From Geminocystis herdmanii PCC 6308 (GTDB lineage Bacteria > Cyanobacteriota > Cyanobacteriia > Cyanobacteriales > Cyanobacteriaceae): a DNA stretch of 64,000 nt. Below the pieces are notes generated by a model. That model was not told the origin of the DNA. It did no database searches and saw only the letters and a list, made by a program, of their open reading frames with translations. Position 1 is the first letter of the stretch, and every line of letters starts with the position of its first letter. The stretch is from the NCBI RefSeq assembly GCF_000332235.1, contig NZ_CM001775.1:3252231-3316230 (forward strand), in the 5' to 3' direction. The translations under genes were made by a program, and so were the position numbers. Of this stretch, positions 1 to 64,000 are shown in pieces.

Positions 1-56
<56 letters not shown>

Positions 57-262
57 AGATTTCTTTTTCACCTTTCGATTACTCAGTCTTCTATAATGAG
101 CTTTTTGATTGCTCTTTGTTTTTAGTAATTTAATACTTTTTTGTTAATTTAAAGTTCTTTAACAAGGGTGTATGTTATATTTGAAAATGGCTTTCAAACT
201 ATTGAATTTTCGAGGTTCGTGGTGTGTTAGACTGGGGCGTTTGCCTCAATCGCACATTTACT
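57..262 (-). other. 16S rRNA leader (transcribed spacer)
   Basis: About 200 nt between the inferred rRNA promoter and the mature 16S end. It holds a boxA-like antitermination sequence on the minus strand (CGAACCTCGAAAA, about 207-219) and a 7-bp hairpin (TTTGAAA...TTTCAAA, 180-198). These fit a cyanobacterial rrn leader that is later processed away. No ORF is convincing. Confidence 0.6.
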
Positions 263-291
263 AATATAACTAATTAAAAAAAAAACGGCAA
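263..291 (-). promoter_or_regulatory. Probable rRNA operon promoter
   Basis: On the minus strand TTGCCG (286-291) and TATATT (263-268) are separated by exactly 17 bp of T-rich spacer. This gives a sigma70-type promoter with a start near 256, about 200 nt upstream of mature 16S. The placement suits an rrn P1 promoter; no start site was measured. Confidence 0.6.
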
Positions 292-383
292 CTTTTTTGC
301 CAATCTTTTTTTGATTTTCTTTTTAATGATGGCTAGAAGTGTTGATTTATATGGGTTTTTCTTTTTAATTTTTTTTTTGATTT

Positions 384-456
384 GGTGGGTAGTGCATCGC
401 CCTACTCCGTCAAGTTTGAAGTTTTTGTTGGGTTTCGTTTCCTCAACCCAACCTAC
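384..456. repeat. Two dispersed palindromic repeats upstream of uvrB
   Basis: Two short repeats lie side by side. The first (about 384-403) reads GGTGGGTAGTGCATCGCCC and recurs in altered form at 41636-41656. The second (427-456) has arms GTTGGGTT and AACCCAAC around a TTTCGTTTCCTC loop, a form I recognise as common in cyanobacterial intergenic DNA. They make up most of the gap between the rRNA promoter and uvrB, and no gene lies here. Confidence 0.6.
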
Positions 457-529
457 AAATTAGTAAAATAAGAAAATCAGGCCTTGATGAGAAACAAGGA
501 TAAAATCTTTTCGGGAGACGTGTCAATAT

Positions 530-2530
530 ATGTTTAGTTTAGAAGCACCTTTTAAGCCTATGGGAGATCAACCAAAGGCGATCGAGCGGCTGATACAATC
601 ATTACAGGCTGGATATTCTTTTCAAACTTTGCTGGGTGCTACGGGTACGGGAAAGACTTATACTATTGCTTGTACGATCGAGCAGTGGCAAAAACCGACT
701 TTGGTATTGGCACATAATAAAACTTTGGCGGCTCAGTTATGTAATGAGTTGAGGCAATTTTTCCCTCACAATGCGGTGGAATATTTTGTCAGTTATTATG
801 ATTATTATCAACCAGAAGCCTATATTCCTGTCACGGATACTTATATTGAGAAAACTTCTTCTATTAATGATGAGATTGATATGTTTCGTCATTCGGCAAC
901 TCGATCGCTCTTTGAAAGAAAAGATGTTATCGTGGTGGCTTCTATTAGTTGTATCTATGGTTTGGGGATGCCTGTGGAATATTTGAAAGCCTCTATTCCT
1001 CTGAGGGTTGGAGTGGAATATGATCCTCGTCAATTGATTCGAGATTTAGTCAATGTACAATATAGTCGCAATGATATTGATCTGCGTCGTGCTACTTTTC
1101 GCATTAAGGGGGATGTTTTAGAAGTTGTCCCTGCCTACGAGGATCGAGTTATACGGGTAGAATTTTTTGGAGATGAAATTGAAGCAATTTCTCTTTTAGA
1201 CCCTGTTACTAGCCAATTATTAGAGGAATTAAAGCAAATTAATGTCTATCCTGCCAAGCACTTTGTAACACCAAAAGACCAATTAGAGTGTGCGATCGAA
1301 CATATTAAGGAAGAATTAGAGGAAAGATTAATAGTTTTAGAAAAAGAGGGAAAATTAGTTGAGGCACAAAGATTAAAACAAAAAACTAACTACGATTTGG
1401 AGATGTTAAAAGAGGTGGGATATTGTAATGGGGTGGAAAATTATTCTCGTCATTTAACAGGCAGAAAAGCAGGACAACCTCCTGATTGTTTAGTGGATTA
1501 TTTCCCTGAAGATTGGCTTTTAATTGTGGATGAATCTCATGTTACTGTACCTCAAATTAAGGGAATGTATAATGGTGATCAAGCTAGGAAAAAAGTGTTA
1601 ATTGATCATGGTTTTCGTTTACCTAGTGCTTCTGATAATCGTCCTTTAAAAGCGGATGAGTTTTGGCAAAAGGTGAAAAAATGTATCTTCGTTTCTGCTA
1701 CTCCTAGTGAGTGGGAAATTGAACGATCGAACCATGAAATTGTGGAACAAATTATTCGCCCTACTGGTATTTTAGATCCTCAAGTTTTTGTTAGACCTAG
1801 TGAGGGACAAATTGATGATTTATTTGCGGAAATTAAAGAAAGAATTAAGAAAAAAGAAAGGGTTTTAATTACTACTTTAACTAAGAAGATGTCAGAAGAT
1901 TTGACGGAATATTTACAAGAACGAGGGATAAATGTACAATATTTACATTCGGAAATTCAATCGATCGAACGTATTGAGATTTTACAAGGTTTAAGAGCTG
2001 GAGAGTTTGATGTTTTAATTGGAGTGAATTTATTAAGGGAAGGTTTAGATTTACCTGAAGTTTCTTTGGTGATTATTTTAGATGCTGATAAAGAAGGTTT
2101 TTTACGATCAGAAAAGTCTTTAATTCAAACGATTGGTAGGGCTGCACGTCATGTTAATGGCCAAGCTATTTTATACGCTGATAATTTTACTAAAAGCATA
2201 GAAAAAGCGATTAATGAAACTAATCGTCGTCGAGAAATTCAGTTTAAATATAATCAAGATAATAATATTATTCCTCGATCGATCGTCAAAAAATCAAGTA
2301 ATTCTATTTTAGAATTTTTAGATATATCCAGAAAATTAAATAATCAAGAATTAGAAGAAGTTTGTACTCATATTGAAGAAATAGGTTTAGATCAAATACC
2401 TATTTTAATTAAACAATTAGAGGAAAAGATGCTACAAGCATCAAAAGATTTAGAGTTTGAAAAAGCAGTAGAATATCGAGATAAAATTAAAAGTTTACGA
2501 TCGCAAATGTCCACTATTAATAAGAGTTAA
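530..2530 (+). CDS. uvrB: UvrB, excinuclease ABC subunit B
   Basis: Damage-verification helicase of nucleotide excision repair; it receives damaged DNA from UvrA and recruits UvrC. The 666-residue length is normal for UvrB. Walker A GATGTGKT is at residues 36-43, the DNA-binding beta-hairpin motif [10 protein letters not shown] at 89-98, a DESH Walker B box lies near residue 338, and a C-terminal UVR domain that binds UvrC occupies about 628-660. The start follows a GGGAG ribosome site at 511-515. It stands alone, between the divergent rRNA operon and convergent exbD. Nothing is missing. Confidence 0.98.
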
Positions 2531-2538
2531 AATTTTGA

Positions 2539-2560
2539 TGGTGGGCATTGCCCACCCTAC
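2539..2560. repeat. GGTGGGCA palindrome between convergent uvrB and exbD
   Basis: A near-perfect palindrome (GGTGGGCATTGCCCACC, 2540-2556) followed by CTAC. The same palindrome recurs directly after chlH (38898-38914). Its position between two convergent genes suggests use as a two-way terminator, although the T-tract here is poor. Confidence 0.6.
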
Positions 2561-2573
2561 ATTTAAGAATAGA

Positions 2574-3191
2574 TTAAGGAAGGGGAGGAGGTGTGGGTGA
2601 TACTGGTGCTGGAGGTTGGGTTGGTTGTGGAGTGGTAGAACTATCGGGATAACTAGGATAATAGGGGTTAAAACCAGAATAAGGATCAACGGTTTGAGTT
2701 GGCGCTTGAGATTTACCGGGTAAAGTGGCTAAGGCAACTCTTTCTCCCCCTACTTCTTTGAGCATATCTAAGACTTCAATGACTTGACTATAACGGACTT
2801 CTTGGGAAGCGTGAAGTACCATTAATCCGCTAGGGTTCAAACTATGATAGTTTTTGATGGCACTATATAATTGCACTTGGCTAACGGGTTGTTTTTCTAA
2901 GTATAGTTGTCCTCGATTGTCTAAACTAACGACTAACATTTCTCGCATTTGAGATGTGCCTGTACTGGCTTGGGGTAGGTTTAAACTCAAGGCTTGTTGA
3001 CGGGAAAATCCTACGGCGGCAAGAATGAAAAAAGTCAAAATACAAAAAATTACGTCAATCATTGGCACAATTTCGATACTGACTTCTTGGGCGTTAATAT
3101 CTTGCCAGAGTTTAAAGGGTTTTACGCCAAATTTATGGTGATTGGCTGATTTTTTTTCCGATAGTTGAGATTTTTCAGATAATTGAGTCAT
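2574..3191 (-). CDS. exbD: ExbD/TolR-family biopolymer transport protein
   Basis: Stator subunit that, with ExbB, converts proton flow into force for outer-membrane transport through TonB. It has one transmembrane segment (about 42-62) with the conserved aspartate D46 in the motif PMIDVIF, then a periplasmic domain. The 205-residue protein ends in a proline/serine-rich tail (about 165-205) that most ExbD proteins lack. The gene lies downstream of exbB on the same strand, but the two are 552 bp apart instead of adjacent, because a hairpin-rich element sits between them. ExbD versus TolR cannot be settled from the sequence alone. Confidence 0.88.
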   Translation of the reverse strand: MTQLSEKSQLSEKKSANHHKFGVKPFKLWQDINAQEVSIEIVPMIDVIFCILTFFILAAVGFSRQQALSLNLPQASTGTSQMREMLVVSLDNRGQLYLEKQPVSQVQLYSAIKNYHSLNPSGLMVLHASQEVRYSQVIEVLDMLKEVGGERVALATLPGKSQAPTQTVDPYSGFNPYYPSYPDSSTTPQPTQPPAPVSPTPPPLP

Positions 3192-3299
3192 AAAGGTTTT
3201 CGCTACAAATAATATTTTTAATGATAAAGATTTTTTGATAAATTGTGGTAATCAAAGAGAGTCCAATATTAATACAGGGTTGTTCGATCGAACTTTTAA

Positions 3300-3745
3300 C
3301 TTTAGATGGGAGAAAGAAGTCCCACGCTGTAAACACTATAGCAAAACATTACGTTTCAGCGTGGGATGCCGATCCACCAACATAAAAAAGTCTGATAATA
3401 CATTCCCAAAATCAAAATCTTGTGCTAGAATAAACTTGGTCATTGACCCACCCAGCTGACTAAGAGGCTACCGAAGTGGTGTAAAAGTACTCGGCAGAGA
3501 CTAGGGAAGCAACTATCAGTTCACTAAAAGGTCGTAAGACGCTGGTAGGAAGCGAATAGAATTTTTGTTCTATGGGTCTGCGGAAGGCGGACTCCTGCTC
3601 GGGTTGGCGGAAGCCATAAAGGTAGTAATACCAGAGATGCTTAGTAAGACTCGACAATGCTTAGATTTGGTTCGGAGTATTGTAAAGCATTGGCAAGTGA
3701 GACGAGAAGCCTACATTAAACCTACGGTATAGTGTTAGGTACTTC
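3300..3745 (+). ncRNA. Hairpin-rich element, possible structured RNA of IS200/IS605 type
   Basis: Non-coding insert between exbB and exbD. It opens with a perfect 10-bp stem (TCCCACGCTG 3320-3329 with CAGCGTGGGA 3357-3366). About 300 bp follow with many short helices that look better as plus-strand RNA: CCGAAGT/ACTCGG (3471-3494), ATAGAA/TTCTAT (3556-3573), GTCTGC/GCGGAC (3576-3592), TGGC-GGAA-GCCA (3605-3616), GGTA-GTAA-TACC (3621-3632) and CAATGCTT/AAGCATTG (3655-3692). Two loops are GNRA tetraloops on this strand. The far end (3711-3740, CCTA...TAGG) touches the exbB stop codon. Terminal hairpins plus a structured RNA recall IS200/IS605 ends and their guide RNAs (HEARO/omega RNA), here without a nuclease gene. 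That assignment is inference. Confidence 0.4.
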
Positions 3746-4406
3746 ACTTATCCCTTGATAAACCAATTCTCATTTCTTCTTCTCGTTGAATCCATCGCTG
3801 ACGATAAATAACTTCTAAATCACTTCCAGCTTTCCTAAAAACTCGTACTTGGTTAAACCAAAAAGCCTGAAATAATCGATAAAAAACTACGCTAGTAATA
3901 GCTACGATTAATCCCACGGCTGTAGAAATTAAAGATTCCCCAATACCTTGAGTAACTCCTGAAGTTGCACCAGTGCCTAAGTCACTGAGAGAAATCGAGC
4001 CTAAAGAACGAATTAACCCTAAAACTGTACCTAATAATCCTAACAAGGGAGATAAGGCAATAACTCCTTCTAAAATTTTGTCACCTTTACGCATTAGGGC
4101 TAATTCATCATCTGCTCCTGTTTCTAAGGCTAAGTGGAATATTTCAGGTTCGGGATTATCTAATTGTAAAGGGGTATTTAAAAACTTTCCTAATGGATGA
4201 CTACGGTATCGAGAGGTAATCTCTAAAGTTTTTTCCCAATTAGTGGCAGCAGCGTCCATAATATTGTTTAAAATTTGTTCTTCTTTGATCAATACTTTTG
4301 ACCAAAACCAAATACGTTCGATGATAGTACCCAAGGCAAGAATGGATAAAAATAGTAAAGGCCATATCGCTACGCCACCTTTTTCAATTAATTCGGCTAA
4401 AGTCAC
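3744..4406 (-). CDS. exbB: ExbB/TolQ/MotA-type proton channel protein
   Basis: Inner-membrane proton channel partner of ExbD; energises TonB-dependent uptake. The 220-residue protein has an N-terminal membrane helix (about 12-32) and two further helices (about 112-135 and 155-180). Between them is the family's small-residue stretch ([12 protein letters not shown]). The order exbB then exbD on one strand implies a former operon. The stop codon overlaps the end of the hairpin element at 3300-3745, so that insertion lies exactly at the 3' edge of this gene. Confidence 0.9.
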
Positions 4407-4717
4407 TGATTGTTACTCCTCAATCTTAATATTAATTTTCATTAACTAATTATCTTGTATGAATTGACAAATGACAATTAATCTGATTTCAATTTTAAAG
4501 ACACAATGATTCGATCGAAATTCACCTATTCAGATTTTCAGGTGCAAATCTGTTAAAAATATCTACTTTCACATCTGAGACTCTCCACTTCAAGAAAAGT
4601 AGTTTTAATAAACTGGAGTTTGGTGAAGGTAGGCAAAGGGCAAGTAGGCAACTATAACTTTTACAACACGAGATAACAGCCTTGATGAGTATAAATAAAG
4701 AACAGATATACTTGATT
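4407..4717. other. Intergenic region, no gene seen
   Basis: About 310 bp upstream of exbB and downstream of the GGDEF gene. It contains a short G-rich repetitive stretch (about 4631-4652, AGGCAAA/GGGCAAG-like) and otherwise AT-rich unique sequence. No ORF, RNA gene or clear promoter was found. Confidence 0.5.
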
Positions 4718-6160
4718 CTATAGAATATGATATTTTACTTGATTTCTACCACTTTCTTTAGCATCATATAAGGCATTATCAGCCATTTTAATTAAAGATT
4801 CAATGGAACTTTCAGGGGAAGGAATAACAGAAGCAACACCTAAACTTAAAGTAATATACTGACTAACCTGAGATTTTTCATGGGGAATTTTTAAATTTTC
4901 TATTGCCTGTCTCAATTCTTCACTAATTTTAATTGCACCTTCTAAGGGCGTATTAGGTAAAATTATCGCAAATTCTTCACCGCCATAACGAGCTAAAAAA
5001 TCGGAGGCTCTTTTAACGATATTATTCATTATTTGTGCTACTCTAATTAAACATTTATCTCCTGCTTGATGGCCATAAATATCATTATAAGGTTTAAAAT
5101 AATCCACATCACAAAGAATAAGAGATAAGGGTTGTTTTTCTCTCCCACAACGTTGCCATTCTTGATTTAAAGTATTATCAAAAAAGTGTCGATTATAAAC
5201 CCCTGTTAAACCGTCAATAGTGGCTAATTTACTTAGTTTCAATTCTAATTTTTTTCTAACGGTAATATCTCTCACGGTGACAGAAAAACCATCACCTAAT
5301 TTGACGGCAATAAAATGAAACCATTTTTGAGTATTTTTATGATTATATCTAATATCTTCTTCTAAAGATTTCCCTGTTTCTACTACTTTGATAAAAGCTG
5401 GAAATAACTCTGGTTTAATTTTACTAATAAATTTTTTAAAAACTAATTTTCCTGTTAAATCTTCTGGTTGACTATTAAAAATTTGGGCGGTAACAGGGTT
5501 TACTACGATACAACGAAAATCTTTGATTTCTCCCGTTTGTGTGTCTCTTACAGCTTCTAAGGCGGCAATGCCATCAAGGGAGGCATTTAAAATACTAGAG
5601 ATTAAAGCCCTCGATTGATATAAAATTGCTTCAGCTTCTTTTCTTTGACGAATTTCTTTTCTAAGATTTTCTTGCTCTTTTTTAATTAATTGTTGCTCTT
5701 TTTCTAATAATTTTCTTTGGGTTTGAATAGTTAATTGACTACTAATACGAGCGATAACTTCTTCTTCTTGAAAAGGTTTAGTTATATAATCAATTCCCCC
5801 TACTTCAAAGGCTTTTATTTTATCAAATACATCACTTAAAGCACTAATAAAAATAACGGGAATATCTTTTGTTTTTTCCTCTGACTTGAGTTTTTGGCAA
5901 ACAGTATAACCATCCATATCTGGCATTAAAATATCTAGTAAAATTAAGTCTGGTGGATTAGATTGAGCTGCTAAAATTGCGGTTTCTCCATCAGGGGCTT
6001 TTTTTACTTTATAGTTTTTTATCTCTAACATCTTTGAAAGTACTCTTAAATTAGCAGGTTGATCATCAACGATTAAAATACTTTCAATAAGGTTATTTTC
6101 TGGGGAAAAATCATATTCATTCATTGATTCATTTAAAAATTTAATATCACAATTAACCAT
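4718..6160 (-). CDS. Response regulator with PAS and GGDEF domains (diguanylate cyclase)
   Basis: Predicted to make cyclic di-GMP in response to phosphorylation. A receiver domain covers about 27-145, with phosphoacceptor D76 in LILLDILMP and the conserved K of ITKPF. A coiled coil (about 146-180) leads to a PAS-like domain (about 182-305), then GGDEF (about 310-478). The catalytic motif is GGEEF at 393-397, so the cyclase should be active, and RASD (384-387), five residues upstream, is the product-inhibition I-site. The phosphodonor kinase is not encoded beside it; the hybrid kinase at 6458 is next upstream on the same strand, 297 bp away. Confidence 0.92.
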   Translation of the reverse strand: MVNCDIKFLNESMNEYDFSPENNLIESILIVDDQPANLRVLSKMLEIKNYKVKKAPDGETAILAAQSNPPDLILLDILMPDMDGYTVCQKLKSEEKTKDIPVIFISALSDVFDKIKAFEVGGIDYITKPFQEEEVIARISSQLTIQTQRKLLEKEQQLIKKEQENLRKEIRQRKEAEAILYQSRALISSILNASLDGIAALEAVRDTQTGEIKDFRCIVVNPVTAQIFNSQPEDLTGKLVFKKFISKIKPELFPAFIKVVETGKSLEEDIRYNHKNTQKWFHFIAVKLGDGFSVTVRDITVRKKLELKLSKLATIDGLTGVYNRHFFDNTLNQEWQRCGREKQPLSLILCDVDYFKPYNDIYGHQAGDKCLIRVAQIMNNIVKRASDFLARYGGEEFAIILPNTPLEGAIKISEELRQAIENLKIPHEKSQVSQYITLSLGVASVIPSPESSIESLIKMADNALYDAKESGRNQVKYHIL

Positions 6161-6342
6161 TAAAATTATTCCTTTGATTTCCTGATAAAATTTTACTTCT
6201 TATACTCTTAAATTTGGTATTAAAATTTGTTAATAAAATATAACTGTTTTAAATCTTTTGTAAAAATAAAATAGGGAATGGATACTTTTCAATAATGTTA
6301 GAATTGCTGTTTGAAAAAATAGGGATTTCTCCTTAATCATGA

Positions 6343-6370
6343 AAGATTGCTTCGTTTCCTCGCAATGACA
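6343..6370 (+). repeat. Dispersed repeat AGATTGCTTCGT..CCTCGCAATGAC, copy 1
   Basis: A ~26-bp sequence found three times in the window: here, at 26228-26253 (same strand) and at 58587-58613 (opposite strand). All copies are intergenic. AGATTGC and GCAATGA partly pair, so a weak hairpin is possible. Confidence 0.7.
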
Positions 6371-6419
6371 ATATTATAAAAAAAGCAATAGAAGGGTTAG
6401 AGACACAATACAGAGTTTT

Positions 6420-6454
6420 TCAATTCTTCATTCTTAATTTTCAATTCTCCATTG
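6420..6454. repeat. Heptamer array, five units
   Basis: Five 7-bp units in register (TCAATTC, TTCATTC, TTAATTT, TCAATTC, TCCATTG), ending 3 bp from the stop codon of the Amt-kinase gene. Confidence 0.75.
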
Positions 6455-6457
6455 TTT

Positions 6458-9241
6458 TTATTCCTTTTCAATGAGTTTTCTGATTTTTTTAAGTTGAAAG
6501 TTATCGACTAAGTTGGTGAGTTTTTCTATCAATGCCTGATTTTTTTTTGGAATTTGTGCTATTAATTCTAATATTAAATCATCATCGAGATCAACGGATG
6601 CTTGATATAGTTTTTCTATCCACAATGAGGGCATTATTTGTAAATCTTCAAGGGTTAAAGGTTGACTGGTGGATACACTAGCCATATGAGTTTCTTCTTC
6701 ATAAATATATTCTACTCCCAAGTGTTTTGCCATTGCCTCAAAGATAACTGATTCTTTAAAGGGTTTTCTGATAAAATCGTCACATCCTGCGGATAAAATG
6801 ACGGCTTTTTCTTCTTCTAAGACACTAGCAGTTAGGGCAATTATGGCGGTGGCGTTACCTTTGATTGTGCCTTTGATATGTTGGGTTGCTTCGTAACCAT
6901 CCATGACGGGCATTCGCATATCCATCCAAATTAGGTGAGGTTTCCAATCATCCCATATTTCGATCGCTTCTTGTCCGTTTCCTGCTTCTTTCAATTCAAA
7001 TCCTAAGGGTTGTAATAGTTTGATTAATAGTAAACGATTCATGGGTCGATCGTCCACTACTAAGATTCGATACCTTTGTTGTCCTGATTTTAAGGCTACC
7101 ACATGACGGGAGTACGATCGTTGTTCTAATTCCACTTCATCGGCATTGACTATTTTAGTGACAATGTCAAAACTAAAGATACTTCCTTCCCCTAGTTTAC
7201 TCTTGATGGTGATGTCTCCTCCCATGAGTTGCACAAATTTACGGCTAATGGGTAAACCTAAACCTGTACCTTCTTGACTATTTCTGCCGACTTCTGTTTG
7301 AGAGAAGGCTTCAAAAACTTTGCCTAAATCTTTTTGGGCTATTCCTGCACCAGTATCTTCTACGGCAAAGGTGATACTAATTTGATCATCTTTGAAAATT
7401 TGATGAGGAGTTAAATAGATAAACAGGTTAACTCCTCCTTCTTGGGTAAATTTGATGGCGTTATTTAACAAATTTATCAATACTTGACGCAATTTAGTCT
7501 CATCAGTGTAAATATAGCGAGGCACATTATTTTCTCGCTCAAAGTTTAATTGTAATTCCTTTTCTTCGGCTTTTAATTGCAATAAGTCTTCAATTTCCTC
7601 TAATAATGTATAGAGATCGAAGTTTTTCTCATTCAATGTCATTTTTCCTGCTTCTATCTTCGATAAATCTAATACATTATTAATTAAATTTAAAAGATAG
7701 TTCCCACTGCGATGGATTATGTTAATATTTTCTTTATGGTCTTCTGGTAGGGTGTTCGATCGCATCATAATTTGAGAGAAACCTAAAATAGCATTCATGG
7801 GAGTGCGCAATTCGTGACTCATATTCGCCAAAAAGATACTTTTCGTTTGATTGGCGATTTCAGCTTTTTCTTTGGCTAAGGCTAATTCTATATTTCCTGC
7901 TTGAAGTTGGGCGGTGGATTTTTCTAAAGATTCCATGACTTGATTGTAACGGGTGGCAATATGTCCTACTTCCGTAAAAGGTTCAACTGGTACACGCAAA
8001 CTAAGATTTTGCGTTTTAATTTGAGTATCCATTGTTGTTAGTAAGTCATAAACCTCAGTTTTTGCTCTATGCTCGGATACATTTAAACCTATATCTTCTT
8101 CTTCTAAAGAGACTCGTAAGGGGAAAAAATGATTACTGATATTAAGTAATAGATAAGCCACCCCAAAACCCCAAACAAAACAGACGATAATCCCTAATAA
8201 TTGTACTAATAATTGTTGAAAAGAGTTTAAACCTGTGCCAAGTAACTCTGGTTTACCAAATAAAGCTACGGCTAAAATGCCCCAAGTGCCTCCTATACCA
8301 TGCACGGCAACAGCATCTACTGCGTCATCAATTTTATAACGCTCAAATTGTGACTTGGTAAATAACATTAAATAACCACCAATCGCCCCAATAATTACCG
8401 CTTGGGGAGTAGAAACCACATGACAAGAAGCTGTAATGGAAACTAACCCTGCGATCGTACCATTCATCAAAAATTCTACTTCGGGTATTTTATACTTTTG
8501 CCAACCAAAAAAGCAACCACTAATCATTCCTGCCACTCCTGCCATGAGGGTATTGACTAAAATTTTGGGGACATGATTATCAAAAACAAAAATACTACCA
8601 CCGTTAAAACCAAACCACGCAATCCACAGTAACATGACACCTAAGACGGATAAAGGCAAATTTGAGCCATTTATTTTATCCACCGAAAAACGATCGTGCC
8701 GAGGACCTATAATAAGTAAAAGGGCAAATGCTACCCAAGCACCGATGGAATGAACTACTGTACACCCTGCAAAGTCCACAAAACCTAGATTTCCTAACCA
8801 TCCTGTAAATTGAGTATGAGTGTTATCAATACCATTCCAAACCCAATGACCGAAAACAGGGTATATAATGCCAGAAATAATTATAGAAGCGATAATATAA
8901 GCACCAAATTTTAATCTTTCTGCCACTGCTCCTGATACAATGGTGGTGGCGGTACTGCAAAACATTGCCTGAAACAAGAAAAAAGCGCCTAACTCTGAGT
9001 TATCTCCCACGTCAATAAAAAAGCCTTGAGTGCCAATAAATCCTCCCCAACTCAAGCCAAACATCAAGGCATAACCAAACATCCAAAATAAGGCAACGGA
9101 AATACCAAAATCTGCTAAATTCTTTACTGCTACATTTATATTGTTTTTCGATCGAGTTAACCCCGACTCCAGACACATAAACCCCGGTTGCATTAAAAAT
9201 ACTAACCCCGCACAAATTAAAATCCATTGTAAGTCAGTCAT
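6458..9241 (-). CDS. Ammonium transporter fused to a hybrid histidine kinase
   Basis: One 927-residue protein joins an Amt/Rh channel to a two-component sensor. The Amt part (about 1-385) has about 11 membrane helices and both pore histidines, H164 (VVHSIG) and H314 (AVHGIG). A linker with HAMP-like sequence follows, then HisKA with H476 in MSHELRTPMN, an HATPase, a receiver domain (LVVDDRPMNR, WMDMRMPVMDG) and a C-terminal helical tail typical of cyanobacterial hybrid kinases. Likely an ammonium sensor. The start chosen is the ATG at 9241; a longer frame to 9292 would only translate a heptamer repeat. Amt-kinase fusions are known elsewhere (Kuenenia Amt5), but the partner regulator here is unknown. 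Confidence 0.93.
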   Translation of the reverse strand: MTDLQWILICAGLVFLMQPGFMCLESGLTRSKNNINVAVKNLADFGISVALFWMFGYALMFGLSWGGFIGTQGFFIDVGDNSELGAFFLFQAMFCSTATTIVSGAVAERLKFGAYIIASIIISGIIYPVFGHWVWNGIDNTHTQFTGWLGNLGFVDFAGCTVVHSIGAWVAFALLLIIGPRHDRFSVDKINGSNLPLSVLGVMLLWIAWFGFNGGSIFVFDNHVPKILVNTLMAGVAGMISGCFFGWQKYKIPEVEFLMNGTIAGLVSITASCHVVSTPQAVIIGAIGGYLMLFTKSQFERYKIDDAVDAVAVHGIGGTWGILAVALFGKPELLGTGLNSFQQLLVQLLGIIVCFVWGFGVAYLLLNISNHFFPLRVSLEEEDIGLNVSEHRAKTEVYDLLTTMDTQIKTQNLSLRVPVEPFTEVGHIATRYNQVMESLEKSTAQLQAGNIELALAKEKAEIANQTKSIFLANMSHELRTPMNAILGFSQIMMRSNTLPEDHKENINIIHRSGNYLLNLINNVLDLSKIEAGKMTLNEKNFDLYTLLEEIEDLLQLKAEEKELQLNFERENNVPRYIYTDETKLRQVLINLLNNAIKFTQEGGVNLFIYLTPHQIFKDDQISITFAVEDTGAGIAQKDLGKVFEAFSQTEVGRNSQEGTGLGLPISRKFVQLMGGDITIKSKLGEGSIFSFDIVTKIVNADEVELEQRSYSRHVVALKSGQQRYRILVVDDRPMNRLLLIKLLQPLGFELKEAGNGQEAIEIWDDWKPHLIWMDMRMPVMDGYEATQHIKGTIKGNATAIIALTASVLEEEKAVILSAGCDDFIRKPFKESVIFEAMAKHLGVEYIYEEETHMASVSTSQPLTLEDLQIMPSLWIEKLYQASVDLDDDLILELIAQIPKKNQALIEKLTNLVDNFQLKKIRKLIEKE

Positions 9242-9248
9242 AATAAAT

Positions 9249-9290
9249 AATGGAGAATTGAGAATGCAAAATGGAGAATGAATAATTAAC
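9249..9290. repeat. Heptamer array, six units, upstream of the Amt-kinase gene
   Basis: Six in-register 7-bp units (AATGGAG, AATTGAG, AATGCAA, AATGGAG, AATGAAT, AATTAAC) begin 8 bp upstream of the Amt-kinase start codon. They create the false N-terminal extension of that frame. Confidence 0.75.
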
Positions 9291-9317
9291 AATATTGCCT
9301 TTCTTCAAAAATTTCTA

Positions 9318-9364
9318 GTTCAATTTATTGAACGTGATATTATTAGCGGTGTAATTTATTACAC
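9318..9364. promoter_or_regulatory. Pair of 16-bp palindromes in a divergent promoter region
   Basis: GTTCAATTTATTGAAC (9318-9333) and GTGTAATTTATTACAC (9349-9364) share the core AATTTATT, and their starts are 31 bp apart, about three helical turns. They lie between the divergent Amt-kinase and ccdA-like genes, so they may be operator sites for a dimeric regulator. The spacing GTA-N6-TAC does not match NtcA. Confidence 0.4.
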
Positions 9365-9383
9365 GGTGAGCTATTGATTAACG

Positions 9384-9425
9384 CCCTAATCCCTAATATT
9401 CTAAAACCTAAAACCTAAAACCTAA
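9384..9425. repeat. Heptamer array, six units, upstream of the ccdA-like gene
   Basis: CCCTAAT twice, ATTCTAA, then AACCTAA three times, all in 7-bp register, ending 13 bp before the ccdA-like start. Confidence 0.75.
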
Positions 9426-9438
9426 CACCTCATTGATA

Positions 9439-10173
9439 ATGATTTTTGAATCTGTATCCACAAAACTGTATCATTTGCAACAATTAGCCGAACAATTAGT
9501 TGCTAATCAATTAAATCATCTTAGCCTTGTTTCTATTCTCGTTATTTTATTTACAGGCTTAATTACCAGTCTTACCCCTTGTATGTTATCCATGCTTCCC
9601 TTGACGATCGCCTATATTGGAGGTTATGAAGATAAAGGGAAATTAGCTTCTTTTGTGCAATCGAGTTATTTTGCCTTCGGGTTAGCCACTACTTTAGCTA
9701 TTCTGGGGGTTTTTGCCGCCTTATTAGGTAAAGTTTACGGGCAAATTGGTATTGGTTTACCGATTATTGTTAGCTCGATCGCTATTATAATGGGTTTAAA
9801 TTTATTAGAGATAATTCCCTTAAAATTTCCAAATTGGGATACCACAAACTGGATAAAAGATAACTTTCCTAGTAATCTAAAATCTTACCTGTTGGGGTTA
9901 ACTTTTGGTTTGATAGCCTCTCCTTGTAGTACTCCAGTTTTAATTACTTTATTAGCTTATATTGCTAGTAGTAAAAATATTGTGATTGGTGCAATTTTTC
10001 TTATTTTTTATGCGATTGGATATGTTTTTCCTCTAATCTTAGCAGGTACATTTACCGGGACATTAAAAAGTTTGCTAAATTTACGCATTATTACTCAGTG
10101 GATAAATCCCCTTAGTGGAGCAGTTTTATTAATCTTTGGTATTTTTTCCCTTGCTTCTCGTTTTAGTATTTAA
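9439..10173 (+). CDS. ccdA: CcdA-like cytochrome c biogenesis / thiol-reductant transporter
   Basis: Membrane protein that passes electrons across the thylakoid or plasma membrane to reduce cysteines in apocytochrome c. 244 residues with about six transmembrane helices and the two family cysteines, each beside a proline: C48 in SLTPC and C163 in ASPCSTP. The ATG at 9439 is preferred to an in-frame TTG two codons upstream. It stands alone, divergent from the Amt-kinase gene; the System II partners CcsA and Ccs1 are not in the window. Confidence 0.88.
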   Translation: MIFESVSTKLYHLQQLAEQLVANQLNHLSLVSILVILFTGLITSLTPCMLSMLPLTIAYIGGYEDKGKLASFVQSSYFAFGLATTLAILGVFAALLGKVYGQIGIGLPIIVSSIAIIMGLNLLEIIPLKFPNWDTTNWIKDNFPSNLKSYLLGLTFGLIASPCSTPVLITLLAYIASSKNIVIGAIFLIFYAIGYVFPLILAGTFTGTLKSLLNLRIITQWINPLSGAVLLIFGIFSLASRFSI

Positions 10174-10211
10174 GATATTTCTTCAAAAATTAAATTTTCG
10201 ATAACTAAAAC

Positions 10212-10233
10212 TAAGGGTTAAAACCCTCACTAC
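10212..10233. repeat. AAGGGTT..AACCCT palindromic repeat, copy 1
   Basis: Short hairpin repeat (TAAGGGTTAAAACCCTCACTAC). Related copies lie at 14649-14671, 43181-43201, 57027-57050 and 59159-59183. It sits between convergent ccdA-like and trpF genes. Confidence 0.65.
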
Positions 10234-10316
10234 AAACTTTTTTTAACCATTAATTATCCTAAGTTGCAAGAATATTTTTACTAAAAAATTTATAGAATTA
10301 AGCATAGAAAAAACTA

Positions 10317-10952
10317 TTAATTTTTAACTTGATTTAAGTTATTTAATAATAATTTTATTTTTTCTAAATCTTTATTTCCTGCACTGATTTCTACACCACT
10401 AGACAAATCAATTCCATCACATTGTAAGGTTTGTAAGGCTAACATTACATTGTCTGGAGTTAAGCCTCCAGCTAGTAACCAAGGACGAGATGGTCTAAAA
10501 TTATCTAATTGTTGCCAATCTAAAGTTTTACCAGTACCGCCATAAATACCTTGTTGAAAAGTATCTAGTAAAATAGTATCTATAAAAGGAGAATATTCTA
10601 GTAATAAACTTAAAGAATCAGCATTTTGATAACGAAAAGCCTTAATAATTTCTCTGTCAGGTAACAACTCCCTTAATTGTGAGCAAAAGTTCGGGGTTTC
10701 ATCTCCATGAAGTTGTACTGCTGTTAAGCCTGTATTTTTAACTATTTTAATGATATTGTCTATTTCTTCATTGACAAAAACCCCTACTTTACTGATAGGT
10801 GAGGATAAAACTTTAATGATTTTTTTGATTTCCTCCTCTTGAATGTAGCGAGGAGATTTTTTGACACAAATAAATCCTAATGTGTCCACCCCTAAAGACT
10901 CGATCGAAATCGCCTGTTGCAAGTCAGTAATTCCACATATTTTAATACGCAT
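10317..10952 (-). CDS. trpF: Phosphoribosylanthranilate isomerase
   Basis: Catalyses the Amadori rearrangement of phosphoribosylanthranilate in tryptophan synthesis. The 211-residue TIM barrel starts MRIKICGITD, with the catalytic cysteine at C6. It also shows QLHGDE, the aspartate-bearing strand ILLDT, the phosphate-binding GGTGKTLDW and LAGGLTPDNV, all usual for TrpF. No other trp gene is adjacent, as is common in cyanobacteria, where the pathway is scattered. Confidence 0.95.
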   Translation of the reverse strand: MRIKICGITDLQQAISIESLGVDTLGFICVKKSPRYIQEEEIKKIIKVLSSPISKVGVFVNEEIDNIIKIVKNTGLTAVQLHGDETPNFCSQLRELLPDREIIKAFRYQNADSLSLLLEYSPFIDTILLDTFQQGIYGGTGKTLDWQQLDNFRPSRPWLLAGGLTPDNVMLALQTLQCDGIDLSSGVEISAGNKDLEKIKLLLNNLNQVKN

Positions 10953-11077
10953 AATAAGAAAAAAATTGAGTAAGAAATCAAAATGATTAATAATCTTTAA
11001 GAGAATTAATAAAAAAGCCCTGTAAATATTACCATAACGAAAATAGTTACCTTAAATCAAATTAAATTCTTAAAATT

Positions 11078-11353
11078 ATGAACTTTTTAGTGTTATCAAA
11101 TCTTCTAGCAAGTATTCCTCAAACGGTAGAGTGGAATTTTAATGTAGCTTTAGTGATGATTTCAGCGAACTTATTAGCAGTATTTATTGGGCGTTTCGCT
11201 ATCCAACAAACTGGAATTGGTCCTGATTTACCCGTAGGAAAACCTGCATTATGGAAAAGATTTGGACTCCCTGAATTATTGGCTACCCTTAGTTTTGGGC
11301 ATATTTTGGGTGCTGGTTTTGTCTTAGGCTTATCCAACGCAGGATTATTATAG
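11078..11353 (+). CDS. psaK: Photosystem I subunit X (PsaK)
   Basis: Small peripheral PSI subunit with two transmembrane helices (about 18-38 and 65-88), bound to PsaA, and needed for phycobilisome energy transfer to PSI during state transitions. The 91 residues include the conserved loop around IQQTGIGPDLPVGKP and the C-terminal FGHILGAGFVLGL. N-terminal residues are removed in known PsaK proteins. Cyanobacteria often have two psaK genes; whether this is the constitutive or the light-induced form cannot be told here. Confidence 0.93.
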   Translation: MNFLVLSNLLASIPQTVEWNFNVALVMISANLLAVFIGRFAIQQTGIGPDLPVGKPALWKRFGLPELLATLSFGHILGAGFVLGLSNAGLL

Positions 11354-11391
11354 GCTTTGCCTCATAGTCGAATGATGAAGATAGGAGAGAA

Positions 11392-11584
11392 CCTCAGTGA
11401 ATCATAAAGAAAATGATGAAAACTAGACAGGTGGACAAGTGGACAAGTGGACAGGGAGAAAAATTCTTAATATTTGATGTACTTTTGAGAGAATTTTATT
11501 CATTCACAAGAAATACAATCTTCCTGTCTGCCTGTCTGCCTGTCTTCCAAGTCAGCCCTCATCTATTTTTATAGTTCACTCGGG
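11392..11584 (+). mobile_element. MITE-like element A, copy 1 (193 bp)
   Basis: Near-identical in layout to 14418-14608. Ends CCTCAGTGA...TCACTCGGG form imperfect terminal inverted repeats; inside are a GACAGGTGGACAAGTGGACA-type repeat and, near the other end, complementary CCTGTCTGCCTGTCTG repeats that could fold back. The flanks (AGGAGAGAA and TGAGAGAGG) are similar but not a clean target duplication, so this copy looks older. No ORF is carried. It lies between psaK and glnN and fills most of that gap. Confidence 0.7.
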
Positions 11585-11721
11585 TGAGAGAGGATTTAGG
11601 AGACAGGAGATAGGATAAATAAAGGTTTTTAGGGGATAAATAATACACACAATTCCCGTAGAGACGTAAAATTTTACACCTCTACAATGATTTCATCTTC
11701 TCAAAATTTAATTAAAAACCC

Positions 11722-13896
11722 CTACTTGATAAATAACATCTCTTGATAGGTGGGCAAAGGCCATAATTCATCGGCAATTTCCGCTTCTAAACCATCGGCA
11801 TATTTGCGCACTTCATCCATTAACGATCGAATGGTTTGAGCATAATATTGAAGATGATCTTCCACGCTGTCAAAATCATGTTTACTTAGGGCATGACTTA
11901 ATTTATAAACTTCCGCCATCATCGCATCAGCTAATTCAGCTACTTTTTTCACTGGAGTTACATCAACTTCAATACCCATATTTTTGAGAATGACAATAGT
12001 ACCGCTTAAATTCGATAAATATTTCATCGCCGCAGGATAAATAGTCGTTTTTGCGATACTAATCACTAATTTAGCTTCTACTTCGATCGACAATAAATAT
12101 TGTTCCGCATAAACTTCAAAACGACTTTCTAATTCTACGGGAGAAAGTACACCAGTTCTCTCAAATAATTCCTCAATATATTTTTCTTTTAAAACAGGTA
12201 AAGCATCAGCAGTGGTAGGTAAATTAGCTAAACCTCTTTCTTCCACCGCCATTTCATGCCATTCGGAAGAATAACCATTGCCCCCAAAAACCACGTTACC
12301 GTGTTTTTCCATGATTTCTTTGAGGACTTTTTGAATAGCAGTATTTAACTCTGTACCTTTTTCCAATTCAGATTCTAACTGTTCTGCAATCCAGTTTAAG
12401 GAGTCCGCTAAAATGGTATTCATAGCCACAAGAGGACCTGCTACAGATTGCCCTGAACCTACCGCACGAAACTCGAAACGATTACCTGTAAAGGCAAAGG
12501 GAGATGTACGATTTCTGTCACCCGGATCCATGGGAATCTCTGGTAAAGTATCCACACCAATATTCATAGTTTCAGCTTTTTTGCAACTTTTAACTTCACC
12601 GTTGCGGATTTGCTCAAAAACGTCCTCTAATTGTGAACCTAAATACACGGACATAATGGCAGGGGGAGCTTCGTTTGCCCCTAAACGGTGATCATTACTT
12701 GCTGTTGCTACGACTGCGCGCAAAAGGGGTCCGTATTTATGGGCGCCTCGAATTACTGCTCCACAGAAAACTAAAAATTGAGCGTTGGCGTGAGGAGTAT
12801 CACCCGGGTCTAGTAAGTTACCTTGTGTAGCATTACCTACCGACCAGTTAACGTGTTTTCCTGAACCGTTAATACCTGCAAAGGGTTTTTCATGGAGTAA
12901 ACAGATAAAACCATGTTTTTTTGCCATTTTGCGTAAAATGGTCATGGTTAACTGTTGATGATCTGTTGCTACGTTTGCTGCTTCAAAGAAGGGAGCTAAT
13001 TCAAATTGTCCGGGAGCAACTTCATTATGGCGAGTTTTGGCAGGAATTCCTAAGCGATACATGGATTCTTCCACATCCTGCATGAACACTTGTACTCTTT
13101 CAGGAATTGCTCCGAAGTAGTGATCATCAAATTCTTGTCCTTTAGCGGAGGGTTTACCAAATAAGGTTCTTCCTGCTAATAATAAATCTGGGCGACTATG
13201 AGCAAAATTGGCATCTACTAAGAAGTATTCTTGTTCTGCTCCACAACTGGAGTTAACGGGAGCTATCTCTTTATGTCCTAATAATTTTAAGACTTTACGA
13301 GCCGCTTTATTCATAGCTGCATTCGATCGAAGTAGGGGAGTTTTCTTATCTAGGGCTTCTCCTGTCCAAGAAACAAATACCGTAGGGATACAAAGGGTTA
13401 CGCCATTATCAGTTTCCATAACATAGGCTGGGCTGGTGACATCCCATGCCGTATAGCCTCTGGCTTCAAAGGTCGATCGAATCCCCCCATTAGGAAAAGA
13501 TGAGCCATCGGGTTCGCCTTTTACCAATACTTTACCTGCAAACTCAGAAATAACCGAACCGTCACCCTGTACGGAGACAAAACCGTCATGTTTTTCTGCT
13601 GTAGAGTTAGTAAGAGGATAGAAAACGTGGGCGTAGTAAAGGGCTTTTTTGGAAATTGCCCAGTCTCTCATGGCTGTTGCTACCACATCGGCAATAGACA
13701 CATCAAGAGGTTCACCTGTTTGAATGGTTTTTTTCAGAGATTTGAAAATATCTTTAGGGAGACACTCTTGCATCTTGCTAAGAGTAAAAACATCTTTTGC
13801 CCACATATCCTCTAACCGTTTGGGAGTGTTAAAGGGCTTGATTTCTCTATTGGTAATTTGGTTAATGGCTTGAACCCGTGAATTATTTCCGCTCAT
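11722..13896 (-). CDS. glnN: Glutamine synthetase type III (GlnN)
   Basis: ATP-dependent synthesis of glutamine from glutamate and ammonia; in cyanobacteria the large GSIII enzyme is induced under nitrogen shortage. 724 residues, the usual GSIII size and much longer than GSI (~470). Recognisable blocks include [13 protein letters not shown] (N-terminal catalytic side), [10 protein letters not shown], the ATP-side [11 protein letters not shown] and the arginine region [20 protein letters not shown]. An NtcA-type promoter lies upstream (13975-14017). GSIII is usually a hexamer-based double ring. MITE-like elements of the same family flank the locus on both sides. Confidence 0.97.
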
Positions 13897-13974
13897 AGTT
13901 ACTTTTTTAAAGATAATCTTTAATTGTAATTACTTAAGGGTTTTTTAAAAGTCCACAAAGAACAATTTTCTCCC

Positions 13975-14017
13975 AATTTATTCGTGAGCTAGTTTGCATC
14001 TAAGTAGAGTTTGATAC
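13975..14017 (-). promoter_or_regulatory. NtcA-activated promoter of glnN
   Basis: The NtcA box GTA-N8-TAC is at 14004-14017 (GTAGAGTTTGATAC on the plus strand). On the minus strand it is followed after 23 bp by TAAATT (13975-13980), which fits TAN3T. This is the canonical class II NtcA layout, about 80 bp upstream of the glnN start codon. It predicts induction by 2-oxoglutarate under nitrogen limitation. Confidence 0.75.
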
Positions 14018-14061
14018 GAAAATATTGGATAAGGGAAGGTTTCAGTTAGTAGATTTTAGGT

Positions 14062-14376
14062 TTAATTTAATTGATGATTATTTAATTTAATGATTTGTGT
14101 ATCAGGAAATTTGAGAATAAGTTCCCATTCTCCTCCTAATTCAGTTATCATACGGGTTAAATTTTCTAGGGTAAGATGTTGTTTTAAATCAGCCGATTTT
14201 TTTGAAAAATAGGAGTATTCATTTTCACTTTCTATAATGTTTTCCGAAGAAATTTCTAGTCGTTGACGAAGCTCGTCAATGATTTGCATTTCTTGTAACA
14301 ATTCTTGAGTTTTAGCTTCAATTTTTGCTCGTCTTTCAGGTGACAGTTTATTCATTTCATCATCAAAACTAATCAT
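14062..14376 (-). CDS. Orphan HigA/XRE-type antitoxin-like protein with a decayed HTH
   Basis: A 104-residue protein whose ends match the XRE antitoxin family: N-terminal LSPERRAKIEAKTQELLQEM and C-terminal MITELGGEWELILKFPD. Between them, where a helix-turn-helix should read like QxxxAxxLGVSQxxVSxLE, the sequence is ISSENIIESENEYSYF, so the DNA-recognition helix is poorly kept. Such antitoxins usually follow a RelE/HigB toxin gene. Here the space upstream is taken by MITE A copy 2 (start 42 bp away) and no toxin is present. It is probably a relic of a broken toxin-antitoxin pair. Confidence 0.6.
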   Translation of the reverse strand: MISFDDEMNKLSPERRAKIEAKTQELLQEMQIIDELRQRLEISSENIIESENEYSYFSKKSADLKQHLTLENLTRMITELGGEWELILKFPDTQIIKLNNHQLN

Positions 14377-14408
14377 TGATTTTCCTCCGTAGACTTTTCA
14401 GCAAACCC

Positions 14409-14617
14409 TACTTAATACCTCAGTTCGACATAAAGAAAATGATGAAAACTAGACAGGTAGACAAGTGGACAAGTGGACAGGTAGAAAAATTCCCAATATT
14501 TGTGGGTTTTAAAAATAATTTTATTGACTCAAAAAAACACAATCCTCCTGTCTGCCTGTCTGCCTGTCTTCCAAGTCAGTCCTCACCTATTTTTATATCG
14601 AACTCAGGTACTTAATA
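14409..14617 (+). mobile_element. MITE-like element A, copy 2, with 9-bp target duplication
   Basis: The element itself is 14418-14608 (191 bp). Its ends CCTCAGTTCGA and TCGAACTCAGG are inverted repeats with one mismatch. It is flanked on both sides by the identical 9-bp direct repeat TACTTAATA (14409-14417 and 14609-14617), the mark of transposition. Internal sequence matches copy 1 closely (GACAGG/GGACAAG repeats, CCTGTCTGCC repeats). It encodes nothing, so it needs a transposase from elsewhere in the genome. Confidence 0.85.
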
Positions 14618-14695
14618 GACTTCTCCAAAAAAGATTTTTTATTGGCTCGTAGTAAGGGCTTCAGCCCTCATTTTAGCAATTAATGGAGATGTCTA
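14616..14695 (+). mobile_element. MITE-like element B, copy 1 (80 bp)
   Basis: Ends TAGACTTCTCCA and TGGAGATGTCTA form a terminal inverted repeat with one mismatch; the interior holds the GTAGTAAGGGCTTCAGCCCTCA hairpin. An inverted copy of the same 80 bp is at 43155-43234. The left end abuts the target duplication of MITE A. The right end TAGAC, read on the minus strand, supplies the stop codon of the glycosyltransferase gene. Confidence 0.7.
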
Positions 14696-15862
14696 ATAGT
14701 TTCTGCCTCGCCATTGACGGGGTTTTTGCGTAGCTGATAAAAAGATTCTTACTACTGCGAAAATATCGGCGGTAGGGGAGAGTAAAAAGAATAATTCCCT
14801 CGGTGATTTCGTAAATTGATAGGAAGGGGCGATCGCACCTAATAAGGCAAAACGGATTAATAGTAAAATACAATTAAGGATATATAACAAGTAAAAACTG
14901 AGAAAATCTAACTGAGAACAGAAGAAAAAGCCTATAAGCACGATCGAAAAGGGTAAAGCCTGAATTAAAGCTAAAAAGCCACATTCTGCCCATAACTGAG
15001 CTTTTGAACCTGCATCCTTGAGATCGATCGATCTTCCCCATTCACGCCAAGTTTCTTCTAAACCCTCATACATTCTCACTTTGATCACTTTTGCACCATC
15101 AGCAAAACCCACCTTATAACCTAAACTGGCGATATAACGAGCCAAAGTCACATCATCACAAAAAGAATTAGAAGCAAAACTATAACCGTCTATAGCTTCT
15201 AAAACCTTGCGTTTAATTAAAAAACATTGTCCATTCGCCATCACCGTTTCCGCACTTTTTGCATCGACTCCTGACGACTCAAAACGATAAAGCAAAGTCA
15301 TTAACAAAGCAGGTTGTAACCACCATTCTCCAGCACCCTTGAGAATAAATTGAGGAGAAAGAGACACCACATCATAATTATGTGCATTCGCAAAATTTAT
15401 CAAACTGGGAATTAAGCCTTTTTGGGGTTGAGTATCTGCATCTATGCCTAAAATCCATTCACTGGTTTCTGAACTATTTAAAAATCCATTATGTAATGCC
15501 CAAGGTCTGCCCACCCAATTATTAGATAAGGGGGGATCGGTGACAAGACGAATACGAGGATCAGTTTTTGAGGCTTCTATTACTTTATCTCTTGTACCAT
15601 CTTGGGAGTTACTATCGACAATAATAATTTCTTTGACTTCGTAACTTTGACGGGTAATGCCTTCTAGCATTTTATCAATTCGATCGACCTCATTGAGAGT
15701 GGGTACAATCACACTAACTTTAGCTAACAAAGAAGGATCAGCAGATTCAGGTTTTAAAGGAGGAAATCGAGTTGCCCCCCTAAATAATCGACTCAGAAGA
15801 ATAAAAAAACAAACACTTTGAAAGAGTAATAAAACGAAACAAATAATCGCATTGGTTATCAT
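14693..15862 (-). CDS. cruG: GT2 glycosyltransferase, CruG-like (carotenoid glycoside synthesis)
   Basis: Membrane-bound family 2 glycosyltransferase of 389 residues. There is an N-terminal anchor (about 4-24), a GT-A catalytic domain with VIVPTLNE, the DxD-type motif GIDADTQP and the acceptor-side SFCDDVTLAR, then about three C-terminal membrane helices (about 290-370). The ending RIFLSATQKPRQWRGRNY matches the group that includes CruG, the 2'-O-glycosyltransferase of myxol glycosides. The substrate is inference; hopanoid-associated glycosyltransferases are similar. The TAG stop codon lies in the end of MITE B, so the C-terminus may have been altered slightly by that insertion. Confidence 0.75.
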   Translation of the reverse strand: MITNAIICFVLLLFQSVCFFILLSRLFRGATRFPPLKPESADPSLLAKVSVIVPTLNEVDRIDKMLEGITRQSYEVKEIIIVDSNSQDGTRDKVIEASKTDPRIRLVTDPPLSNNWVGRPWALHNGFLNSSETSEWILGIDADTQPQKGLIPSLINFANAHNYDVVSLSPQFILKGAGEWWLQPALLMTLLYRFESSGVDAKSAETVMANGQCFLIKRKVLEAIDGYSFASNSFCDDVTLARYIASLGYKVGFADGAKVIKVRMYEGLEETWREWGRSIDLKDAGSKAQLWAECGFLALIQALPFSIVLIGFFFCSQLDFLSFYLLYILNCILLLIRFALLGAIAPSYQFTKSPRELFFLLSPTADIFAVVRIFLSATQKPRQWRGRNY

Positions 15863-15967
15863 TGCGTAAAAAAAGACTAATTTTAAGTCAATTTTAAACT
15901 TAAATCTTCAAAACAAGCAAAAAAAACCCGTCTTCTAAGAGACAGGATTAACTGAGTTATTGATTGT

Positions 15968-16095
15968 AATGGACGCAAACCTTAATGGACGCAAACCTTA
16001 ATGGACGCAAACCTTAATGGACGCAAACTTTAATGGACGCAAACTTTAATGGACGCAAACTTTAATGGACGCAAACTTTAATGGACGCAAACCTT
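15968..16095. repeat. Tandem 16-bp repeat, eight copies, downstream of amt
   Basis: Eight head-to-tail copies of AATGGACGCAAACCTT (units 4 to 7 read ACTTT instead of ACCTT), with starts at 15968, 15984, 16000, 16016, 16032, 16048, 16064 and 16080. The last copy runs into GCGTCC, making the hairpin GGACGCAA-acc-TTGCGTCC (16083-16101), which is a dispersed repeat I recognise from other cyanobacteria. The array probably grew by slippage from that single palindrome. It lies just downstream of amt. Confidence 0.9.
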
Positions 16096-16124
16096 GCGTC
16101 CCTACAACCTAACTGCTTTTGTAA

Positions 16125-17648
16125 CTATAATTCAATGCCAGAACTAACTTCTCCAACGCTAGAGCCAAAGCCTCCAGCAAGAATGTCAGCTTCTTTGACA
16201 AATCCGCTATAGGCTTCCATACCGTGTTCGGAAATGTCTAAACCTTTCACTTCTTCCTCAACATGAACTCTAATACCTACAGTAGCTTTGAGAGCATACC
16301 AAAAGATAGTGCTAACAACAACAGTAAAACCACCCACGGTTAAAACACCGATTAATTGGGTGAAGAAACTATGACCATTTACACTAAAAATACCTACGGC
16401 TAAAGTTCCCCAAATACCACAGACTAAGTGAACAGAAGTTGCACCAACAGGATCATCAATTTTTAAAACTTTATCAAAAAATCCTACGGCAAAAACCACA
16501 ATGACACCAGCAATAGCACCAATAATAATAGCACCGAAATAAGTTACATCAGCACAACCTGCGGTGATACCCACTAAACCAGCTAAAACACCGTTAATAA
16601 TCATGGATAAGTCTGGTTTACCATCCTTTGCCCAAGATGTCGCAGTAGCTGTAATACTACCTGCCGCTGCGGCTAAGTTGGTAGTAAGAGCAATATAGGG
16701 TACGTTTGCAGTAGCAGCTAACTCAGAACCGGGGTTAAAACCAAACCAGCCAATCCAAAGGATTAAACATCCTAAAGTCGCAATACTCATATTATGACCG
16801 GGTATAGCATTTACTTTACCATCGCTGGAATATTTACCTTGACGGGGTCCTAAAATGGAAGCCCCCATTAAGGCTGCCCAACCACCGACAGAGTGAACTA
16901 CGGTTGAACCTGCAAAATCCTTAAATCCCATTTCCGCTAACCAACCGCCATCCCATACCCAATGTCCAGTAATGGGATAAGCAATTCCGATTAATAGTAC
17001 ACTGAAAATTAAAAAGGCATCAAATCTAATTCTTTCGGCTACCGCACCAGATACGATCGTGGCAGCAGTGGCGGCGAAAGCTAATTGGAAAAAGAAAGAG
17101 ATAGACTCAGGTACTTTTGTCAAAGTTTTCACTTCAACTTCTACTCCTTCAACCATGGTTTTGGTTATTTCAAAGGCTTCTGAGTCACTGTAAGGGAGAC
17201 TGCTACCATTGAAAAAGAAACCATCTAAACCGATAAAACCGTTACCGTTACCGTACATTAAACCATAACCGATCGCCCAATAAACAATAGAGGCGATACC
17301 AAAGACGATTAAGTTTTTAGCAAGGATATTAACAGCATTTTTTTGACGGCAAAAACCCGCTTCTAGCATGGCAAAACCCGCATTCATGAACACAACTAAA
17401 ATACCTGCTATCAATAAGAAAACAGAATCTAAAACGATTTTTAATTGCCCTACATCTTCGGGTTGTCCAAATCCTTGTGCCATTGCGGCGCTATTCCACA
17501 CCATAATAATAATGGCGGTTAAGGGAATACAGGCTAACTGATAAGGAGAAAATAAATTTCTAACACGAGCTATAGAATTAAGTATAAAACTACCTTGATC
17601 GTTCGATCGAGATACTTTGTTATTCATTTTTTTTGACATCATCACCAT
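16125..17648 (-). CDS. amt: Ammonium transporter Amt
   Basis: Trimeric ammonium channel of the plasma membrane. 507 residues with an N-terminal hydrophobic segment (about 37-57) that may be a cleaved or anchor signal, then the Amt fold with pore histidines in VVHSVGGW and [10 protein letters not shown], and a cytoplasmic tail containing [10 protein letters not shown], where PII-type proteins such as GlnB/GlnK dock. An NtcA box lies upstream (17759-17772). An insertion of about 45 residues after GLDGFFFNG (with many charged residues, VEGVEVEVK) is also seen in long cyanobacterial Amt1 proteins. Confidence 0.95.
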
Positions 17649-17758
17649 GAATTTTTATTGGTATAGATTTGCACCAAAACTACATAGAAATTGAGGATTT
17701 AATCTCTTAAGTCTTCAATTAACTGTTAAATATTGTTATGTTTTAACTAATCTTTTCT

Positions 17759-17772
17759 GTATCCAAAAATAC
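17759..17772 (-). promoter_or_regulatory. NtcA box upstream of amt
   Basis: GTATCCAAAAATAC is an exact GTA-N8-TAC match, 111 bp upstream of the amt start codon. On the minus strand a weak -10 candidate (TAACAA) follows after 20 bp. The box is clear; the -10 is not. Confidence 0.6.
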
Positions 17773-17781
17773 AATTAAGCA

Positions 17782-17809
17782 GTGAATAATGAATAGTGAA
17801 TAATGAATA
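17782..17809. repeat. Heptamer array, four units (GTGAATA/ATGAATA)
   Basis: GTGAATA, ATGAATA, GTGAATA, ATGAATA in register, between the amt promoter and the mscS gene. Confidence 0.75.
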
Positions 17810-17827
17810 GTTTTTAATTTTGCATTT

Positions 17828-17855
17828 TCAATTCTTAATTCTCAATTCTCAATTC
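17828..17855. repeat. Heptamer array, four units, directly before mscS
   Basis: TCAATTC, TTAATTC, TCAATTC, TCAATTC in register, ending 7 bp before the ATG at 17863, so the array occupies the place of the ribosome binding site. Confidence 0.75.
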
Positions 17856-17862
17856 TTAAAAT

Positions 17863-19461
17863 ATGTTTCAAGAATATTGGTTTAATCTTTCTCCTCCCAT
17901 TCAATCTATTCTTTTTCACTTAGGATTTTTAAGTATCGGATTTATAGTTATTTATCTTATTTTATTTTTTATTTTACGTCCTCTCTTTCGTCAGTTAGAA
18001 CAAGATATTGCTTTAGTGACTCTCAATGTATCGGGGTATCCTCTTCTAAGTATATTTACAGTACTTAATCTTAAATTCACTTTGAGAGATTTGGAGTTGG
18101 TAGAAGATAAAAATATCCTGCAAACTATCCTCACGGTGACGGTAATTATTATTGTTAGTTATTGGTTGGTATCACTTTTAAAGCAAGTAATTATCTACTA
18201 TCTCAAACAATATACTCAACAAACAGAAGTGATGTGGGATGATGTTTTATTACCTTTGGTAGAAGCTGTTATTCCTGTTATTATCTTTTTATTGGGTGGT
18301 GTTTTCTCTTTAAAAACCTTTGGGGTGGATTTAACGGGAATTTGGGTGACATTGGGAGGGGCTACTTTTATTATTGGTTTTGCCTTAAAAGATATTCTCG
18401 CTAATTTTTTTAGTGGTATCGTGTTGTTGATTGATACTCCTTTTCAATTTGGAGATGTTTTACGATTGGAAGATGGCTCGATCGGAATGTTATCTCGTAT
18501 CGGTGTGAGGGTGACACAAATTTATTTATTTGATAGTCATTGTGATGTTTATATCCCTAATAGTATCTTACAAAATCAAAATATTACTAATTTAAGTCGT
18601 CCTACTTCTTATTTTTACTATTCCAGTACTTTAGAAATTCCTGCTTCTGAATATGAGTTGGAATATCTGCAAAAAATCATTACTGAAGTTGTCCTTGCTC
18701 ATCCTGATACTTTAGCTAATATTGAACAAAAATTGAGTTTGATCGATCGATACTACCTAGATAATGAATCTTCTGTTCATGGGAAGCAACAACAGGAAAT
18801 CGGGAAATTAAGACTATTAGCGGAACAACAAGTTAACGAAAAACTAGAGGAAATCGAATATTCTTTAGAAGCCTTAGTGGTGACATTACAATTCGCCGAA
18901 AAGGGTGGTTTAACCTCTGAAGAAATTGCTAATATTATCCAAGAATATCAACAAGTTCTTTCTTTAATCGGTTTTAATATTACGGAGGGAGATCAAGACA
19001 TCTTTCTTAATGAATTTATCGAGTCTCAAGACTCAGAAGCCTTAATCGAGTTAGTTAAACAATGGTATCGTCTTTGGTTAAAAGACCCTAATTTGCAAGA
19101 AGAAGACCTTTATTTGATCCCCCAAGAATGGGATCGCAAAATTAATTTAATCAAAAAAAGAACCTATCGTTTATACCAAAAAATTATTAACCCTCAATTA
19201 GAAGAAACTCGATTAGATGATTATGTATTGGAATTGAGCGATTGGTTTAAGTCGAAATTTAAAGAAAGAAAAAAATGGCAAGACCCCCAAATTTGGATCA
19301 CTGCATTAAATCATGATGAGGGTTTTCTGTATTATGAGTTTAAACTTAATTTTTTTGTGGATGATATTAAATTAGAATATGGCAAGAGGGGCGATCGAAT
19401 CAGTAGTCAAATTTATCAAGAAATACTTAGGATCATCAAACCCTCCATAAATCCTCAATAA
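17863..19461 (+). CDS. MscS-family mechanosensitive ion channel
   Basis: Channel that opens under membrane tension, releasing solutes on hypo-osmotic shock. The 532-residue protein has about four N-terminal membrane helices (15-40, 85-110, 120-145, 155-185). The last carries the glycine-rich pore-lining sequence WVTLGGATFIIGFALKDILANF. The MscS beta-domain follows (FQFGDVLRLEDGSIGMLSRIGVRVTQI and the conserved YIPNSIL). A long charged C-terminal domain (about 275-530) with helical segments is unlike E. coli MscS (286 residues) and may be regulatory. No Shine-Dalgarno is visible because a heptamer array lies directly upstream. Confidence 0.9.
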   Translation: MFQEYWFNLSPPIQSILFHLGFLSIGFIVIYLILFFILRPLFRQLEQDIALVTLNVSGYPLLSIFTVLNLKFTLRDLELVEDKNILQTILTVTVIIIVSYWLVSLLKQVIIYYLKQYTQQTEVMWDDVLLPLVEAVIPVIIFLLGGVFSLKTFGVDLTGIWVTLGGATFIIGFALKDILANFFSGIVLLIDTPFQFGDVLRLEDGSIGMLSRIGVRVTQIYLFDSHCDVYIPNSILQNQNITNLSRPTSYFYYSSTLEIPASEYELEYLQKIITEVVLAHPDTLANIEQKLSLIDRYYLDNESSVHGKQQQEIGKLRLLAEQQVNEKLEEIEYSLEALVVTLQFAEKGGLTSEEIANIIQEYQQVLSLIGFNITEGDQDIFLNEFIESQDSEALIELVKQWYRLWLKDPNLQEEDLYLIPQEWDRKINLIKKRTYRLYQKIINPQLEETRLDDYVLELSDWFKSKFKERKKWQDPQIWITALNHDEGFLYYEFKLNFFVDDIKLEYGKRGDRISSQIYQEILRIIKPSINPQ

Positions 19462-19711
19462 AAATTTTTAATAAATAATATTTATTTTTGATGTTTTCTC
19501 TGTATAAATACTCAACAAAAATAATTATTTATAAGATGTTTAAAGTTTAGCAAACTTTTGTTAAAAAAAATACCCTTTTTGTCATGAATCCCGTTAAAAT
19601 TAAAGAAAGATAAAAAAATCATTAAGAAAAGTAAACATTAAAAAATTCTTTTATAAACTTAAAAATTAAGAATCTTAAATCAACATAATTTAGATAAAAG
19701 GAAATAATAAG

Positions 19712-20548
19712 ATGCTGGTAAATAACTACAATACTGATATTAAAGCTCAATACGGTCAAGGGGAAAGAGATTTTCCTAAAATGCAGTTGAGAAGAATTGA
19801 TTTAAGAAATAGTAACTTAAAAGGCATTAATCTACAAGGTTCTGATCTAAGTTATGCTGATTTAAGAGATACTGATTTGAGCAATGCTAATTTAAGCCAT
19901 TGTTACTTAAATGAGGCTAATTTAAGTGGTGCGAATTTAACAGGGGCGAATTTAACAGGTGCTTATCTCATCAAAGCCTATTTAACTAAAACGAGTTTTA
20001 AAAAAGCTATTCTTAAAGAAACCTATTTTACGGGGAGTTTCCTCACCAAAGCTAATTTCATGAAAGCCGATTTATCAGGAGCTTTTTTGAATGGAGCTCA
20101 CTTAAATGGTGCTATTTTTCAGGGGGCATCATACGACAATACTACTCGGTTCGATCGATGTTTTGATCCTGCTACCCTAGGGATGACTTTACTTTCATCT
20201 TTTCAAGCATCCGCCAGTAAAAAAATTACTATTGCCCAAGTTATTAGTAATTTTGAATCGATCGCCAGTATCACAGGTTGTTATTTAGGTGGCATGATAA
20301 CCGCTAAAAACTTTAACGAAAGTCGTCCTGACATCGAATGGCTACAACAATTTTCTATGGATAGACAAGGAAAAATAAGTTTTACAGGTACATTAAACCA
20401 TCAAGCCACCATGATGCAATTAAAATGGTTAGAAAAATGGACTAACGCTTTCATCAAAAAAAGCTCTATCATTATTCAAGATTTACCTAATATCATTGAA
20501 GAAAAACACTTAACCGTTGATTATTTAATTAAAAATAATGTAGCGTAA
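19712..20548 (+). CDS. Pentapeptide-repeat protein
   Basis: 278 residues. About residues 24-140 are A(D/N)Lxx pentapeptide repeats (for example LSYADLRDTDLSNANLSHC), which fold as a right-handed square beta-helix. The C-terminal half (about 150-278) has no repeat and resembles no domain I know; it ends in a helical stretch. Many cyanobacterial proteins have this layout, mostly of unknown function. No signal peptide is seen. An A+T-rich leader of about 250 bp lies upstream, and AGGAAATAA before the ATG could serve as ribosome site. Confidence 0.85.
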   Translation: MLVNNYNTDIKAQYGQGERDFPKMQLRRIDLRNSNLKGINLQGSDLSYADLRDTDLSNANLSHCYLNEANLSGANLTGANLTGAYLIKAYLTKTSFKKAILKETYFTGSFLTKANFMKADLSGAFLNGAHLNGAIFQGASYDNTTRFDRCFDPATLGMTLLSSFQASASKKITIAQVISNFESIASITGCYLGGMITAKNFNESRPDIEWLQQFSMDRQGKISFTGTLNHQATMMQLKWLEKWTNAFIKKSSIIIQDLPNIIEEKHLTVDYLIKNNVA

Positions 20549-20970
20549 AATTGATTAATGAATAATAGACATCAATTTTCGCAGGTTGGGGGATTGGGGA
20601 ATTGGGGGATTGAGGATATTTCCCCCTAACACCCTAACAGCCTAACATTCGAGACATTATCTGACTTGCCAACTATTTTTTCGCTCACCCTACCCCAAAT
20701 GTGATCGATGTCTAATAAGTAAGAAGTTGTTTTAAAAATTTCTGATCCCCCTCAATCCCTCTTAAAAGTGTTTTATGGATTAAACAACCGTTAAATTATA
20801 CACCATAATTCCCTATTTTTTAATATTAATAATTGTTAAGTATTAATTGTATAGAAATGTTGAAGAAATAAGATTAAAAACAAAAAAAATGGTTACAATA
20901 AAAGTAGAAAAAAAATTTTTTGTCAATTAATTAAATAATTTAGAATAAACTTGAGAGGATAAAAAACCAG
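20549..20970. other. Intergenic region upstream of the PAP-type cluster
   Basis: About 420 bp with no gene. The first part is a repeat-rich block (20566-20714) with TAGACATC ends; the second part is AT-rich and should hold the promoter and leader of the following cluster, since GAGAGGA (about 20952-20958) precedes the ATG. No clear -35/-10 pair could be chosen. Confidence 0.5.
20566..20714. mobile_element. Possible small inverted-repeat element (149 bp) with octamer arrays inside
   Basis: Ends TAGACATC and GATGTCTA form an 8-bp inverted repeat identical to one end of MITE B, with TA at each edge. Inside are an 8-bp array (TTGGGGGA, TTGGGGAA, TTGGGGGA, TTGAGGAT at 20586-20617) and a second one (CCCTAACA twice, GCCTAACA at 20624-20647). 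TA-flanked ends suggest an IS630/mariner-type non-autonomous element, but the repeat is short. Confidence 0.4.
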
Positions 20971-21687
20971 ATGACTTTTACACCCACAAAATCAAGTCGT
21001 ACTGTAGAAAAAATTTCCCAAAATCTTTGGAAAAATAAGTATCCCAAAAAACATGATCATTATACTTTAGAAGATTTCTTTTACTTTGATACCGCAAACG
21101 GTAATATTACCGACTGGAATGAGTCTCGTAACGTTCTTGTAACTGAAGATTTTATCGTAGGTTTAATCGAAGGTTTAGAAGAAGAAGTTGGTTCTGCTTC
21201 TAGCGTGGTTATGTATAATATCGGTCGTGAATGGGGTATTCGAGATGCGGAATTTTTTGAACAATGGTTTCAAAAAGAATATGAGTATCCCAAAGATGTT
21301 CACAACATGAACTTATTATACGTTCTCGAAGCGTGGTGGTGGCCTTTTACTACTCAAGGATGGGGTAACTGGGATGTGGATTTGAGTGAACAAAAAAACG
21401 GCTTTATGTTTGTTAATATTTTTGACTCCGCCGTTGCTCGTACTTTAGGAGATGTAGGGAAACCTGTATGTCATATTTACGCTGGTTTAATGGCAGGTTT
21501 TTTCAGTCGTTTTATTAATAAACAACTTAACTGCATTGAGATTCAATGTTACTCTATGGGAGAAACCTATTGTAAATTTTTGTTGGGAAAACAAGATCGC
21601 ATCGATGCAGCTACTTTCTGGCAAAACGAGGGCGCAGGTGCAAAAGATATTCAGAAAAAACTCGTTAACGGAGAGTATCTCAAATGA
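20971..21687 (+). CDS. V4R-domain protein, Slr0144-like (PSII assembly cluster)
   Basis: 238 residues. The C-terminal half (about 135-215) is a V4R (4-vinyl reductase) domain with the pattern CHIYAGLMAGFF...IQCYSMGETYCKFLLG, including its cysteines; such domains are thought to bind small tetrapyrrole-like or hydrocarbon ligands. It is first in a cluster whose order matches Synechocystis slr0144-slr0151, the PAP operon reported to aid photosystem II assembly. Its stop overlaps the next start by ATGA, so translation is coupled. No membrane segment is seen. Chlorophyll-intermediate binding is inference. Confidence 0.85.
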   Translation: MTFTPTKSSRTVEKISQNLWKNKYPKKHDHYTLEDFFYFDTANGNITDWNESRNVLVTEDFIVGLIEGLEEEVGSASSVVMYNIGREWGIRDAEFFEQWFQKEYEYPKDVHNMNLLYVLEAWWWPFTTQGWGNWDVDLSEQKNGFMFVNIFDSAVARTLGDVGKPVCHIYAGLMAGFFSRFINKQLNCIEIQCYSMGETYCKFLLGKQDRIDAATFWQNEGAGAKDIQKKLVNGEYLK

Positions 21688-22106
21688 TTCTTTCACAAAC
21701 CATTACCGTAGAAGATTTTTTTCAAAGGGCTAATTGGCAAGGATTAAAGTTAGTTACTATCCCTGAAGAATCTAGGTTTCAAGAGGAAGTGGTAGAAGAT
21801 ACTTTTACACCTACTTTTGATTTGACAGTACAAGATTTTTTTCAACAGGCTAATTGGCAAGGGGTAGTTAAAACCAAATTTGTTCAGTTTTCTACATCCT
21901 CTGATTCATCCTCTTCTGTTTCAGTAGTTCCGCCTAATTATTCTCTCACTATGTCCGTAGGGGAATTTTTCCAAAGAATGCCATGGACTGGACAAATAAA
22001 TTACAAGAAGGGATCGATCGCATCCTTACCCCAAGTTTCTCCGTCAAATACTTTTAGCTCGACGGTTGAACCTTTGAATGTTAATGATTTATCGGATTTA
22101 CTTTAA
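21684..22106 (+). CDS. Slr0145-like protein with three FFQ-W motifs
   Basis: 140 residues with no known domain. It repeats one short motif three times: VEDFFQRANWQG (near residue 9), VQDFFQQANWQG (near 49) and VGEFFQRMPWTG (near 92). The segments between are low-complexity and rich in S, T, P and V. This suggests three docking motifs on a flexible chain, which could tether several copies of one partner. The start overlaps the upstream stop by 4 bp, and the next gene starts 9 bp downstream. Its position as the second gene matches slr0145 of the PAP operon. Confidence 0.75.
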   Translation: MILSQTITVEDFFQRANWQGLKLVTIPEESRFQEEVVEDTFTPTFDLTVQDFFQQANWQGVVKTKFVQFSTSSDSSSSVSVVPPNYSLTMSVGEFFQRMPWTGQINYKKGSIASLPQVSPSNTFSSTVEPLNVNDLSDLL

Positions 22107-22115
22107 AGAAAAACT

Positions 22116-22592
22116 ATGTACCCAGAATTACAAGCATTAATTCACGAAGCTGAACATCAGTATTTACAGGCGGATAATTTACATAAATTAACTCAGGAAG
22201 TTTCTACCTTAAAAGATAGACTGACAGCTTACAAAATACTGAGAGATCAAGAAATTAGTATTTTTCAAGAGGTAGCTGATAAGGCAGTAAAAAAATTACC
22301 CGAAGAAAATACCAAAAAGATAGAAACTGCCCTCCGTCATTGGTTATTAATTACTCGGTATTGCGGTATGGCAATGTTACTTAATAATCCAGACTTTTTA
22401 GAGCATCGTTTATTGGAATGGTTAACAGATGTAGTTCAAGCTCATGATTCTCAGGCTATTTCTTCTACTATATATTCTCTATTAATGGTGAAATTAGGTG
22501 AAGAATTATCGGAGGCTGGATTACAACAGATTCAACCTTTTTTAACTCAAGCAAATGATTATTTAAGCAATATTCCCGTTATTAGTGTTTAA
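22116..22592 (+). CDS. Phycobiliprotein-like (globin-fold) protein, Slr0146-like
   Basis: 158 residues, nearly all helical. The segment TALRHWLLITRYCGMAMLLNNPDFLEH lines up with the helix that holds the bilin cysteine in phycobiliproteins, but the cysteine position is alanine here, so covalent bilin binding there is unlikely. It is a paralogue of the gene at 23924. It sits 9 bp after the upstream gene and 36 bp before the next. The function in PSII assembly is known only for the operon as a whole. Confidence 0.7.
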   Translation: MYPELQALIHEAEHQYLQADNLHKLTQEVSTLKDRLTAYKILRDQEISIFQEVADKAVKKLPEENTKKIETALRHWLLITRYCGMAMLLNNPDFLEHRLLEWLTDVVQAHDSQAISSTIYSLLMVKLGEELSEAGLQQIQPFLTQANDYLSNIPVISV

Positions 22593-22628
22593 CTTACTAA
22601 AAAATATCCAAGAAATGAGGAAAAATAG

Positions 22629-23297
22629 ATGATTTCAGTGGCAGATTTAGTTCAAGACAAAGCCCTTAAAGGCAATTATTTTGCTCCAGAGGCTTATGTG
22701 CAGGGGGATTTTGAGTTAGGATTACTCGAAACCCGTTTAGGCTCAAGATTAATTGCATTACCTGAAGTTTTTTTACAGGGGGTTTATGCTGGTTTAGATG
22801 AGGAAATTGGACAAGCGACAGGTATCGTTTTATATAACTGTGGGCGTTGGTGGGGTAAAAGTTTTTACCGCCGTTTTCTGCAAGAGGTAAGCGAATATTA
22901 TGAAATGCCTTTAGCTGAGATGGAGATGGCACAGTTTTTAAGTTGTTTAAAACAGTGTTGGAAAACTCACGGTTGGGGAGTAATTAATTTTAATTTTGAT
23001 TACTATTCTCAAGGTTTTATTGTGGCGACTACGGTTAATTCTCCTTTTGCTCAAGCGGCACCCCAAGATAAGGGTTTTTCTTGTCAACCCGAAGCGGGTA
23101 TTTTAAGTTCTTTTTTCAGTCAATTAACGGGAGAAGACCTTGTTTGTGTTCAAACCAGTTGCGAATCTTTAGGCGCACAGAATAATACTTTTATTCTGGG
23201 TTTAAATGAGCGATTGATCTTAGCTAAAACTTTATCAGAAGAAGGTCATGATCATGGTACTATCCTCGATCGAATTTTAAAAGATTCTGATTCTTAA
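22629..23297 (+). CDS. Second V4R-domain protein, Slr0147-like
   Basis: 222 residues, a diverged paralogue of the gene at 20971: both share GLDEEIGQATGIVLYNCGRWWGKSFY-like and WGVINFNF-like blocks. The C-terminal V4R segment (about 145-205) reads GILSSFFSQLTGEDLVCVQTSCESLGAQNNTFILG. It keeps cysteines near the start but has asparagine and threonine where the first protein has CKF. The two may form a heterodimer; that is inference. Same strand and spacing as the other cluster genes. Confidence 0.8.
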   Translation: MISVADLVQDKALKGNYFAPEAYVQGDFELGLLETRLGSRLIALPEVFLQGVYAGLDEEIGQATGIVLYNCGRWWGKSFYRRFLQEVSEYYEMPLAEMEMAQFLSCLKQCWKTHGWGVINFNFDYYSQGFIVATTVNSPFAQAAPQDKGFSCQPEAGILSSFFSQLTGEDLVCVQTSCESLGAQNNTFILGLNERLILAKTLSEEGHDHGTILDRILKDSDS

Positions 23298-23401
23298 AGT
23301 TAACTTTAATTATTGTTACTAATCCTAGCTATGTTTTATTTTCCATAACATTTAAGCTAATCTAAAATTAGACTATTAAACATATTTAGAGAAATAAGAT
23401 A

Positions 23402-23887
23402 GTGGCTAAACTCATCAAACTTGATCCTCTCGGTACAGAAACAGCGATAAAAACCAATGATAATCTTTTATCAGGGTTACTAAAAAATCAACTTAACGTC
23501 ATGCAGGAGTGTGGCGGTAGGGGAATGTGTTCAACCTGTCATATTTATGTAAAAGCAGGAATGGAGAGTTTATCTCCTCTTAATCGGCGGGAAAAACGCA
23601 CTTTAGAAGTGATTACTACTTGTAAACTTAATTCCCGTTTAGCTTGTCAAGCTAGGGTGATTGGTGAAGGGGTAGTGGTGGAGTTACCAGCTGGGATGTA
23701 TTTGAGTGAGATTGATGATATTGAGGAGTTGATTGGTAGGAGAGCGCAACAAAACATTTTACACCCCATATCAGGAAAAATTTTAGTACAAGAAGGAAAG
23801 TTGATCACTCGATCGATGATTAGTCAATTAGAGAATACTAAAGGGGAAGTATCCCAATATTTAGCTAATACCAGTGACGCAGTTTAA
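23402..23887 (+). CDS. [2Fe-2S] ferredoxin with C-terminal extension, Slr0148-like
   Basis: Electron carrier of 161 residues starting at GTG (23402). Cluster ligands follow the C-x5-C-x2-C pattern: C37, C43 and C46 in ECGGRGMCSTC, with the fourth at C82 in RLACQ. This spacing is adrenodoxin-like, not the plant-type C-x4-C-x2-C of photosynthetic ferredoxin. Residues beyond about 105 form a charged helical extension of unknown role. In the reference operon a second ferredoxin gene (slr0150, petF) follows two genes later; here it is absent. Confidence 0.88.
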   Translation: MAKLIKLDPLGTETAIKTNDNLLSGLLKNQLNVMQECGGRGMCSTCHIYVKAGMESLSPLNRREKRTLEVITTCKLNSRLACQARVIGEGVVVELPAGMYLSEIDDIEELIGRRAQQNILHPISGKILVQEGKLITRSMISQLENTKGEVSQYLANTSDAV

Positions 23888-23923
23888 TTTTTTATTCAAT
23901 TTAGTATATAAGGATTTATCACA

Positions 23924-24376
23924 ATGTTAAAACAATTTGGAGATTTGACTTTAGAAGCGGATGGTCGTTATGCCCAAGATTATGAGTTAAAATTCTTAGA
24001 AGATTACTTAGAATCTCAGGAAATCAGACTGAGCGCTTATACTAAAATCAGAGATAATGCTGACGAGATTATCGAAGCGGTAAGAGTCGGGAAACAAAAA
24101 CGTAACCCCGAATTTAAGGATTATTATGTCACCTGTAAACGGGATTTAATCGATTTAGTACGTTATTGTGCGGCGGCTTTGTTATTTGATGATATGGAAA
24201 GATTGCGCACAAATATGTTGCTGTGGTTTCAAACTATTTCCCGTGCCTATAATTTTGAGAATGACAATATTGATACCTATGAGGTTTTACTGAATGTTAT
24301 TCCTAATTTTTTAACCCCAGAAGAAGCTAAATTAGCCCTTCCTATTTTTGAGCTTAATTGTGCGGTTTTAGTCTAA
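23924..24376 (+). CDS. Phycobiliprotein-like protein keeping the bilin-site CxRD motif, Slr0149-like
   Basis: 150 residues, all-helical. VTCKRDLIDLVRYCAAALL at about 69-87 matches the phycobiliprotein chromophore helix: C71 with R73 and D74 forms C-x-R-D, the signature at the bilin attachment cysteine of phycocyanin and allophycocyanin. Its paralogue at 22116 lacks that cysteine. Whether a bilin is bound is unknown. It is shorter than true phycobilisome subunits (~160-175) and lies far from any cpc/apc gene in this window. Confidence 0.75.
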   Translation: MLKQFGDLTLEADGRYAQDYELKFLEDYLESQEIRLSAYTKIRDNADEIIEAVRVGKQKRNPEFKDYYVTCKRDLIDLVRYCAAALLFDDMERLRTNMLLWFQTISRAYNFENDNIDTYEVLLNVIPNFLTPEEAKLALPIFELNCAVLV

Positions 24377-24486
24377 GTATTTATATTATGTAAAAGCTAA
24401 AATATTTAATATCAATGACAATATTTTACTTTTACTTTTTATTTTATTTGAAAATGTTTTAGATTTGGAGTAATTATTTTTATATT

Positions 24487-25254
24487 ATGGAAAAACAACA
24501 AGATATTATCGGTATTTCAGGAGCAGTTATTTCGGGAATAGGTGCAATTGTGACTGTGGCTACTGGGAATTTTTCGATCGCACCTATTCCTTTAGCCATA
24601 GGAATAGGTTGTAACGTTTTTAGTCGTAAACAGTCAAATGATAGTTTAGTGGAGGCTTATAATAAACAAGAACAAACTATTAATGAGTTAATTCAAAAAT
24701 TAGAGAAAAATCATCAAGAATTAACAGAAAAATTAGTCCAAAATAAAGGGGAGTTAGGCACAAGTATTGAAAAATTACAGCAATCCTTAAATACTAATTT
24801 ACAGGCACAAAAAGAATTTCTTAATGGAGAAATTCAGCGAATTGATTTACAACATCAAAACTTAAATAATGTCGTTACAGATATTAAAGAAATAGAAAAT
24901 CTATCTCAAGAGTTGAGAGTTAAACCTGATTCTGCGGATTTCTTCTATCAAAGAGGTATCGGTTACGAAAAATTAGGTAATCAAAATGGTGCGATCGAAG
25001 ATTACAGCGAAGCTATTAAAAAAGATGGTAATTTTGCGAAAGCCTACCATAAAAGAGGAGTGCTTTATTTAGACACGGGTTTAAAACAAAAAGCCGTTGA
25101 TGATTTAAGAAAAGCCGCTTTACTTTATTTTGAGCAAGGAGACATCGACAGTTACCATCAAGCCAGAGAAATGAGTCGCAATATTCATGAATTACGCTCT
25201 GACGGTAACGGAAATACTCAAGAAATGCTTTTAGGAAAACAGTTATTTCCTTAA
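24487..25254 (+). CDS. TPR protein, Slr0151-like (PSII repair)
   Basis: 255 residues. An N-terminal hydrophobic region (about 7-45, rich in G, I, A) may anchor it in the membrane; a coiled coil spans about 55-140; two TPR units lie near 149-216 (DFFYQRGIGYEKLGNQNGAIEDY and AYHKRGVLYLDTGLKQKAVDDL). In Synechocystis, Slr0151 is a thylakoid TPR protein linked to PSII repair. The gene follows the cluster after 110 bp, so it may have its own promoter. The slr0150 and slr0152 genes found in the reference order are not present here. Confidence 0.8.
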   Translation: MEKQQDIIGISGAVISGIGAIVTVATGNFSIAPIPLAIGIGCNVFSRKQSNDSLVEAYNKQEQTINELIQKLEKNHQELTEKLVQNKGELGTSIEKLQQSLNTNLQAQKEFLNGEIQRIDLQHQNLNNVVTDIKEIENLSQELRVKPDSADFFYQRGIGYEKLGNQNGAIEDYSEAIKKDGNFAKAYHKRGVLYLDTGLKQKAVDDLRKAALLYFEQGDIDSYHQAREMSRNIHELRSDGNGNTQEMLLGKQLFP

Positions 25255-25311
25255 TTAAGGGTTGCTGAAAAAGTCTTTTGTAACCCTCACTCCTCTCCTA
25301 TAGGAGAGGAG
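25254..25311. terminator. Two hairpins between convergent genes
   Basis: AGGGTT...AACCCT (about 25258-25286) is followed by a perfect 22-bp palindrome (25290-25311; arms CTCCTCTCCTA and TAGGAGAGGAG). They lie between the convergent TPR and dapB genes and could stop transcription from both sides. The first hairpin belongs to a dispersed repeat (AGGGTTGCTGAAAAAGT...) that recurs at 60372-60398. Confidence 0.55.
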
Positions 25312-25321
25312 AATAATATAT

Positions 25322-26149
25322 TTATAAGATTTTTTCTAAACCGTAAACGAGAGATTTTAAATCGACAATTTTACGAATAGATAACAATACCCCCGGCATA
25401 TAACACGATCGATCGCTGGTATCATGACGGAGGGTATAAATTTGTCCAGTAGCACCAAAAATCACCTCTTGATGGGCAATCAATCCGGGTAGTCTCACAC
25501 TATGGATTCTAATATTATCACCGCAAATACTGCCCCTCGCCCCTGCTAAATTCTCGGTTTCCTTCACTAATTGAGGATTATAGCTTTTTCCTAAATCCGA
25601 TAACATCTCCGCCGTTTTAATGGCTGTGCCACTAGGCGCATCGGCTTTTTGATTATGATGTAATTCGATAATTTCTACATGATCAAAATATTGTGCCGCT
25701 TGAATCGCTGCCTGTTGCATTAAGACAATACCAATGGAAAAATTCGGAATAATTAAGACTCCCGTAGTGGCTTTATCGGCAAAATCTGCTAAGTCTTGGA
25801 TTTGTTCGGGGGATAGTCCAGTTGTACCAACTACGGGACGAACACCATAGGCGATCGCACTACGGACATTTTCATAAACGCTATCAGGGTGAGTAAAATC
25901 CACCATTACCCCTTGTATTTTGTGTTGGGTAGCCAAAACAAGCACACTTTGCAAATCGTTAAGGATAGGAATTTCTAACTCTCCACATCCTGCCACTTCT
26001 CCCACATCCTGCCCTAATAAAGCAGGATTTTGATCTACTGCTCCCACTAACATCATATCCTTAGAAGATGCGATGGCTTTAATGACTTCTTTGCCCATTT
26101 TTCCCCCCGCACCATTGACGACTACGGGAATTAAATTATCTTGACTCAT
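25322..26149 (-). CDS. dapB: 4-hydroxy-tetrahydrodipicolinate reductase
   Basis: NAD(P)H-dependent reductase of lysine and diaminopimelate synthesis. 275 residues: nucleotide-binding [12 protein letters not shown] at the N-terminus, the conserved catalytic [15 protein letters not shown] block, and the GTTGLS loop. The length is standard. The ATG start at 26149 has no strong ribosome site, and a heptamer array (26159-26200) lies just upstream. Confidence 0.97.
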
Positions 26150-26158
26150 ATAAAAATA

Positions 26159-26200
26159 GTGAATAATGAATGATGAATAATGAATAGTGAATAGTGAAAT
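26159..26200. repeat. Heptamer array, six units, upstream of dapB
   Basis: GTGAATA, ATGAATG, ATGAATA, ATGAATA, GTGAATA, GTGAAAT in register, starting 9 bp from the dapB start codon. Confidence 0.75.
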
Positions 26201-26227
26201 TCACTTTTTGACGGTAATAAGACTTTG

Positions 26228-26253
26228 AGATTGCTTCGTGCCTCGCAATGACA
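26228..26253 (+). repeat. Dispersed repeat AGATTGCTTCGT..CCTCGCAATGAC, copy 2
   Basis: Matches 6343-6370 with a single-base change in the loop region. It lies between dapB and ruvC. Confidence 0.7.
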
Positions 26254-26325
26254 AAAAGAATTGAGAATTGAGAGAAATTTTAAAATTACTTTTTACTTAA
26301 ATTATTGTCGATCGAGGTAGTGCTG

Positions 26326-26808
26326 TCAATGGATAGCGTTTCGTAACCCACAACAAGCGCTATAAGCAATGGCAATGGCATCCACACTATCATCAATGGG
26401 TAAAGTGGGTAAATCAAAAATTTGTTGTAACATTGCTCCTACTTCTTTTTTATTAGCTTTTGCGTTACCTAAATGGGCTTTCCAACTGGCTTGATGTAAG
26501 AAAAAGGGGGTTAATTGAGCCTCTCGATAACACACAAGGTTAATCACTCCCAAAGCCTGTAAAACTTTCCCCGCGGCTTTGATTTCTCGACTGAAAAAAG
26601 GCATTTCCATGGCAATAGCATCAGGTTGAAACTCTTGAATAATAGTCACAAAATCTGTTTCTAATTCGGCTAGTCTTTCCCCCGTGGGTTGTTTTTTATC
26701 GGTTTCAATAATTCCATAGTCAATAATTGTGGGAATTTTAGTTTCATCCCCTTCTAATATAGACCAACCGACGATGGCTAATCCGGGATCAATTCCTAAC
26801 CAAATCAT
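26326..26808 (-). CDS. ruvC: RuvC, Holliday junction resolvase
   Basis: Cuts Holliday junctions symmetrically together with RuvAB in recombination and fork repair. 160 residues with the RNase H-like fold and all four acidic metal ligands: D7 (GIDPGL), E68 (AMEMPFF), D140 and D143 (DDSVDAIAIA). Normal length. It shares a strand with the LysE-type gene upstream (31 bp gap), so the two may be co-transcribed. Confidence 0.97.
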   Translation of the reverse strand: MIWLGIDPGLAIVGWSILEGDETKIPTIIDYGIIETDKKQPTGERLAELETDFVTIIQEFQPDAIAMEMPFFSREIKAAGKVLQALGVINLVCYREAQLTPFFLHQASWKAHLGNAKANKKEVGAMLQQIFDLPTLPIDDSVDAIAIAYSACCGLRNAIH

Positions 26809-26839
26809 GTTTTAATCATTTTATATATTGCATCTTATT

Positions 26840-27451
26840 TTAACGAAAAATTAAAAAGAGTCCGATGGAAATTATTAGTGTACCAGCTACTCTATTTATT
26901 GTTTTCATCATCTGAGATTTTTTCAGAAGATAACTGGTTTTATCTCCCATTAAAGCATAAATTAATTTTGTTCCTCCTACTCCGATGGTTGCCATAGCAA
27001 TAATAATCAAAGTATCCATGATGGAAATAGTGGATAAATCAACAAAAGCAGGAAGAAAACTTAAGTAAAAAAAGATGGCTTTTAAGTCACCTAAACTAAT
27101 AAAAAGTCCCATTAAAAAACTAGCAATAAAAGAAGATTTTTGATTTATCTCAAGGTTGATTTCTTGAGATTTAGCTTTCCATAAACCTATTCCTAACCAA
27201 ATTAAATACCCTCCTCCCAATAGTTTAAGAAATGTAAAGAAATTACCTGTTATTTCTGAGAGAAATGTTAAACCATAAATAGCTAATAAGATAAAAATAA
27301 TATCTCCTGAAACGATGCCCATAGTTGTAAGCACACCATGAGTAAATCCGTAGGTGACAGAGCGAAGGGATACCGCTAAAACACTAACACTCGGTATCAA
27401 GGCAAGAAGTACGATCGCAATAAATAAACTTAAGGTACTATGTAAAGTCAT
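26840..27451 (-). CDS. LysE-family amino-acid exporter
   Basis: 203 residues with about six hydrophobic helices. The N-terminal PSVSVLAVSLRSVTYGFTHGVLTTMGIVSGD and the LGGGYLIWLGIGLWKAK block are typical of LysE/RhtB exporters. The usual first motif, GPxxxxV, is replaced by PSVSVLAV, so the substrate may differ. It is probably in one unit with ruvC. Confidence 0.85.
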   Translation of the reverse strand: MTLHSTLSLFIAIVLLALIPSVSVLAVSLRSVTYGFTHGVLTTMGIVSGDIIFILLAIYGLTFLSEITGNFFTFLKLLGGGYLIWLGIGLWKAKSQEINLEINQKSSFIASFLMGLFISLGDLKAIFFYLSFLPAFVDLSTISIMDTLIIIAMATIGVGGTKLIYALMGDKTSYLLKKSQMMKTINRVAGTLIISIGLFLIFR

Positions 27452-27526
27452 AATGAACTATGAATATTTTTTGGATAAATAAGATTATAATAGAGCCAAT
27501 AATTGCAATATAAATAATGATTTGCT

Positions 27527-27754
27527 ATGACAACACAACCAGCTTATAGTTTATTTCAAGAAAATCAAGATATTATTGTGAGAGTAAATAAAGAGATTTT
27601 TTCTGAAAAACAATTAACTAAGTTTTTAGAGTATCTTATCTTAGAAAATATTAGTTCTTCAAGTAAATTGACATCAGAAAAAGCAGAAGAATTAGCCAGT
27701 GAAATCGATCAAAAAATTTGGAAATCGATCGAATCTCGTATTTTAGAAAAATAA
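27527..27754 (+). CDS. Putative antitoxin of a VapBC-like pair
   Basis: 75 residues, acidic and helical in its C-terminal half (LTSEKAEELASEIDQKIWKSIESRIL). I see no clear DNA-binding domain. The case rests on context: it ends immediately before the PIN-domain gene (TAA directly followed by ATG), the usual order of antitoxin then toxin. Confidence 0.6.
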   Translation: MTTQPAYSLFQENQDIIVRVNKEIFSEKQLTKFLEYLILENISSSSKLTSEKAEELASEIDQKIWKSIESRILEK

Positions 27755-28186
27755 ATGTCAAATCCATTAGAACCGATAATTATTGATACCAATATTTTAT
27801 TTTCTGCATTACTTAACAGTAAGTCTAATTTTGCTTTTATTTTATTACTAGGAAATAATGAATTTTATATTAGTGAATTAGTATTAGTAGAACTTTTTAA
27901 ATATCAAAATAAAATTCTGAAATTGAGTAAATTATCAGAAGAAGAAGTTATACAATTTTATCATATTATTCTCAAAAGAATTAACGTTTATAAAGAAGAT
28001 TTAATCCACACAAATAACTTAAAATTAGCCTATAATTTGTGTAAAGACATCGATGTACATGATACCGTTCATGTTGCTTTAACATCAGAGTTACAAGGCA
28101 AATTATGGACAGGGGATAATAAATTAAAGCAAGGTTTACTCAAAAAAGGTTTTAATTTTTTCTTTCAACCTGAGAAAATAGATTAA
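27755..28186 (+). CDS. PIN-domain ribonuclease, VapC-like toxin
   Basis: 143 residues with the PIN-domain acidic residues: D11 in IIIDTNILFSALL, a conserved glutamate in LVLVELFKY, and D in HDTVHVALTSEL and WTGDNKLKQG. PIN toxins are Mg-dependent ribonucleases that often cut tRNA or rRNA when freed from the antitoxin. The upstream gene abuts it with no gap. Confidence 0.82.
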   Translation: MSNPLEPIIIDTNILFSALLNSKSNFAFILLLGNNEFYISELVLVELFKYQNKILKLSKLSEEEVIQFYHIILKRINVYKEDLIHTNNLKLAYNLCKDIDVHDTVHVALTSELQGKLWTGDNKLKQGLLKKGFNFFFQPEKID

Positions 28187-28258
28187 AGAATCTATTGTTT
28201 AACACCTTTTATGTAATAATTCTTAAAGAACTTTTAAGATTTGCTAAACAAGTACGTT

Positions 28259-28606
28259 ATGAGTGAAGCTGCCAAAGAAAAAACCCTAGCTGAACAAGCA
28301 CCACCGAGTTATGAATGTCGTTCTTGTGGTTATACTTATGTCCCTTCTAAGGGTGATAGTAAAACCAATATTCCAGCGGGTACGTTGTTTACGGATTTGC
28401 CGAGTAATTGGCGTTGCCCTGTGTGTGGTTCAAGTCGGAATGCTTTTACTAATATTGGTGCACCCGATGCACCATCAGGATTTGCTGAAAATTTGAATTA
28501 TGGTTTTGGGGTAAATCAACTAACTCCCAATCAAAAAAACCTATTGATTTTTGGAGCTTTGGCTTTAGCTTTCTTATTCTTTCTCAGTTTATACGGATTG
28601 GGTTAA
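28259..28606 (+). CDS. rubA: Rubredoxin RubA, membrane-anchored
   Basis: Thylakoid rubredoxin needed for early photosystem II (and PSI) assembly. 115 residues: an N-terminal tail, one Fe site with two CxxC pairs (YECRSCGY and WRCPVCGS), and a C-terminal membrane anchor (about 90-113). The ATG at 28259 is preferred to an in-frame TTG six codons upstream because it gives the usual short N-terminus. It is first in the conserved run rubA-ycf48-psbEFLJ; the next start is 27 bp away. Confidence 0.95.
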   Translation: MSEAAKEKTLAEQAPPSYECRSCGYTYVPSKGDSKTNIPAGTLFTDLPSNWRCPVCGSSRNAFTNIGAPDAPSGFAENLNYGFGVNQLTPNQKNLLIFGALALAFLFFLSLYGLG

Positions 28607-28633
28607 TTAGAAATTATATTTTTGGAAATTACA

Positions 28634-29635
28634 ATGAATTTTTTATTCGATCGAGTCAAACAAATTCTAGTATTAGTAATAGTCGCTTTCTTTTGTGTCA
28701 GTTGCTCGAATGTGCCTTCTGTCAGTGAGAATCCTTGGCAATATATTAATTTAGAAACCGATGCTATTTTAGCCGATTTAGACTTTACCAGTGACTCTAA
28801 TCATGGTTGGTTAGTGGGTACAAAAGCCACCTTATTTGAAACCAATGACGGTGGAGATACTTGGCAACCCAAAACCATTGATTTTGGAGAAGAAAAAGTC
28901 AGTTTTACAGGGGTTAGTTTTTATGATAATGAAGGTTGGATTACAGGACAACCCGGCATATTGTTACGCACCGTCAACGGCGGAGAAACTTGGGAGCGTA
29001 TTCCTTTAAGTGATGAATTGCCCGGTATTCCCTATGATATATTTGCCCTTGCACCTAACACCGCCGAAATGGTGACTAATTTAGGAGCTATCTATAAAAC
29101 CACCGATGGGGGTAAAAGTTGGAAAGGTTTAGTAGAAGGTGCTGTGGGGGTTGCCAGAAGCATTAATCGCTCTGCCGATGGTAGATATGTCGCTGTGAGT
29201 TCCAGAGGAAACTTTTATTCTACATGGCAACCGGGCGATCGAGAATGGACTCCCCATAACCGCAACTCCTCCAAACGTTTACAAAATATGGGTTTCTTTG
29301 ATGACGATCGACTATGGTTGATTGCCAGAGGCGGACAAATTCAACTGAGTGAATCCCAAGATGTAGAAAATTGGGCGCAACCAATTAACCCTGAATATTC
29401 CACCAGTTGGGGCTTTTTAGATTTAGCCACCCGTCAAGGGGATGAAGTGTGGGTAGCAGGAGGTAGTGGAAATCTTCTCGTTAGTCGTGACGGTGGTTTA
29501 ACATGGGAAAAAGATCGAGAAGTGGAGTCTGTACCCTCTAATTTATATAAAATCCTTTTTCTTGATCCCGATCGAGGTTTTGTTTTAGGAGAGCGTGGTG
29601 TTCTGTTAAAATATAATACTCAGAATGCGGTCTAA
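28634..29635 (+). CDS. ycf48: Ycf48 (HCF136 homologue), PSII assembly factor
   Basis: Lipoprotein that stabilises newly made D1 and helps join it to D2/cytochrome b559. 333 residues: a lipoprotein signal ends at FFCVSC (Cys about 24), then a seven-bladed BNR-type propeller with repeated NDGGDTWQP, NGGETWERI, DGGKSWKG and DGGLTWEKD turns. The ATG at 28634 is chosen over a TTG four codons earlier, since the signal peptide then starts normally. It sits between rubA and psbE as in other cyanobacteria. Confidence 0.96.
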   Translation: MNFLFDRVKQILVLVIVAFFCVSCSNVPSVSENPWQYINLETDAILADLDFTSDSNHGWLVGTKATLFETNDGGDTWQPKTIDFGEEKVSFTGVSFYDNEGWITGQPGILLRTVNGGETWERIPLSDELPGIPYDIFALAPNTAEMVTNLGAIYKTTDGGKSWKGLVEGAVGVARSINRSADGRYVAVSSRGNFYSTWQPGDREWTPHNRNSSKRLQNMGFFDDDRLWLIARGGQIQLSESQDVENWAQPINPEYSTSWGFLDLATRQGDEVWVAGGSGNLLVSRDGGLTWEKDREVESVPSNLYKILFLDPDRGFVLGERGVLLKYNTQNAV

Positions 29636-29697
29636 GTTAAGTCGCAAATGTTGTACATTAGTTAAATAGTAAAAAAAATTTAGGAGGCACTGTTTTT

Positions 29698-29943
29698 ATG
29701 GCTGGAGATACAGGTGAACGTCCATTTACCGATATTGTTACCAGTGTACGTTACTGGGTAATTCATAGTATCACAATCCCCATGCTTTTTATCGCTGGTT
29801 GGTTGTTTGTTAGTACTGGTTTAGCTTATGATGCTTTTGGTACTCCTCGCCCTGACGAGTATTTCACTCAAACTCGTGAAGAATTACCAATTATTAGCGA
29901 TCGTTATAAAGCAAGTCAACAAGTCGAACAATTTAGTAAATAG
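29698..29943 (+). CDS. psbE: Cytochrome b559 alpha subunit
   Basis: Haem-binding PSII core subunit. 81 residues with one transmembrane helix and the haem ligand H23 in [13 protein letters not shown]. An AGGAGG ribosome site lies 11-16 bp upstream. PsbF supplies the second histidine. First of the four-gene psbEFLJ run. Confidence 0.98.
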
Positions 29944-29970
29944 TTAATAGATCAAAAAGGTAAATAAAAG

Positions 29971-30102
29971 ATGACTAATAGTCCTAATCAACCAATTTCA
30001 TATCCTATTTTTACTGTCAGATGGTTAGCTGTTCACACTTTAGCAGTACCTTCTGTCTTTTTCGTCGGTGCAATTACCGCTATGCAATTTATTCAACGAT
30101 AG
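29971..30102 (+). CDS. psbF: Cytochrome b559 beta subunit
   Basis: 43 residues, one membrane helix with the haem ligand H22 in [12 protein letters not shown]; pairs with PsbE to bind the PSII haem. The start is the ATG at 29971, 27 bp after psbE. The C-terminus FIQR is conserved. Confidence 0.97.
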
Positions 30103-30111
30103 GAGATACCC

Positions 30112-30231
30112 ATGGACAGAAATCAAAATCCCAACCGTCAAGGTGTTGAGTTAAATCGTACTTCCCTTTATTTAGGGTTGTTATTTGTCGCCGTTTTAGG
30201 CGTTTTATTCTCTAGTTATTTCTTCAACTAA
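30112..30231 (+). CDS. psbL: Photosystem II protein L
   Basis: 39 residues, one transmembrane helix (about 17-37), ending SSYFFN; found at the PSII dimer interface and important for quinone-side electron flow. Starts 9 bp after psbF, with AGGAGA upstream. Confidence 0.97.
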
Positions 30232-30263
30232 AAACTAATTTAATTAATATAGGAGGTTTGATC

Positions 30264-30380
30264 ATGGGTGAAGCCAGAATTCCTTTGTGGATTGTAGGTA
30301 CGATCGCAGGTATGGGTGCTTTAACTGTACTAGCACTGTTTTTCTATGGTGCTTATGCAGGTTTAGGTTCTTCTTTATAA
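30264..30380 (+). CDS. psbJ: Photosystem II protein J
   Basis: 38 residues, [12 protein letters not shown] followed by one glycine-rich membrane helix and ending GLGSSL. PsbJ affects assembly of the oxygen-evolving complex and quinone exchange. An AGGAGG site precedes the ATG. Last gene of the operon. Confidence 0.97.
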
Positions 30381-30421
30381 TTTAGTTTAATTACATAAAA
30401 ACTATATATATAATAAAAACT

Positions 30422-30452
30422 GCTCTGGAATAAAATTCTAGGGCGTTTTTTT
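30422..30452 (+). terminator. Rho-independent terminator after psbJ
   Basis: GCTCTGGAAT and ATTCTAGGGC form a 10-bp stem with two G-U pairs around an AAA loop, followed by GTTTTTTTT. It ends the rubA-ycf48-psbEFLJ operon. Confidence 0.85.
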
Positions 30453-30480
30453 TCTCATATTAACAATTTTATTTAACCTC

Positions 30481-30658
30481 AGTTCCAATACTGCTCGGTT
30501 AAGGAATTTACAATTGTCGGTTAAGATAGGGCAAAGGGCAAGGGGCAAAGGGCAAAGGGTAAGAACTTCAATGAAATTTTAATTCTAAATTCTAAATTCT
30601 AAATTCTAAATTACCCTCACCAAAACGTTTTCGACACTAACCGAGCAGTATTGGAACT
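30481..30658. mobile_element. MITE-like element C (178 bp) with perfect 21-bp terminal inverted repeats
   Basis: The ends (30481-30501 and 30638-30658; outer bases AGTTCCAATACTGC) are exact inverted copies over 21 bp. Between them are two heptamer arrays (30528-30562 and 30581-30608) but no ORF. No clean target duplication was found. It lies between the psbJ terminator and ndhO. Confidence 0.75.
30528..30608. repeat. Two heptamer arrays inside element C
   Basis: AGGGCAA-type units five times (30528-30562) and AATTCTA four times (30581-30608), each in strict 7-bp register. Confidence 0.75.
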
Positions 30659-30736
30659 TAAATGATAATTGTTGCCCTCTTGTTTTTATGGCACAATTAG
30701 GGAACAATTAATATCAACAAATTTAAAATTAAGATT

Positions 30737-30955
30737 ATGGCAGGTAAAATAAAAAAAGGTACTTATGTTAAGGCTATTCGTGAAAAATTAGTGGATAGCC
30801 TTGAAGCTAAAGCCAGTGATAGCCGTTTCCCGAACTATATTTTCGACAGTAAAGGGGAAGTTTTAGACTTCAATGAAGAATATGCTTTTGTAAAATTTTA
30901 TACTCCTACTCCTAGTGTATGGCTAAAACTAGATCAATTAGAGATAGTTGAGTAG
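30737..30955 (+). CDS. ndhO: NDH-1 subunit O
   Basis: Small peripheral subunit of the cyanobacterial NDH-1 complex (cyclic electron flow, respiration, CO2 uptake). 72 residues with the conserved SLEAKASDSRFPNYIF block and the ending VWLKLDQLE. It precedes mdh by 3 bp, so the two are likely co-transcribed. Confidence 0.93.
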   Translation: MAGKIKKGTYVKAIREKLVDSLEAKASDSRFPNYIFDSKGEVLDFNEEYAFVKFYTPTPSVWLKLDQLEIVE

Positions 30956-30958
30956 TTT

Positions 30959-31936
30959 ATGACAAAATTTGTTTGTAAAACGAAAAATTTTCCCAAAGTT
31001 TCCATTATTGGTACGGGAAATGTCGGGAAAACCCTCGCGCAAAGAATTGTCGAGCGTAATCTTGCCGATGTGTGTTTGCTAGATATTGTGGAAGGTTTAC
31101 CCCAAGGTATCGCCCTAGATTTGATGGAGGCTAGGGGTTTGGAATTGCATACTCGCAATGTCGTTGGTACAAATAATTATGAGGATACAGCTAATTCTGA
31201 TGTGGTAGTTATCACCGCAGGAATTGCTCGTAAACCGGGCATGAGTCGAGAGGATTTATTAAAAATTAATGCGAAAATCGTCACGGAAGCCACTCAAAAA
31301 TGTGTTAATTTTTCTCCTAATGCTCTCTATTTAATCATTACCAATCCTTTAGATGTAATGACTTATCTGGTGTGGAAAACCACTAATTTAGCTACATCTA
31401 AGGTAGTTGGGATGGCTGGAGTTTTAGATTCAACTCGTTTACAGGCTTTTATTGCTATGGAGTTGGGAGTATCTTTTAATGATGTACAAGGTATGGTTTT
31501 AGGAGGACATGGTGATTTAATGTTACCATTACCTCGTTATTGTACGGTAAGTGGTATTCCTATCACAGAATTAATGGATAAGGAAACTATTAATAGATTA
31601 ATACAGCGTACTAGAGACGGTGGTGCTGAAATTGTTAAGTTGTTAAAGACTGGTAGTGCTTTTTATGCTCCCGCTTCTTCGGCTTATTATATGATCGAGT
31701 CAGTGTTATTAAATCAGTCTCGTTTGTTGCCTGCTGCGGTATATCTACAAGGGGAGTATGGGTTAACGGATATTTTCTTGGGTGTGCCTTGTCGTTTGGG
31801 ATATTGTGGGGTGGAGGCGGTTTTAGAAATTAATCTTACGGATGAGGAAACTCAGGCTTTACATGATTCGGCTCGATCGGTCCGTGATAACATCAATTTA
31901 GCTTTAACTGAACTAAACATCTTTAAAAGAGGGTAA
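30959..31936 (+). CDS. mdh: NAD-dependent malate dehydrogenase (LDH-like type)
   Basis: Interconverts malate and oxaloacetate. 325 residues: NAD-binding GTGNVGKT at 18-25, the specificity-loop region RKPGMSREDL, ITNPLDVMTY, and the catalytic histidine in VLGGHGDLMLPL. The MSREDL loop fits malate, not lactate. Follows ndhO by 3 bp. Confidence 0.95.
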   Translation: MTKFVCKTKNFPKVSIIGTGNVGKTLAQRIVERNLADVCLLDIVEGLPQGIALDLMEARGLELHTRNVVGTNNYEDTANSDVVVITAGIARKPGMSREDLLKINAKIVTEATQKCVNFSPNALYLIITNPLDVMTYLVWKTTNLATSKVVGMAGVLDSTRLQAFIAMELGVSFNDVQGMVLGGHGDLMLPLPRYCTVSGIPITELMDKETINRLIQRTRDGGAEIVKLLKTGSAFYAPASSAYYMIESVLLNQSRLLPAAVYLQGEYGLTDIFLGVPCRLGYCGVEAVLEINLTDEETQALHDSARSVRDNINLALTELNIFKRG

Positions 31937-31940
31937 CATG

Positions 31941-31961
31941 GTTAATTGTTAATTGTTAATT
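31941..31961. repeat. Heptamer array, three units (GTTAATT)
   Basis: Three exact copies of GTTAATT directly before the deaminase start codon, in the position of the ribosome site. Confidence 0.65.
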
Positions 31962-31967
31962 ATTTTA

Positions 31968-32501
31968 ATGTTCGATCGAGAAAAAGATAGACCAACATGG
32001 GATGAATATTTTATGCTAATGGCAAAGTTGGCAGCAACCCGCTCAACCTGTCTAGCTTTTCCAGTAGGTGCAGTTATTGTTAAAAATCGTCAAGTGTTGG
32101 CAACGGGTTATAATGGCTCTCCTTCTGGTACAATCCATTGTACTGCTCAAGGTTTTTGTTATGAGGGTTTAAGTAGTTGTGATGCTAGTAAAACTTTACC
32201 ATCTAGGGCGGTTCATGCAGAAGCTAATGCCATCGCTCAAGCCGCTAGGCACGGTATCGCTACGGATGGGGCAACTATTTATGTTACTCTTGAGCCTTGT
32301 ATTGCCTGTTTAAAGTTAATTATTTCCGCAGGGATTAAAGAGGTTTTCTATGAGACTAATTTTAATGTGGGTGAAAAAGTCATTGTTAGAGATTCTTTTG
32401 TGAAAAATAATTTAGTTAATTTACATCCGATGATTGTCAGGGAAAATGTGGCTCAAAAAGCATCTACTTTTTTAATTGAACTTGTTTCGATCGAAAAATA
32501 G
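31968..32501 (+). CDS. ComEB-like deoxycytidylate deaminase
   Basis: Zn-dependent deaminase turning dCMP into dUMP for thymidylate synthesis. 177 residues from the ATG at 31968; an upstream TTG would read through the heptamer array. Zinc and catalytic motifs are VHAEANAIAQAA (His and Glu) and PCIACLKLII (two Cys). The N-terminal RPTWDEYFMLMA is typical of the dCMP deaminase family. Lies 31 bp after mdh. Confidence 0.9.
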   Translation: MFDREKDRPTWDEYFMLMAKLAATRSTCLAFPVGAVIVKNRQVLATGYNGSPSGTIHCTAQGFCYEGLSSCDASKTLPSRAVHAEANAIAQAARHGIATDGATIYVTLEPCIACLKLIISAGIKEVFYETNFNVGEKVIVRDSFVKNNLVNLHPMIVRENVAQKASTFLIELVSIEK

Positions 32502-32592
32502 AGATAATCCCAAAGTTTTTAAATCAGTATTTCAAGCAACTAAATATCAAGTCATTACTATATAAAGATTATAAATGTTTGGAGAGGTCTAA

Positions 32593-34428
32593 ATGAGTAA
32601 TTGGAAAAAAGGATTAAAGTTAAATAATGGTAAATATATTATTGAATCTATTTTATTGAGAAGTGGCACTGGATTTTATTATCGAGCAAAAGATACAACT
32701 AATTCCCAATTGGTAACAATAAAAGCGACTGATATATTTTGGTCATCTTCTGAAGATAAAAAAGGTTTTGAGGAAAAGTTGATCAAACAAGCCCAATTAA
32801 TCGCTTCTAACTGTGCGAATCCTTATATTGTTAAATTATACCCCCAAGTTTTCATGGAAGATAATCGAGCTTATATGGTGATGGATTATCTGGAAGGAAT
32901 GGATTTAGCGACTTATCTCGATCGAAATGGAAAATTTGAGCCTGATTCTGCATTAAAATTAGTTACGAAAATTGCCACAGCATTAAATATTCTCCATCAA
33001 AACAAATATATTCACCAAGATATAAGACCACAAAATATTATTATTGATCAAAATACAGAAGAACCGATCTTAACAGATTATGGGTTAGCGGTGAAGTTGT
33101 TTGCTTTAGCACCAAGAAAACTTCAAAATATGGACTGTTTTAGTCCACCAGAGCAACCTTCCGCTAATATTAACAATAAACCAGCTACAGATATTTATGC
33201 TTTATCCGCAATATTGTATGTTCTCGTGACAGGACAATTACCAAATCCAGCAAATTTTCGGACTTATAAAGACTTAATACCACCACAACAGTTTACCCCA
33301 GAATTGAGCGATCGATTCAACGAAGGCATTATTAAGGGGATGGAATTAGATATAGAAAAACGTCCTCAAAATTTAAGAGATTGGTTTCAATTATTTAAAG
33401 AAAGTACCGATCATAATCCCACAAAAACACCGACAAAAACCACAATTTCCACCGCAGAAACTCGGCAAAATATTCTCAATGCCGTGGTAGATAATGATGA
33501 AACTATTGTACAAAAAATATCCCCCATCAATGCACCACCTACCATCATCAAACCGAAAACTAATTACCCTCATATCGAAACTTTTGAGTTTGAGACAATT
33601 TCGATCGAATTAGAAAAAAAATTATTTGGTTTAATGTCCAATATTAAGAAAAATCCCATCACCAAAAAGGGACAATTTTTCGTGGAATATCTAGGGGAAG
33701 GAGTTAATTTGGATATGATCTTTATTCCCGCAGGATCATTTATGATGGGATCAAATAACAATGAAGATGGTAGAGAGAAAGACGAAACTCCCCTACATTT
33801 AGTAAATCTCAACTCATTTTATATCAGTAAATATCCCATTACTCAATTACAGTGGCGCACCATATCATCATTTCCCAAAGCAGGACGACCTGTCAAGACT
33901 AACCCGTCTGCATTTAAAGGGGATAATTTACCAGTGGAAAAAGTATCATGGTTAGACGCACAGGAATTTTGTAAACGTCTGAGTAAATACACCAAAAGAA
34001 GCTATCGACTTCCCACAGAGTCAGAATGGGAATATGCCTGTCGTGGAAATACTAAATCAGCTTTTTTCTTCGGAGATTCGATCGTCCCAGATGTCGCCAA
34101 CTATGATGGAAGAAATGATCATAAAAAGGGGAAGTATGACAAAAAAACAACCCCTGTAGATAGTTTTTACCCTAATCCCTTTGGCTTATATGATGTCCAT
34201 GGTAACGTATGGGAATGGTGCGAAGATTTTTATGCAAATAACTACATTCATAAACCTAAAGACGGCACAGCTTATAGTGGAGGAATGAGCAATCAACCCA
34301 GAGTAGTAAGAGGAGGTTCGTGGTCACTATCTTCTCAGTATTGTCGTAGTGCAAAAAGAAGTAGTTATGCCGCCGACTCTAACTATAACTTTGTCGGTTT
34401 TAGGGTAGTGTGCGTTATTGATAATTAG
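32593..34428 (+). CDS. Serine/threonine kinase fused to an FGE-sulfatase-like domain
   Basis: 611 residues. The kinase domain (about 14-270) has the lysine K44, the catalytic loop HQDIRPQN (D143, N148) and DYG (D162) in place of DFG, plus SPPE; the glycine loop is weak (LLRSGTGFYY). A proline/threonine-rich linker (about 273-360) precedes an FGE-sulfatase domain (about 366-609) with MIFIPAGSFMMGS, RLPTESEWEYACRG, NVWEWCED and VVRGGSWS. The copper-binding cysteine pair of true formylglycine-generating enzyme is not present (only one Cys in SLSSQYCRS), so formylglycine synthesis is unlikely. Such fusions are common in cyanobacteria; the target is unknown. Confidence 0.9.
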   Translation: MSNWKKGLKLNNGKYIIESILLRSGTGFYYRAKDTTNSQLVTIKATDIFWSSSEDKKGFEEKLIKQAQLIASNCANPYIVKLYPQVFMEDNRAYMVMDYLEGMDLATYLDRNGKFEPDSALKLVTKIATALNILHQNKYIHQDIRPQNIIIDQNTEEPILTDYGLAVKLFALAPRKLQNMDCFSPPEQPSANINNKPATDIYALSAILYVLVTGQLPNPANFRTYKDLIPPQQFTPELSDRFNEGIIKGMELDIEKRPQNLRDWFQLFKESTDHNPTKTPTKTTISTAETRQNILNAVVDNDETIVQKISPINAPPTIIKPKTNYPHIETFEFETISIELEKKLFGLMSNIKKNPITKKGQFFVEYLGEGVNLDMIFIPAGSFMMGSNNNEDGREKDETPLHLVNLNSFYISKYPITQLQWRTISSFPKAGRPVKTNPSAFKGDNLPVEKVSWLDAQEFCKRLSKYTKRSYRLPTESEWEYACRGNTKSAFFFGDSIVPDVANYDGRNDHKKGKYDKKTTPVDSFYPNPFGLYDVHGNVWEWCEDFYANNYIHKPKDGTAYSGGMSNQPRVVRGGSWSLSSQYCRSAKRSSYAADSNYNFVGFRVVCVIDN

Positions 34429-34828
34429 GATTTGCGGAAAAAGATAAATTTGGCTCTCTTACTTCTCGTCGTGATAAATTATGTCTAAAAAAAGGTGTCA
34501 GGTATCAGGTAGCAGGTATTAGGTTAAATTCAAACTGTTAATTTATAACAATTGCATTTTTAAAATTATCAAAACTATATATATTAAAGTTTTAAGCGAT
34601 TATTTTCTAGTAATTTATCATAACTACTGTAGAAGAGCCATAAATTTTATAACTCACTAATATAGTCAAGAAATGTAACAAAAAATAGGGATAACCGTAA
34701 AGATTCAAGGCAGACTAGGTAAAAGAGCCTAGTTTCGTGGTAAAAACAATAAAGAGTGTTTTTTGCACACTGTCATTATTTTTCTCATATTTCTTTTATA
34801 ATCTCACTTAACAGGAGTTTACAACTTA
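34429..34828. other. chlH upstream region
   Basis: About 400 bp without a gene. It contains a heptamer array (34494-34521), a hairpin ACTAGG...CCTAGT (34714-34733) followed by TTTCG that could be a weak terminator or attenuator, and TATAAT (34797-34802) close before chlH with no good -35. AGGAG (34813-34817) may be the ribosome site. Confidence 0.5.
34494..34521. repeat. Heptamer array, four units (GGTATCA-like)
   Basis: GGTGTCA, GGTATCA, GGTAGCA, GGTATTA in register, between the kinase and chlH. Confidence 0.75.
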
Positions 34829-37800
34829 ATGTTTACAAACGTAAAATCCGCCGTTCGTCATATCGCGCCCGAAGATTTACAAGGACGTGCTTTAATGAAG
34901 GTGGTTTATGTGTTGTTAGAAGCACAATATCAAAGTTCTATCACTGCCGCCGTTAAAGCCATTAACGCCCATAATCCTAACTTGGCGATCGAAGTAAATG
35001 GTTATCTTATCGAAGAACTACGAAGCCCTGAAAACTACGAAGAATTCAAGAAAGACGTATCCGAAGCCAATATCTTCATTGCTTCCCTCATTTTCATTGA
35101 AGACTTAGCCCAAAAAGTTGTCGATGCCGTCACCCCTCACCGTGATAACCTTGATGCGGCGGTAGTTTTCCCCTCCATGCCTGAAGTAATGCGACTCAAT
35201 AAAATGGGTACTTTCAGTATGGCACAACTCGGACAGAGTAAGAGTGTCATCGGCGAGTTTATGAAGAAGCGTAAACAGAAAAATGGAGCAGGTTTTGAAG
35301 ATGCCATGCTCAAATTATTACGCACCCTGCCCACCGTCTTAAAATATCTCCCCGTAGAAAAAGCCCAAGACGCGCGCAACTTCATGTTAAGTTTTCAGTA
35401 TTGGTTGGGAGGTAACGCCGATAACCTCGAAAATTTCTTCTTGATGTTAGCGGATAAATACGTCTTCACCGGGGAAAAATCCTTACTCAGCAACCGAGAA
35501 TATAACGAGCCTGTGGTTTATCCTGATATGGGTATTTGGCATCCCCTCGCCCCGAAAATGTTTGAAGACATCAAGGAGTATCTTAATTGGTATAATACCC
35601 GTGATGACATCAACGACGATTTAAAAGACCCTCTTGCACCTACCATTGGTTTAGTGTTGCAACGTACTCACCTTGTTACGGGTGACGATGCTCACTATGT
35701 GGCAATGTTACAAGAATTTGAATATCGGGGCGCTCGTGTTATCCCTATCTTTGCAGGGGGTTTAGACTTCTCCAAGCCTGTGGATGAGTATTTCTTAGAT
35801 AAAGCAGTAGCAGGAGTTGAGCCGTTACCCATCGTTGATGCTGTAGTATCTTTAACGGGATTTGCCCTTGTAGGAGGTCCTGCACGACAAGATCATCCCA
35901 AGGCGATCGAATCCTTAAAACGTCTGAATCGTCCTTATATGGTGGCTTTACCGTTGGTATTCCAAACCACTGAAGAATGGGAAGAAAGTGATCTCGGTTT
36001 GCATCCTATCCAAGTTGCACTACAAATCGCTATCCCTGAGTTAGACGGTGCGATCGAACCTATCATCTTATCTGGACGTGATGGTAATACAGGTCGATCA
36101 ATCACTTTACAAGACAGGGTAGAGGCGATCGCAGGACGGGCTTTAAAATGGACTAATTTACGCAAAAAGCCTAAAATTGACAAAAAATTAGCAATTACCG
36201 TCTTTAGCTTCCCTCCCGATAAAGGAAACGTGGGTACAGCCGCTTATTTAGACGTTTTCGGCTCAATTCACGAAGTTTTAAAGGGCATGAAAAACAACGG
36301 CTATGACGTGCAAGACGTGCCTGAAACCGCCAAAGAATTAATGGAGATGGTGATTCACGATGCCCAAGCCCAATATTCTAGCCCCGAATTAAACGTTGCC
36401 TACCGCATGAGTGTGGAAGAATACGAGCGTTTAACCCCCTACTCCAAAAAATTAGAAGAAAACTGGGGTGCACCTCCGGGGCATCTCAACAGCGATGGAC
36501 AAAATTTGTTAATCTACGGTAAAGAGTTCGGTAACGTCTTCATCGGTGTGCAACCCACTTTCGGTTACGAGGGCGATCCCATGAGGCTACTTTTCTCTCG
36601 ATCGGCTTCTCCTCATCATGGTTTTGCGGCTTATTACACCTACCTCGAAAAAATTTGGGGTGTGGATGCAGTATTACATTTTGGAACTCATGGTTCACTC
36701 GAATTTATGCCGGGTAAACAAATGGGGATGTCTGGAGACTGTTACCCCGATAGCCTCATCGGTAATATTCCCAACATCTACTACTATGCTGCTAATAACC
36801 CCAGTGAAGCGACTATTGCGAAACGCCGTAGTTATGCCGCCACCATTTCTTACCTTACTCCCCCCGCCGAAAACGCAGGATTATATAAAGGTTTAGAAGA
36901 ATTAAGCGAGTTAATCGGCTCATATCAGACTTTGAAAGATAGTGGGCGCGGTGTGCAAATTGTCAATACGATCGTCGATAAAGCCCGTATCTGCAACCTC
37001 GATAAAGACATCCCCGAAATTGCACCCGTAGGGGCGAATGGTGACATTGTAGGGGCGAATGGCATTCGCCCAGAAGAAGATTTATTCGACTCCAGCAACC
37101 TTTCCCAAGATGAAAGAGATCACATTGTGGGTTCAGTGTATCGCAAGTTGATGGAAATTGAATCCCGTCTGTTACCCTGTGGGTTACACGTTGTCGGTAA
37201 ACCTCCCACTGCGGAGGAGGCGATCGCAACCCTTGTTAATATCGCTAGTTTAGACAGAGAAGACGAGGGCATTTTAGCCTTAACTACCATTATCGCTAAT
37301 AGTATCGATCGAAAAATTGAGGATATTTACCGCAACGCTGACAAAGGAGTTTTAGTCGATGTAGAGCTATTACAAAACATCACCGAAGCCACGAGAGAAG
37401 CCGTAAGAGCCTTAGTAGAGGAGCAAATCAACGCAGAAGGGCGAGTTTCTTTCGTTTCTAAGCTCAACTTCTTCAATATGGGCAAAAAAGAGCCTTGGGT
37501 AGCCAAATTACACGAATTAGGCTATACCAAAGTTGACGAAAAAGCCCTTAAACCCCTCTTTGAATACCTCGAATTTTGCTTAGAGCAAGTTTGTGCTGAT
37601 AATGAATTAGGTGCGTTATTAAAAGCCCTTGAAGGTGAATATGTACTACCCGGACCCGGAGGCGATCCCATCCGCAACCCCAATGTATTACCTACGGGTA
37701 AAAACATTCATGCCCTCGATCCTCAAAAAATCCCCACTTTGGCAGCTGTTCAATCCGCTAAAATCGTTGTGGACAGACTCTTAGAGCGTCAAAAGCTAGA

Positions 37801-38884
37801 CAACGGTGGCAAATATCCTGAGACGATCGCTTGTGTATTATGGGGAACGGATAATATCAAAACCTACGGCGAATCATTGGCACAAATTATGTGGATGATT
37901 GGGGTTAAACCCGTGCCTGATGCGTTAGGGCGAGTCAACAAACTCGAATTAATTGATTTAGAGGAGTTAGGCAGACCTCGTATTGACGTAGTGGTAAACT
38001 GTTCGGGCGTATTCCGTGATCTATTCATCAATCAAATGAATTTACTTGATCAAGCCGTCAAGAAAGCCGCCGAAGCAGACGAACCTTTAGAGATGAATTT
38101 CGTTCGTAAACACGCATTAGCCCAAGCGGAAGAAATGGGCATCAACCTACGTCAAGCGGCAACCCGTGTCTTTTCCAACGCATCTGGTTCATATTCCAGT
38201 AACGTTAACCTAGCGGTAGAAAATAGTAGTTGGGAAGAGGAGCAAGAATTGCGGGATATGTACTTAAACCGTAAATCCTTTGCGTTTAACTCCGATAATC
38301 CGGGGGTAATGGATGAAAACCGAGCAATGTTCGAGAAATCCTTGAAAACTGCTGATGCAACCTTCCAAAACCTCGATTCTTCTGAGATTAGCTTAACGGA
38401 TGTCTCCCATTACTTCGACTCTGATCCTACCAAAGTTGTGGCAAGTTTGCGCGATGACGGTAAAAAACCCTCTGCATATATCGCCGACACTACCACCGCT
38501 AACGCTCAAGTACGCACCTTATCGGAAACCGTGCGTTTAGATGCCCGTACCAAATTATTAAATCCCAAGTGGTACGAAGGGATGTTATCCCACGGTTACG
38601 AAGGAGTAAGAGAATTATCCAAACGCCTTGTAAATACAATGGGATGGAGTGCCACCGCCGACGCAGTGGATAACTGGGTTTATGAAGACACCAACAGCAC
38701 CTTTATCCAAGATGAAGAAATGTGTAAACGGTTGATGGATTTAAACCCCAACTCCTTCCGCCGTATGGTAAGCACCCTTTTAGAAGTTAACGGGCGTGGT
38801 TACTGGGAAACCTCTCAGGAGAATATCGATCGATTACAACAACTGTACCAAGAAGCGGAAGATCGCATCGAAGGCATTGAGTAA
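34829..38884 (+). CDS. chlH: Magnesium chelatase subunit H, with an in-frame repeat insertion
   Basis: Large porphyrin-binding subunit that inserts Mg into protoporphyrin IX with ChlI and ChlD, the first step of the chlorophyll branch. 1,351 residues, about 20 more than the usual ~1,330. The N-terminal [20 protein letters not shown], the [15 protein letters not shown] block and the C-terminal [22 protein letters not shown] are conserved. The extra length falls at about residues 732-750 ([15 protein letters not shown]), where a dispersed palindromic DNA repeat is translated. The start chosen has TATAAT and AGGAG upstream. A decayed copy of the gene's last ~70 bp lies at 42293-42365. Confidence 0.97.
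37028..37071. repeat. Palindromic repeat inside chlH
   Basis: GTAGGGGCGAATGG occurs twice, 21 bp apart (37028-37041 and 37049-37062). The second runs into a perfect palindrome GGGCGAATG-g-CATTCGCCC (37053-37071). I recognise this as a form of a dispersed cyanobacterial repeat. The reading frame stays open, giving VGANG twice (residues 734-738 and 741-745). Confidence 0.85.
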
Positions 38885-38897
38885 TCATTAATACTAG

Positions 38898-38919
38898 GGT
38901 GGGCAATGCCCACCTTTTT
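38898..38919 (+). terminator. Terminator after chlH
   Basis: GGTGGGCA-a-TGCCCACC stem followed by TTTTT. The same palindrome as at 2540-2556, so a dispersed repeat is being used as a terminator. Confidence 0.75.
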
Positions 38920-38952
38920 AATTTGTTTTGTTACAACAATTAACTAAAAACA

Positions 38953-39297
38953 ATGGCGAAACTTTCTGACGAAATAATTACAAAGGTTTTAGAATTAGAG
39001 AAGCAACTACTTCTCATTATCAACGAGTCAACGAAAACAACATTTACCATTTTGGAGATTTATGGAGAAACGGAAACCACAATTATCGCTTTAGATGATT
39101 TAGACAATGCAAGAGAGAGAGCTTATACTTATTATTCAAGACTACATAATATTTTAGGTAAAATAGCAGAATCTCAACCGATGGCGACTAATGTAATGCT
39201 AACTTTATTAAATCGTTCTATTGAGGAAGCAGAAGCAACAATAGAGGCAACCCAAGCTACTATAATTGAAGAAAAAAGGAGTTTTAATCTATCATGA
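38953..39297 (+). CDS. Hypothetical protein, first of an overlapping trio
   Basis: 114 residues, mostly helical, no motif I recognise. The end EEAEATIEATQATIIEEKRS is highly charged. Its stop overlaps the next start (ATGA), so the two are translationally coupled. It is the first gene in the accessory stretch after chlH. The trio ends with a HigA-type regulator, so a toxin-like or modulator role is possible but unproven. Confidence 0.6.
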   Translation: MAKLSDEIITKVLELEKQLLLIINESTKTTFTILEIYGETETTIIALDDLDNARERAYTYYSRLHNILGKIAESQPMATNVMLTLLNRSIEEAEATIEATQATIIEEKRSFNLS

Positions 39298-39506
39298 CAC
39301 AAGAAAAATTTATCCCTGATATTGAACAAATTAAAAAAACTTCCCTTAAATTTCAAGAACTTTGTAAAAGAATGGACGCTGAAATACTAATTTTAGATGA
39401 TATTATTGCTCAATTAGATGAACAAAATAGAAATTCTCCTGTATATCAATATCGTTTGAATAAGGCTAAAAGATTATTGGAAATAGAATCACCGATTAAT
39501 GTATAA
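39294..39506 (+). CDS. Hypothetical small helical protein, second of the trio
   Basis: 70 residues, helical and likely coiled-coil (IKKTSLKFQELCKRMDAEILILDDIIAQLDEQ). Overlaps the upstream gene by 4 bp and the downstream frame by up to 8 bp. No family recognised. Confidence 0.55.
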   Translation: MTQEKFIPDIEQIKKTSLKFQELCKRMDAEILILDDIIAQLDEQNRNSPVYQYRLNKAKRLLEIESPINV

Positions 39507-39810
39507 AATAAATAAATTGATGACAGAAGAAATAGAAGTTTACACTGGTTGTGGTAACGTATTTGCTGATTTAGGTTTTGAAAATCCTGATGAAATGTTA
39601 GCTAAAGCTGAATTAGTGAGACAAATTAGTTTAACGATCGAGCAACGCAATTTAAAGCCCGAAAATACAACAAAATTATTAGGAATTAATCAAGCTGAAT
39701 TATCAGATTTATTGGAAGGAAATTTAATGCTTTTTTCTACAGAAACTCTAATCAGATTTTTAAATAAATTAGGGCAGGATGTAGAAATTACAGTAAAAAA
39801 AAACCACTAA
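39499..39810 (+). CDS. HigA/XRE-type antitoxin-like regulator, third of the trio
   Basis: 103 residues from the ATG at 39499, or 96 from the ATG at 39520. The sequence EVYTGCGNVFADLGFENPDEMLAKAEL followed by LTIEQRNLKPENTTKLLGINQAELSDLLEG is the pattern of the COG5606-type HTH antitoxin: an N-terminal segment, then a five-helix HTH. Its usual partner is a Gp49/HigB-like toxin placed upstream; here the upstream genes are the two unknown ones at 38953 and 39294. Confidence 0.75.
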   Translation: MYKINKLMTEEIEVYTGCGNVFADLGFENPDEMLAKAELVRQISLTIEQRNLKPENTTKLLGINQAELSDLLEGNLMLFSTETLIRFLNKLGQDVEITVKKNH

Positions 39811-39873
39811 AAATAATTTTCAAGGAAAAATTCTTGTTAACTTATCCTAAAGCATAAATTTAATTAAACAAAA

Positions 39874-40599
39874 ATGAATAATATGTATAGTGAAATTTTA
39901 GAAAAACTAACAGAAATTGTTGTTGAACAACTAGACGTTACTCCTGATACAGTAACTCTTGATACTAATTTTTATAATTTATATAGTAATGAACTTGATC
40001 CAATAGAATTATGTATGGCGATAGAGGAGGCATTTGAGGTTAAAATATCAGATGAAGAAGCAGAAAAATTATCTACGGTAGAAAGTGTTTTAGATTTTAT
40101 TTTATACAAGATATATGGAGTCACTCTTGGACAAATTAAAGTTCAACAAAATCAAGAGGAAAGAGAGATAAAGACAAAAATTTTTAAATTTTTAAATAAT
40201 ACAAATCTTGAGATAATAATCATATCACAATTATTAGAAAATGATGAAATTAAATCTAATTGGGAAAGAATAAGTGAATTTGTTAAGGTTGTAGATCAAA
40301 AAAGTTTTACCATTTCAGAAATAGCTAGATATTCTTTTATTTTTCAAAATAATTTTATTCTCTCCAATGTAGAAAATATTTATAAAATAGTTATTTTTGT
40401 AGAGCAGAATAACATTTCAATCCATCAAATATTATTTTGTATTAATAATGGTGATATTGAAAGTATTGAAAATAGAGTAGAATTTATCAAAAATTCCATA
40501 CAAGAAAAACAATTAGAGGTTAATAATTTGAAAAAAAGTTTACACAACTTAAATAAAGAAATACAGGTTTTGCAAACAGAATTAAATGAGTTTTTGTAA
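39874..40599 (+). CDS. Acyl-carrier-like domain without its serine, fused to a coiled coil
   Basis: 241 residues. Residues 4-75 look like an acyl carrier protein: IVVEQLDVTPDTVTLDTNF, then LDPIELCMAIEEAFEVKISDEEAEKLSTVESVLDFI. In real ACPs the cofactor serine lies in DSLD; here the matching place is NELD with E40, so no phosphopantetheine can attach. The rest (about 95-240) has no recognised domain and ends in a coiled coil (about 195-240). It lies in the accessory island next to an orphan HicB gene. AT-rich, like its neighbours. Confidence 0.7.
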   Translation: MNNMYSEILEKLTEIVVEQLDVTPDTVTLDTNFYNLYSNELDPIELCMAIEEAFEVKISDEEAEKLSTVESVLDFILYKIYGVTLGQIKVQQNQEEREIKTKIFKFLNNTNLEIIIISQLLENDEIKSNWERISEFVKVVDQKSFTISEIARYSFIFQNNFILSNVENIYKIVIFVEQNNISIHQILFCINNGDIESIENRVEFIKNSIQEKQLEVNNLKKSLHNLNKEIQVLQTELNEFL

Positions 40600-40669
40600 G
40601 GTGCGATCACGAAGTGGAGCTGTTAGATCACAGAAATAATTAAAAAGTTAAATTTATAGGATATTAATA

Positions 40670-40921
40670 ATGAATAATCTCACTCAAATAAAATCCTTAA
40701 AATATTATTTATCATTAAAATATCCAATGTCTATTTATTCAGAAGAAGAAGAAGGAGGCTATACAATTATGATTCCTGATTTAGATGGATGTATCACTCA
40801 AGGAGAAACTTTACAAGAGGCAATTAATAATATTGATGAAGCGAGAGAATTATGGATAGAAACGGTTTATTCTAGTGGTAAAAAAGAGATTCCTTTTCCT
40901 TCTCAAAGAATTAAAGTTTAA
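40670..40921 (+). CDS. Orphan HicB-like antitoxin
   Basis: 83 residues of the HicB partial RNase H fold: YTIMIPDLDGCITQGETLQEAINNIDEARELWIETVYSSGKKEIPFP. No separate DNA-binding domain and no HicA toxin gene beside it. It may act alone or serve the HicA encoded at 42009. Confidence 0.8.
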   Translation: MNNLTQIKSLKYYLSLKYPMSIYSEEEEGGYTIMIPDLDGCITQGETLQEAINNIDEARELWIETVYSSGKKEIPFPSQRIKV

Positions 40922-40946
40922 AACATAAAAATAGAAATTACTCTCA

Positions 40947-41261
40947 TTAAATTTCTTCAAATAATATGTTTAAATCTCGATAACCACTAACAACTCTTAA
41001 TATTTCAATACCATTATTAATTGGACGATAAAAAATTAAATAATCATCTATAGGAAAACTTCTTAATAAAGGTAATAATTCCTCACGACTTTTTCCCATA
41101 TTAGGAAAATTAGCTAAAGTCCGACATTTTTTATTAATTTGAGCTAAAAATTCTTCTGCTTTATTTAAACTACTTTCCTCGGCAAGATAATCTAAAATGT
41201 TTTCTAAATCTCGACTTGCTGGAATTGTAAAAACACAAATATTAGCCATGATTTTCCTCAA
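40947..41261 (-). CDS. RelE/ParE-family toxin
   Basis: 104 residues (100 if started at the ATG at 41249). The pattern SRDLENILDYLAEESSLNKAEEFLAQINKKCRTLANFPNMGKSREELLPLLRSFPIDDYLIFYRP is typical of ParE/RelE plasmid-stabilisation toxins. It overlaps the antitoxin gene by about 20 bp. ParE poisons gyrase and RelE cuts mRNA; which applies is unknown. Confidence 0.85.
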   Translation of the reverse strand: MRKIMANICVFTIPASRDLENILDYLAEESSLNKAEEFLAQINKKCRTLANFPNMGKSREELLPLLRSFPIDDYLIFYRPINNGIEILRVVSGYRDLNILFEEI

Positions 41262-41514
41262 TTCTTTTCTGTTTTAATTTATTTTCTAATTGAGAAAAAA
41301 TTAAATCAGCATCAACTACTTCTCCTCTTTCAGAGGCTTCCACACCTCGTAAAATATCTTTTTGTAATTCCTCAAAACGTCCCTGATAGATTTGCTCTTG
41401 ATTTTTTAATAATTCAACACTTTTATTAATAGCTTCATCTAAAGTTTGATACTTTCCTTGAGCGATTTTATCAGTCAGAAATTCGATTAAGTCTGGCTTT
41501 AAAGTAATTTCCAT
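41242..41514 (-). CDS. ParD-like antitoxin
   Basis: 90 residues starting MEITLKPDLIEFLTDKIAQGKYQTLDEAINKSVELL, a ribbon-helix-helix of the ParD type, followed by a charged tail that should wrap the toxin. First gene of the pair, as usual. Confidence 0.85.
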   Translation of the reverse strand: MEITLKPDLIEFLTDKIAQGKYQTLDEAINKSVELLKNQEQIYQGRFEELQKDILRGVEASERGEVVDADLIFSQLENKLKQKRIEENHG

Positions 41515-41635
41515 TGTTTAATAACCTTTTGTTTTGTAAGTGTTGAAATTTTTATCACCTTCACTTATTCAATCATAAACGATGTCTTTTAGAAATTGTA
41601 ATAACTCTAAATCTAATCTCAAAATTTTAAGATGG

Positions 41636-41656
41636 TGGGGTGTGCATCGCCCTACA
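41636..41656. repeat. GGTGGGGTGTGCATCGCCC dispersed repeat
   Basis: Related to the repeat at 384-403 (GGTGGGTAGTGCATCGCCC), both followed by TAC. It lies between the ParDE-like pair and hicB. Confidence 0.55.
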
Positions 41657-41737
41657 TTTATTTAATAAGTTCGATCGAACTTTCAAAACGATAATATATT
41701 TAGTAGAAAAGATTATTAACATAGAGTAAGTAGAAAT

Positions 41738-42004
41738 ATGCTCAAAAATATACAAGTCAAATGCGAGATTTTTCAAGAAGATGATTTATATGTAGGTATT
41801 TGCCCCGAATTGAATGTCTCTAGTTTTGGTGAAACCATCGAAGAAGCTAAAGCATCCTTACAAGAAGCCTTAATGGTATTTTTAGAAGAGTGTGAAAACA
41901 TGAATACTTTACAAGAAGTTTTGCAAGAGGCTGGTTTTATTCAGGAAAATAATGTTTGGTTGCCTCGTAAACCAGTCGTTTCGGAGTTGATGGCGATCGC
42001 TTAA
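41738..42004 (+). CDS. hicB: HicB-family antitoxin
   Basis: 88 residues, HicB fold (DDLYVGICPELNVSSFGETIEEAKASLQEALMVFLEECEN) with a short C-terminal tail. It precedes hicA by 4 bp; hicA-first order is more common, but hicBA order also occurs. Confidence 0.85.
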   Translation: MLKNIQVKCEIFQEDDLYVGICPELNVSSFGETIEEAKASLQEALMVFLEECENMNTLQEVLQEAGFIQENNVWLPRKPVVSELMAIA

Positions 42005-42008
42005 CATA

Positions 42009-42242
42009 ATGGCTAAAATTACACCAATTCCTTATCAAAAACTCGTCAAAATCTTTGAATTGGAAGGATTTACCGTTAAGCGTCAAAAAGGTGATCATTT
42101 AATTCTCACTAAACCTAATGTATCTCGCCCTGTAGTAATAAAAACCAGTCCTCGTAATGTTGCAGTGACTCATATTATGACTAATTTAAAAACGGCAGGT
42201 ATCTCAAGGGATAAATATTTAGAACTTTTAGAACAAGTGTAA
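42009..42242 (+). CDS. hicA: HicA-family mRNA interferase toxin
   Basis: 77 residues, a double-stranded-RNA-binding-like fold. The catalytic histidine is H30 in QKGDHLILTK. The basic sequence NVSRPVVIKTSPRNVA is usual. With the HicB above it makes a complete pair. Confidence 0.87.
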   Translation: MAKITPIPYQKLVKIFELEGFTVKRQKGDHLILTKPNVSRPVVIKTSPRNVAVTHIMTNLKTAGISRDKYLELLEQV

Positions 42243-42292
42243 TAAACTTGAAATAAGCTCTTTATTATTGGGAAGAAGCTCGATCAAAGTAT

Positions 42293-42365
42293 ATTTTACG
42301 GGGAAACCTCAAAGGAGAATATCGATCGAGTATAATAATTGTATCAAGAAGGGTTCGATCGCTCT
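42293..42365 (+). pseudogene. Decayed copy of the chlH 3' end
   Basis: About 70 bp matching chlH at about 38803-38867: GGGAAACCTC, AGGAGAATATCGATCGA and CAAGAAG are shared. I count roughly 11 differences in 65 positions. Two CAA codons of chlH have become TAA. The similarity fades upstream of about 42293. It marks the right border of the accessory stretch 38885-42290, whose left border is chlH itself. Confidence 0.7.
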
Positions 42366-42450
42366 TTAAGATTATAATTAATTTACAGATTAAGAAAAAT
42401 CAAGATATGTAAAGATTTATATTCCACAAAGAAAAGGAGAATGTACCATT

Positions 42451-43086
42451 ATGTCGATCGAACACCTTAGAAAAAACTATACTCAAGGAGGATTACTCGA
42501 ATCTGAAGCTAGTTTAAACCCCTTTGAACAATTCCACCATTGGTTTGAACAAGCAGTATCTGCGCAAATCCTCGAACCAAATGCAATGACTTTAGCAACG
42601 ATTAACCCAGAAGGCAAACCCAGTGCCAGAATCGTGTTATTAAAAAAAATGGACGATCGAGGCTTTACATTTTTTACCAATTATGATAGCAATAAAGGTA
42701 AAAATTTAGAGACGAATCCTTGGGCTTCCCTTGTGTTTTGGTGGGGTGAATTAGAAAGGCAAGTCAGGATTGAAGGAGAAGTCGAAAAAGTAACAGAAAA
42801 AGAATCGGATGTATATTTTTCTAGTCGTCCCATCGGTTCACAATATGGGGCATGGGCATCTCCTCAAAGTCAAGTCATTACTAGCCGAAACATTTTAGAA
42901 ACAAATCTACAAGATGTCATGACAAAGTATGAAGCCGATAATATTCCTCGCCCTTCCCATTGGGGAGGTTATAGAGTTGTACCCCATTTAATGGAATTTT
43001 GGCAGGGTAGAGAAAACCGTCTGCACGATCGACTTTGCTATAAACTAGAAGATAATCAATGGACTAGACAACGTTTAGCACCGTGA
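42451..43086 (+). CDS. pdxH: Pyridoxamine 5'-phosphate oxidase
   Basis: FMN enzyme that makes pyridoxal 5'-phosphate from pyridoxine or pyridoxamine phosphate. 211 residues with NPFEQFHHWFEQA, the FMN-contact blocks GKPSARIVLLK and FFTNYDSNKGK, and the conserved C-terminal FWQGRENRLHDRLCY. Complete. AAGGAGA lies 8-14 bp before the ATG. Confidence 0.96.
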   Translation: MSIEHLRKNYTQGGLLESEASLNPFEQFHHWFEQAVSAQILEPNAMTLATINPEGKPSARIVLLKKMDDRGFTFFTNYDSNKGKNLETNPWASLVFWWGELERQVRIEGEVEKVTEKESDVYFSSRPIGSQYGAWASPQSQVITSRNILETNLQDVMTKYEADNIPRPSHWGGYRVVPHLMEFWQGRENRLHDRLCYKLEDNQWTRQRLAP

Positions 43087-43154
43087 ATTAATCGGGAATT
43101 AGGAAATCTATACCTTAAATTTAATTATATTAAAGACTAATTTAAAGTTTTCAT

Positions 43155-43234
43155 TAGACATCTCCAATAATTAGAAAAACGAGGGTTGAAACCCTTACTA
43201 CAAGCCAATAAAAAATTTTTTCTGGAGAAGTCTA
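43155..43234 (-). mobile_element. MITE-like element B, copy 2 (80 bp)
   Basis: Inverted copy of 14616-14695: ends TAGACATCTCC and GGAGAAGTCTA, with the same internal GAGGGTTGAAACCCTTACTAC hairpin and AAGCCAATAAAAAA stretch. TA at each edge suggests a TA target. It fills much of the 280-bp gap before the mannosidase. Confidence 0.7.
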
Positions 43235-43366
43235 TTGATTTATATTATTCAATATTAGTTCCATTAATAGATATAAAATAGTTCTAAAATTGATCAATTG
43301 CAAGTGTTTGCTGAATTGGAGAAAAAAGAGATATAATTACTATAAAAGAACCAGTTATTTTCTTTT

Positions 43367-46300
43367 ATGAATATTCAAGATACTATTAGTAATCTCCAAA
43401 ATTTAACAGAATTAGACATTCAAAATAATTGGTTTTATCTCGATCGAGCTTTAAATAAACCACCTTTAATGATAGATGATAATTGGCAACAAGCTACCGT
43501 TAATGAAAAAAAATATTTAGTGTGGGAAAAAGGAGATAAAATACGATGGTTTGCCCAAAAAATTGTTATCCCAGAAAGTTTAAATAAAGGTTATTCCTTA
43601 GCAGATTTTAGTTTAAGAATTGCCTTAACATGGTGGGCAAAATCTGCTCAAATTTTTGTCAATAATCAGTTAGTTTGTGAAGGAGATTTATTCGATTCCT
43701 CCAGTAGAATTTTAGTCACAGAAAGAGCATATATTAACCAACAATTTATCATTAGTTTACGCTTAGTTAGCCCTAGCCATGATATTGGTGGTTTAATGGC
43801 TTCTCGCTGTATTTATGAGAGTAATTATGAAGACATTGATCCCAGTTTCGTTGCTAATGAATTAACTATTTTAGATAAATATATTGATAACTTTTATCCC
43901 GAAAAAAAAGATTTTTTAGCCACCCAAATAAATAAAATTAATTGGGATTATATTAATAATAAAATTTTATTTAATCAAGAATTAGCTAACCTCAGAAATA
44001 ATCTTTTATCCCTATCTAATCATATCAAAGAAAGACAGTTTTATTTACTAGGTCATGCCCATTTAGATATGGCTTGGTTATGGACTCTTGAGGAAACTTA
44101 CGAAGTCGCCCAACGAACTTTTAACTCTGTTTTAAACCTGCAAAAAAAATATCCTTATTTAATGTTTGGACATACCACCGCTTATCTATATCAATGGATA
44201 GAAAGCCATAATTCCCTCTTATTTCGTCAAATAGAACAAGCGGTACAAAATAATCAATGGGAAATTTTAGGAGGAATGTGGGTTGAGCCTGATGTTAATT
44301 TAATCAGTGGAGAATCCTTAGTTAGACAACTATTATATGGGCAAAAATATTTCTTAAAAAAGTTTGGTAAATATAACACCGTCGCTTGGTTGCCTGATAC
44401 TTTTGGTTTTCCTTGGCAGTTACCACAAATTTTACAACAAGCTGAAATTAATTACTTTGTTACGGGTAAATTGCATTGGAATGATACCACCAAATTCCCC
44501 CATGGTTGTTTTTGGTGGCAGTCTCCCGATGGTAGTCGTATTTTCTCTTTCATGTCTCCCCCCAACGTTGCAGGAGTTATGGATACTAACCCTATTACCA
44601 TGACTAACTATAGTGTTGATTGGGAAAAGCAAACGGGATTACAAGATATTTTCTGGCTTCCGGGGGTAGGTGATCATGGAGGAGGACCCACCCGTGATAT
44701 GCTGGAGGTAGCAAAACGTTATGATAATTCGCCTTTTTTCCCTCAAATAAATTTTACTTCTGCACAACAATATTTAGATAAAATTAGCTCTATTTCTGAT
44801 GAAAAATTATCAACATTACCGCTATGGAATAATGAACTTTATTTAGAATTACATCGAGGCTGTTATACAACCCACGGTGATCAAAAATATCAAAATAGAT
44901 ATGCTGAAAGATTACTTTATCAGGCTGAATTATTCTCTACTATTGCTTTAATTTTAGCTCAAAAATTTAACCTAAATTTTTCTATCACTGCCGTTAATAA
45001 TCAACAATATAATGCTATTAAAGAAAATTGGCAAAAGGTATTATTAAATCAGTTTCATGATATTTTACCCGGTACTTCTATTACTCCTGTTTTTGAAGAC
45101 GCAAATCAACTTTGGCAAGAAGTTATTGCCGATACTCAACATATTTTAAAGTCTTCTTTAAGTTCGATCGAACCTTATATTAATATACCTAAAATTGACT
45201 GTAAAAATTATCAAATAGTGATTATTTTTAATAGTTTAAATTGGCATAGATCACAAATAGTTGAATTAGAAATAAATTCTGATAAAAACTATCAAATTTT
45301 AGATGATAATCAACAAATTTTAGAAACTCAAATTAGTCATGAAGGCAAACTATTATTTTTAGCGGAAAATATCCCTAGTATCGGTTATAAATCTTTTTAT
45401 CTTAGAGAAAATTTAGATATTGATAGTCGCTTACCATCCAAAAATAAATTTTCTCAAACATTGAATAATAATTCAACATTTATCTTAGAAAATAGTTATA
45501 TTATTGCTAACATTGACAATAAAACTGGTAATTTAATCATGGTTTATGACAAAGTTAATAACCAAGAAATCTTAAAAGGTTTTGGCAATGAATTACAATT
45601 ATTTGATGATAAAGGGCAATATTGGGATGCGTGGAATATTGATCCTAATTACGAAAATTATCCCTTAGAAAGTCCTAGTTTAATCTCGATTCAATGGTTA
45701 GAAAAAGGTAGTTTAAGACAAATTATTAGAGTCGAAAAAACCTTCAATCGATCGAGCTTTATTCAAGATTATATCTTAAACTATAATGAACCAATATTAA
45801 CGATAAATAATAAAGTTAATTGGCAAGAAGATTATACATTATTAAAAGTAAACTTTCCTCTCAATATTGAGAGTGATTTTGTTACCTATGACATTGCTTG
45901 TGGCAATATTCAACGTACAACTAAGCCTGAAACCGAAGCAGAAAAAGCACAATGGGAAGTACCCGCTCACTTTTGGGCAGATTTAAGTAATAATGATTAT
46001 GGGGTAAGTTTGCTCAATAATTGTAAATATGGCTATGATACAAAACCGAATCAATTACGTTTAAGTCTGCTGAGAAGTCCGAAATGGCCAGATGAAAAGT
46101 GCGATCGTGCAGCGCCACTTGGTGATCGAAATACACCATTATCCTATCATCAATTTAGTTATAGTTTATACCCCCATGAAGGAGATTGGAAAAAAGCCAA
46201 TACTGTCAAAAAAGCCTATGAATTAAATACCCCTTTAAATATTATTTTGAGAGATAATAATATAAATAATAATGAAAAATTGTCCTGTTTACCTAGTAGC

Positions 46301-46549
46301 GGAGAATTAATAAATTTAGGTGCAGTAGGTACAAATAATATTATTTTAATGGCATTAAAAACCACAGAAAATGATCCTAATAAATTCTTAATTAGAGGTT
46401 ATGAATGTCATGGAGAATCCGCAAATTTAGAGGTAAATGGTTTATTAAATTTAGACGTAAAAACTAGGGTTAATCTCCTCGAAAATTCGATCGATAATCA
46501 AACTACACAAATTCAACCCTATCAAATTTTTAACTATATTTTACATTAA
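43367..46549 (+). CDS. Alpha-mannosidase, glycoside hydrolase family 38
   Basis: 1,060 residues. The GH38 domain has the Zn-binding GHAHLDMAWLW and the nucleophile aspartate in WLPDTFGFPWQLPQIL, plus GDHGGGPTRDM and WQKVLLNQFHDILPGTSI. C-terminal beta-sandwich domains make up about the last 400 residues (for example WNIDPNYENYPLES and PHEGDWKKANTVKKAYELN). An N-terminal beta domain (residues 1-200) is like that of fungal Ams1-type enzymes. No signal peptide, so cytoplasmic. The substrate is probably internal mannose-containing glycans or glycosides; no related sugar genes are nearby. Confidence 0.93.
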   Translation: MNIQDTISNLQNLTELDIQNNWFYLDRALNKPPLMIDDNWQQATVNEKKYLVWEKGDKIRWFAQKIVIPESLNKGYSLADFSLRIALTWWAKSAQIFVNNQLVCEGDLFDSSSRILVTERAYINQQFIISLRLVSPSHDIGGLMASRCIYESNYEDIDPSFVANELTILDKYIDNFYPEKKDFLATQINKINWDYINNKILFNQELANLRNNLLSLSNHIKERQFYLLGHAHLDMAWLWTLEETYEVAQRTFNSVLNLQKKYPYLMFGHTTAYLYQWIESHNSLLFRQIEQAVQNNQWEILGGMWVEPDVNLISGESLVRQLLYGQKYFLKKFGKYNTVAWLPDTFGFPWQLPQILQQAEINYFVTGKLHWNDTTKFPHGCFWWQSPDGSRIFSFMSPPNVAGVMDTNPITMTNYSVDWEKQTGLQDIFWLPGVGDHGGGPTRDMLEVAKRYDNSPFFPQINFTSAQQYLDKISSISDEKLSTLPLWNNELYLELHRGCYTTHGDQKYQNRYAERLLYQAELFSTIALILAQKFNLNFSITAVNNQQYNAIKENWQKVLLNQFHDILPGTSITPVFEDANQLWQEVIADTQHILKSSLSSIEPYINIPKIDCKNYQIVIIFNSLNWHRSQIVELEINSDKNYQILDDNQQILETQISHEGKLLFLAENIPSIGYKSFYLRENLDIDSRLPSKNKFSQTLNNNSTFILENSYIIANIDNKTGNLIMVYDKVNNQEILKGFGNELQLFDDKGQYWDAWNIDPNYENYPLESPSLISIQWLEKGSLRQIIRVEKTFNRSSFIQDYILNYNEPILTINNKVNWQEDYTLLKVNFPLNIESDFVTYDIACGNIQRTTKPETEAEKAQWEVPAHFWADLSNNDYGVSLLNNCKYGYDTKPNQLRLSLLRSPKWPDEKCDRAAPLGDRNTPLSYHQFSYSLYPHEGDWKKANTVKKAYELNTPLNIILRDNNINNNEKLSCLPSSGELINLGAVGTNNIILMALKTTENDPNKFLIRGYECHGESANLEVNGLLNLDVKTRVNLLENSIDNQTTQIQPYQIFNYILH

Positions 46550-46844
46550 ATGAAACTTTTAAAACTTCTAGTAATCTTATCTCAATTATAAAATTTTCGT
46601 CCTCCGTTATCGAGCATAATTTTTTCAAAGTAGGGGCAAAATTGCATTTTTTGAGTCGCTTTAGCCGACTTTTGCTATAAGCCTTGTCAATTTATTGCAA
46701 GGCGGTTTATTGATGAAAGCCTTTGCTTAAAAAAGGGGAATAGAAGATTAAGATATTTTTTCTTAGGAATTACCTTAGCCTATAACTTTATAATTCTGCA
46801 AGATCGATCGTTTATAATTAAATATAATCTTTAGGTAAAATATC

Positions 46845-47195
46845 ATGAAACTACCCATAATTCCTTTATCTCTTTTTACAGTATTTATTATAGGTGCAGG
46901 AGTGACTAATCCTGATCAAAAAAAGTTTGAACAATTTATCATGGAAAAAGGAAGTACCACTATTAAACAAGAAATTTGTCAAACAGAATCTGAAAATATC
47001 TTAGAAAAATTTGTCAGTAATGCTTGTACTTTATTAACTAATAGCAGTATGGAATTAGTTTCTCGATTTGTGACTGAAAACACCACTAGACAAAATTTTT
47101 TATTATTTAGTATTTATGAAGTCAATCCAGAAATTACTGAATTTAAAGCACTCGGTATGTTTAATAATTTTATAGTTTTAAAAGAAGGAAAATAA
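46845..47195 (+). CDS. DUF4359 family protein
   Basis: 116 residues; an N-terminal signal or anchor segment (about 3-22) is followed by GVTNPDQKKFEQFIMEKGSTTIKQEICQ. The two cysteines C42 and C57 (ICQTESENILEKFVSNACTLL) may form a disulfide. Matches the cyanobacterial DUF4359 family, which has no known function. Confidence 0.7.
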   Translation: MKLPIIPLSLFTVFIIGAGVTNPDQKKFEQFIMEKGSTTIKQEICQTESENILEKFVSNACTLLTNSSMELVSRFVTENTTRQNFLLFSIYEVNPEITEFKALGMFNNFIVLKEGK

Positions 47196-47371
47196 GATCA
47201 TTAATCTGCAATTATATATTTCTATATAGTGCTTATAACTCATTGGCAATCAACAAGGTAATTATTGATTCTATATTCTAACTTTATTATGGGATAAATT
47301 GTTATTTTTTATTAGGGGAACTTTTCAAAATTTTATCTAGTCTAATTAATTAACAATAATAAAAAAAAGTT

Positions 47372-48622
47372 ATGAAAACACTATATAAATCTCAAACTAC
47401 CACTGCTTTATTTCTTAGTCTTACCTTCGGATTAGGAACTACTATACCAATGATACCATCATTCATAAATCCTCCTATGGTGATGGCACAAAATCGACAA
47501 TTTAATGATGTTTCCCCTAATTATTGGGCGGCTAATTTTATTAATCCTTTAGTACAAAAAGGCGTTATAGCAGGATTTCCAGACGGTACATTTAAACCTG
47601 ATGCCCCAGTAACGAGGGCGCAATTTGCGGCGATGGTACAAAAAGCCTTACCTAGAAATAGTACCAGACCGATGATTAATTTTAATGATGTTTCTTCCAC
47701 TTATTGGGCGAATACTGCGATTAATAATGCGGTGATGATGGGTTTTCTTTCGGGCTACCCCGGGCAAGTTTTTCGCCCTGAACAAAATATCCCCAGGGAG
47801 CAAGTGTTGGTATCATTAGCTAATGGACTTAATTTTGCCCCGAATAATGAGATAAATAGCATTCTTAATAATTTTAACGATGCTAATCGTATCTCGAATT
47901 TTGCCCGTTCTCCTGTAGCGGCGGCTACGGAAAACAATCTCGTGGTTAACTACCCTAGTTTACAACAGTTAAACCCCGATCGAAATGCTACCAGAGCAGA
48001 AGTTGCGGCTTTTATCTATCAGGCGTTGGTATCTCAAGGGCAATTACAAGCGGTTAATTCTAACTATATTGTCGCTTTGACTCCCATAGTGAATGATTCT
48101 TTTTACGGCTTAAATCAAGGTACAAGAATCCCTGTCAGACATGAACAAGAGAAGATTTTTCTTACTAATTCCGAAACTGTACCCTTAACTTTTACGGTTA
48201 CTCAAAATATCCTCAATAATCAAACGGTAATTATTCCCCGTGATAGTCGAGTAATAGGAGAACTACGACCTAGTGGAAATAATGGTACACGATTTTTTGC
48301 TAATTCGATCGAGTTGCCTAATGGTAATATTATCAGGGTTGATGCTTCTTCTCAAACTATCACCGACACAGAAAGGGTAAGTAAAGGCATGGATGTAACT
48401 AAATTATTGCGTAATGCGGCTTTTGGCACGGGGGCGGCTGCCATTATTGCAGGAGTTACGGGCGATCGACGTATTACTACAGGGGAGTTATTGATTGGTA
48501 CAGGAGTAGGACTTTTAGCTACTTTAATTCCTCAATTCACTGGTTTAAACCGTGCGGATTTATTAGTAGTAACCCCTGAAAATCTCAACTTAAAACTCGA
48601 TCGAGATTTAACCATTGAATAA
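47372..48622 (+). CDS. SLH-domain surface protein
   Basis: 416 residues: a signal peptide (about 1-38, ending VMAQN), three SLH repeats (about 42-85, 102-145 and 165-215, each with the pattern NDVSxxYWA...G...RAQFAA), then a domain of about 165 residues. This last part has IPRDSRVIGELRP followed by FFANSIELPNGNIIRVDASS, a layout like the TrbI/VirB10 beta domain, and a glycine-rich hydrophobic segment (about 348-390). SLH repeats attach outer-membrane proteins to the cell wall. This is not a full-length SLH porin (~550 residues). Confidence 0.85.
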   Translation: MKTLYKSQTTTALFLSLTFGLGTTIPMIPSFINPPMVMAQNRQFNDVSPNYWAANFINPLVQKGVIAGFPDGTFKPDAPVTRAQFAAMVQKALPRNSTRPMINFNDVSSTYWANTAINNAVMMGFLSGYPGQVFRPEQNIPREQVLVSLANGLNFAPNNEINSILNNFNDANRISNFARSPVAAATENNLVVNYPSLQQLNPDRNATRAEVAAFIYQALVSQGQLQAVNSNYIVALTPIVNDSFYGLNQGTRIPVRHEQEKIFLTNSETVPLTFTVTQNILNNQTVIIPRDSRVIGELRPSGNNGTRFFANSIELPNGNIIRVDASSQTITDTERVSKGMDVTKLLRNAAFGTGAAAIIAGVTGDRRITTGELLIGTGVGLLATLIPQFTGLNRADLLVVTPENLNLKLDRDLTIE

Positions 48623-48661
48623 CTGATACGCTAAGTTAAACGAGGTTAACTTAATCCTTCT

Positions 48662-48770
48662 GTTGACTTTTTATTCAACACCTTGAAAAAGGTTGATTTT
48701 TTATTCAACAACCTTACAAGCCTTGTTTTATCGTTCTGTTTTGGGGAAAATGTTGACTTTTTATTCAACA
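48662..48770. repeat. Three 19-bp hairpin repeats at 30-bp multiples
   Basis: GTTGACTTTTTATTCAACA occurs at 48662-48680, 48692-48710 (one change) and 48752-48770. The starts are 30 and 60 bp apart. Each has arms GTTGA and TCAAC. They lie between the convergent SLH and lipoprotein genes. Confidence 0.85.
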
Positions 48771-48824
48771 GAGAGAAGAGGAAAACGGATATTTAACGAT
48801 TTCTCCTCCCTCCCTAAACCATCA

Positions 48825-50027
48825 TCATTTTTCTTCTATGACACTGAAGTTTTCTGGGATAACTTCTTCCGCTTTTACCTCCTCTGGATTATTTTCTATT
48901 GCTGTTACTTCCTCTGGAGTTGTATTTTCAATAATACTTGTCTCCTCTGGAATGGTAGTTGTTTCTTTAACTTCTACCTCTTGGGGAGTGATTTCTTCCA
49001 TAGGAATTTCTTCGATAGTTGTATCCTCTACGATAATTTCTTCTGTTTCTTCGGGGATAACTTCTTCTTCTTGGGTGACGGGATAATCTTTGAAGGTGAT
49101 AGCTTTAGCTTTGGTTAAACTAATTTTATTGGTAACTAATTTAGCTAGAGTATCTTTAACTTTGGGTTGAAAATCAATAACTCTGACAGTACTATTAAAA
49201 GCGTTTTTGATTACATTACCATTGTCATCGATAAATTCTAATTTTACCCAGTTTTGCCCTTTATTAAAACCAGTTAAATAAATAGGTTGCCATGTATCTA
49301 ATAAAAAAGATTCTCCATTGATGGTGACTCGAATGCGCCAATCGGCAATGTCATCATCGGGATTTTCGTTAGCCACTACATGGAGGGGAGCATTAGTTAG
49401 GTAAAAGTCTAACATAATCGGTTCAGCAGAATATACTCCTTGGGGGCGACTGTAGGTAAGTAAGGGTAAATCTGGGGAGGGGTTGTTGTCTTCTGTGGGG
49501 GTAAATACATGAAAAGTGGTTTGGGCGTAAGCACCTTCGTTTTTAAAACTTTCATGCCAAGGTCGAGAAGCAAAAACTCTGATAGTATGAGTACCGGGTG
49601 ATAAATCTTTGAGTTGAATGGAATCTTCTGTGGTATAAATAGCTTGGTAGGGTTGATCATCTACAAAAAAGTGTAAATGAGGACCCATTTTTAATTCTTC
49701 ATTTTTAAATATATCTAATCCCTTGACTTGTAAACTAACGGAGACGTTGTTAGTATTTAATGTTTCGTTGTTTTGAGGGCTTAAAATTTTGACTTGGGGT
49801 TGATTTTGGGCAAAATTTTCATTTAATTGTGAAATCAAGCTAGGGGGGGCAACTTCGGCTATGTTTTCCACGTTGGGAATGGGAGGTTTTGCTTCACTAT
49901 TAAAAGCCTGTGTACTCTCAATCGAATCATTACAACCCACTAAAATAACACTAAATATAATTATAGTGAGCCAAGATAATACTTTATTTTTGATCATCAT
50001 ACTTTTATTTTTCAATAATTTAATCAT
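48825..50027 (-). CDS. Hypothetical lipoprotein with an acidic repetitive tail
   Basis: 400 residues. A lipoprotein signal ends at ILVGC (Cys about 32), so secreted and lipid-anchored. Residues about 75-175 look like a beta-sandwich (PQVKILSPQNNETL...GPHLHFFVDDQPYQ...LSPGTHTIRVFASRPWHESFKN), as in proteins that carry a Big/CHRD-like fold. A second such region follows (about 180-290). The C-terminal ~85 residues (about 315-400) repeat acidic EE-V/I-P-E-E and TTP units. I do not recognise the function. A later ATG (49997) is also possible as start. Confidence 0.75.
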   Translation of the reverse strand: MIKLLKNKSMMIKNKVLSWLTIIIFSVILVGCNDSIESTQAFNSEAKPPIPNVENIAEVAPPSLISQLNENFAQNQPQVKILSPQNNETLNTNNVSVSLQVKGLDIFKNEELKMGPHLHFFVDDQPYQAIYTTEDSIQLKDLSPGTHTIRVFASRPWHESFKNEGAYAQTTFHVFTPTEDNNPSPDLPLLTYSRPQGVYSAEPIMLDFYLTNAPLHVVANENPDDDIADWRIRVTINGESFLLDTWQPIYLTGFNKGQNWVKLEFIDDNGNVIKNAFNSTVRVIDFQPKVKDTLAKLVTNKISLTKAKAITFKDYPVTQEEEVIPEETEEIIVEDTTIEEIPMEEITPQEVEVKETTTIPEETSIIENTTPEEVTAIENNPEEVKAEEVIPENFSVIEEK

Positions 50028-50461
50028 AACTAGCTTTTATTATCTCATTCGACCTTCCTCATTTCTAGGATGATTGAACAGGAATTGCCAACAATATTTC
50101 TGTAGGTTTTTATCTTATCATCTAGCTTCAAACGATCAAGCAGTGCGACTGAAGAGCGATCGCACTTTGATTATTGACCAAAAAAATTCGATTTTCCTTG
50201 ACTTTTTTCTTTTTTTTGGTAATAATAGAAAATATAAAGATCATAATGGGAATCTTACCGTCTATCTACAAAAATGTCAATATTCCCATTATCATATATT
50301 TTATCAAAAAGTCAATAAGTTGTCAAGGGATTTTCTCGATTTTTTTAATTTTTTTTCAAAGTGATTATTCCATAACAAAGAAGAATAAAGGAGATCGATC
50401 GTTTACGATACAATTCAGAGAATATAGAAAAACATACATTAAATTATAGAATCTTTGAATA
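50028..50461. other. Intergenic region between divergent lipoprotein and malic enzyme genes
   Basis: About 430 bp. It holds a hairpin AGTGCGA...TCGCACT (50142-50166) with a GCGATCGC site in the second arm, and AT-rich sequence with TTTTTTCTTTTTTTTG runs. Short open frames here show no coding character. No clear promoter could be chosen. Confidence 0.45.
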
Positions 50462-51853
50462 ATGGTAGATTTAACCCCTAACTCTAGTTTTAGTTTAACC
50501 GTTCGTTTAGAATTAATCAATCGTGCGGGTACATTGGCAAAAGTAACCAAAGCCATTGCCGATGTTGGCGGTAGTCTAGGTCAAGTATCCCTCATTGAAC
50601 GTAATTTGAAAACCATTAAAAGAGAGTTACAAATTGACGCATCTAGTACCGAACACGCTGAAAAAATTGTCAATGCTATTAAATCCGTAGCTGAGGTGCA
50701 AATTCTCCATGTAAGCGATCGAACTTTCGATATTCATAGGGGAGGCAAAATTCGCATCCAAAATCGTATTAACATCACTTCTTCCTCCGATTTAGCTATG
50801 GCTTATACTCCGGGGGTAGGGCGCATTTGTAAGGCTATCCACGAAGAACCCGAAAAAGTATTTTCCTTGACAATCAAAAGTAATAGTGTGGCGATCGTTA
50901 CCGATGGTAGTGCCGTCTTAGGCTTAGGAAACTTGGGTGCGGAAGCCTCTTTACCAGTGATGGAGGGCAAATCGATGTTATTCAAAGAATTTGCTGACAT
51001 TGACGCATTTCCCATTTGTTTAGCAACTCAGGATGTGGAAGAAATCATTAAAACTGTGAAAAATATTTCCCCTGTATTTGGCGGGGTTAACCTTGAGGAT
51101 ATTGCCGCCCCCCGTTGTTTTGAAATCGAGAAAAGATTACAAGAGGAGTTAGATATTCCTATTTTTCATGATGATCAACATGGTACTGCGATCGTAACCG
51201 TAGCGGCTTTAATCAATGCTTTGAAATTGGTTAAAAAAGAAATGGAAACCATCCGAGTAGTGATTAATGGTGCTGGGGCGGCAGGAATTGCCATCGCTAA
51301 TTTACTCAATAAAGCCCATTGTACTAATATTACTCTTTGTGATTCTAAAGGTATCATAAGTCTCGATCGAGCCAATTTAACTCCAGAAAAACAATTTTTT
51401 GCCGTAGAAAAAAGCGGATTATTAGCGGATGCCTTAGTGGATGCCGATGTTTTTATTGGAGTGAGTGCCCCGAAAGTAGTTACCCCTGAAATGGTTAAAA
51501 CTATGGCAAAAGAGCCAATTATCTTCGCTATGGCTAACCCCATCCCCGAAATTCAACCCGAATTAATCCAAGACATTGCCGCCGTAATTGCCACAGGAAG
51601 AAGCGATTATCCCAACCAAATTAATAATGTTTTAGCCTTCCCCGGCTTATTCCGAGGTGCATTAGATTGTCGTGCTACTTCCTTAACGACAGAAATGTAT
51701 CTTCAAGCGGCTAGGGCGATCGCATCTTTGGTATCTCCTAATGTATTGGATAAAGAACATATTGTCCCCTCCGTCTTCGATAATCGAGTAGCTACCACCG
51801 TTTCGGCTGCCGTACAACAAGCCGCCAGAGAAGCAGGAGTGGCTCGACTTTAA
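50462..51853 (+). CDS. NAD(P)-dependent malic enzyme with ACT domain
   Basis: Decarboxylates malate to pyruvate. 463 residues: an N-terminal ACT domain (about 10-80, VRLELINRAGTLAKVTKAIADVGGSL), then the malic enzyme core with AYTPGVGR, TDGSAVLGLGNLGAEASLPVMEGK, the metal site FHDDQHGTA and the Rossmann GAGAAG. The ACT domain suggests allosteric control by a small ligand such as an amino acid, but the ligand is unknown. Similar malic enzymes occur in other cyanobacteria. Confidence 0.94.
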   Translation: MVDLTPNSSFSLTVRLELINRAGTLAKVTKAIADVGGSLGQVSLIERNLKTIKRELQIDASSTEHAEKIVNAIKSVAEVQILHVSDRTFDIHRGGKIRIQNRINITSSSDLAMAYTPGVGRICKAIHEEPEKVFSLTIKSNSVAIVTDGSAVLGLGNLGAEASLPVMEGKSMLFKEFADIDAFPICLATQDVEEIIKTVKNISPVFGGVNLEDIAAPRCFEIEKRLQEELDIPIFHDDQHGTAIVTVAALINALKLVKKEMETIRVVINGAGAAGIAIANLLNKAHCTNITLCDSKGIISLDRANLTPEKQFFAVEKSGLLADALVDADVFIGVSAPKVVTPEMVKTMAKEPIIFAMANPIPEIQPELIQDIAAVIATGRSDYPNQINNVLAFPGLFRGALDCRATSLTTEMYLQAARAIASLVSPNVLDKEHIVPSVFDNRVATTVSAAVQQAAREAGVARL

Positions 51854-51866
51854 ACTCATAAGGAAG

Positions 51867-51901
51867 AGTAAGGAGTAATGAGTAAGGAGTAATGAGTAAT
51901 A
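51867..51901. repeat. Heptamer array, five units (AGTAAGG/AGTAATG)
   Basis: AGTAAGG, AGTAATG, AGTAAGG, AGTAATG, AGTAATA in register between the malic enzyme gene and trmFO. Confidence 0.75.
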
Positions 51902-51965
51902 ACTAATATTTAATTTCAAGTCTAGTTTATGATATAGATAATTATTCTAATGCGATCGAAGGTTT

Positions 51966-53297
51966 ATGAATCAAAATTCCGTAACAGTTATTGGAGGTGG
52001 TTTAGCAGGTACAGAAGCCACATGGCAAATCGCCCAAGCAGGTATTCCCGTTACCCTCTATGAAATGCGCCCCGTTGTCAAAAGCCCGGCACACCATAGC
52101 GAGGAATTAGCCGAATTAGTGTGCAGTAACTCCTTTGGTGCGGATGCCGTCGATCGATCAGCAGGATTATTACACGAAGAATTACGAACCCTTGGTTCGA
52201 TCGTAATACGCACTGCGGATGCCCACAAAGTTCCCGCGGGAGGGGCTTTAGCGGTCGATCGAGGCGTTTTTAGTCAAGAACTCACGAACACCCTTGCTCA
52301 TCACCCTTTAATCACCCTTAAACGAGAAGAAATTAAGGCGATACCATCGGACGGAATTGTAGTATTAGCTACAGGTCCTCTCACCAGTCCTCCCCTCGCC
52401 CAAGAATTACAGAATTTGACGGGCATGGATTACCTTAACTTTTTTGACGCAGCGAGTCCGATTATTGTGGGAGAGTCCATCAATAAAGACATTGCTTTTC
52501 TCGCCTCCCGTTACGACAAAGGAGAAGCCGCTTATCTGAATTGCCCCATGAATAAAGAGCAGTATCTACATTTTTGGCAGGAATTACGCCAAGCCCAACA
52601 AGCGGAATTGAAAGATTTTGAGCGAGAAAACGCCAAATTTTTTGAAGCCTGTTTGCCTATTGAAGAATTAGCGCAACGGGGAGAAGAAACTATGAGATAT
52701 GGTCCTTTGAAACCCATTGGTTTATTTGACTCTCGTTTAGGAGACTTTCGGGAAAACAAAGATAAACGCCCCTATGCCGTAGTGCAATTACGTCAGGAAG
52801 ACAAGGCTGGACAGTTATGGAATATGGTAGGATTTCAAACAAATTTACGATGGGGAGAGCAACAACGGGTATTTAGGATGATACCGGGGTTAGAAAATGC
52901 GGAGTTTGTGCGTATGGGGGTAATGCACCAAAACACTTTTTTAAATGCACCCCAACTGCTCAAAAATACTTTACAGTTCAAATACAGAGACACTCTTTTA
53001 GCCGCAGGACAAATTATTGGTACAGAAGGTTACACGGCGGCGGCGGCAGGAGGTTGGTTAGCAGGTACAAATGCTGTCAGAGTTGCTCAAAACAAAACCC
53101 CTTTAACCCTTCCTAATGTCACCATGATGGGGGCGTTATTTGAGTTTATCAGTACTGCTGACGCTAAACATTTTCAACCCATGCCTCCTAATTTCGGTAT
53201 TATTCCTCCTTTCCCCGAAAAAATACGCAATAAACGGGAACGTTATCAAGCCTACGCTAGTCGCTCGATCGAAGTGCTTACACTGGTGAAAAGATAA
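51966..53297 (+). CDS. trmFO: Folate-dependent tRNA (uracil-5-)-methyltransferase TrmFO
   Basis: Makes ribothymidine at position 54 of tRNA using methylene-tetrahydrofolate and FAD. 443 residues with FAD motif GGGLAGTEA at about 10-18, [13 protein letters not shown] with a conserved Cys, and the C-terminal NFGIIPPF. Complete, normal length. Confidence 0.96.
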
Positions 53298-53337
53298 GAT
53301 AGGAGAATAGGAAGACAGCAAAAAAATTGATTAGTTT

Positions 53338-53372
53338 TCAATTCTCAATTCTCAATTCTCAATTCTCCATTA
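53338..53372. repeat. Heptamer array, five units (TCAATTC)
   Basis: TCAATTC four times, then TCCATTA, in register between trmFO and hemA. Confidence 0.8.
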
Positions 53373-53495
53373 TTTATGAAGTTTCATTGCAAAAGATTAA
53401 GAAAAAATTGCCAAACACCGCAATATCAGTGATGATTAAAATTGTTTAAAAGCATTTTTATAGTAACTAAATTTATTTCGACATCAGATCATAAT

Positions 53496-54779
53496 ATGAA
53501 TATTATTGTAGTCGGACTTTCTCATAAAACCGCCGCCGTTGAAGTGCGAGAAAAATTAAGTATTCCTGAAGCTAAGATTGAAGAATCCATTAAACATCTT
53601 CTTAGTTATCCTCATATTGAAGAAGTTGGTATTATTAGCACCTGCAATCGCCTTGAAATATATGCAGTAGTGAAAGAAACAGAGCAAGGTGTTAAGGAAA
53701 TTACTCAATTTTTAGCGGAAATTGGTCATCTTTCTTTACATAGTTTGAGACGACATTTGTTTATCTTGTTACATCAGGATGCTATTCGTCATTTGATGAG
53801 GGTTTCTGCTGGTTTAGAAAGTTTGGTGTTAGGGGAAGGACAAATTCTCGCCCAAGTCAAAAATACTCATAAGCTATCTACAAAATATCAGGGTATGGGT
53901 CGATTACTCGATCGACTTTTCAAACAGGCAATGAGTGCTGGAAAAAGAGTACGCACAGAGACAAATATCGGTACGGGAGCGGTGTCCATTAGTTCGGCGG
54001 CAGTAGAATTAGTGGACATGAAGCTAGATGATTTATCCCGTCAAAAAGTATCTATTATTGGTGCGGGGAAAATGTCTCGTTTGTTAGTACAACATCTCAT
54101 TTCCAAAGGTGTTTCTGATATTACGATAGTAAATCGCTCTGTCTCTCGATCGAAAGAATTAGCAAAACAATTTCCTCAAATTGAGTTAAAACTTAATCTC
54201 CTCGAAGAGATGATGGAAATAGTCAGGGATTCAGATATAGTTTTTACTAGCACAGGAGCAACTCAGCCGATTCTTGATAAAAATAATCTATGCTCGATCG
54301 AATGTCATCATTCTATTATGTTAGTGGATATTTCTGTACCCCGTAACGTTGCCAGTGATGTAGAGGAATTAGATTTTATTGTGGCTTATAACGTGGACGA
54401 CTTAAAAGCCGTAGTAGCACAAAACCAAGCTAGTCGTAGAGAAATGGCAAGGGAAGCCGAATTATTATTAGAAGAAGAAATCGAGGCTTTTGAGCTATGG
54501 TGGCAATCTTTAGAAACAGTGCCAACTATTAGCTGTCTTCGCAGTAAAATAGAGGAAATTAGGGAACAAGAATTAGAGAAAGCCTTATCCCGTTTAGGTT
54601 CAGAATTTGCCGAAAAACATCAAGAAGTCATCGAAGCCTTAACCAGAGGCATTGTCAACAAAATTTTACACGATCCTATGGTACAATTACGATCGCAACA
54701 AGACATTGAAGCCCGACGTAAGGCTTTACAGACTCTGCAAACTTTATTTAACCTTGAAATTAGCGAACAATTTGGTTAA
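53496..54779 (+). CDS. hemA: Glutamyl-tRNA reductase
   Basis: Reduces glutamyl-tRNA to glutamate-1-semialdehyde, the committed step of haem and chlorophyll synthesis. 427 residues from the ATG at 53496; a longer frame to 53442 lacks family similarity. The catalytic Cys is in [11 protein letters not shown], the NADPH fold shows [10 protein letters not shown], and the C-terminal dimerisation helices are normal. Together with chlH it gives the window two control points of tetrapyrrole synthesis. Confidence 0.96.
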
Positions 54780-54927
54780 CTAGAGACAACACAAACAGTT
54801 TTTTGAGGAAGATAAGAGATCGGAAAAACAATGAAACCAGAGTAATTATCGACTATTTTATCAGTATTTTAAAGTATCTTGAGCATTCCCAAAAACTTGA
54901 TCATGACTCATTTAACTTTCAACCTGA

Positions 54928-56334
<1,407 letters not shown>

Positions 56335-56442
56335 CTAAATCTCCTTGTATAACTTACCATTATATTTATAGTTAATAGTAATTTAATTTCTTTTTGTAAT
56401 CATCAATAGCATTCAAATTTATAAAGAAATCAATTAAGTAAA

Positions 56443-57006
56443 ATGGAAGTAAAATTAGAATGTAAGACTAGACCTGAAGGCAGTAAGCCTAGAGCTTTAC
56501 GCCGTGAAGGTGTTATTCCTGCGAACTTATATGGTCATAATGGGGCGGAAGCTGTATCTTTAGTTTTAACTCAAAAAGAAGCTATTACTCTTTTGAAAAA
56601 TGCCTCCGTTAATAATACCCTCGTGGATTTAGCGATTCCTGAGTTGGAATGGAATGGAAAAGTTTTAATCAGAGAAGTACAAACTCACCCTTGGAAACGT
56701 AATTTACATCATATTAGTTTCTTTTGTCCTTCAGGAGATAATGATGTAGAAGTCGTTGTGCCTTTGAAAATTGTCGGTAGTTCGATCGGAATTTCTAAAG
56801 GTGGAATCATGGAACAAATGGTAACACAAGTAAAAGTCCGTTGTTTACCTACCAATATTCCCCAATTTTTAGAAATGGATATTTCTGGAGTCGATATTGG
56901 TAAAACTTTTTCTGTAGCCAATTTAGTGTTACCCGAAGGCATTAAAGTTTTAGATGATCCCAACAAAAATATTATGGGTATTGTTGCACCTCGTAAAAAA
57001 GGTTAA
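56443..57006 (+). CDS. rplY: Ribosomal protein L25 (CTC/TL5 type)
   Basis: Binds 5S rRNA in the large subunit. 187 residues: L25 domain (about 1-90, starting MEVKLECKTRPEGSKPRALRR) plus the C-terminal TL5 beta domain (about 95-185), the long form usual in cyanobacteria. Complete. Confidence 0.94.
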   Translation: MEVKLECKTRPEGSKPRALRREGVIPANLYGHNGAEAVSLVLTQKEAITLLKNASVNNTLVDLAIPELEWNGKVLIREVQTHPWKRNLHHISFFCPSGDNDVEVVVPLKIVGSSIGISKGGIMEQMVTQVKVRCLPTNIPQFLEMDISGVDIGKTFSVANLVLPEGIKVLDDPNKNIMGIVAPRKKG

Positions 57007-57026
57007 ATCTATCTAAATCATATTTT

Positions 57027-57050
57027 GTAATAAGGGCTTTAGCCCTTATA
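57027..57050. repeat. AAGGGCTTTAGCCCTT hairpin repeat after rplY
   Basis: GTAATAAGGGCTTTAGCCCTTATA, the same family as 14649-14671. It may end rplY transcription, although no T-run follows. Confidence 0.6.
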
Positions 57051-57122
57051 TTATGGCAATTATTAGATAAAATTTTGCTCAAAAAAAGAGCAATTCGTTA
57101 AAAGAAAAACATAGTAATTTTT

Positions 57123-58490
57123 ATGAAAATAACTCAGGAAAAACTTCCTGCTAGTCAAATCGGTTTAGAAATCGAGATTCCTGCAGAAACATCCAAAAAT
57201 ACTTACGAAAAAGTTATTAAAGAAATAGCTAAAACAACTAACATTCCCGGTTTTCGTAAAGGAAAAGTACCCCGCCCTATTTTATTGCAACGTATCGGTA
57301 GTGAAAGAATAAAAGCGGCAGTTTTAGAGGAATTAATTCAAGATAGCCTAGAAGAAGCGATTAAACAAGAATCTATTAATGCTTTAGGAAATTATAAATT
57401 ACGTTCCGATTTTGAAGAATTAATTAATACCTATAAGCCTGGAGAAGTATTTACTTTTTTGGCAGCTGTGGATGTTCCTCCTGAAGTAACTTTAGGACAG
57501 TATCAAGGCTTACAGGTTAAAGCGGAAGAAGTTGTTTACAATGAAGAAGACGTAAATAAACTGATTAATGAACGTCGTGAAAAGTTAGCTACTTTAATCC
57601 CCGTAGAAAATCGCCCTGCTCAAATGGGTGATTTGGCAGTAATTGATTTTGAAGGGCGTAAACCCACTGAAACTGGAGAAGAAGGGGAAATTATACCCGG
57701 TACAGAAGCAAAAGAGTATCAGGTAGAATTAAGCGATGGTAAGTTTATTGCGGGTTTTGTGGAAGGTGTTGTCGGTATGAATATCGATGAAACCAAGAAA
57801 CTTAATTTGACTTTCCCTGACGACTATCATCAAAAGGATTTAGCCGGGCAAGGAGTTATTTTTACTATTACTCTCAAGGATTTAAAAGAGAAAGAGTTAC
57901 CTGAATTAGATGATGATTTTGCTCAAGAAGTCAGCGAGTTTGAAACGATAGCACAGTTAAGGGAGTCTTTAGAGAAGCAGTATCAAGAAAAAGCGGCTAA
58001 TGATACTAAACAAAATATTCATGGTGCGATCGTCGCTGAATTATTAAATCATACCTCGATCGAACTCCCTGATACTATGTTAGAAGAAGAAATCCAAACG
58101 ATTCTTTTACAAACCGCTAACCAACTGCAAAGCTACGGTATGGATGTTAACCAGTTTTTCACCAGAGAAACCGTTACCAAAATGAGAGAAACCGCTAAAC
58201 CTGAAGCGAGTAAAAATCTCCATACTAATTTGATTATCGAGAAAATTGCTGAACAAGAATCCATTACTATTGGAGATGATGAATTAGCAGTTAAAATCGC
58301 TGAAATTAGAGAAACCCTCAAAGATCGTGAAGTTGATGAAGCAAAATTACAAAAGTATGTTAAACACGATTTGTTAGCAGAAAAAACCCTCGATTGGTTA
58401 CAGGAAAAAACCCAAGTGGAATTAGTGCCTTTAGGTAGTTTAACTCCTGAAGAAGAAGAAGATTCTGAAAGAGAAAACGAAGAATCTTAA
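57123..58490 (+). CDS. tig: Trigger factor
   Basis: Ribosome-bound chaperone and prolyl isomerase. 455 residues: N-terminal ribosome-binding domain with IPGFRKGKVPRPIL (about 42-55), FKBP-like domain (about 160-250, GDLAVIDFEGRK...FIAGFVEGVVGM), then the C-terminal substrate-cradle helices. It ends in an acidic tail EEEEDSERENEES. Confidence 0.96.
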   Translation: MKITQEKLPASQIGLEIEIPAETSKNTYEKVIKEIAKTTNIPGFRKGKVPRPILLQRIGSERIKAAVLEELIQDSLEEAIKQESINALGNYKLRSDFEELINTYKPGEVFTFLAAVDVPPEVTLGQYQGLQVKAEEVVYNEEDVNKLINERREKLATLIPVENRPAQMGDLAVIDFEGRKPTETGEEGEIIPGTEAKEYQVELSDGKFIAGFVEGVVGMNIDETKKLNLTFPDDYHQKDLAGQGVIFTITLKDLKEKELPELDDDFAQEVSEFETIAQLRESLEKQYQEKAANDTKQNIHGAIVAELLNHTSIELPDTMLEEEIQTILLQTANQLQSYGMDVNQFFTRETVTKMRETAKPEASKNLHTNLIIEKIAEQESITIGDDELAVKIAEIRETLKDREVDEAKLQKYVKHDLLAEKTLDWLQEKTQVELVPLGSLTPEEEEDSERENEES

Positions 58491-58586
58491 TTAGGGGTTA
58501 TCTCATAGTATTTTGATGCTGAGAGGTTTTAGGTGTTAGGTTTTAGATAAAAATCAAGGTTTTGATAATTTAGAGATATGTAGAGA

Positions 58587-58613
58587 GTCATTGCGAGGTA
58601 ACGAAGCAATCTT
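58587..58613 (-). repeat. Dispersed repeat AGATTGCTTCGT..CCTCGCAATGAC, copy 3
   Basis: Inverted relative to the copies at 6343 and 26228. It lies between tig and queF. Confidence 0.7.
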
Positions 58614-58667
58614 TTCTATGGTATTTGATTTTTATTTCTTTAAAGCAATGTTAAAAATAGGTGAGTA

Positions 58668-59075
58668 GTGGTGAGTCAAGAAAAAAAATTTCCTGAAGTA
58701 AAATACGGTGAAAGGGCGATTGAAGAAGGTAGTTTGATTACTTTTCCGAATCCTCGTCAGGGTAGAGAATATGATATTAGTATCACTTTACCTGAGTTTA
58801 CTTGTAAATGTCCTTTCTCTGGTTATCCTGATTTTGCGACTATTTATATTAACTATTGCCCTGATGAGAAGGTAGTGGAGTTAAAAACTATTAAACTTTA
58901 TATTAACAGCTATCGAGACCGATATATTTCCCATGAAGAATCGATTAATCAAATTTTAGATGATTTTGTTGAGGCTTGTGATCCTTTATCCATTACTGTT
59001 AAAGGTGATTTTTATCCTAGAGGAAATGTCCATACCGTTATCGAAGTTAAACATAGAAAAACTTTACCTTTTTAA
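58668..59075 (+). CDS. queF: NADPH-dependent 7-cyano-7-deazaguanine reductase
   Basis: Reduces preQ0 to preQ1 in queuosine synthesis. 135 residues, the short type I QueF form with the catalytic Cys in TCKCPFSGYPDFA and the QueF motif ELKTIKLYINSYRDRYISHE. Starts at GTG (58668; the next codon is also GTG, so 58671 is possible). Confidence 0.95.
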   Translation: MVSQEKKFPEVKYGERAIEEGSLITFPNPRQGREYDISITLPEFTCKCPFSGYPDFATIYINYCPDEKVVELKTIKLYINSYRDRYISHEESINQILDDFVEACDPLSITVKGDFYPRGNVHTVIEVKHRKTLPF

Positions 59076-59108
59076 TCATTAAACTTCTGGGAAAAATTGA
59101 TAGAATAA

Positions 59109-59129
59109 GGGTTGAATATTATTCAACCC
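59109..59129. terminator. Hairpin after queF
   Basis: GGGTTGAAT and ATTCAACCC form a 9-bp stem with a 3-nt loop. It lies between the convergent queF and coiled-coil genes; no long T-run follows. Confidence 0.5.
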
Positions 59130-59158
59130 CTACAGAATTATTATATTTTTATCAGTTC

Positions 59159-59183
59159 GTAGTAAGGGTTAAAACCCTTCTTA
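59159..59183. repeat. GTAGTAAGGGTTAAAACCCTT repeat
   Basis: Another member of the GTAGTAAGGG-type hairpin family, just before the stop of the coiled-coil gene. Confidence 0.6.
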
Positions 59184-59200
59184 AAGCAAATATGTGTTTA

Positions 59201-60265
59201 TTAATTATATAATTTCGATCGCCACTTATTCAACATTTGTTCTCCGATGGTAGCAGTGGTTTCTAACTCGGCAACTCTGGATTCTAAATGATGAATAGTT
59301 AGTTTTTGTTGCTCATTAATACCATTTAATTGAGTTTCGATCGATCTTTGATGTTGTTCATAATGGTATCTTACATTATTTTTTTCTGTTTCTAATTGTT
59401 GAATCACCTCTTTTTGAGTTTGGATTTGTTGATGGAGTTGATTAATAATATTTTCTTGTTGAGATAATTGTTGACTTAAAACATTAATAGAATTATTTTT
59501 ATTAGTTAATTCTAATTGTAAATTATCATACTGAATTTGAGCTTCTTGAGCTTGTTTTTCAATTTGGGTTAATTTATTTTGTAAAGATTGATCATTAGTA
59601 TTAACTTCAGTAATTTGTTGTTCAAGATGATCAATTTTTTGAGTCAATTCTTCAATAATTTTCACTTTACTATCTAATAAATTTTGAGTTTCTGATAATT
59701 TTTTTATTTCATCATCTTTTAATTTTAAATTATTATTTGCCTCTTCTAATTGATGTTTGATAGAGTGCCATTCTTTCTCTTTATCTGCTAATATATTGTT
59801 ATTGTTAGAAATTTCTTTAATTTTCTTAGTATATTCTAACTCTTGATTTTTTAATTGACTTTCTAAGGTTTTAATTATATCTTCTTTTTCTTGTAAAGAG
59901 TATTTTAAAGAATTATTAATTTGTTCTTTTTCTGAGACTAAATTATTCTGTTTATTAACTTCTTGCTCTAAATTTTCGATGAGTTTTTTTTGTTGCTCTA
60001 ATTCTTGACGAATAAGATTATTCGCTACTTCAGAAACTTCCTTAACTTGTGTATTATCATCAGCATTTTTTTCTGAAACGTTAGAATTTTGACTAGAAAG
60101 AGAAATATTACCCGTTAAAATCCCCTCGAATAATGCTGATTTATTTAAACCAGTTTCTTTCATCATTGTCTCGATGGTTTCCATGGCTTTTTCCGTCAAA
60201 GACAAGTTTACTTTTGATTTGGGAGTCATTAAACCTGTGGTTGTTCCAGTTTTTTTTCTAGTCAT
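59201..60265 (-). CDS. Long coiled-coil protein with a ribbon-helix-helix-like N-terminus
   Basis: 354 residues. Residues about 17-52 (SKVNLSLTEKAMETIETMMKETGLNKSALFEGILTG) resemble a ribbon-helix-helix DNA-binding unit. From about 75 to 340 the sequence is one long coiled coil rich in Q, E, K, N and L. The ending MLNKWRSKLYN is distinct. DNA-binding head plus coiled coil recalls partition, nucleoid or plasmid-repression proteins, but no known family is recognised. It stands alone with no partner gene. Confidence 0.7.
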   Translation of the reverse strand: MTRKKTGTTTGLMTPKSKVNLSLTEKAMETIETMMKETGLNKSALFEGILTGNISLSSQNSNVSEKNADDNTQVKEVSEVANNLIRQELEQQKKLIENLEQEVNKQNNLVSEKEQINNSLKYSLQEKEDIIKTLESQLKNQELEYTKKIKEISNNNNILADKEKEWHSIKHQLEEANNNLKLKDDEIKKLSETQNLLDSKVKIIEELTQKIDHLEQQITEVNTNDQSLQNKLTQIEKQAQEAQIQYDNLQLELTNKNNSINVLSQQLSQQENIINQLHQQIQTQKEVIQQLETEKNNVRYHYEQHQRSIETQLNGINEQQKLTIHHLESRVAELETTATIGEQMLNKWRSKLYN

Positions 60266-60574
60266 GTTATCTCAATTCCTCTGAAAAATATAATGATTTT
60301 TAGATATATTTAAGATATGGTATTATAAATTACTTTTTTTTGACGATTCATGCAATAAAACTTTATAAATAATTAGGGGTTGATGAAAAAGTTTTTTGAT
60401 GGTGGTAGGAGTTAGGAGAAAGGAGACAGGAAATAGGAGAAATACTAAAAAATCAAATTTTTGAGAATGTGCATAATACACAAAAAATAGCGATATTGTA
60501 TTATCAAAAAGAAGATTCAAAATACTGAGTTTTTAACTAAAAATTCTCCATTATCAATTATCCATTTTCCATTA
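60266..60574. other. Intergenic region with two heptamer arrays
   Basis: About 310 bp with no gene. It contains the repeat ATTAGGGGTTGATGAAAAAGT (60372-60398, related to 25254-25280), array TAGGAGT/TAGGAGA/AAGGAGA/CAGGAAA/TAGGAGA (60406-60440) and array TCCATTA/TCAATTA/TCCATTT/TCCATTA (60547-60574), which touches the hisIE stop codon. Confidence 0.7.
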
Positions 60575-61225
60575 TTATCTTTTTCTTTCTTCCAGTTTTT
60601 TATATACGTCTCGGAGGTTGACTTGATGATAGGCTAGGGCAACGAGGGAATGATAAAATAAGTCGGCGATTTCTCCAGCGATTTCTTGGGGATTGTCATC
60701 TTTACACGCCATGACAACTTCGGCAGCTTCTTCTCCTATTTTCTTGAGGATTTTGTTATCTCCCCCTTCAAAGAGTTTACAAGTATAAGAACTTTCTACA
60801 GGATGTTCTTTTCGATCGCATATTATTTTGTATAATTCTGTTAAGGTATCGGCAGTTGGTGCTGATTTAGAGTGATCAATTTGGTGAAAACAACTTCTTT
60901 CCCCAGTATGACAGGCTATGTCTCCTATTTGTTCGATCGACAATAATAAAGCGTCACTATCACAATCGTAGCGAATAGTCTTTACTTTTTGAATATGTCC
61001 AGAGGTTGCTCCTTTATGCCATAATTCTTGACGAGAGCGACTCCAATACCATGCTTCTCCCGTATCTAAGGTTTTTTGTAGAGATTCTTTGTTCATCCAT
61101 GCCATCATTAAAACTGTACCATCAAGATAATCTTGGGTGATGGCGGGTACTAATCCTTGCTCATTGTATTTTATTTGATCAATGGGTATTGATTGACTGA
61201 GAGGAATGGAAGGATTCATAGACAT
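60575..61225 (-). CDS. hisI: Bifunctional phosphoribosyl-AMP cyclohydrolase / phosphoribosyl-ATP pyrophosphatase
   Basis: Steps 2 and 3 of histidine synthesis in one protein. 216 residues: HisI domain (about 20-115, with [19 protein letters not shown] and the metal site [10 protein letters not shown]...CHTGERSCF) and HisE domain (about 125-212, [12 protein letters not shown] and [11 protein letters not shown]). The normal fusion. The start is the ATG at 61225 or, two codons later, at 61219. Confidence 0.96.
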
Positions 61226-61307
61226 TTTTTTGCTGATAGTTTGATTGATGAAGATTCTTTTCCATCATTTTATCAGGAATTGACCATAAAAGTACTGAAT
61301 TTAAGTT

Positions 61308-62183
61308 TTATGGAGGAGGAATAACACATCGAATACCATGTTTTTTACCCTGATTATCTCCTAAATAACGAGGGATTAAATGAATATGGGTATGATGAAC
61401 TTTTTGCCCTCCAGCTTTATCCACATTAAAACCAATATTAAAACCATCAGGATTATATTTTTCTGTAATAATATTTTTAACTTCATTTACCATTTGCCAA
61501 CAATGAGTTTGGATTTCAAAAGATAAATTAAAGTAATTTTCTTCATGAATTTTCGGAATAATTAAACTATGTCCTTTACTCAGGGGATAACCGTCTAAAA
61601 TAGCGTAGGCGAAACTAGATTCAGTTAATAGAGTTAACTTGGCATAGGGATTGCAGAAGATACATCTATTGTCATTATTTTTTCCTTGATTATAAAGACG
61701 ATACTCATAAATTTCGCAAAATTCATCTAAATAAATAGATTTAAAAGGAAGATTAACTAAACATTGATAAGTATTTTTTTTATGAATATAATGTTTCCTA
61801 AAACCTACCGTTTTTAAATCTCGTCTGACAGCAAAATAAGCCCTTCCCTTTGGTTTTAATAATCGAGAAATTGCCATAATTACCGCTTCCTGTGACTCTT
61901 TAAAGAGAACATTAAGTACATAAAAACAAAAAATGGTATCAAATTTTTTTTGAGGATAAGTAGGGAAATAATGAGGATCAAAACCCTTAATAGAAAAACC
62001 TTTTTTTGTCAAAACTTCCACATCTTTGCCAAAGCCACAACCAAAATCTAATATGTCTCCTTTTAACAGTTCATTTTTTAATAAATATTTAGCAGGAAAT
62101 GAGATAGTTTCCCTTTCTATGGCTGTTAAGTGACTATATTTATTTTCTGTCATAGTGACTTCGCTCGATAACCTTATAGTCAA
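61308..62183 (-). CDS. Class I SAM methyltransferase fused to a HIT-family hydrolase
   Basis: 291 residues. N-terminal part (about 18-165): methyltransferase with HLTAIERETISFPAKYLL, then the SAM-binding GDILDFGCGFGKDVE (46-54) and RLLKPKGRAYFAVRR. C-terminal part (about 172-291): HIT domain with a Zn-type CIFC pair (174-177), GYPLSKGHSLIIPKIH and the histidine triad H264-x-H266-x-H268. The N-terminus resembles the putative methyltransferases found near DNA phosphorothioation genes, but none of those genes is here. A later start (62153) is possible. HIT proteins cleave nucleotide conjugates, so the two parts may act on one nucleotide substrate; this is inference. Confidence 0.85.
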   Translation of the reverse strand: MTIRLSSEVTMTENKYSHLTAIERETISFPAKYLLKNELLKGDILDFGCGFGKDVEVLTKKGFSIKGFDPHYFPTYPQKKFDTIFCFYVLNVLFKESQEAVIMAISRLLKPKGRAYFAVRRDLKTVGFRKHYIHKKNTYQCLVNLPFKSIYLDEFCEIYEYRLYNQGKNNDNRCIFCNPYAKLTLLTESSFAYAILDGYPLSKGHSLIIPKIHEENYFNLSFEIQTHCWQMVNEVKNIITEKYNPDGFNIGFNVDKAGGQKVHHTHIHLIPRYLGDNQGKKHGIRCVIPPP

Positions 62184-62209
62184 AGTGTTTAATAAATTAA
62201 ACTTTTTTA

Positions 62210-62286
62210 TTAATTGTTAATTGTTAATTGTTAATTGTTAATTATTAATTCTTAATTCTTCATTCTTAATTCTTCATTCTTAATTC
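62210..62286. repeat. Heptamer array, eleven units, running into a gene end
   Basis: TTAATTG four times, TTAATTA, TTAATTC twice, then TTCATTC, TTAATTC, TTCATTC, TTAATTC, all in register. The last unit overlaps the stop codon of the GT9 gene (62280-62282). The longest array in the window. Confidence 0.85.
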
Positions 62287-63242
62287 TTCCATATTTGTTC
62301 TAAAATTTTGTCGGTGGGAATATCGGCAATTTTATCACTTAAAGATTGAAGTCCGATAAATCGATCGAGCTTAGGAGGTAACAATTTTTTCCCTTGAGTC
62401 GGTCCAAAAAGTGCGATCGTATAAGTACCTACCGCTACAGACAACTGCATCGGGGCGCTATCGGTACACAACATCAAATTCGCTCCAGCAATCACTCCTG
62501 CCAACTTACCCATATCAGGAGGACTAATGACTTTAACCGTAGGACATAAACTTAACATTTCATTAGTCCAACCGATGTCATCAGGCCCACATAATAGCAC
62601 GATCGGTAAATCAGGTTGTCTCATTTGAATATCCTCAATTACCCTTTGCCATTTCGGTACAGGATAAATCTTATTAATACCTTGACGAACCGTGAGAGGA
62701 CTCGCACCACCATGAATTAAAATATAACCCGTATCCTTAATATTTAAACGTTTTTGTTCCGCTTCTGCCCATTCAATATCTTCTTTTGGTACATTAATAC
62801 TAAGCTCTGGACAAGGATTATGAATATTTAAACCTTTGAGAAGATCATGATACATCCAAGCTGTATATTGTTCAGTTTTCTTTGATACGGTATTGTTAAG
62901 AAACCATGAACTATTGTTTTTATAACCGAGACGAGTGGGAATACCATCAAGCCATAACAAGAAAGCAACCGCCCAATTTTCCTCAAGGGTGATGGCGAAT
63001 TCATATTCTCTATCTCTAATCATGCCCAATAAATTGAGATAGTCAGCTAAACCATTACGATCTTGAAAATCGAACACCAGTACTTCTTGTACATATTTAC
63101 AGACTCGGTAGGTATTTTTCGATCGAGGTTCAACAATAACATCTATAATAGCCTGTGGATATTGTTCTTTAAGAGTTTTCAGGGTAGGAAAGAATAAAAG
63201 TTGATCACTAATTCCCCCCGGAATAAGAGCTAAAATGCGCAT
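62280..63242 (-). CDS. Family 9 glycosyltransferase (heptosyltransferase-like)
   Basis: 320 residues, GT-B fold. N-terminal IPGGISDQLLFFPTLKTLKEQYP and C-terminal PPDMGKLAGVIAGANLMLCTDSAPMQLSVAVGTYTIALFGPTQGKKLLP are typical of ADP-heptose:LPS heptosyltransferases. Cyanobacterial LPS has little or no heptose, so the donor sugar may differ. The last residue and stop codon lie in a heptamer array. Confidence 0.88.
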   Translation of the reverse strand: MRILALIPGGISDQLLFFPTLKTLKEQYPQAIIDVIVEPRSKNTYRVCKYVQEVLVFDFQDRNGLADYLNLLGMIRDREYEFAITLEENWAVAFLLWLDGIPTRLGYKNNSSWFLNNTVSKKTEQYTAWMYHDLLKGLNIHNPCPELSINVPKEDIEWAEAEQKRLNIKDTGYILIHGGASPLTVRQGINKIYPVPKWQRVIEDIQMRQPDLPIVLLCGPDDIGWTNEMLSLCPTVKVISPPDMGKLAGVIAGANLMLCTDSAPMQLSVAVGTYTIALFGPTQGKKLLPPKLDRFIGLQSLSDKIADIPTDKILEQIWKN

Positions 63243-63474
63243 AACGATAACTAATGTAAATTATTTATATCAGCTTAATTCTAAAAGATTTATTGCCCAT
63301 AAACCTATTTTGTTACGATTATTTAGGGTTTACTAAAAAAAACTTTACTAAGCAAATACCCCAAATAAAAATCCCCCCTTGTCAAGAGTACCGATCGAAG
63401 TTAAAATAGATAATTTGAATGTCTTAAAACAAAACCTATATATTTAATCAAGTAACGGATATAAGAATAAGATA

Positions 63475-63771
63475 GTGGCTAACTCAAAATCTGCACTCAA
63501 AAGAATCGAAATCAATGAACGTAACCGTATGCGTAACAAGGCTTACAAATCTGCGGTTAAAACCTTAATGAAAAAATACTTTCTAGCAGTAGATGCTTAT
63601 GCTTCTGCCCCTAGCGAAGAACAATTACAAACTGTTCAAACTTCCATGTCTATAGCTTACAGCAAAATTGACAAAGCCGTAAAAAGAGGCGTTTATCATA
63701 AAAATAATGCTGCTAGAAAAAAAGCCAGACTAGCAAGAGCCTTGAAAACTGTTGTACCTCAAGCCTCCTAA
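63475..63771 (+). CDS. rpsT: Ribosomal protein S20
   Basis: Small-subunit primary binding protein. 98 residues, starting at GTG (63475), with [26 protein letters not shown] and the C-terminal [15 protein letters not shown]. In cyanobacteria rpsT is usually followed by tatD and rpoB, which fits the next gene. Confidence 0.96.
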
Positions 63772-63809
63772 TCCTAAAATCTAGGCAGTTCGTGTTATGA
63801 TGGTAAATT

Positions 63810-63835
63810 CTTTTACTTAATCTCTAAGTAAGAGA
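63810..63835. terminator. Hairpin between rpsT and the tatD-like gene
   Basis: CTTTTACTTA and TAAGTAAGAG form a 10-bp stem (one G-U) around ATCTC. It may attenuate transcription between the two genes; no T-run follows on the plus strand. Confidence 0.5.
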
Positions 63836-63866
63836 AAATAAACGATAACTAAATCCCTGATCAACC

Positions 63867-64000
63867 ATGCAACTAATAGATACCCATGTTCATATAAACT
63901 TTGATTTATTCAAAGGAGATTTGGATTCAGTATCCGATCGTTGGCAATCCGCAGGAATTAGTAAATTAGTACACTCCTGTGTCCATCCAGACGAATTTGA
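63867..64000 (+). CDS. TatD-family hydrolase, 5' part only
   Basis: The first 44 codons are in the window and the frame is still open at 64000. The start [15 protein letters not shown] has the metal-binding HxH of the TatD family, and [12 protein letters not shown] matches its second conserved strand. TatD proteins are metal-dependent DNases or phosphoesterases. Likely upstream of rpoB, as in other cyanobacteria. Confidence 0.85.

Follow-up and report, generated by a model that had tools for sequence, protein, structure and literature searches.

In the cyanobacterium Geminocystis herdmanii PCC 6308, a transposase-free element of the IS200/IS605 type lies at positions 3301 to 3747 on the plus strand of the window (the whole stretch of 64,000 nucleotides that was analyzed), between homologues of exbD and exbB. 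The identity of this element is well supported, and it is probably an RNA-only satellite of IS200/IS605 (TnpB) elements that uses the resident TnpA and TnpB proteins in trans. TnpB is a nuclease related to Cas12; its guide RNAs are known as products of the tnpB transcript, and the protein is believed to secure retention of the element that encodes it. Elements of the same type are present in further cyanobacteria, so that the element may survive by using the TnpB and transposase already in the cell. The original prediction, that the insert is a non-autonomous IS200/IS605 relative which kept its RNA without a nuclease gene, and that it encodes a standalone structured RNA on the plus strand, is judged to have been right.

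Boundaries and internal organization

The boundaries of the element were set by comparison of its copies. The span first proposed, 3300 to 3745, was thereby corrected to 3301 to 3747, with ends that are the left-end and right-end hairpins of an IS605-type element. The features of the locus are as follows; the gene names exbD and exbB are those of the original prediction.

2574 to 3191, minus strand: exbD homologue, flanking the insert opposite exbB (ORF list; the same neighbor occurs in congener loci L109 and L112)
3294 to 3300, plus strand: TTTTAAC, presumed target site and TAM, directly outside the element (same motif before the left ends of copies)
3301 to 3747, plus strand: whole transposase-free IS200/IS605-type element (own-genome copies, copy comparison, absence in two congeners)
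3320 to 3366, plus strand: left-end hairpin with a perfect 10-bp stem, 3320 to 3329 with 3357 to 3366 (left end common to own-genome tnpB elements)
3426 to 3431, plus strand: −10 box TAGAAT (position of the TA...T hexamer across the family)
3438 to 3509, plus strand: 5′ structured domain of the predicted RNA, starting GGUCAUUGACC (model R2, 73.6 bits; this copy belongs to the set from which R2 was built)
3574 to 3594, plus strand: hairpin with a GGAAG loop, conserved in the family (helices 5 and 6 of the 20-homologue consensus; minimum-energy fold)
3617 to 3747, plus strand: TnpB-type omegaRNA (reRNA) scaffold, including the right end (model R1, 34.7 bits; R3 core at 3626 to 3709)
3706 to 3747, plus strand: right-end hairpin and terminal GTACTTCAC (nearest to resident tnpB right ends)
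3748 to 3763, plus strand: 16-nt guide predicted in the host DNA beyond the element end (by analogy with TnpB reRNAs as laid out in the available text of PMC8612924 and PMC10278001)
3744 to 4406, minus strand: exbB homologue (ORF list; congener homologues)

Read along the plus strand, the left-end hairpin is followed by the −10 box, the 5′ domain, the GGAAG-loop hairpin, and the TnpB-type scaffold, which continues to the right end. With a predicted start at 3438 (plus strand), the structured RNA would comprise ~310 nt, of which the scaffold forms the 3′ third. Because the scaffold ends exactly at the right end, a transcript would enter host DNA and acquire its guide from the 3′ flank. The TTTTAAC motif is also found 5′ of the left ends of copies L002 and L004 and of the tnpB element L033, while L078 has TTTAAC in this position.

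The structural details proposed earlier were largely retained. The perfect 10-bp terminal stem is present (listed as a 13-nt, 92% pair), as are many further short helices in the minimum-energy fold. One of the two proposed GNRA tetraloops, GUAA, is likewise present (GCAA in L002), whereas the supposed GGAA tetraloop is a five-base GGAAG loop both in the fold and in the consensus of 20 homologues. The far end does touch the exbB stop, with the correction that the right end itself carries it: the stop codon of the exbB ORF (3744 to 3746) lies inside the last bases of the element, TACTTCAC.

The proposal that the insert splits exbB from exbD fits the gene order in two congeners. In G003 (L109) and G002 (L112), exbB is followed by exbD across gaps of 324 bp and 114 bp, respectively, with no element between the two genes; in G004 (L110) and G001 (L111), a different gene follows exbB. 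The 5′-domain model had no match in any of these four congeners. The flanks of the exbB site have diverged in the congeners, where the empty site is seen at less than base resolution.

The absence of a convincing ORF, as originally stated, was confirmed: the element has no transposase, its four small ORFs (two of which extend past the stretch) had no Pfam match, and no TnpB coding homology better than E 0.25 was detected. The candidate explanation of a coding remnant, which had been raised as an objection with a tnpB remnant as its example, was rejected accordingly; what the element does share by descent with tnpB elements is the RNA scaffold in its 3′ third.

A relationship to HEARO/IscB omegaRNAs or to group II introns, also proposed at the outset, did not hold. 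At E ≤ 5 over positions 2500 to 4800, Rfam gave a single sub-threshold match outside the element and no intron; eight related loci gave nothing at E ≤ 1, and seven further loci gave only one tRNA at the gathering score. Neither HEARO (RF02033) nor the IscB (RRXRR) domain PF14239 matched anywhere in the genome at E ≤ 10. Moreover, a transcript initiated from the −10 box would carry no 5′ flank guide, given that this box is internal to the left end. The shared transposon superfamily and the hairpin ends would suit a HEARO/IscB omegaRNA remnant or a piece of a group II intron; with no RNA-model or protein match to accompany them, this origin is highly improbable and was rejected.

Relatives in the host genome

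A search of the G. herdmanii genome for other copies, as had been proposed, returned 12 DNA matches to the stretch. L002 (at 2896407) is a complete copy with 78% identity, L004 (at 1634576) is a copy with both ends, and L003, L005, and L007 are partial matches; the copies sit in different flanks. L002 sits at the end of what is presumably a single-strand-binding-protein gene. The same locus lacks the element in congener G003, where TTTTAA is kept and where divergence of the flank makes the junction unreadable to the base. The stretch also matched DNA of eight out of 60 relatives at E ≤ 0.001. In L003, the long ORF at 2899 to 3231 arises from repeats of the type FSILNSQFSILH and is a tandem DNA repeat.

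The left end, promoter region, and right end of the element match those of tnpB elements in the same genome, most clearly in L033. The genome contains 20 matches to the TnpB domain PF07282 and three to Y1 transposases, with an HVH motif in two TnpA copies. In L078, translation gave a 416-codon open frame, the same frame as the Pfam match, encoding a TnpB whose RuvC residues are D, E, and D. A separate locus, L006 (near 2152629), is an internally deleted tnpB element that keeps the left end, the start of tnpB, and the tnpB-derived RNA end; it scored 120.6 bits with the model of tnpB-element ends, R1, described below.

Recurrence of the element in cyanobacteria

A pattern scan of a genome collection (84,980 species) with a 28-base motif from the 5′ domain found 26 stretches, all of them cyanobacterial (Moorena, Symploca, Calothrix, Anabaena, and a Nostocaceae MAG). 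In five of these 26 loci, TnpB homology was present in the retrieved DNA, at ~1.9 kb or more from the motif. When 291 genomes of the order were then searched with R2, a model made from 19 sequences of the 5′ domain, at least 85 places in 27 genomes matched at E ≤ 0.01, with up to 13 candidates scored per genome; 37 of the 85 fall in four genomes of one genus, and the weakest matches may be false. The 85 places comprise 30 and 52 loci plus three own-genome copies, and the counts that follow were scripted, with 20 loci also inspected by eye. With the own-genome TnpBs as queries (E ≤ 1e-3), TnpB coding sequence was found inside the element at none of the 85 places, and TnpB homology anywhere in the retrieved flank at two. 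Locus L147, at first taken for a member with an embedded TnpB, is not one, its TnpB belonging to a separate, decayed upstream element with other ends.

Signals flanking the 5′ domain were counted across the family. An end resembling the right end lies within 680 nt at 65 of the 85 places, in 62 cases exactly GTACTTCAC, and is lacking at the other 20; counted at 150 to 680 nt, GTACTTCAC was present in 61/84, compared with 0/82 for the upstream control and 2/84 for the control further downstream. The distance from RNA start to right end is mostly about 300 to 560 nt. In a 12-nt window from −16 to −4, a TA...T hexamer occurs at 74/85 places (3 to 15 of 83 to 85 in six control windows), beginning exactly 12 nt before the RNA start at 70/85. 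TTTAAC is found 60 to 260 nt upstream of the RNA at 44 of 83 places, against 2 to 10 of 82 to 84 in nine control windows.

Several loci showed arrangements of their own. L011 (G057) has the same start (GGTCATTGACCCACC) with a TnpB-type end, GGGGAGGATGTCAA, in place of GTACTTCAC, from which it appears that the 5′ start may be combinable with other right ends. At L142 (G102), an incomplete 5′ domain, limited to its first part, and a promoter-like sequence lie directly upstream of a gene (R2 match at 1501 to 1581, weak at E 7.7e-4), possibly as a recruited promoter or leader; the gene downstream presumably encodes pyruvate dehydrogenase E1 alpha. By eye, five Moorena loci (L052, L059, L063, L066, and L069) carry a similar nested insert of ~110 bp, which follows the 5′-domain CAGGG within the RNA and whose inverted-repeat character makes it look like another small mobile repeat. 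Genome G165 contains two pairs of tandem 5′ domains (L177/L178 and L183/L184) about 570 to 580 bp apart, an arrangement that suggests duplication or assembly effects and to which the two 5′-domain matches in L063 are comparable.

Covariation of the predicted RNA

For the window copy, the folding-energy z-score is −1.89 on the plus strand, where 6 of 100 shuffles did equally well, and −0.91 on the minus strand, where 20 of 100 did. Because folding energy alone is weak, the argument was made from covariation. A consensus of 20 standalone RNAs (alignment A4) contains 35 pairs, with 97.0% of cells paired, and the compensatory changes sought across homologues are there: 69 double-change cells were counted, compared with 18.7 ± 3.6 after shuffling, a number reached in none of 500 shuffles. 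Sliding of the pairing partners breaks the structure. A4 was built without 10 of the 26 pattern loci (L052, L055, L059, L061, L063, L065, L066, L069, L071, and L075), for reasons of nested inserts, truncation, or redundancy. More weight belongs to the double changes, since the structure was derived from the same sequences, which favors the paired-cell count, and since the alignment includes many close relatives. For the 5′ domain alone, 97.0% of cells are again paired, and 19 double-change cells stand against 5.7 in shuffles (0/500 as high); the number of pairs with a double change (five) was equalled in 25/500 shuffles, and that of further pair types (seven) in 491/500.

These data bear on whether the RNA matters at all. 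The element might be moved passively by TnpA in the manner of a PATE or MITE, with only its DNA ends of consequence and its RNA a functionless, decaying remnant of a tnpB element. PATEs, transposase-free repeats of the IS605 type, are known in Haloquadratum (available text of PMC3119063), and L006 in the host genome is a plain tnpB deletion derivative. Passive remnants would be expected to drift, however, whereas covariation here extends over the whole RNA; the −10 box is kept at a fixed distance; and the 5′ domain is conserved, has no detectable TnpB coding ancestry, and was not once found with tnpB inside the element. Passive movement of a functionless remnant is, on this evidence, rather unlikely.

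Homology of the 3′ part to TnpB guide RNAs

The relationship of the 3′ third to TnpB RNAs was examined with a model (R1) of tnpB-element 3′ ends from this genome and its relatives, from which standalone elements were excluded. Thirty-one such ends were collected with a pattern that required TAGTTCAC or TAGTCAC-like ends, and 27 were aligned, L086, L091, L097, and L101 being left out for their long inserts; double changes occur in 20 of the 30 pairs of this alignment. R1 was searched against 33 sources (267,515 bases), among them 22 of the 26 pattern loci (all except L059, L061, L063, and L065). In the window it gave a single match at E ≤ 10, which scored 34.7 bits (E 1.4e-5) and covers 3617 to 3747 of the plus strand, so that match and element share their last position. 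Twenty-six of the 33 sources, including the tnpB-derived L006, matched at E ≤ 0.01, leaving L018, L056, L070, L071, L075, L076, and L077 above this value.

Since the right-end hairpin doubles as a DNA signal, a core-only model (R3) was built without it, from 23 tnpB ends (R1's 27 minus L033, L078, L083, and L089). At E ≤ 0.01, R3 gave matches in 27 of the 37 sources searched, L006 once more among them, with standalone homologues scoring up to 54.1 bits and a best standalone E of 5.6e-14 (L143). The ten sources missed were the window, L002, L003, L005, L010, L018, L060, L070, L076, and L138, so that L004 is the only own-genome standalone copy to reach E 0.01. With filters off in a 1.2-kb search, the window copy appeared at 3626 to 3709 (18.1 bits, E 8.9e-5), a match absent with default filters. 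Given this weak R3 score, the TnpB link of the window copy rests on R1, with the right-end hairpin included, and on the homologues. Standalone and TnpB RNAs share collinear helices and a GUAAGAC motif. As judged from these sequence models, homology to the TnpB scaffold is firm for the family and modest for the window copy taken alone.

Right ends and the presumed partner TnpB

The right ends were compared with those of resident tnpB elements, using four tnpB ends for the own genome and one for each other host. In the own genome, each of the four copies compared has a right end that is nearest to a resident tnpB right end (L031, L033, L034, and L078). Elsewhere the resident tnpB end was nearest for 6 of 12 standalone right ends in G094 and for 2 of 10 in G054, and for none in G101 (three copies), G039 (two), G045 (two, one of them a tie), G011 (one), and G153 (one). 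A host-by-host match of right ends was thus rejected as a general rule: it held in the own genome, partly in G094 and G054, and in none of the five other hosts. At the terminus, standalone right ends read GTACTTCAC, whereas the collected tnpB ends read GTAGTTCAC, the latter by virtue of the selection pattern and with counts made on the standalone side only; in view of this difference, the partner TnpB could be a different one. Among the 148 genomes of the TnpB-homologue set, with family status taken from the R2 search of 291 genomes, a close TnpB homologue was found in all of the 14 that are family-positive and in 96 of the 134 others (Fisher's exact test, p 0.012, genome size not controlled).

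The terminal difference could also mean that the RNA guides another nuclease, or a TnpB subgroup that has GTACTTCAC at the ends of its elements, in which case the 5′ domain would be a handle of its own. The extra 5′ domain would suit such a partner, as would the comparison of right ends, where in five of eight hosts the tnpB end used was not the nearest. Against it, models of the L032-type TnpB group match the core scaffold, and the own-genome ends are nearest to those of the tnpB elements L031, L033, L034, and L078. A guide RNA for a different nuclease or such a subgroup is consequently considered very unlikely.

A model for maintenance in trans

In the available text of PMC8612924, the RNA bound by ISDra2 TnpB is described as the tnpB 3′ end, the right end, and ~16 nt of flank, and the protein cuts next to a TAM that is also the TnpA target; the authors propose that TnpB cuts the empty donor joint and that repair then restores the element. 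An analogous cycle may be envisaged for the standalone element, in which this geometry persists although tnpB is absent. Its RNA would be made from the element's own promoter; a resident Y1 TnpA, recognizing the left and right ends, would move the element in trans; and a resident TnpB would be loaded with the element RNA, whose guide would come from the 3′ flank. After excision, TnpB would cut the empty donor site (TTTTAAC plus the guide sequence), and repair from a sister copy would restore the element. The 5′ domain would perhaps stabilize a transcript that is independent of tnpB or win TnpB in trans.

The same RNA could instead act as a decoy or regulator that associates with resident TnpB (or TnpA) and makes it less active; the element would then persist because donor sites are protected or because rival tnpB elements are held in check. 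For AmaTnpB, a part of the TnpB mRNA was found to inhibit in vitro cleavage by the complex (available text of PMC10278001), and the large 5′ domain sets the RNA apart from tnpB-derived RNAs. The guide-side end of the RNA falls exactly at the right end, however, and TTTAAC precedes the left end, both features resembling those of a guide RNA, and a decoy role is judged unlikely.

Returning to the RNA-only satellite, a broader proposal can be put forward tentatively: these elements may form a cyanobacterial class of RNA-only selfish elements, OMEGA satellites in which a large RNA module replaces the nuclease gene. With the help of the 5′ domain, a guide RNA expressed from a promoter of its own might then recruit TnpB in trans or prevail over the resident RNAs, with self-maintenance achieved purely through the supply of guide. 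If this is true, TnpB-based retention can be exploited in trans by RNA-only elements with their own promoter and a dedicated 5′ domain, and large natural TnpB guide RNAs are made independently of tnpB. The family also makes it testable whether non-autonomous IS605 elements persist through RNA-guided cutting or through transposase alone.

Comparison with known systems

Literature searches of an incomplete open-licence collection listed no title or abstract opening that describes a TnpB-type RNA-only element; the available text of PMC9956272 and PMC12558985, which treat TnpB elements and archaeal omegaRNAs, mentions none. For Anabaena sp. 90, 147 MITEs of 77 to 541 bp are described, which do not evidently resemble the inverted repeats found in the insertion sequences of that strain (available text of PMC3542288).

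Like HEARO/IscB omegaRNA, the RNA described here belongs to an element of the IS200/IS605 superfamily; it differs in matching no HEARO model, in the absence of IscB from the genome, and in a guide position that is 3′ rather than 5′. Standalone, trans-encoded IscB omegaRNAs have been reported in some genomes. With the PATEs of Haloquadratum walsbyi, some of which are described as degenerate IS605 elements, the element shares the lack of a transposase, IS605-like subterminal palindromes, and multiple copies; in contrast, it has a conserved predicted RNA with its own promoter-like sequence, a feature not mentioned for PATEs in the available text of PMC3119063. The closest resemblance in RNA layout is to the TnpB reRNA of ISDra2 and its relatives: a right-end scaffold, a 3′ end set by the right end, a guide position in the 3′ flank, and a TAM-like motif at the left end. 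Relative to the ISDra2 reRNA of about 150 nt (available text of PMC8612924), the standalone RNAs are longer, mostly at about 300 to 560 nt, and they are distinguished from TnpB reRNAs by lying outside any tnpB mRNA, by their own −10 box, by an element that lacks tnpB, and by an extra 5′ domain and hairpin.
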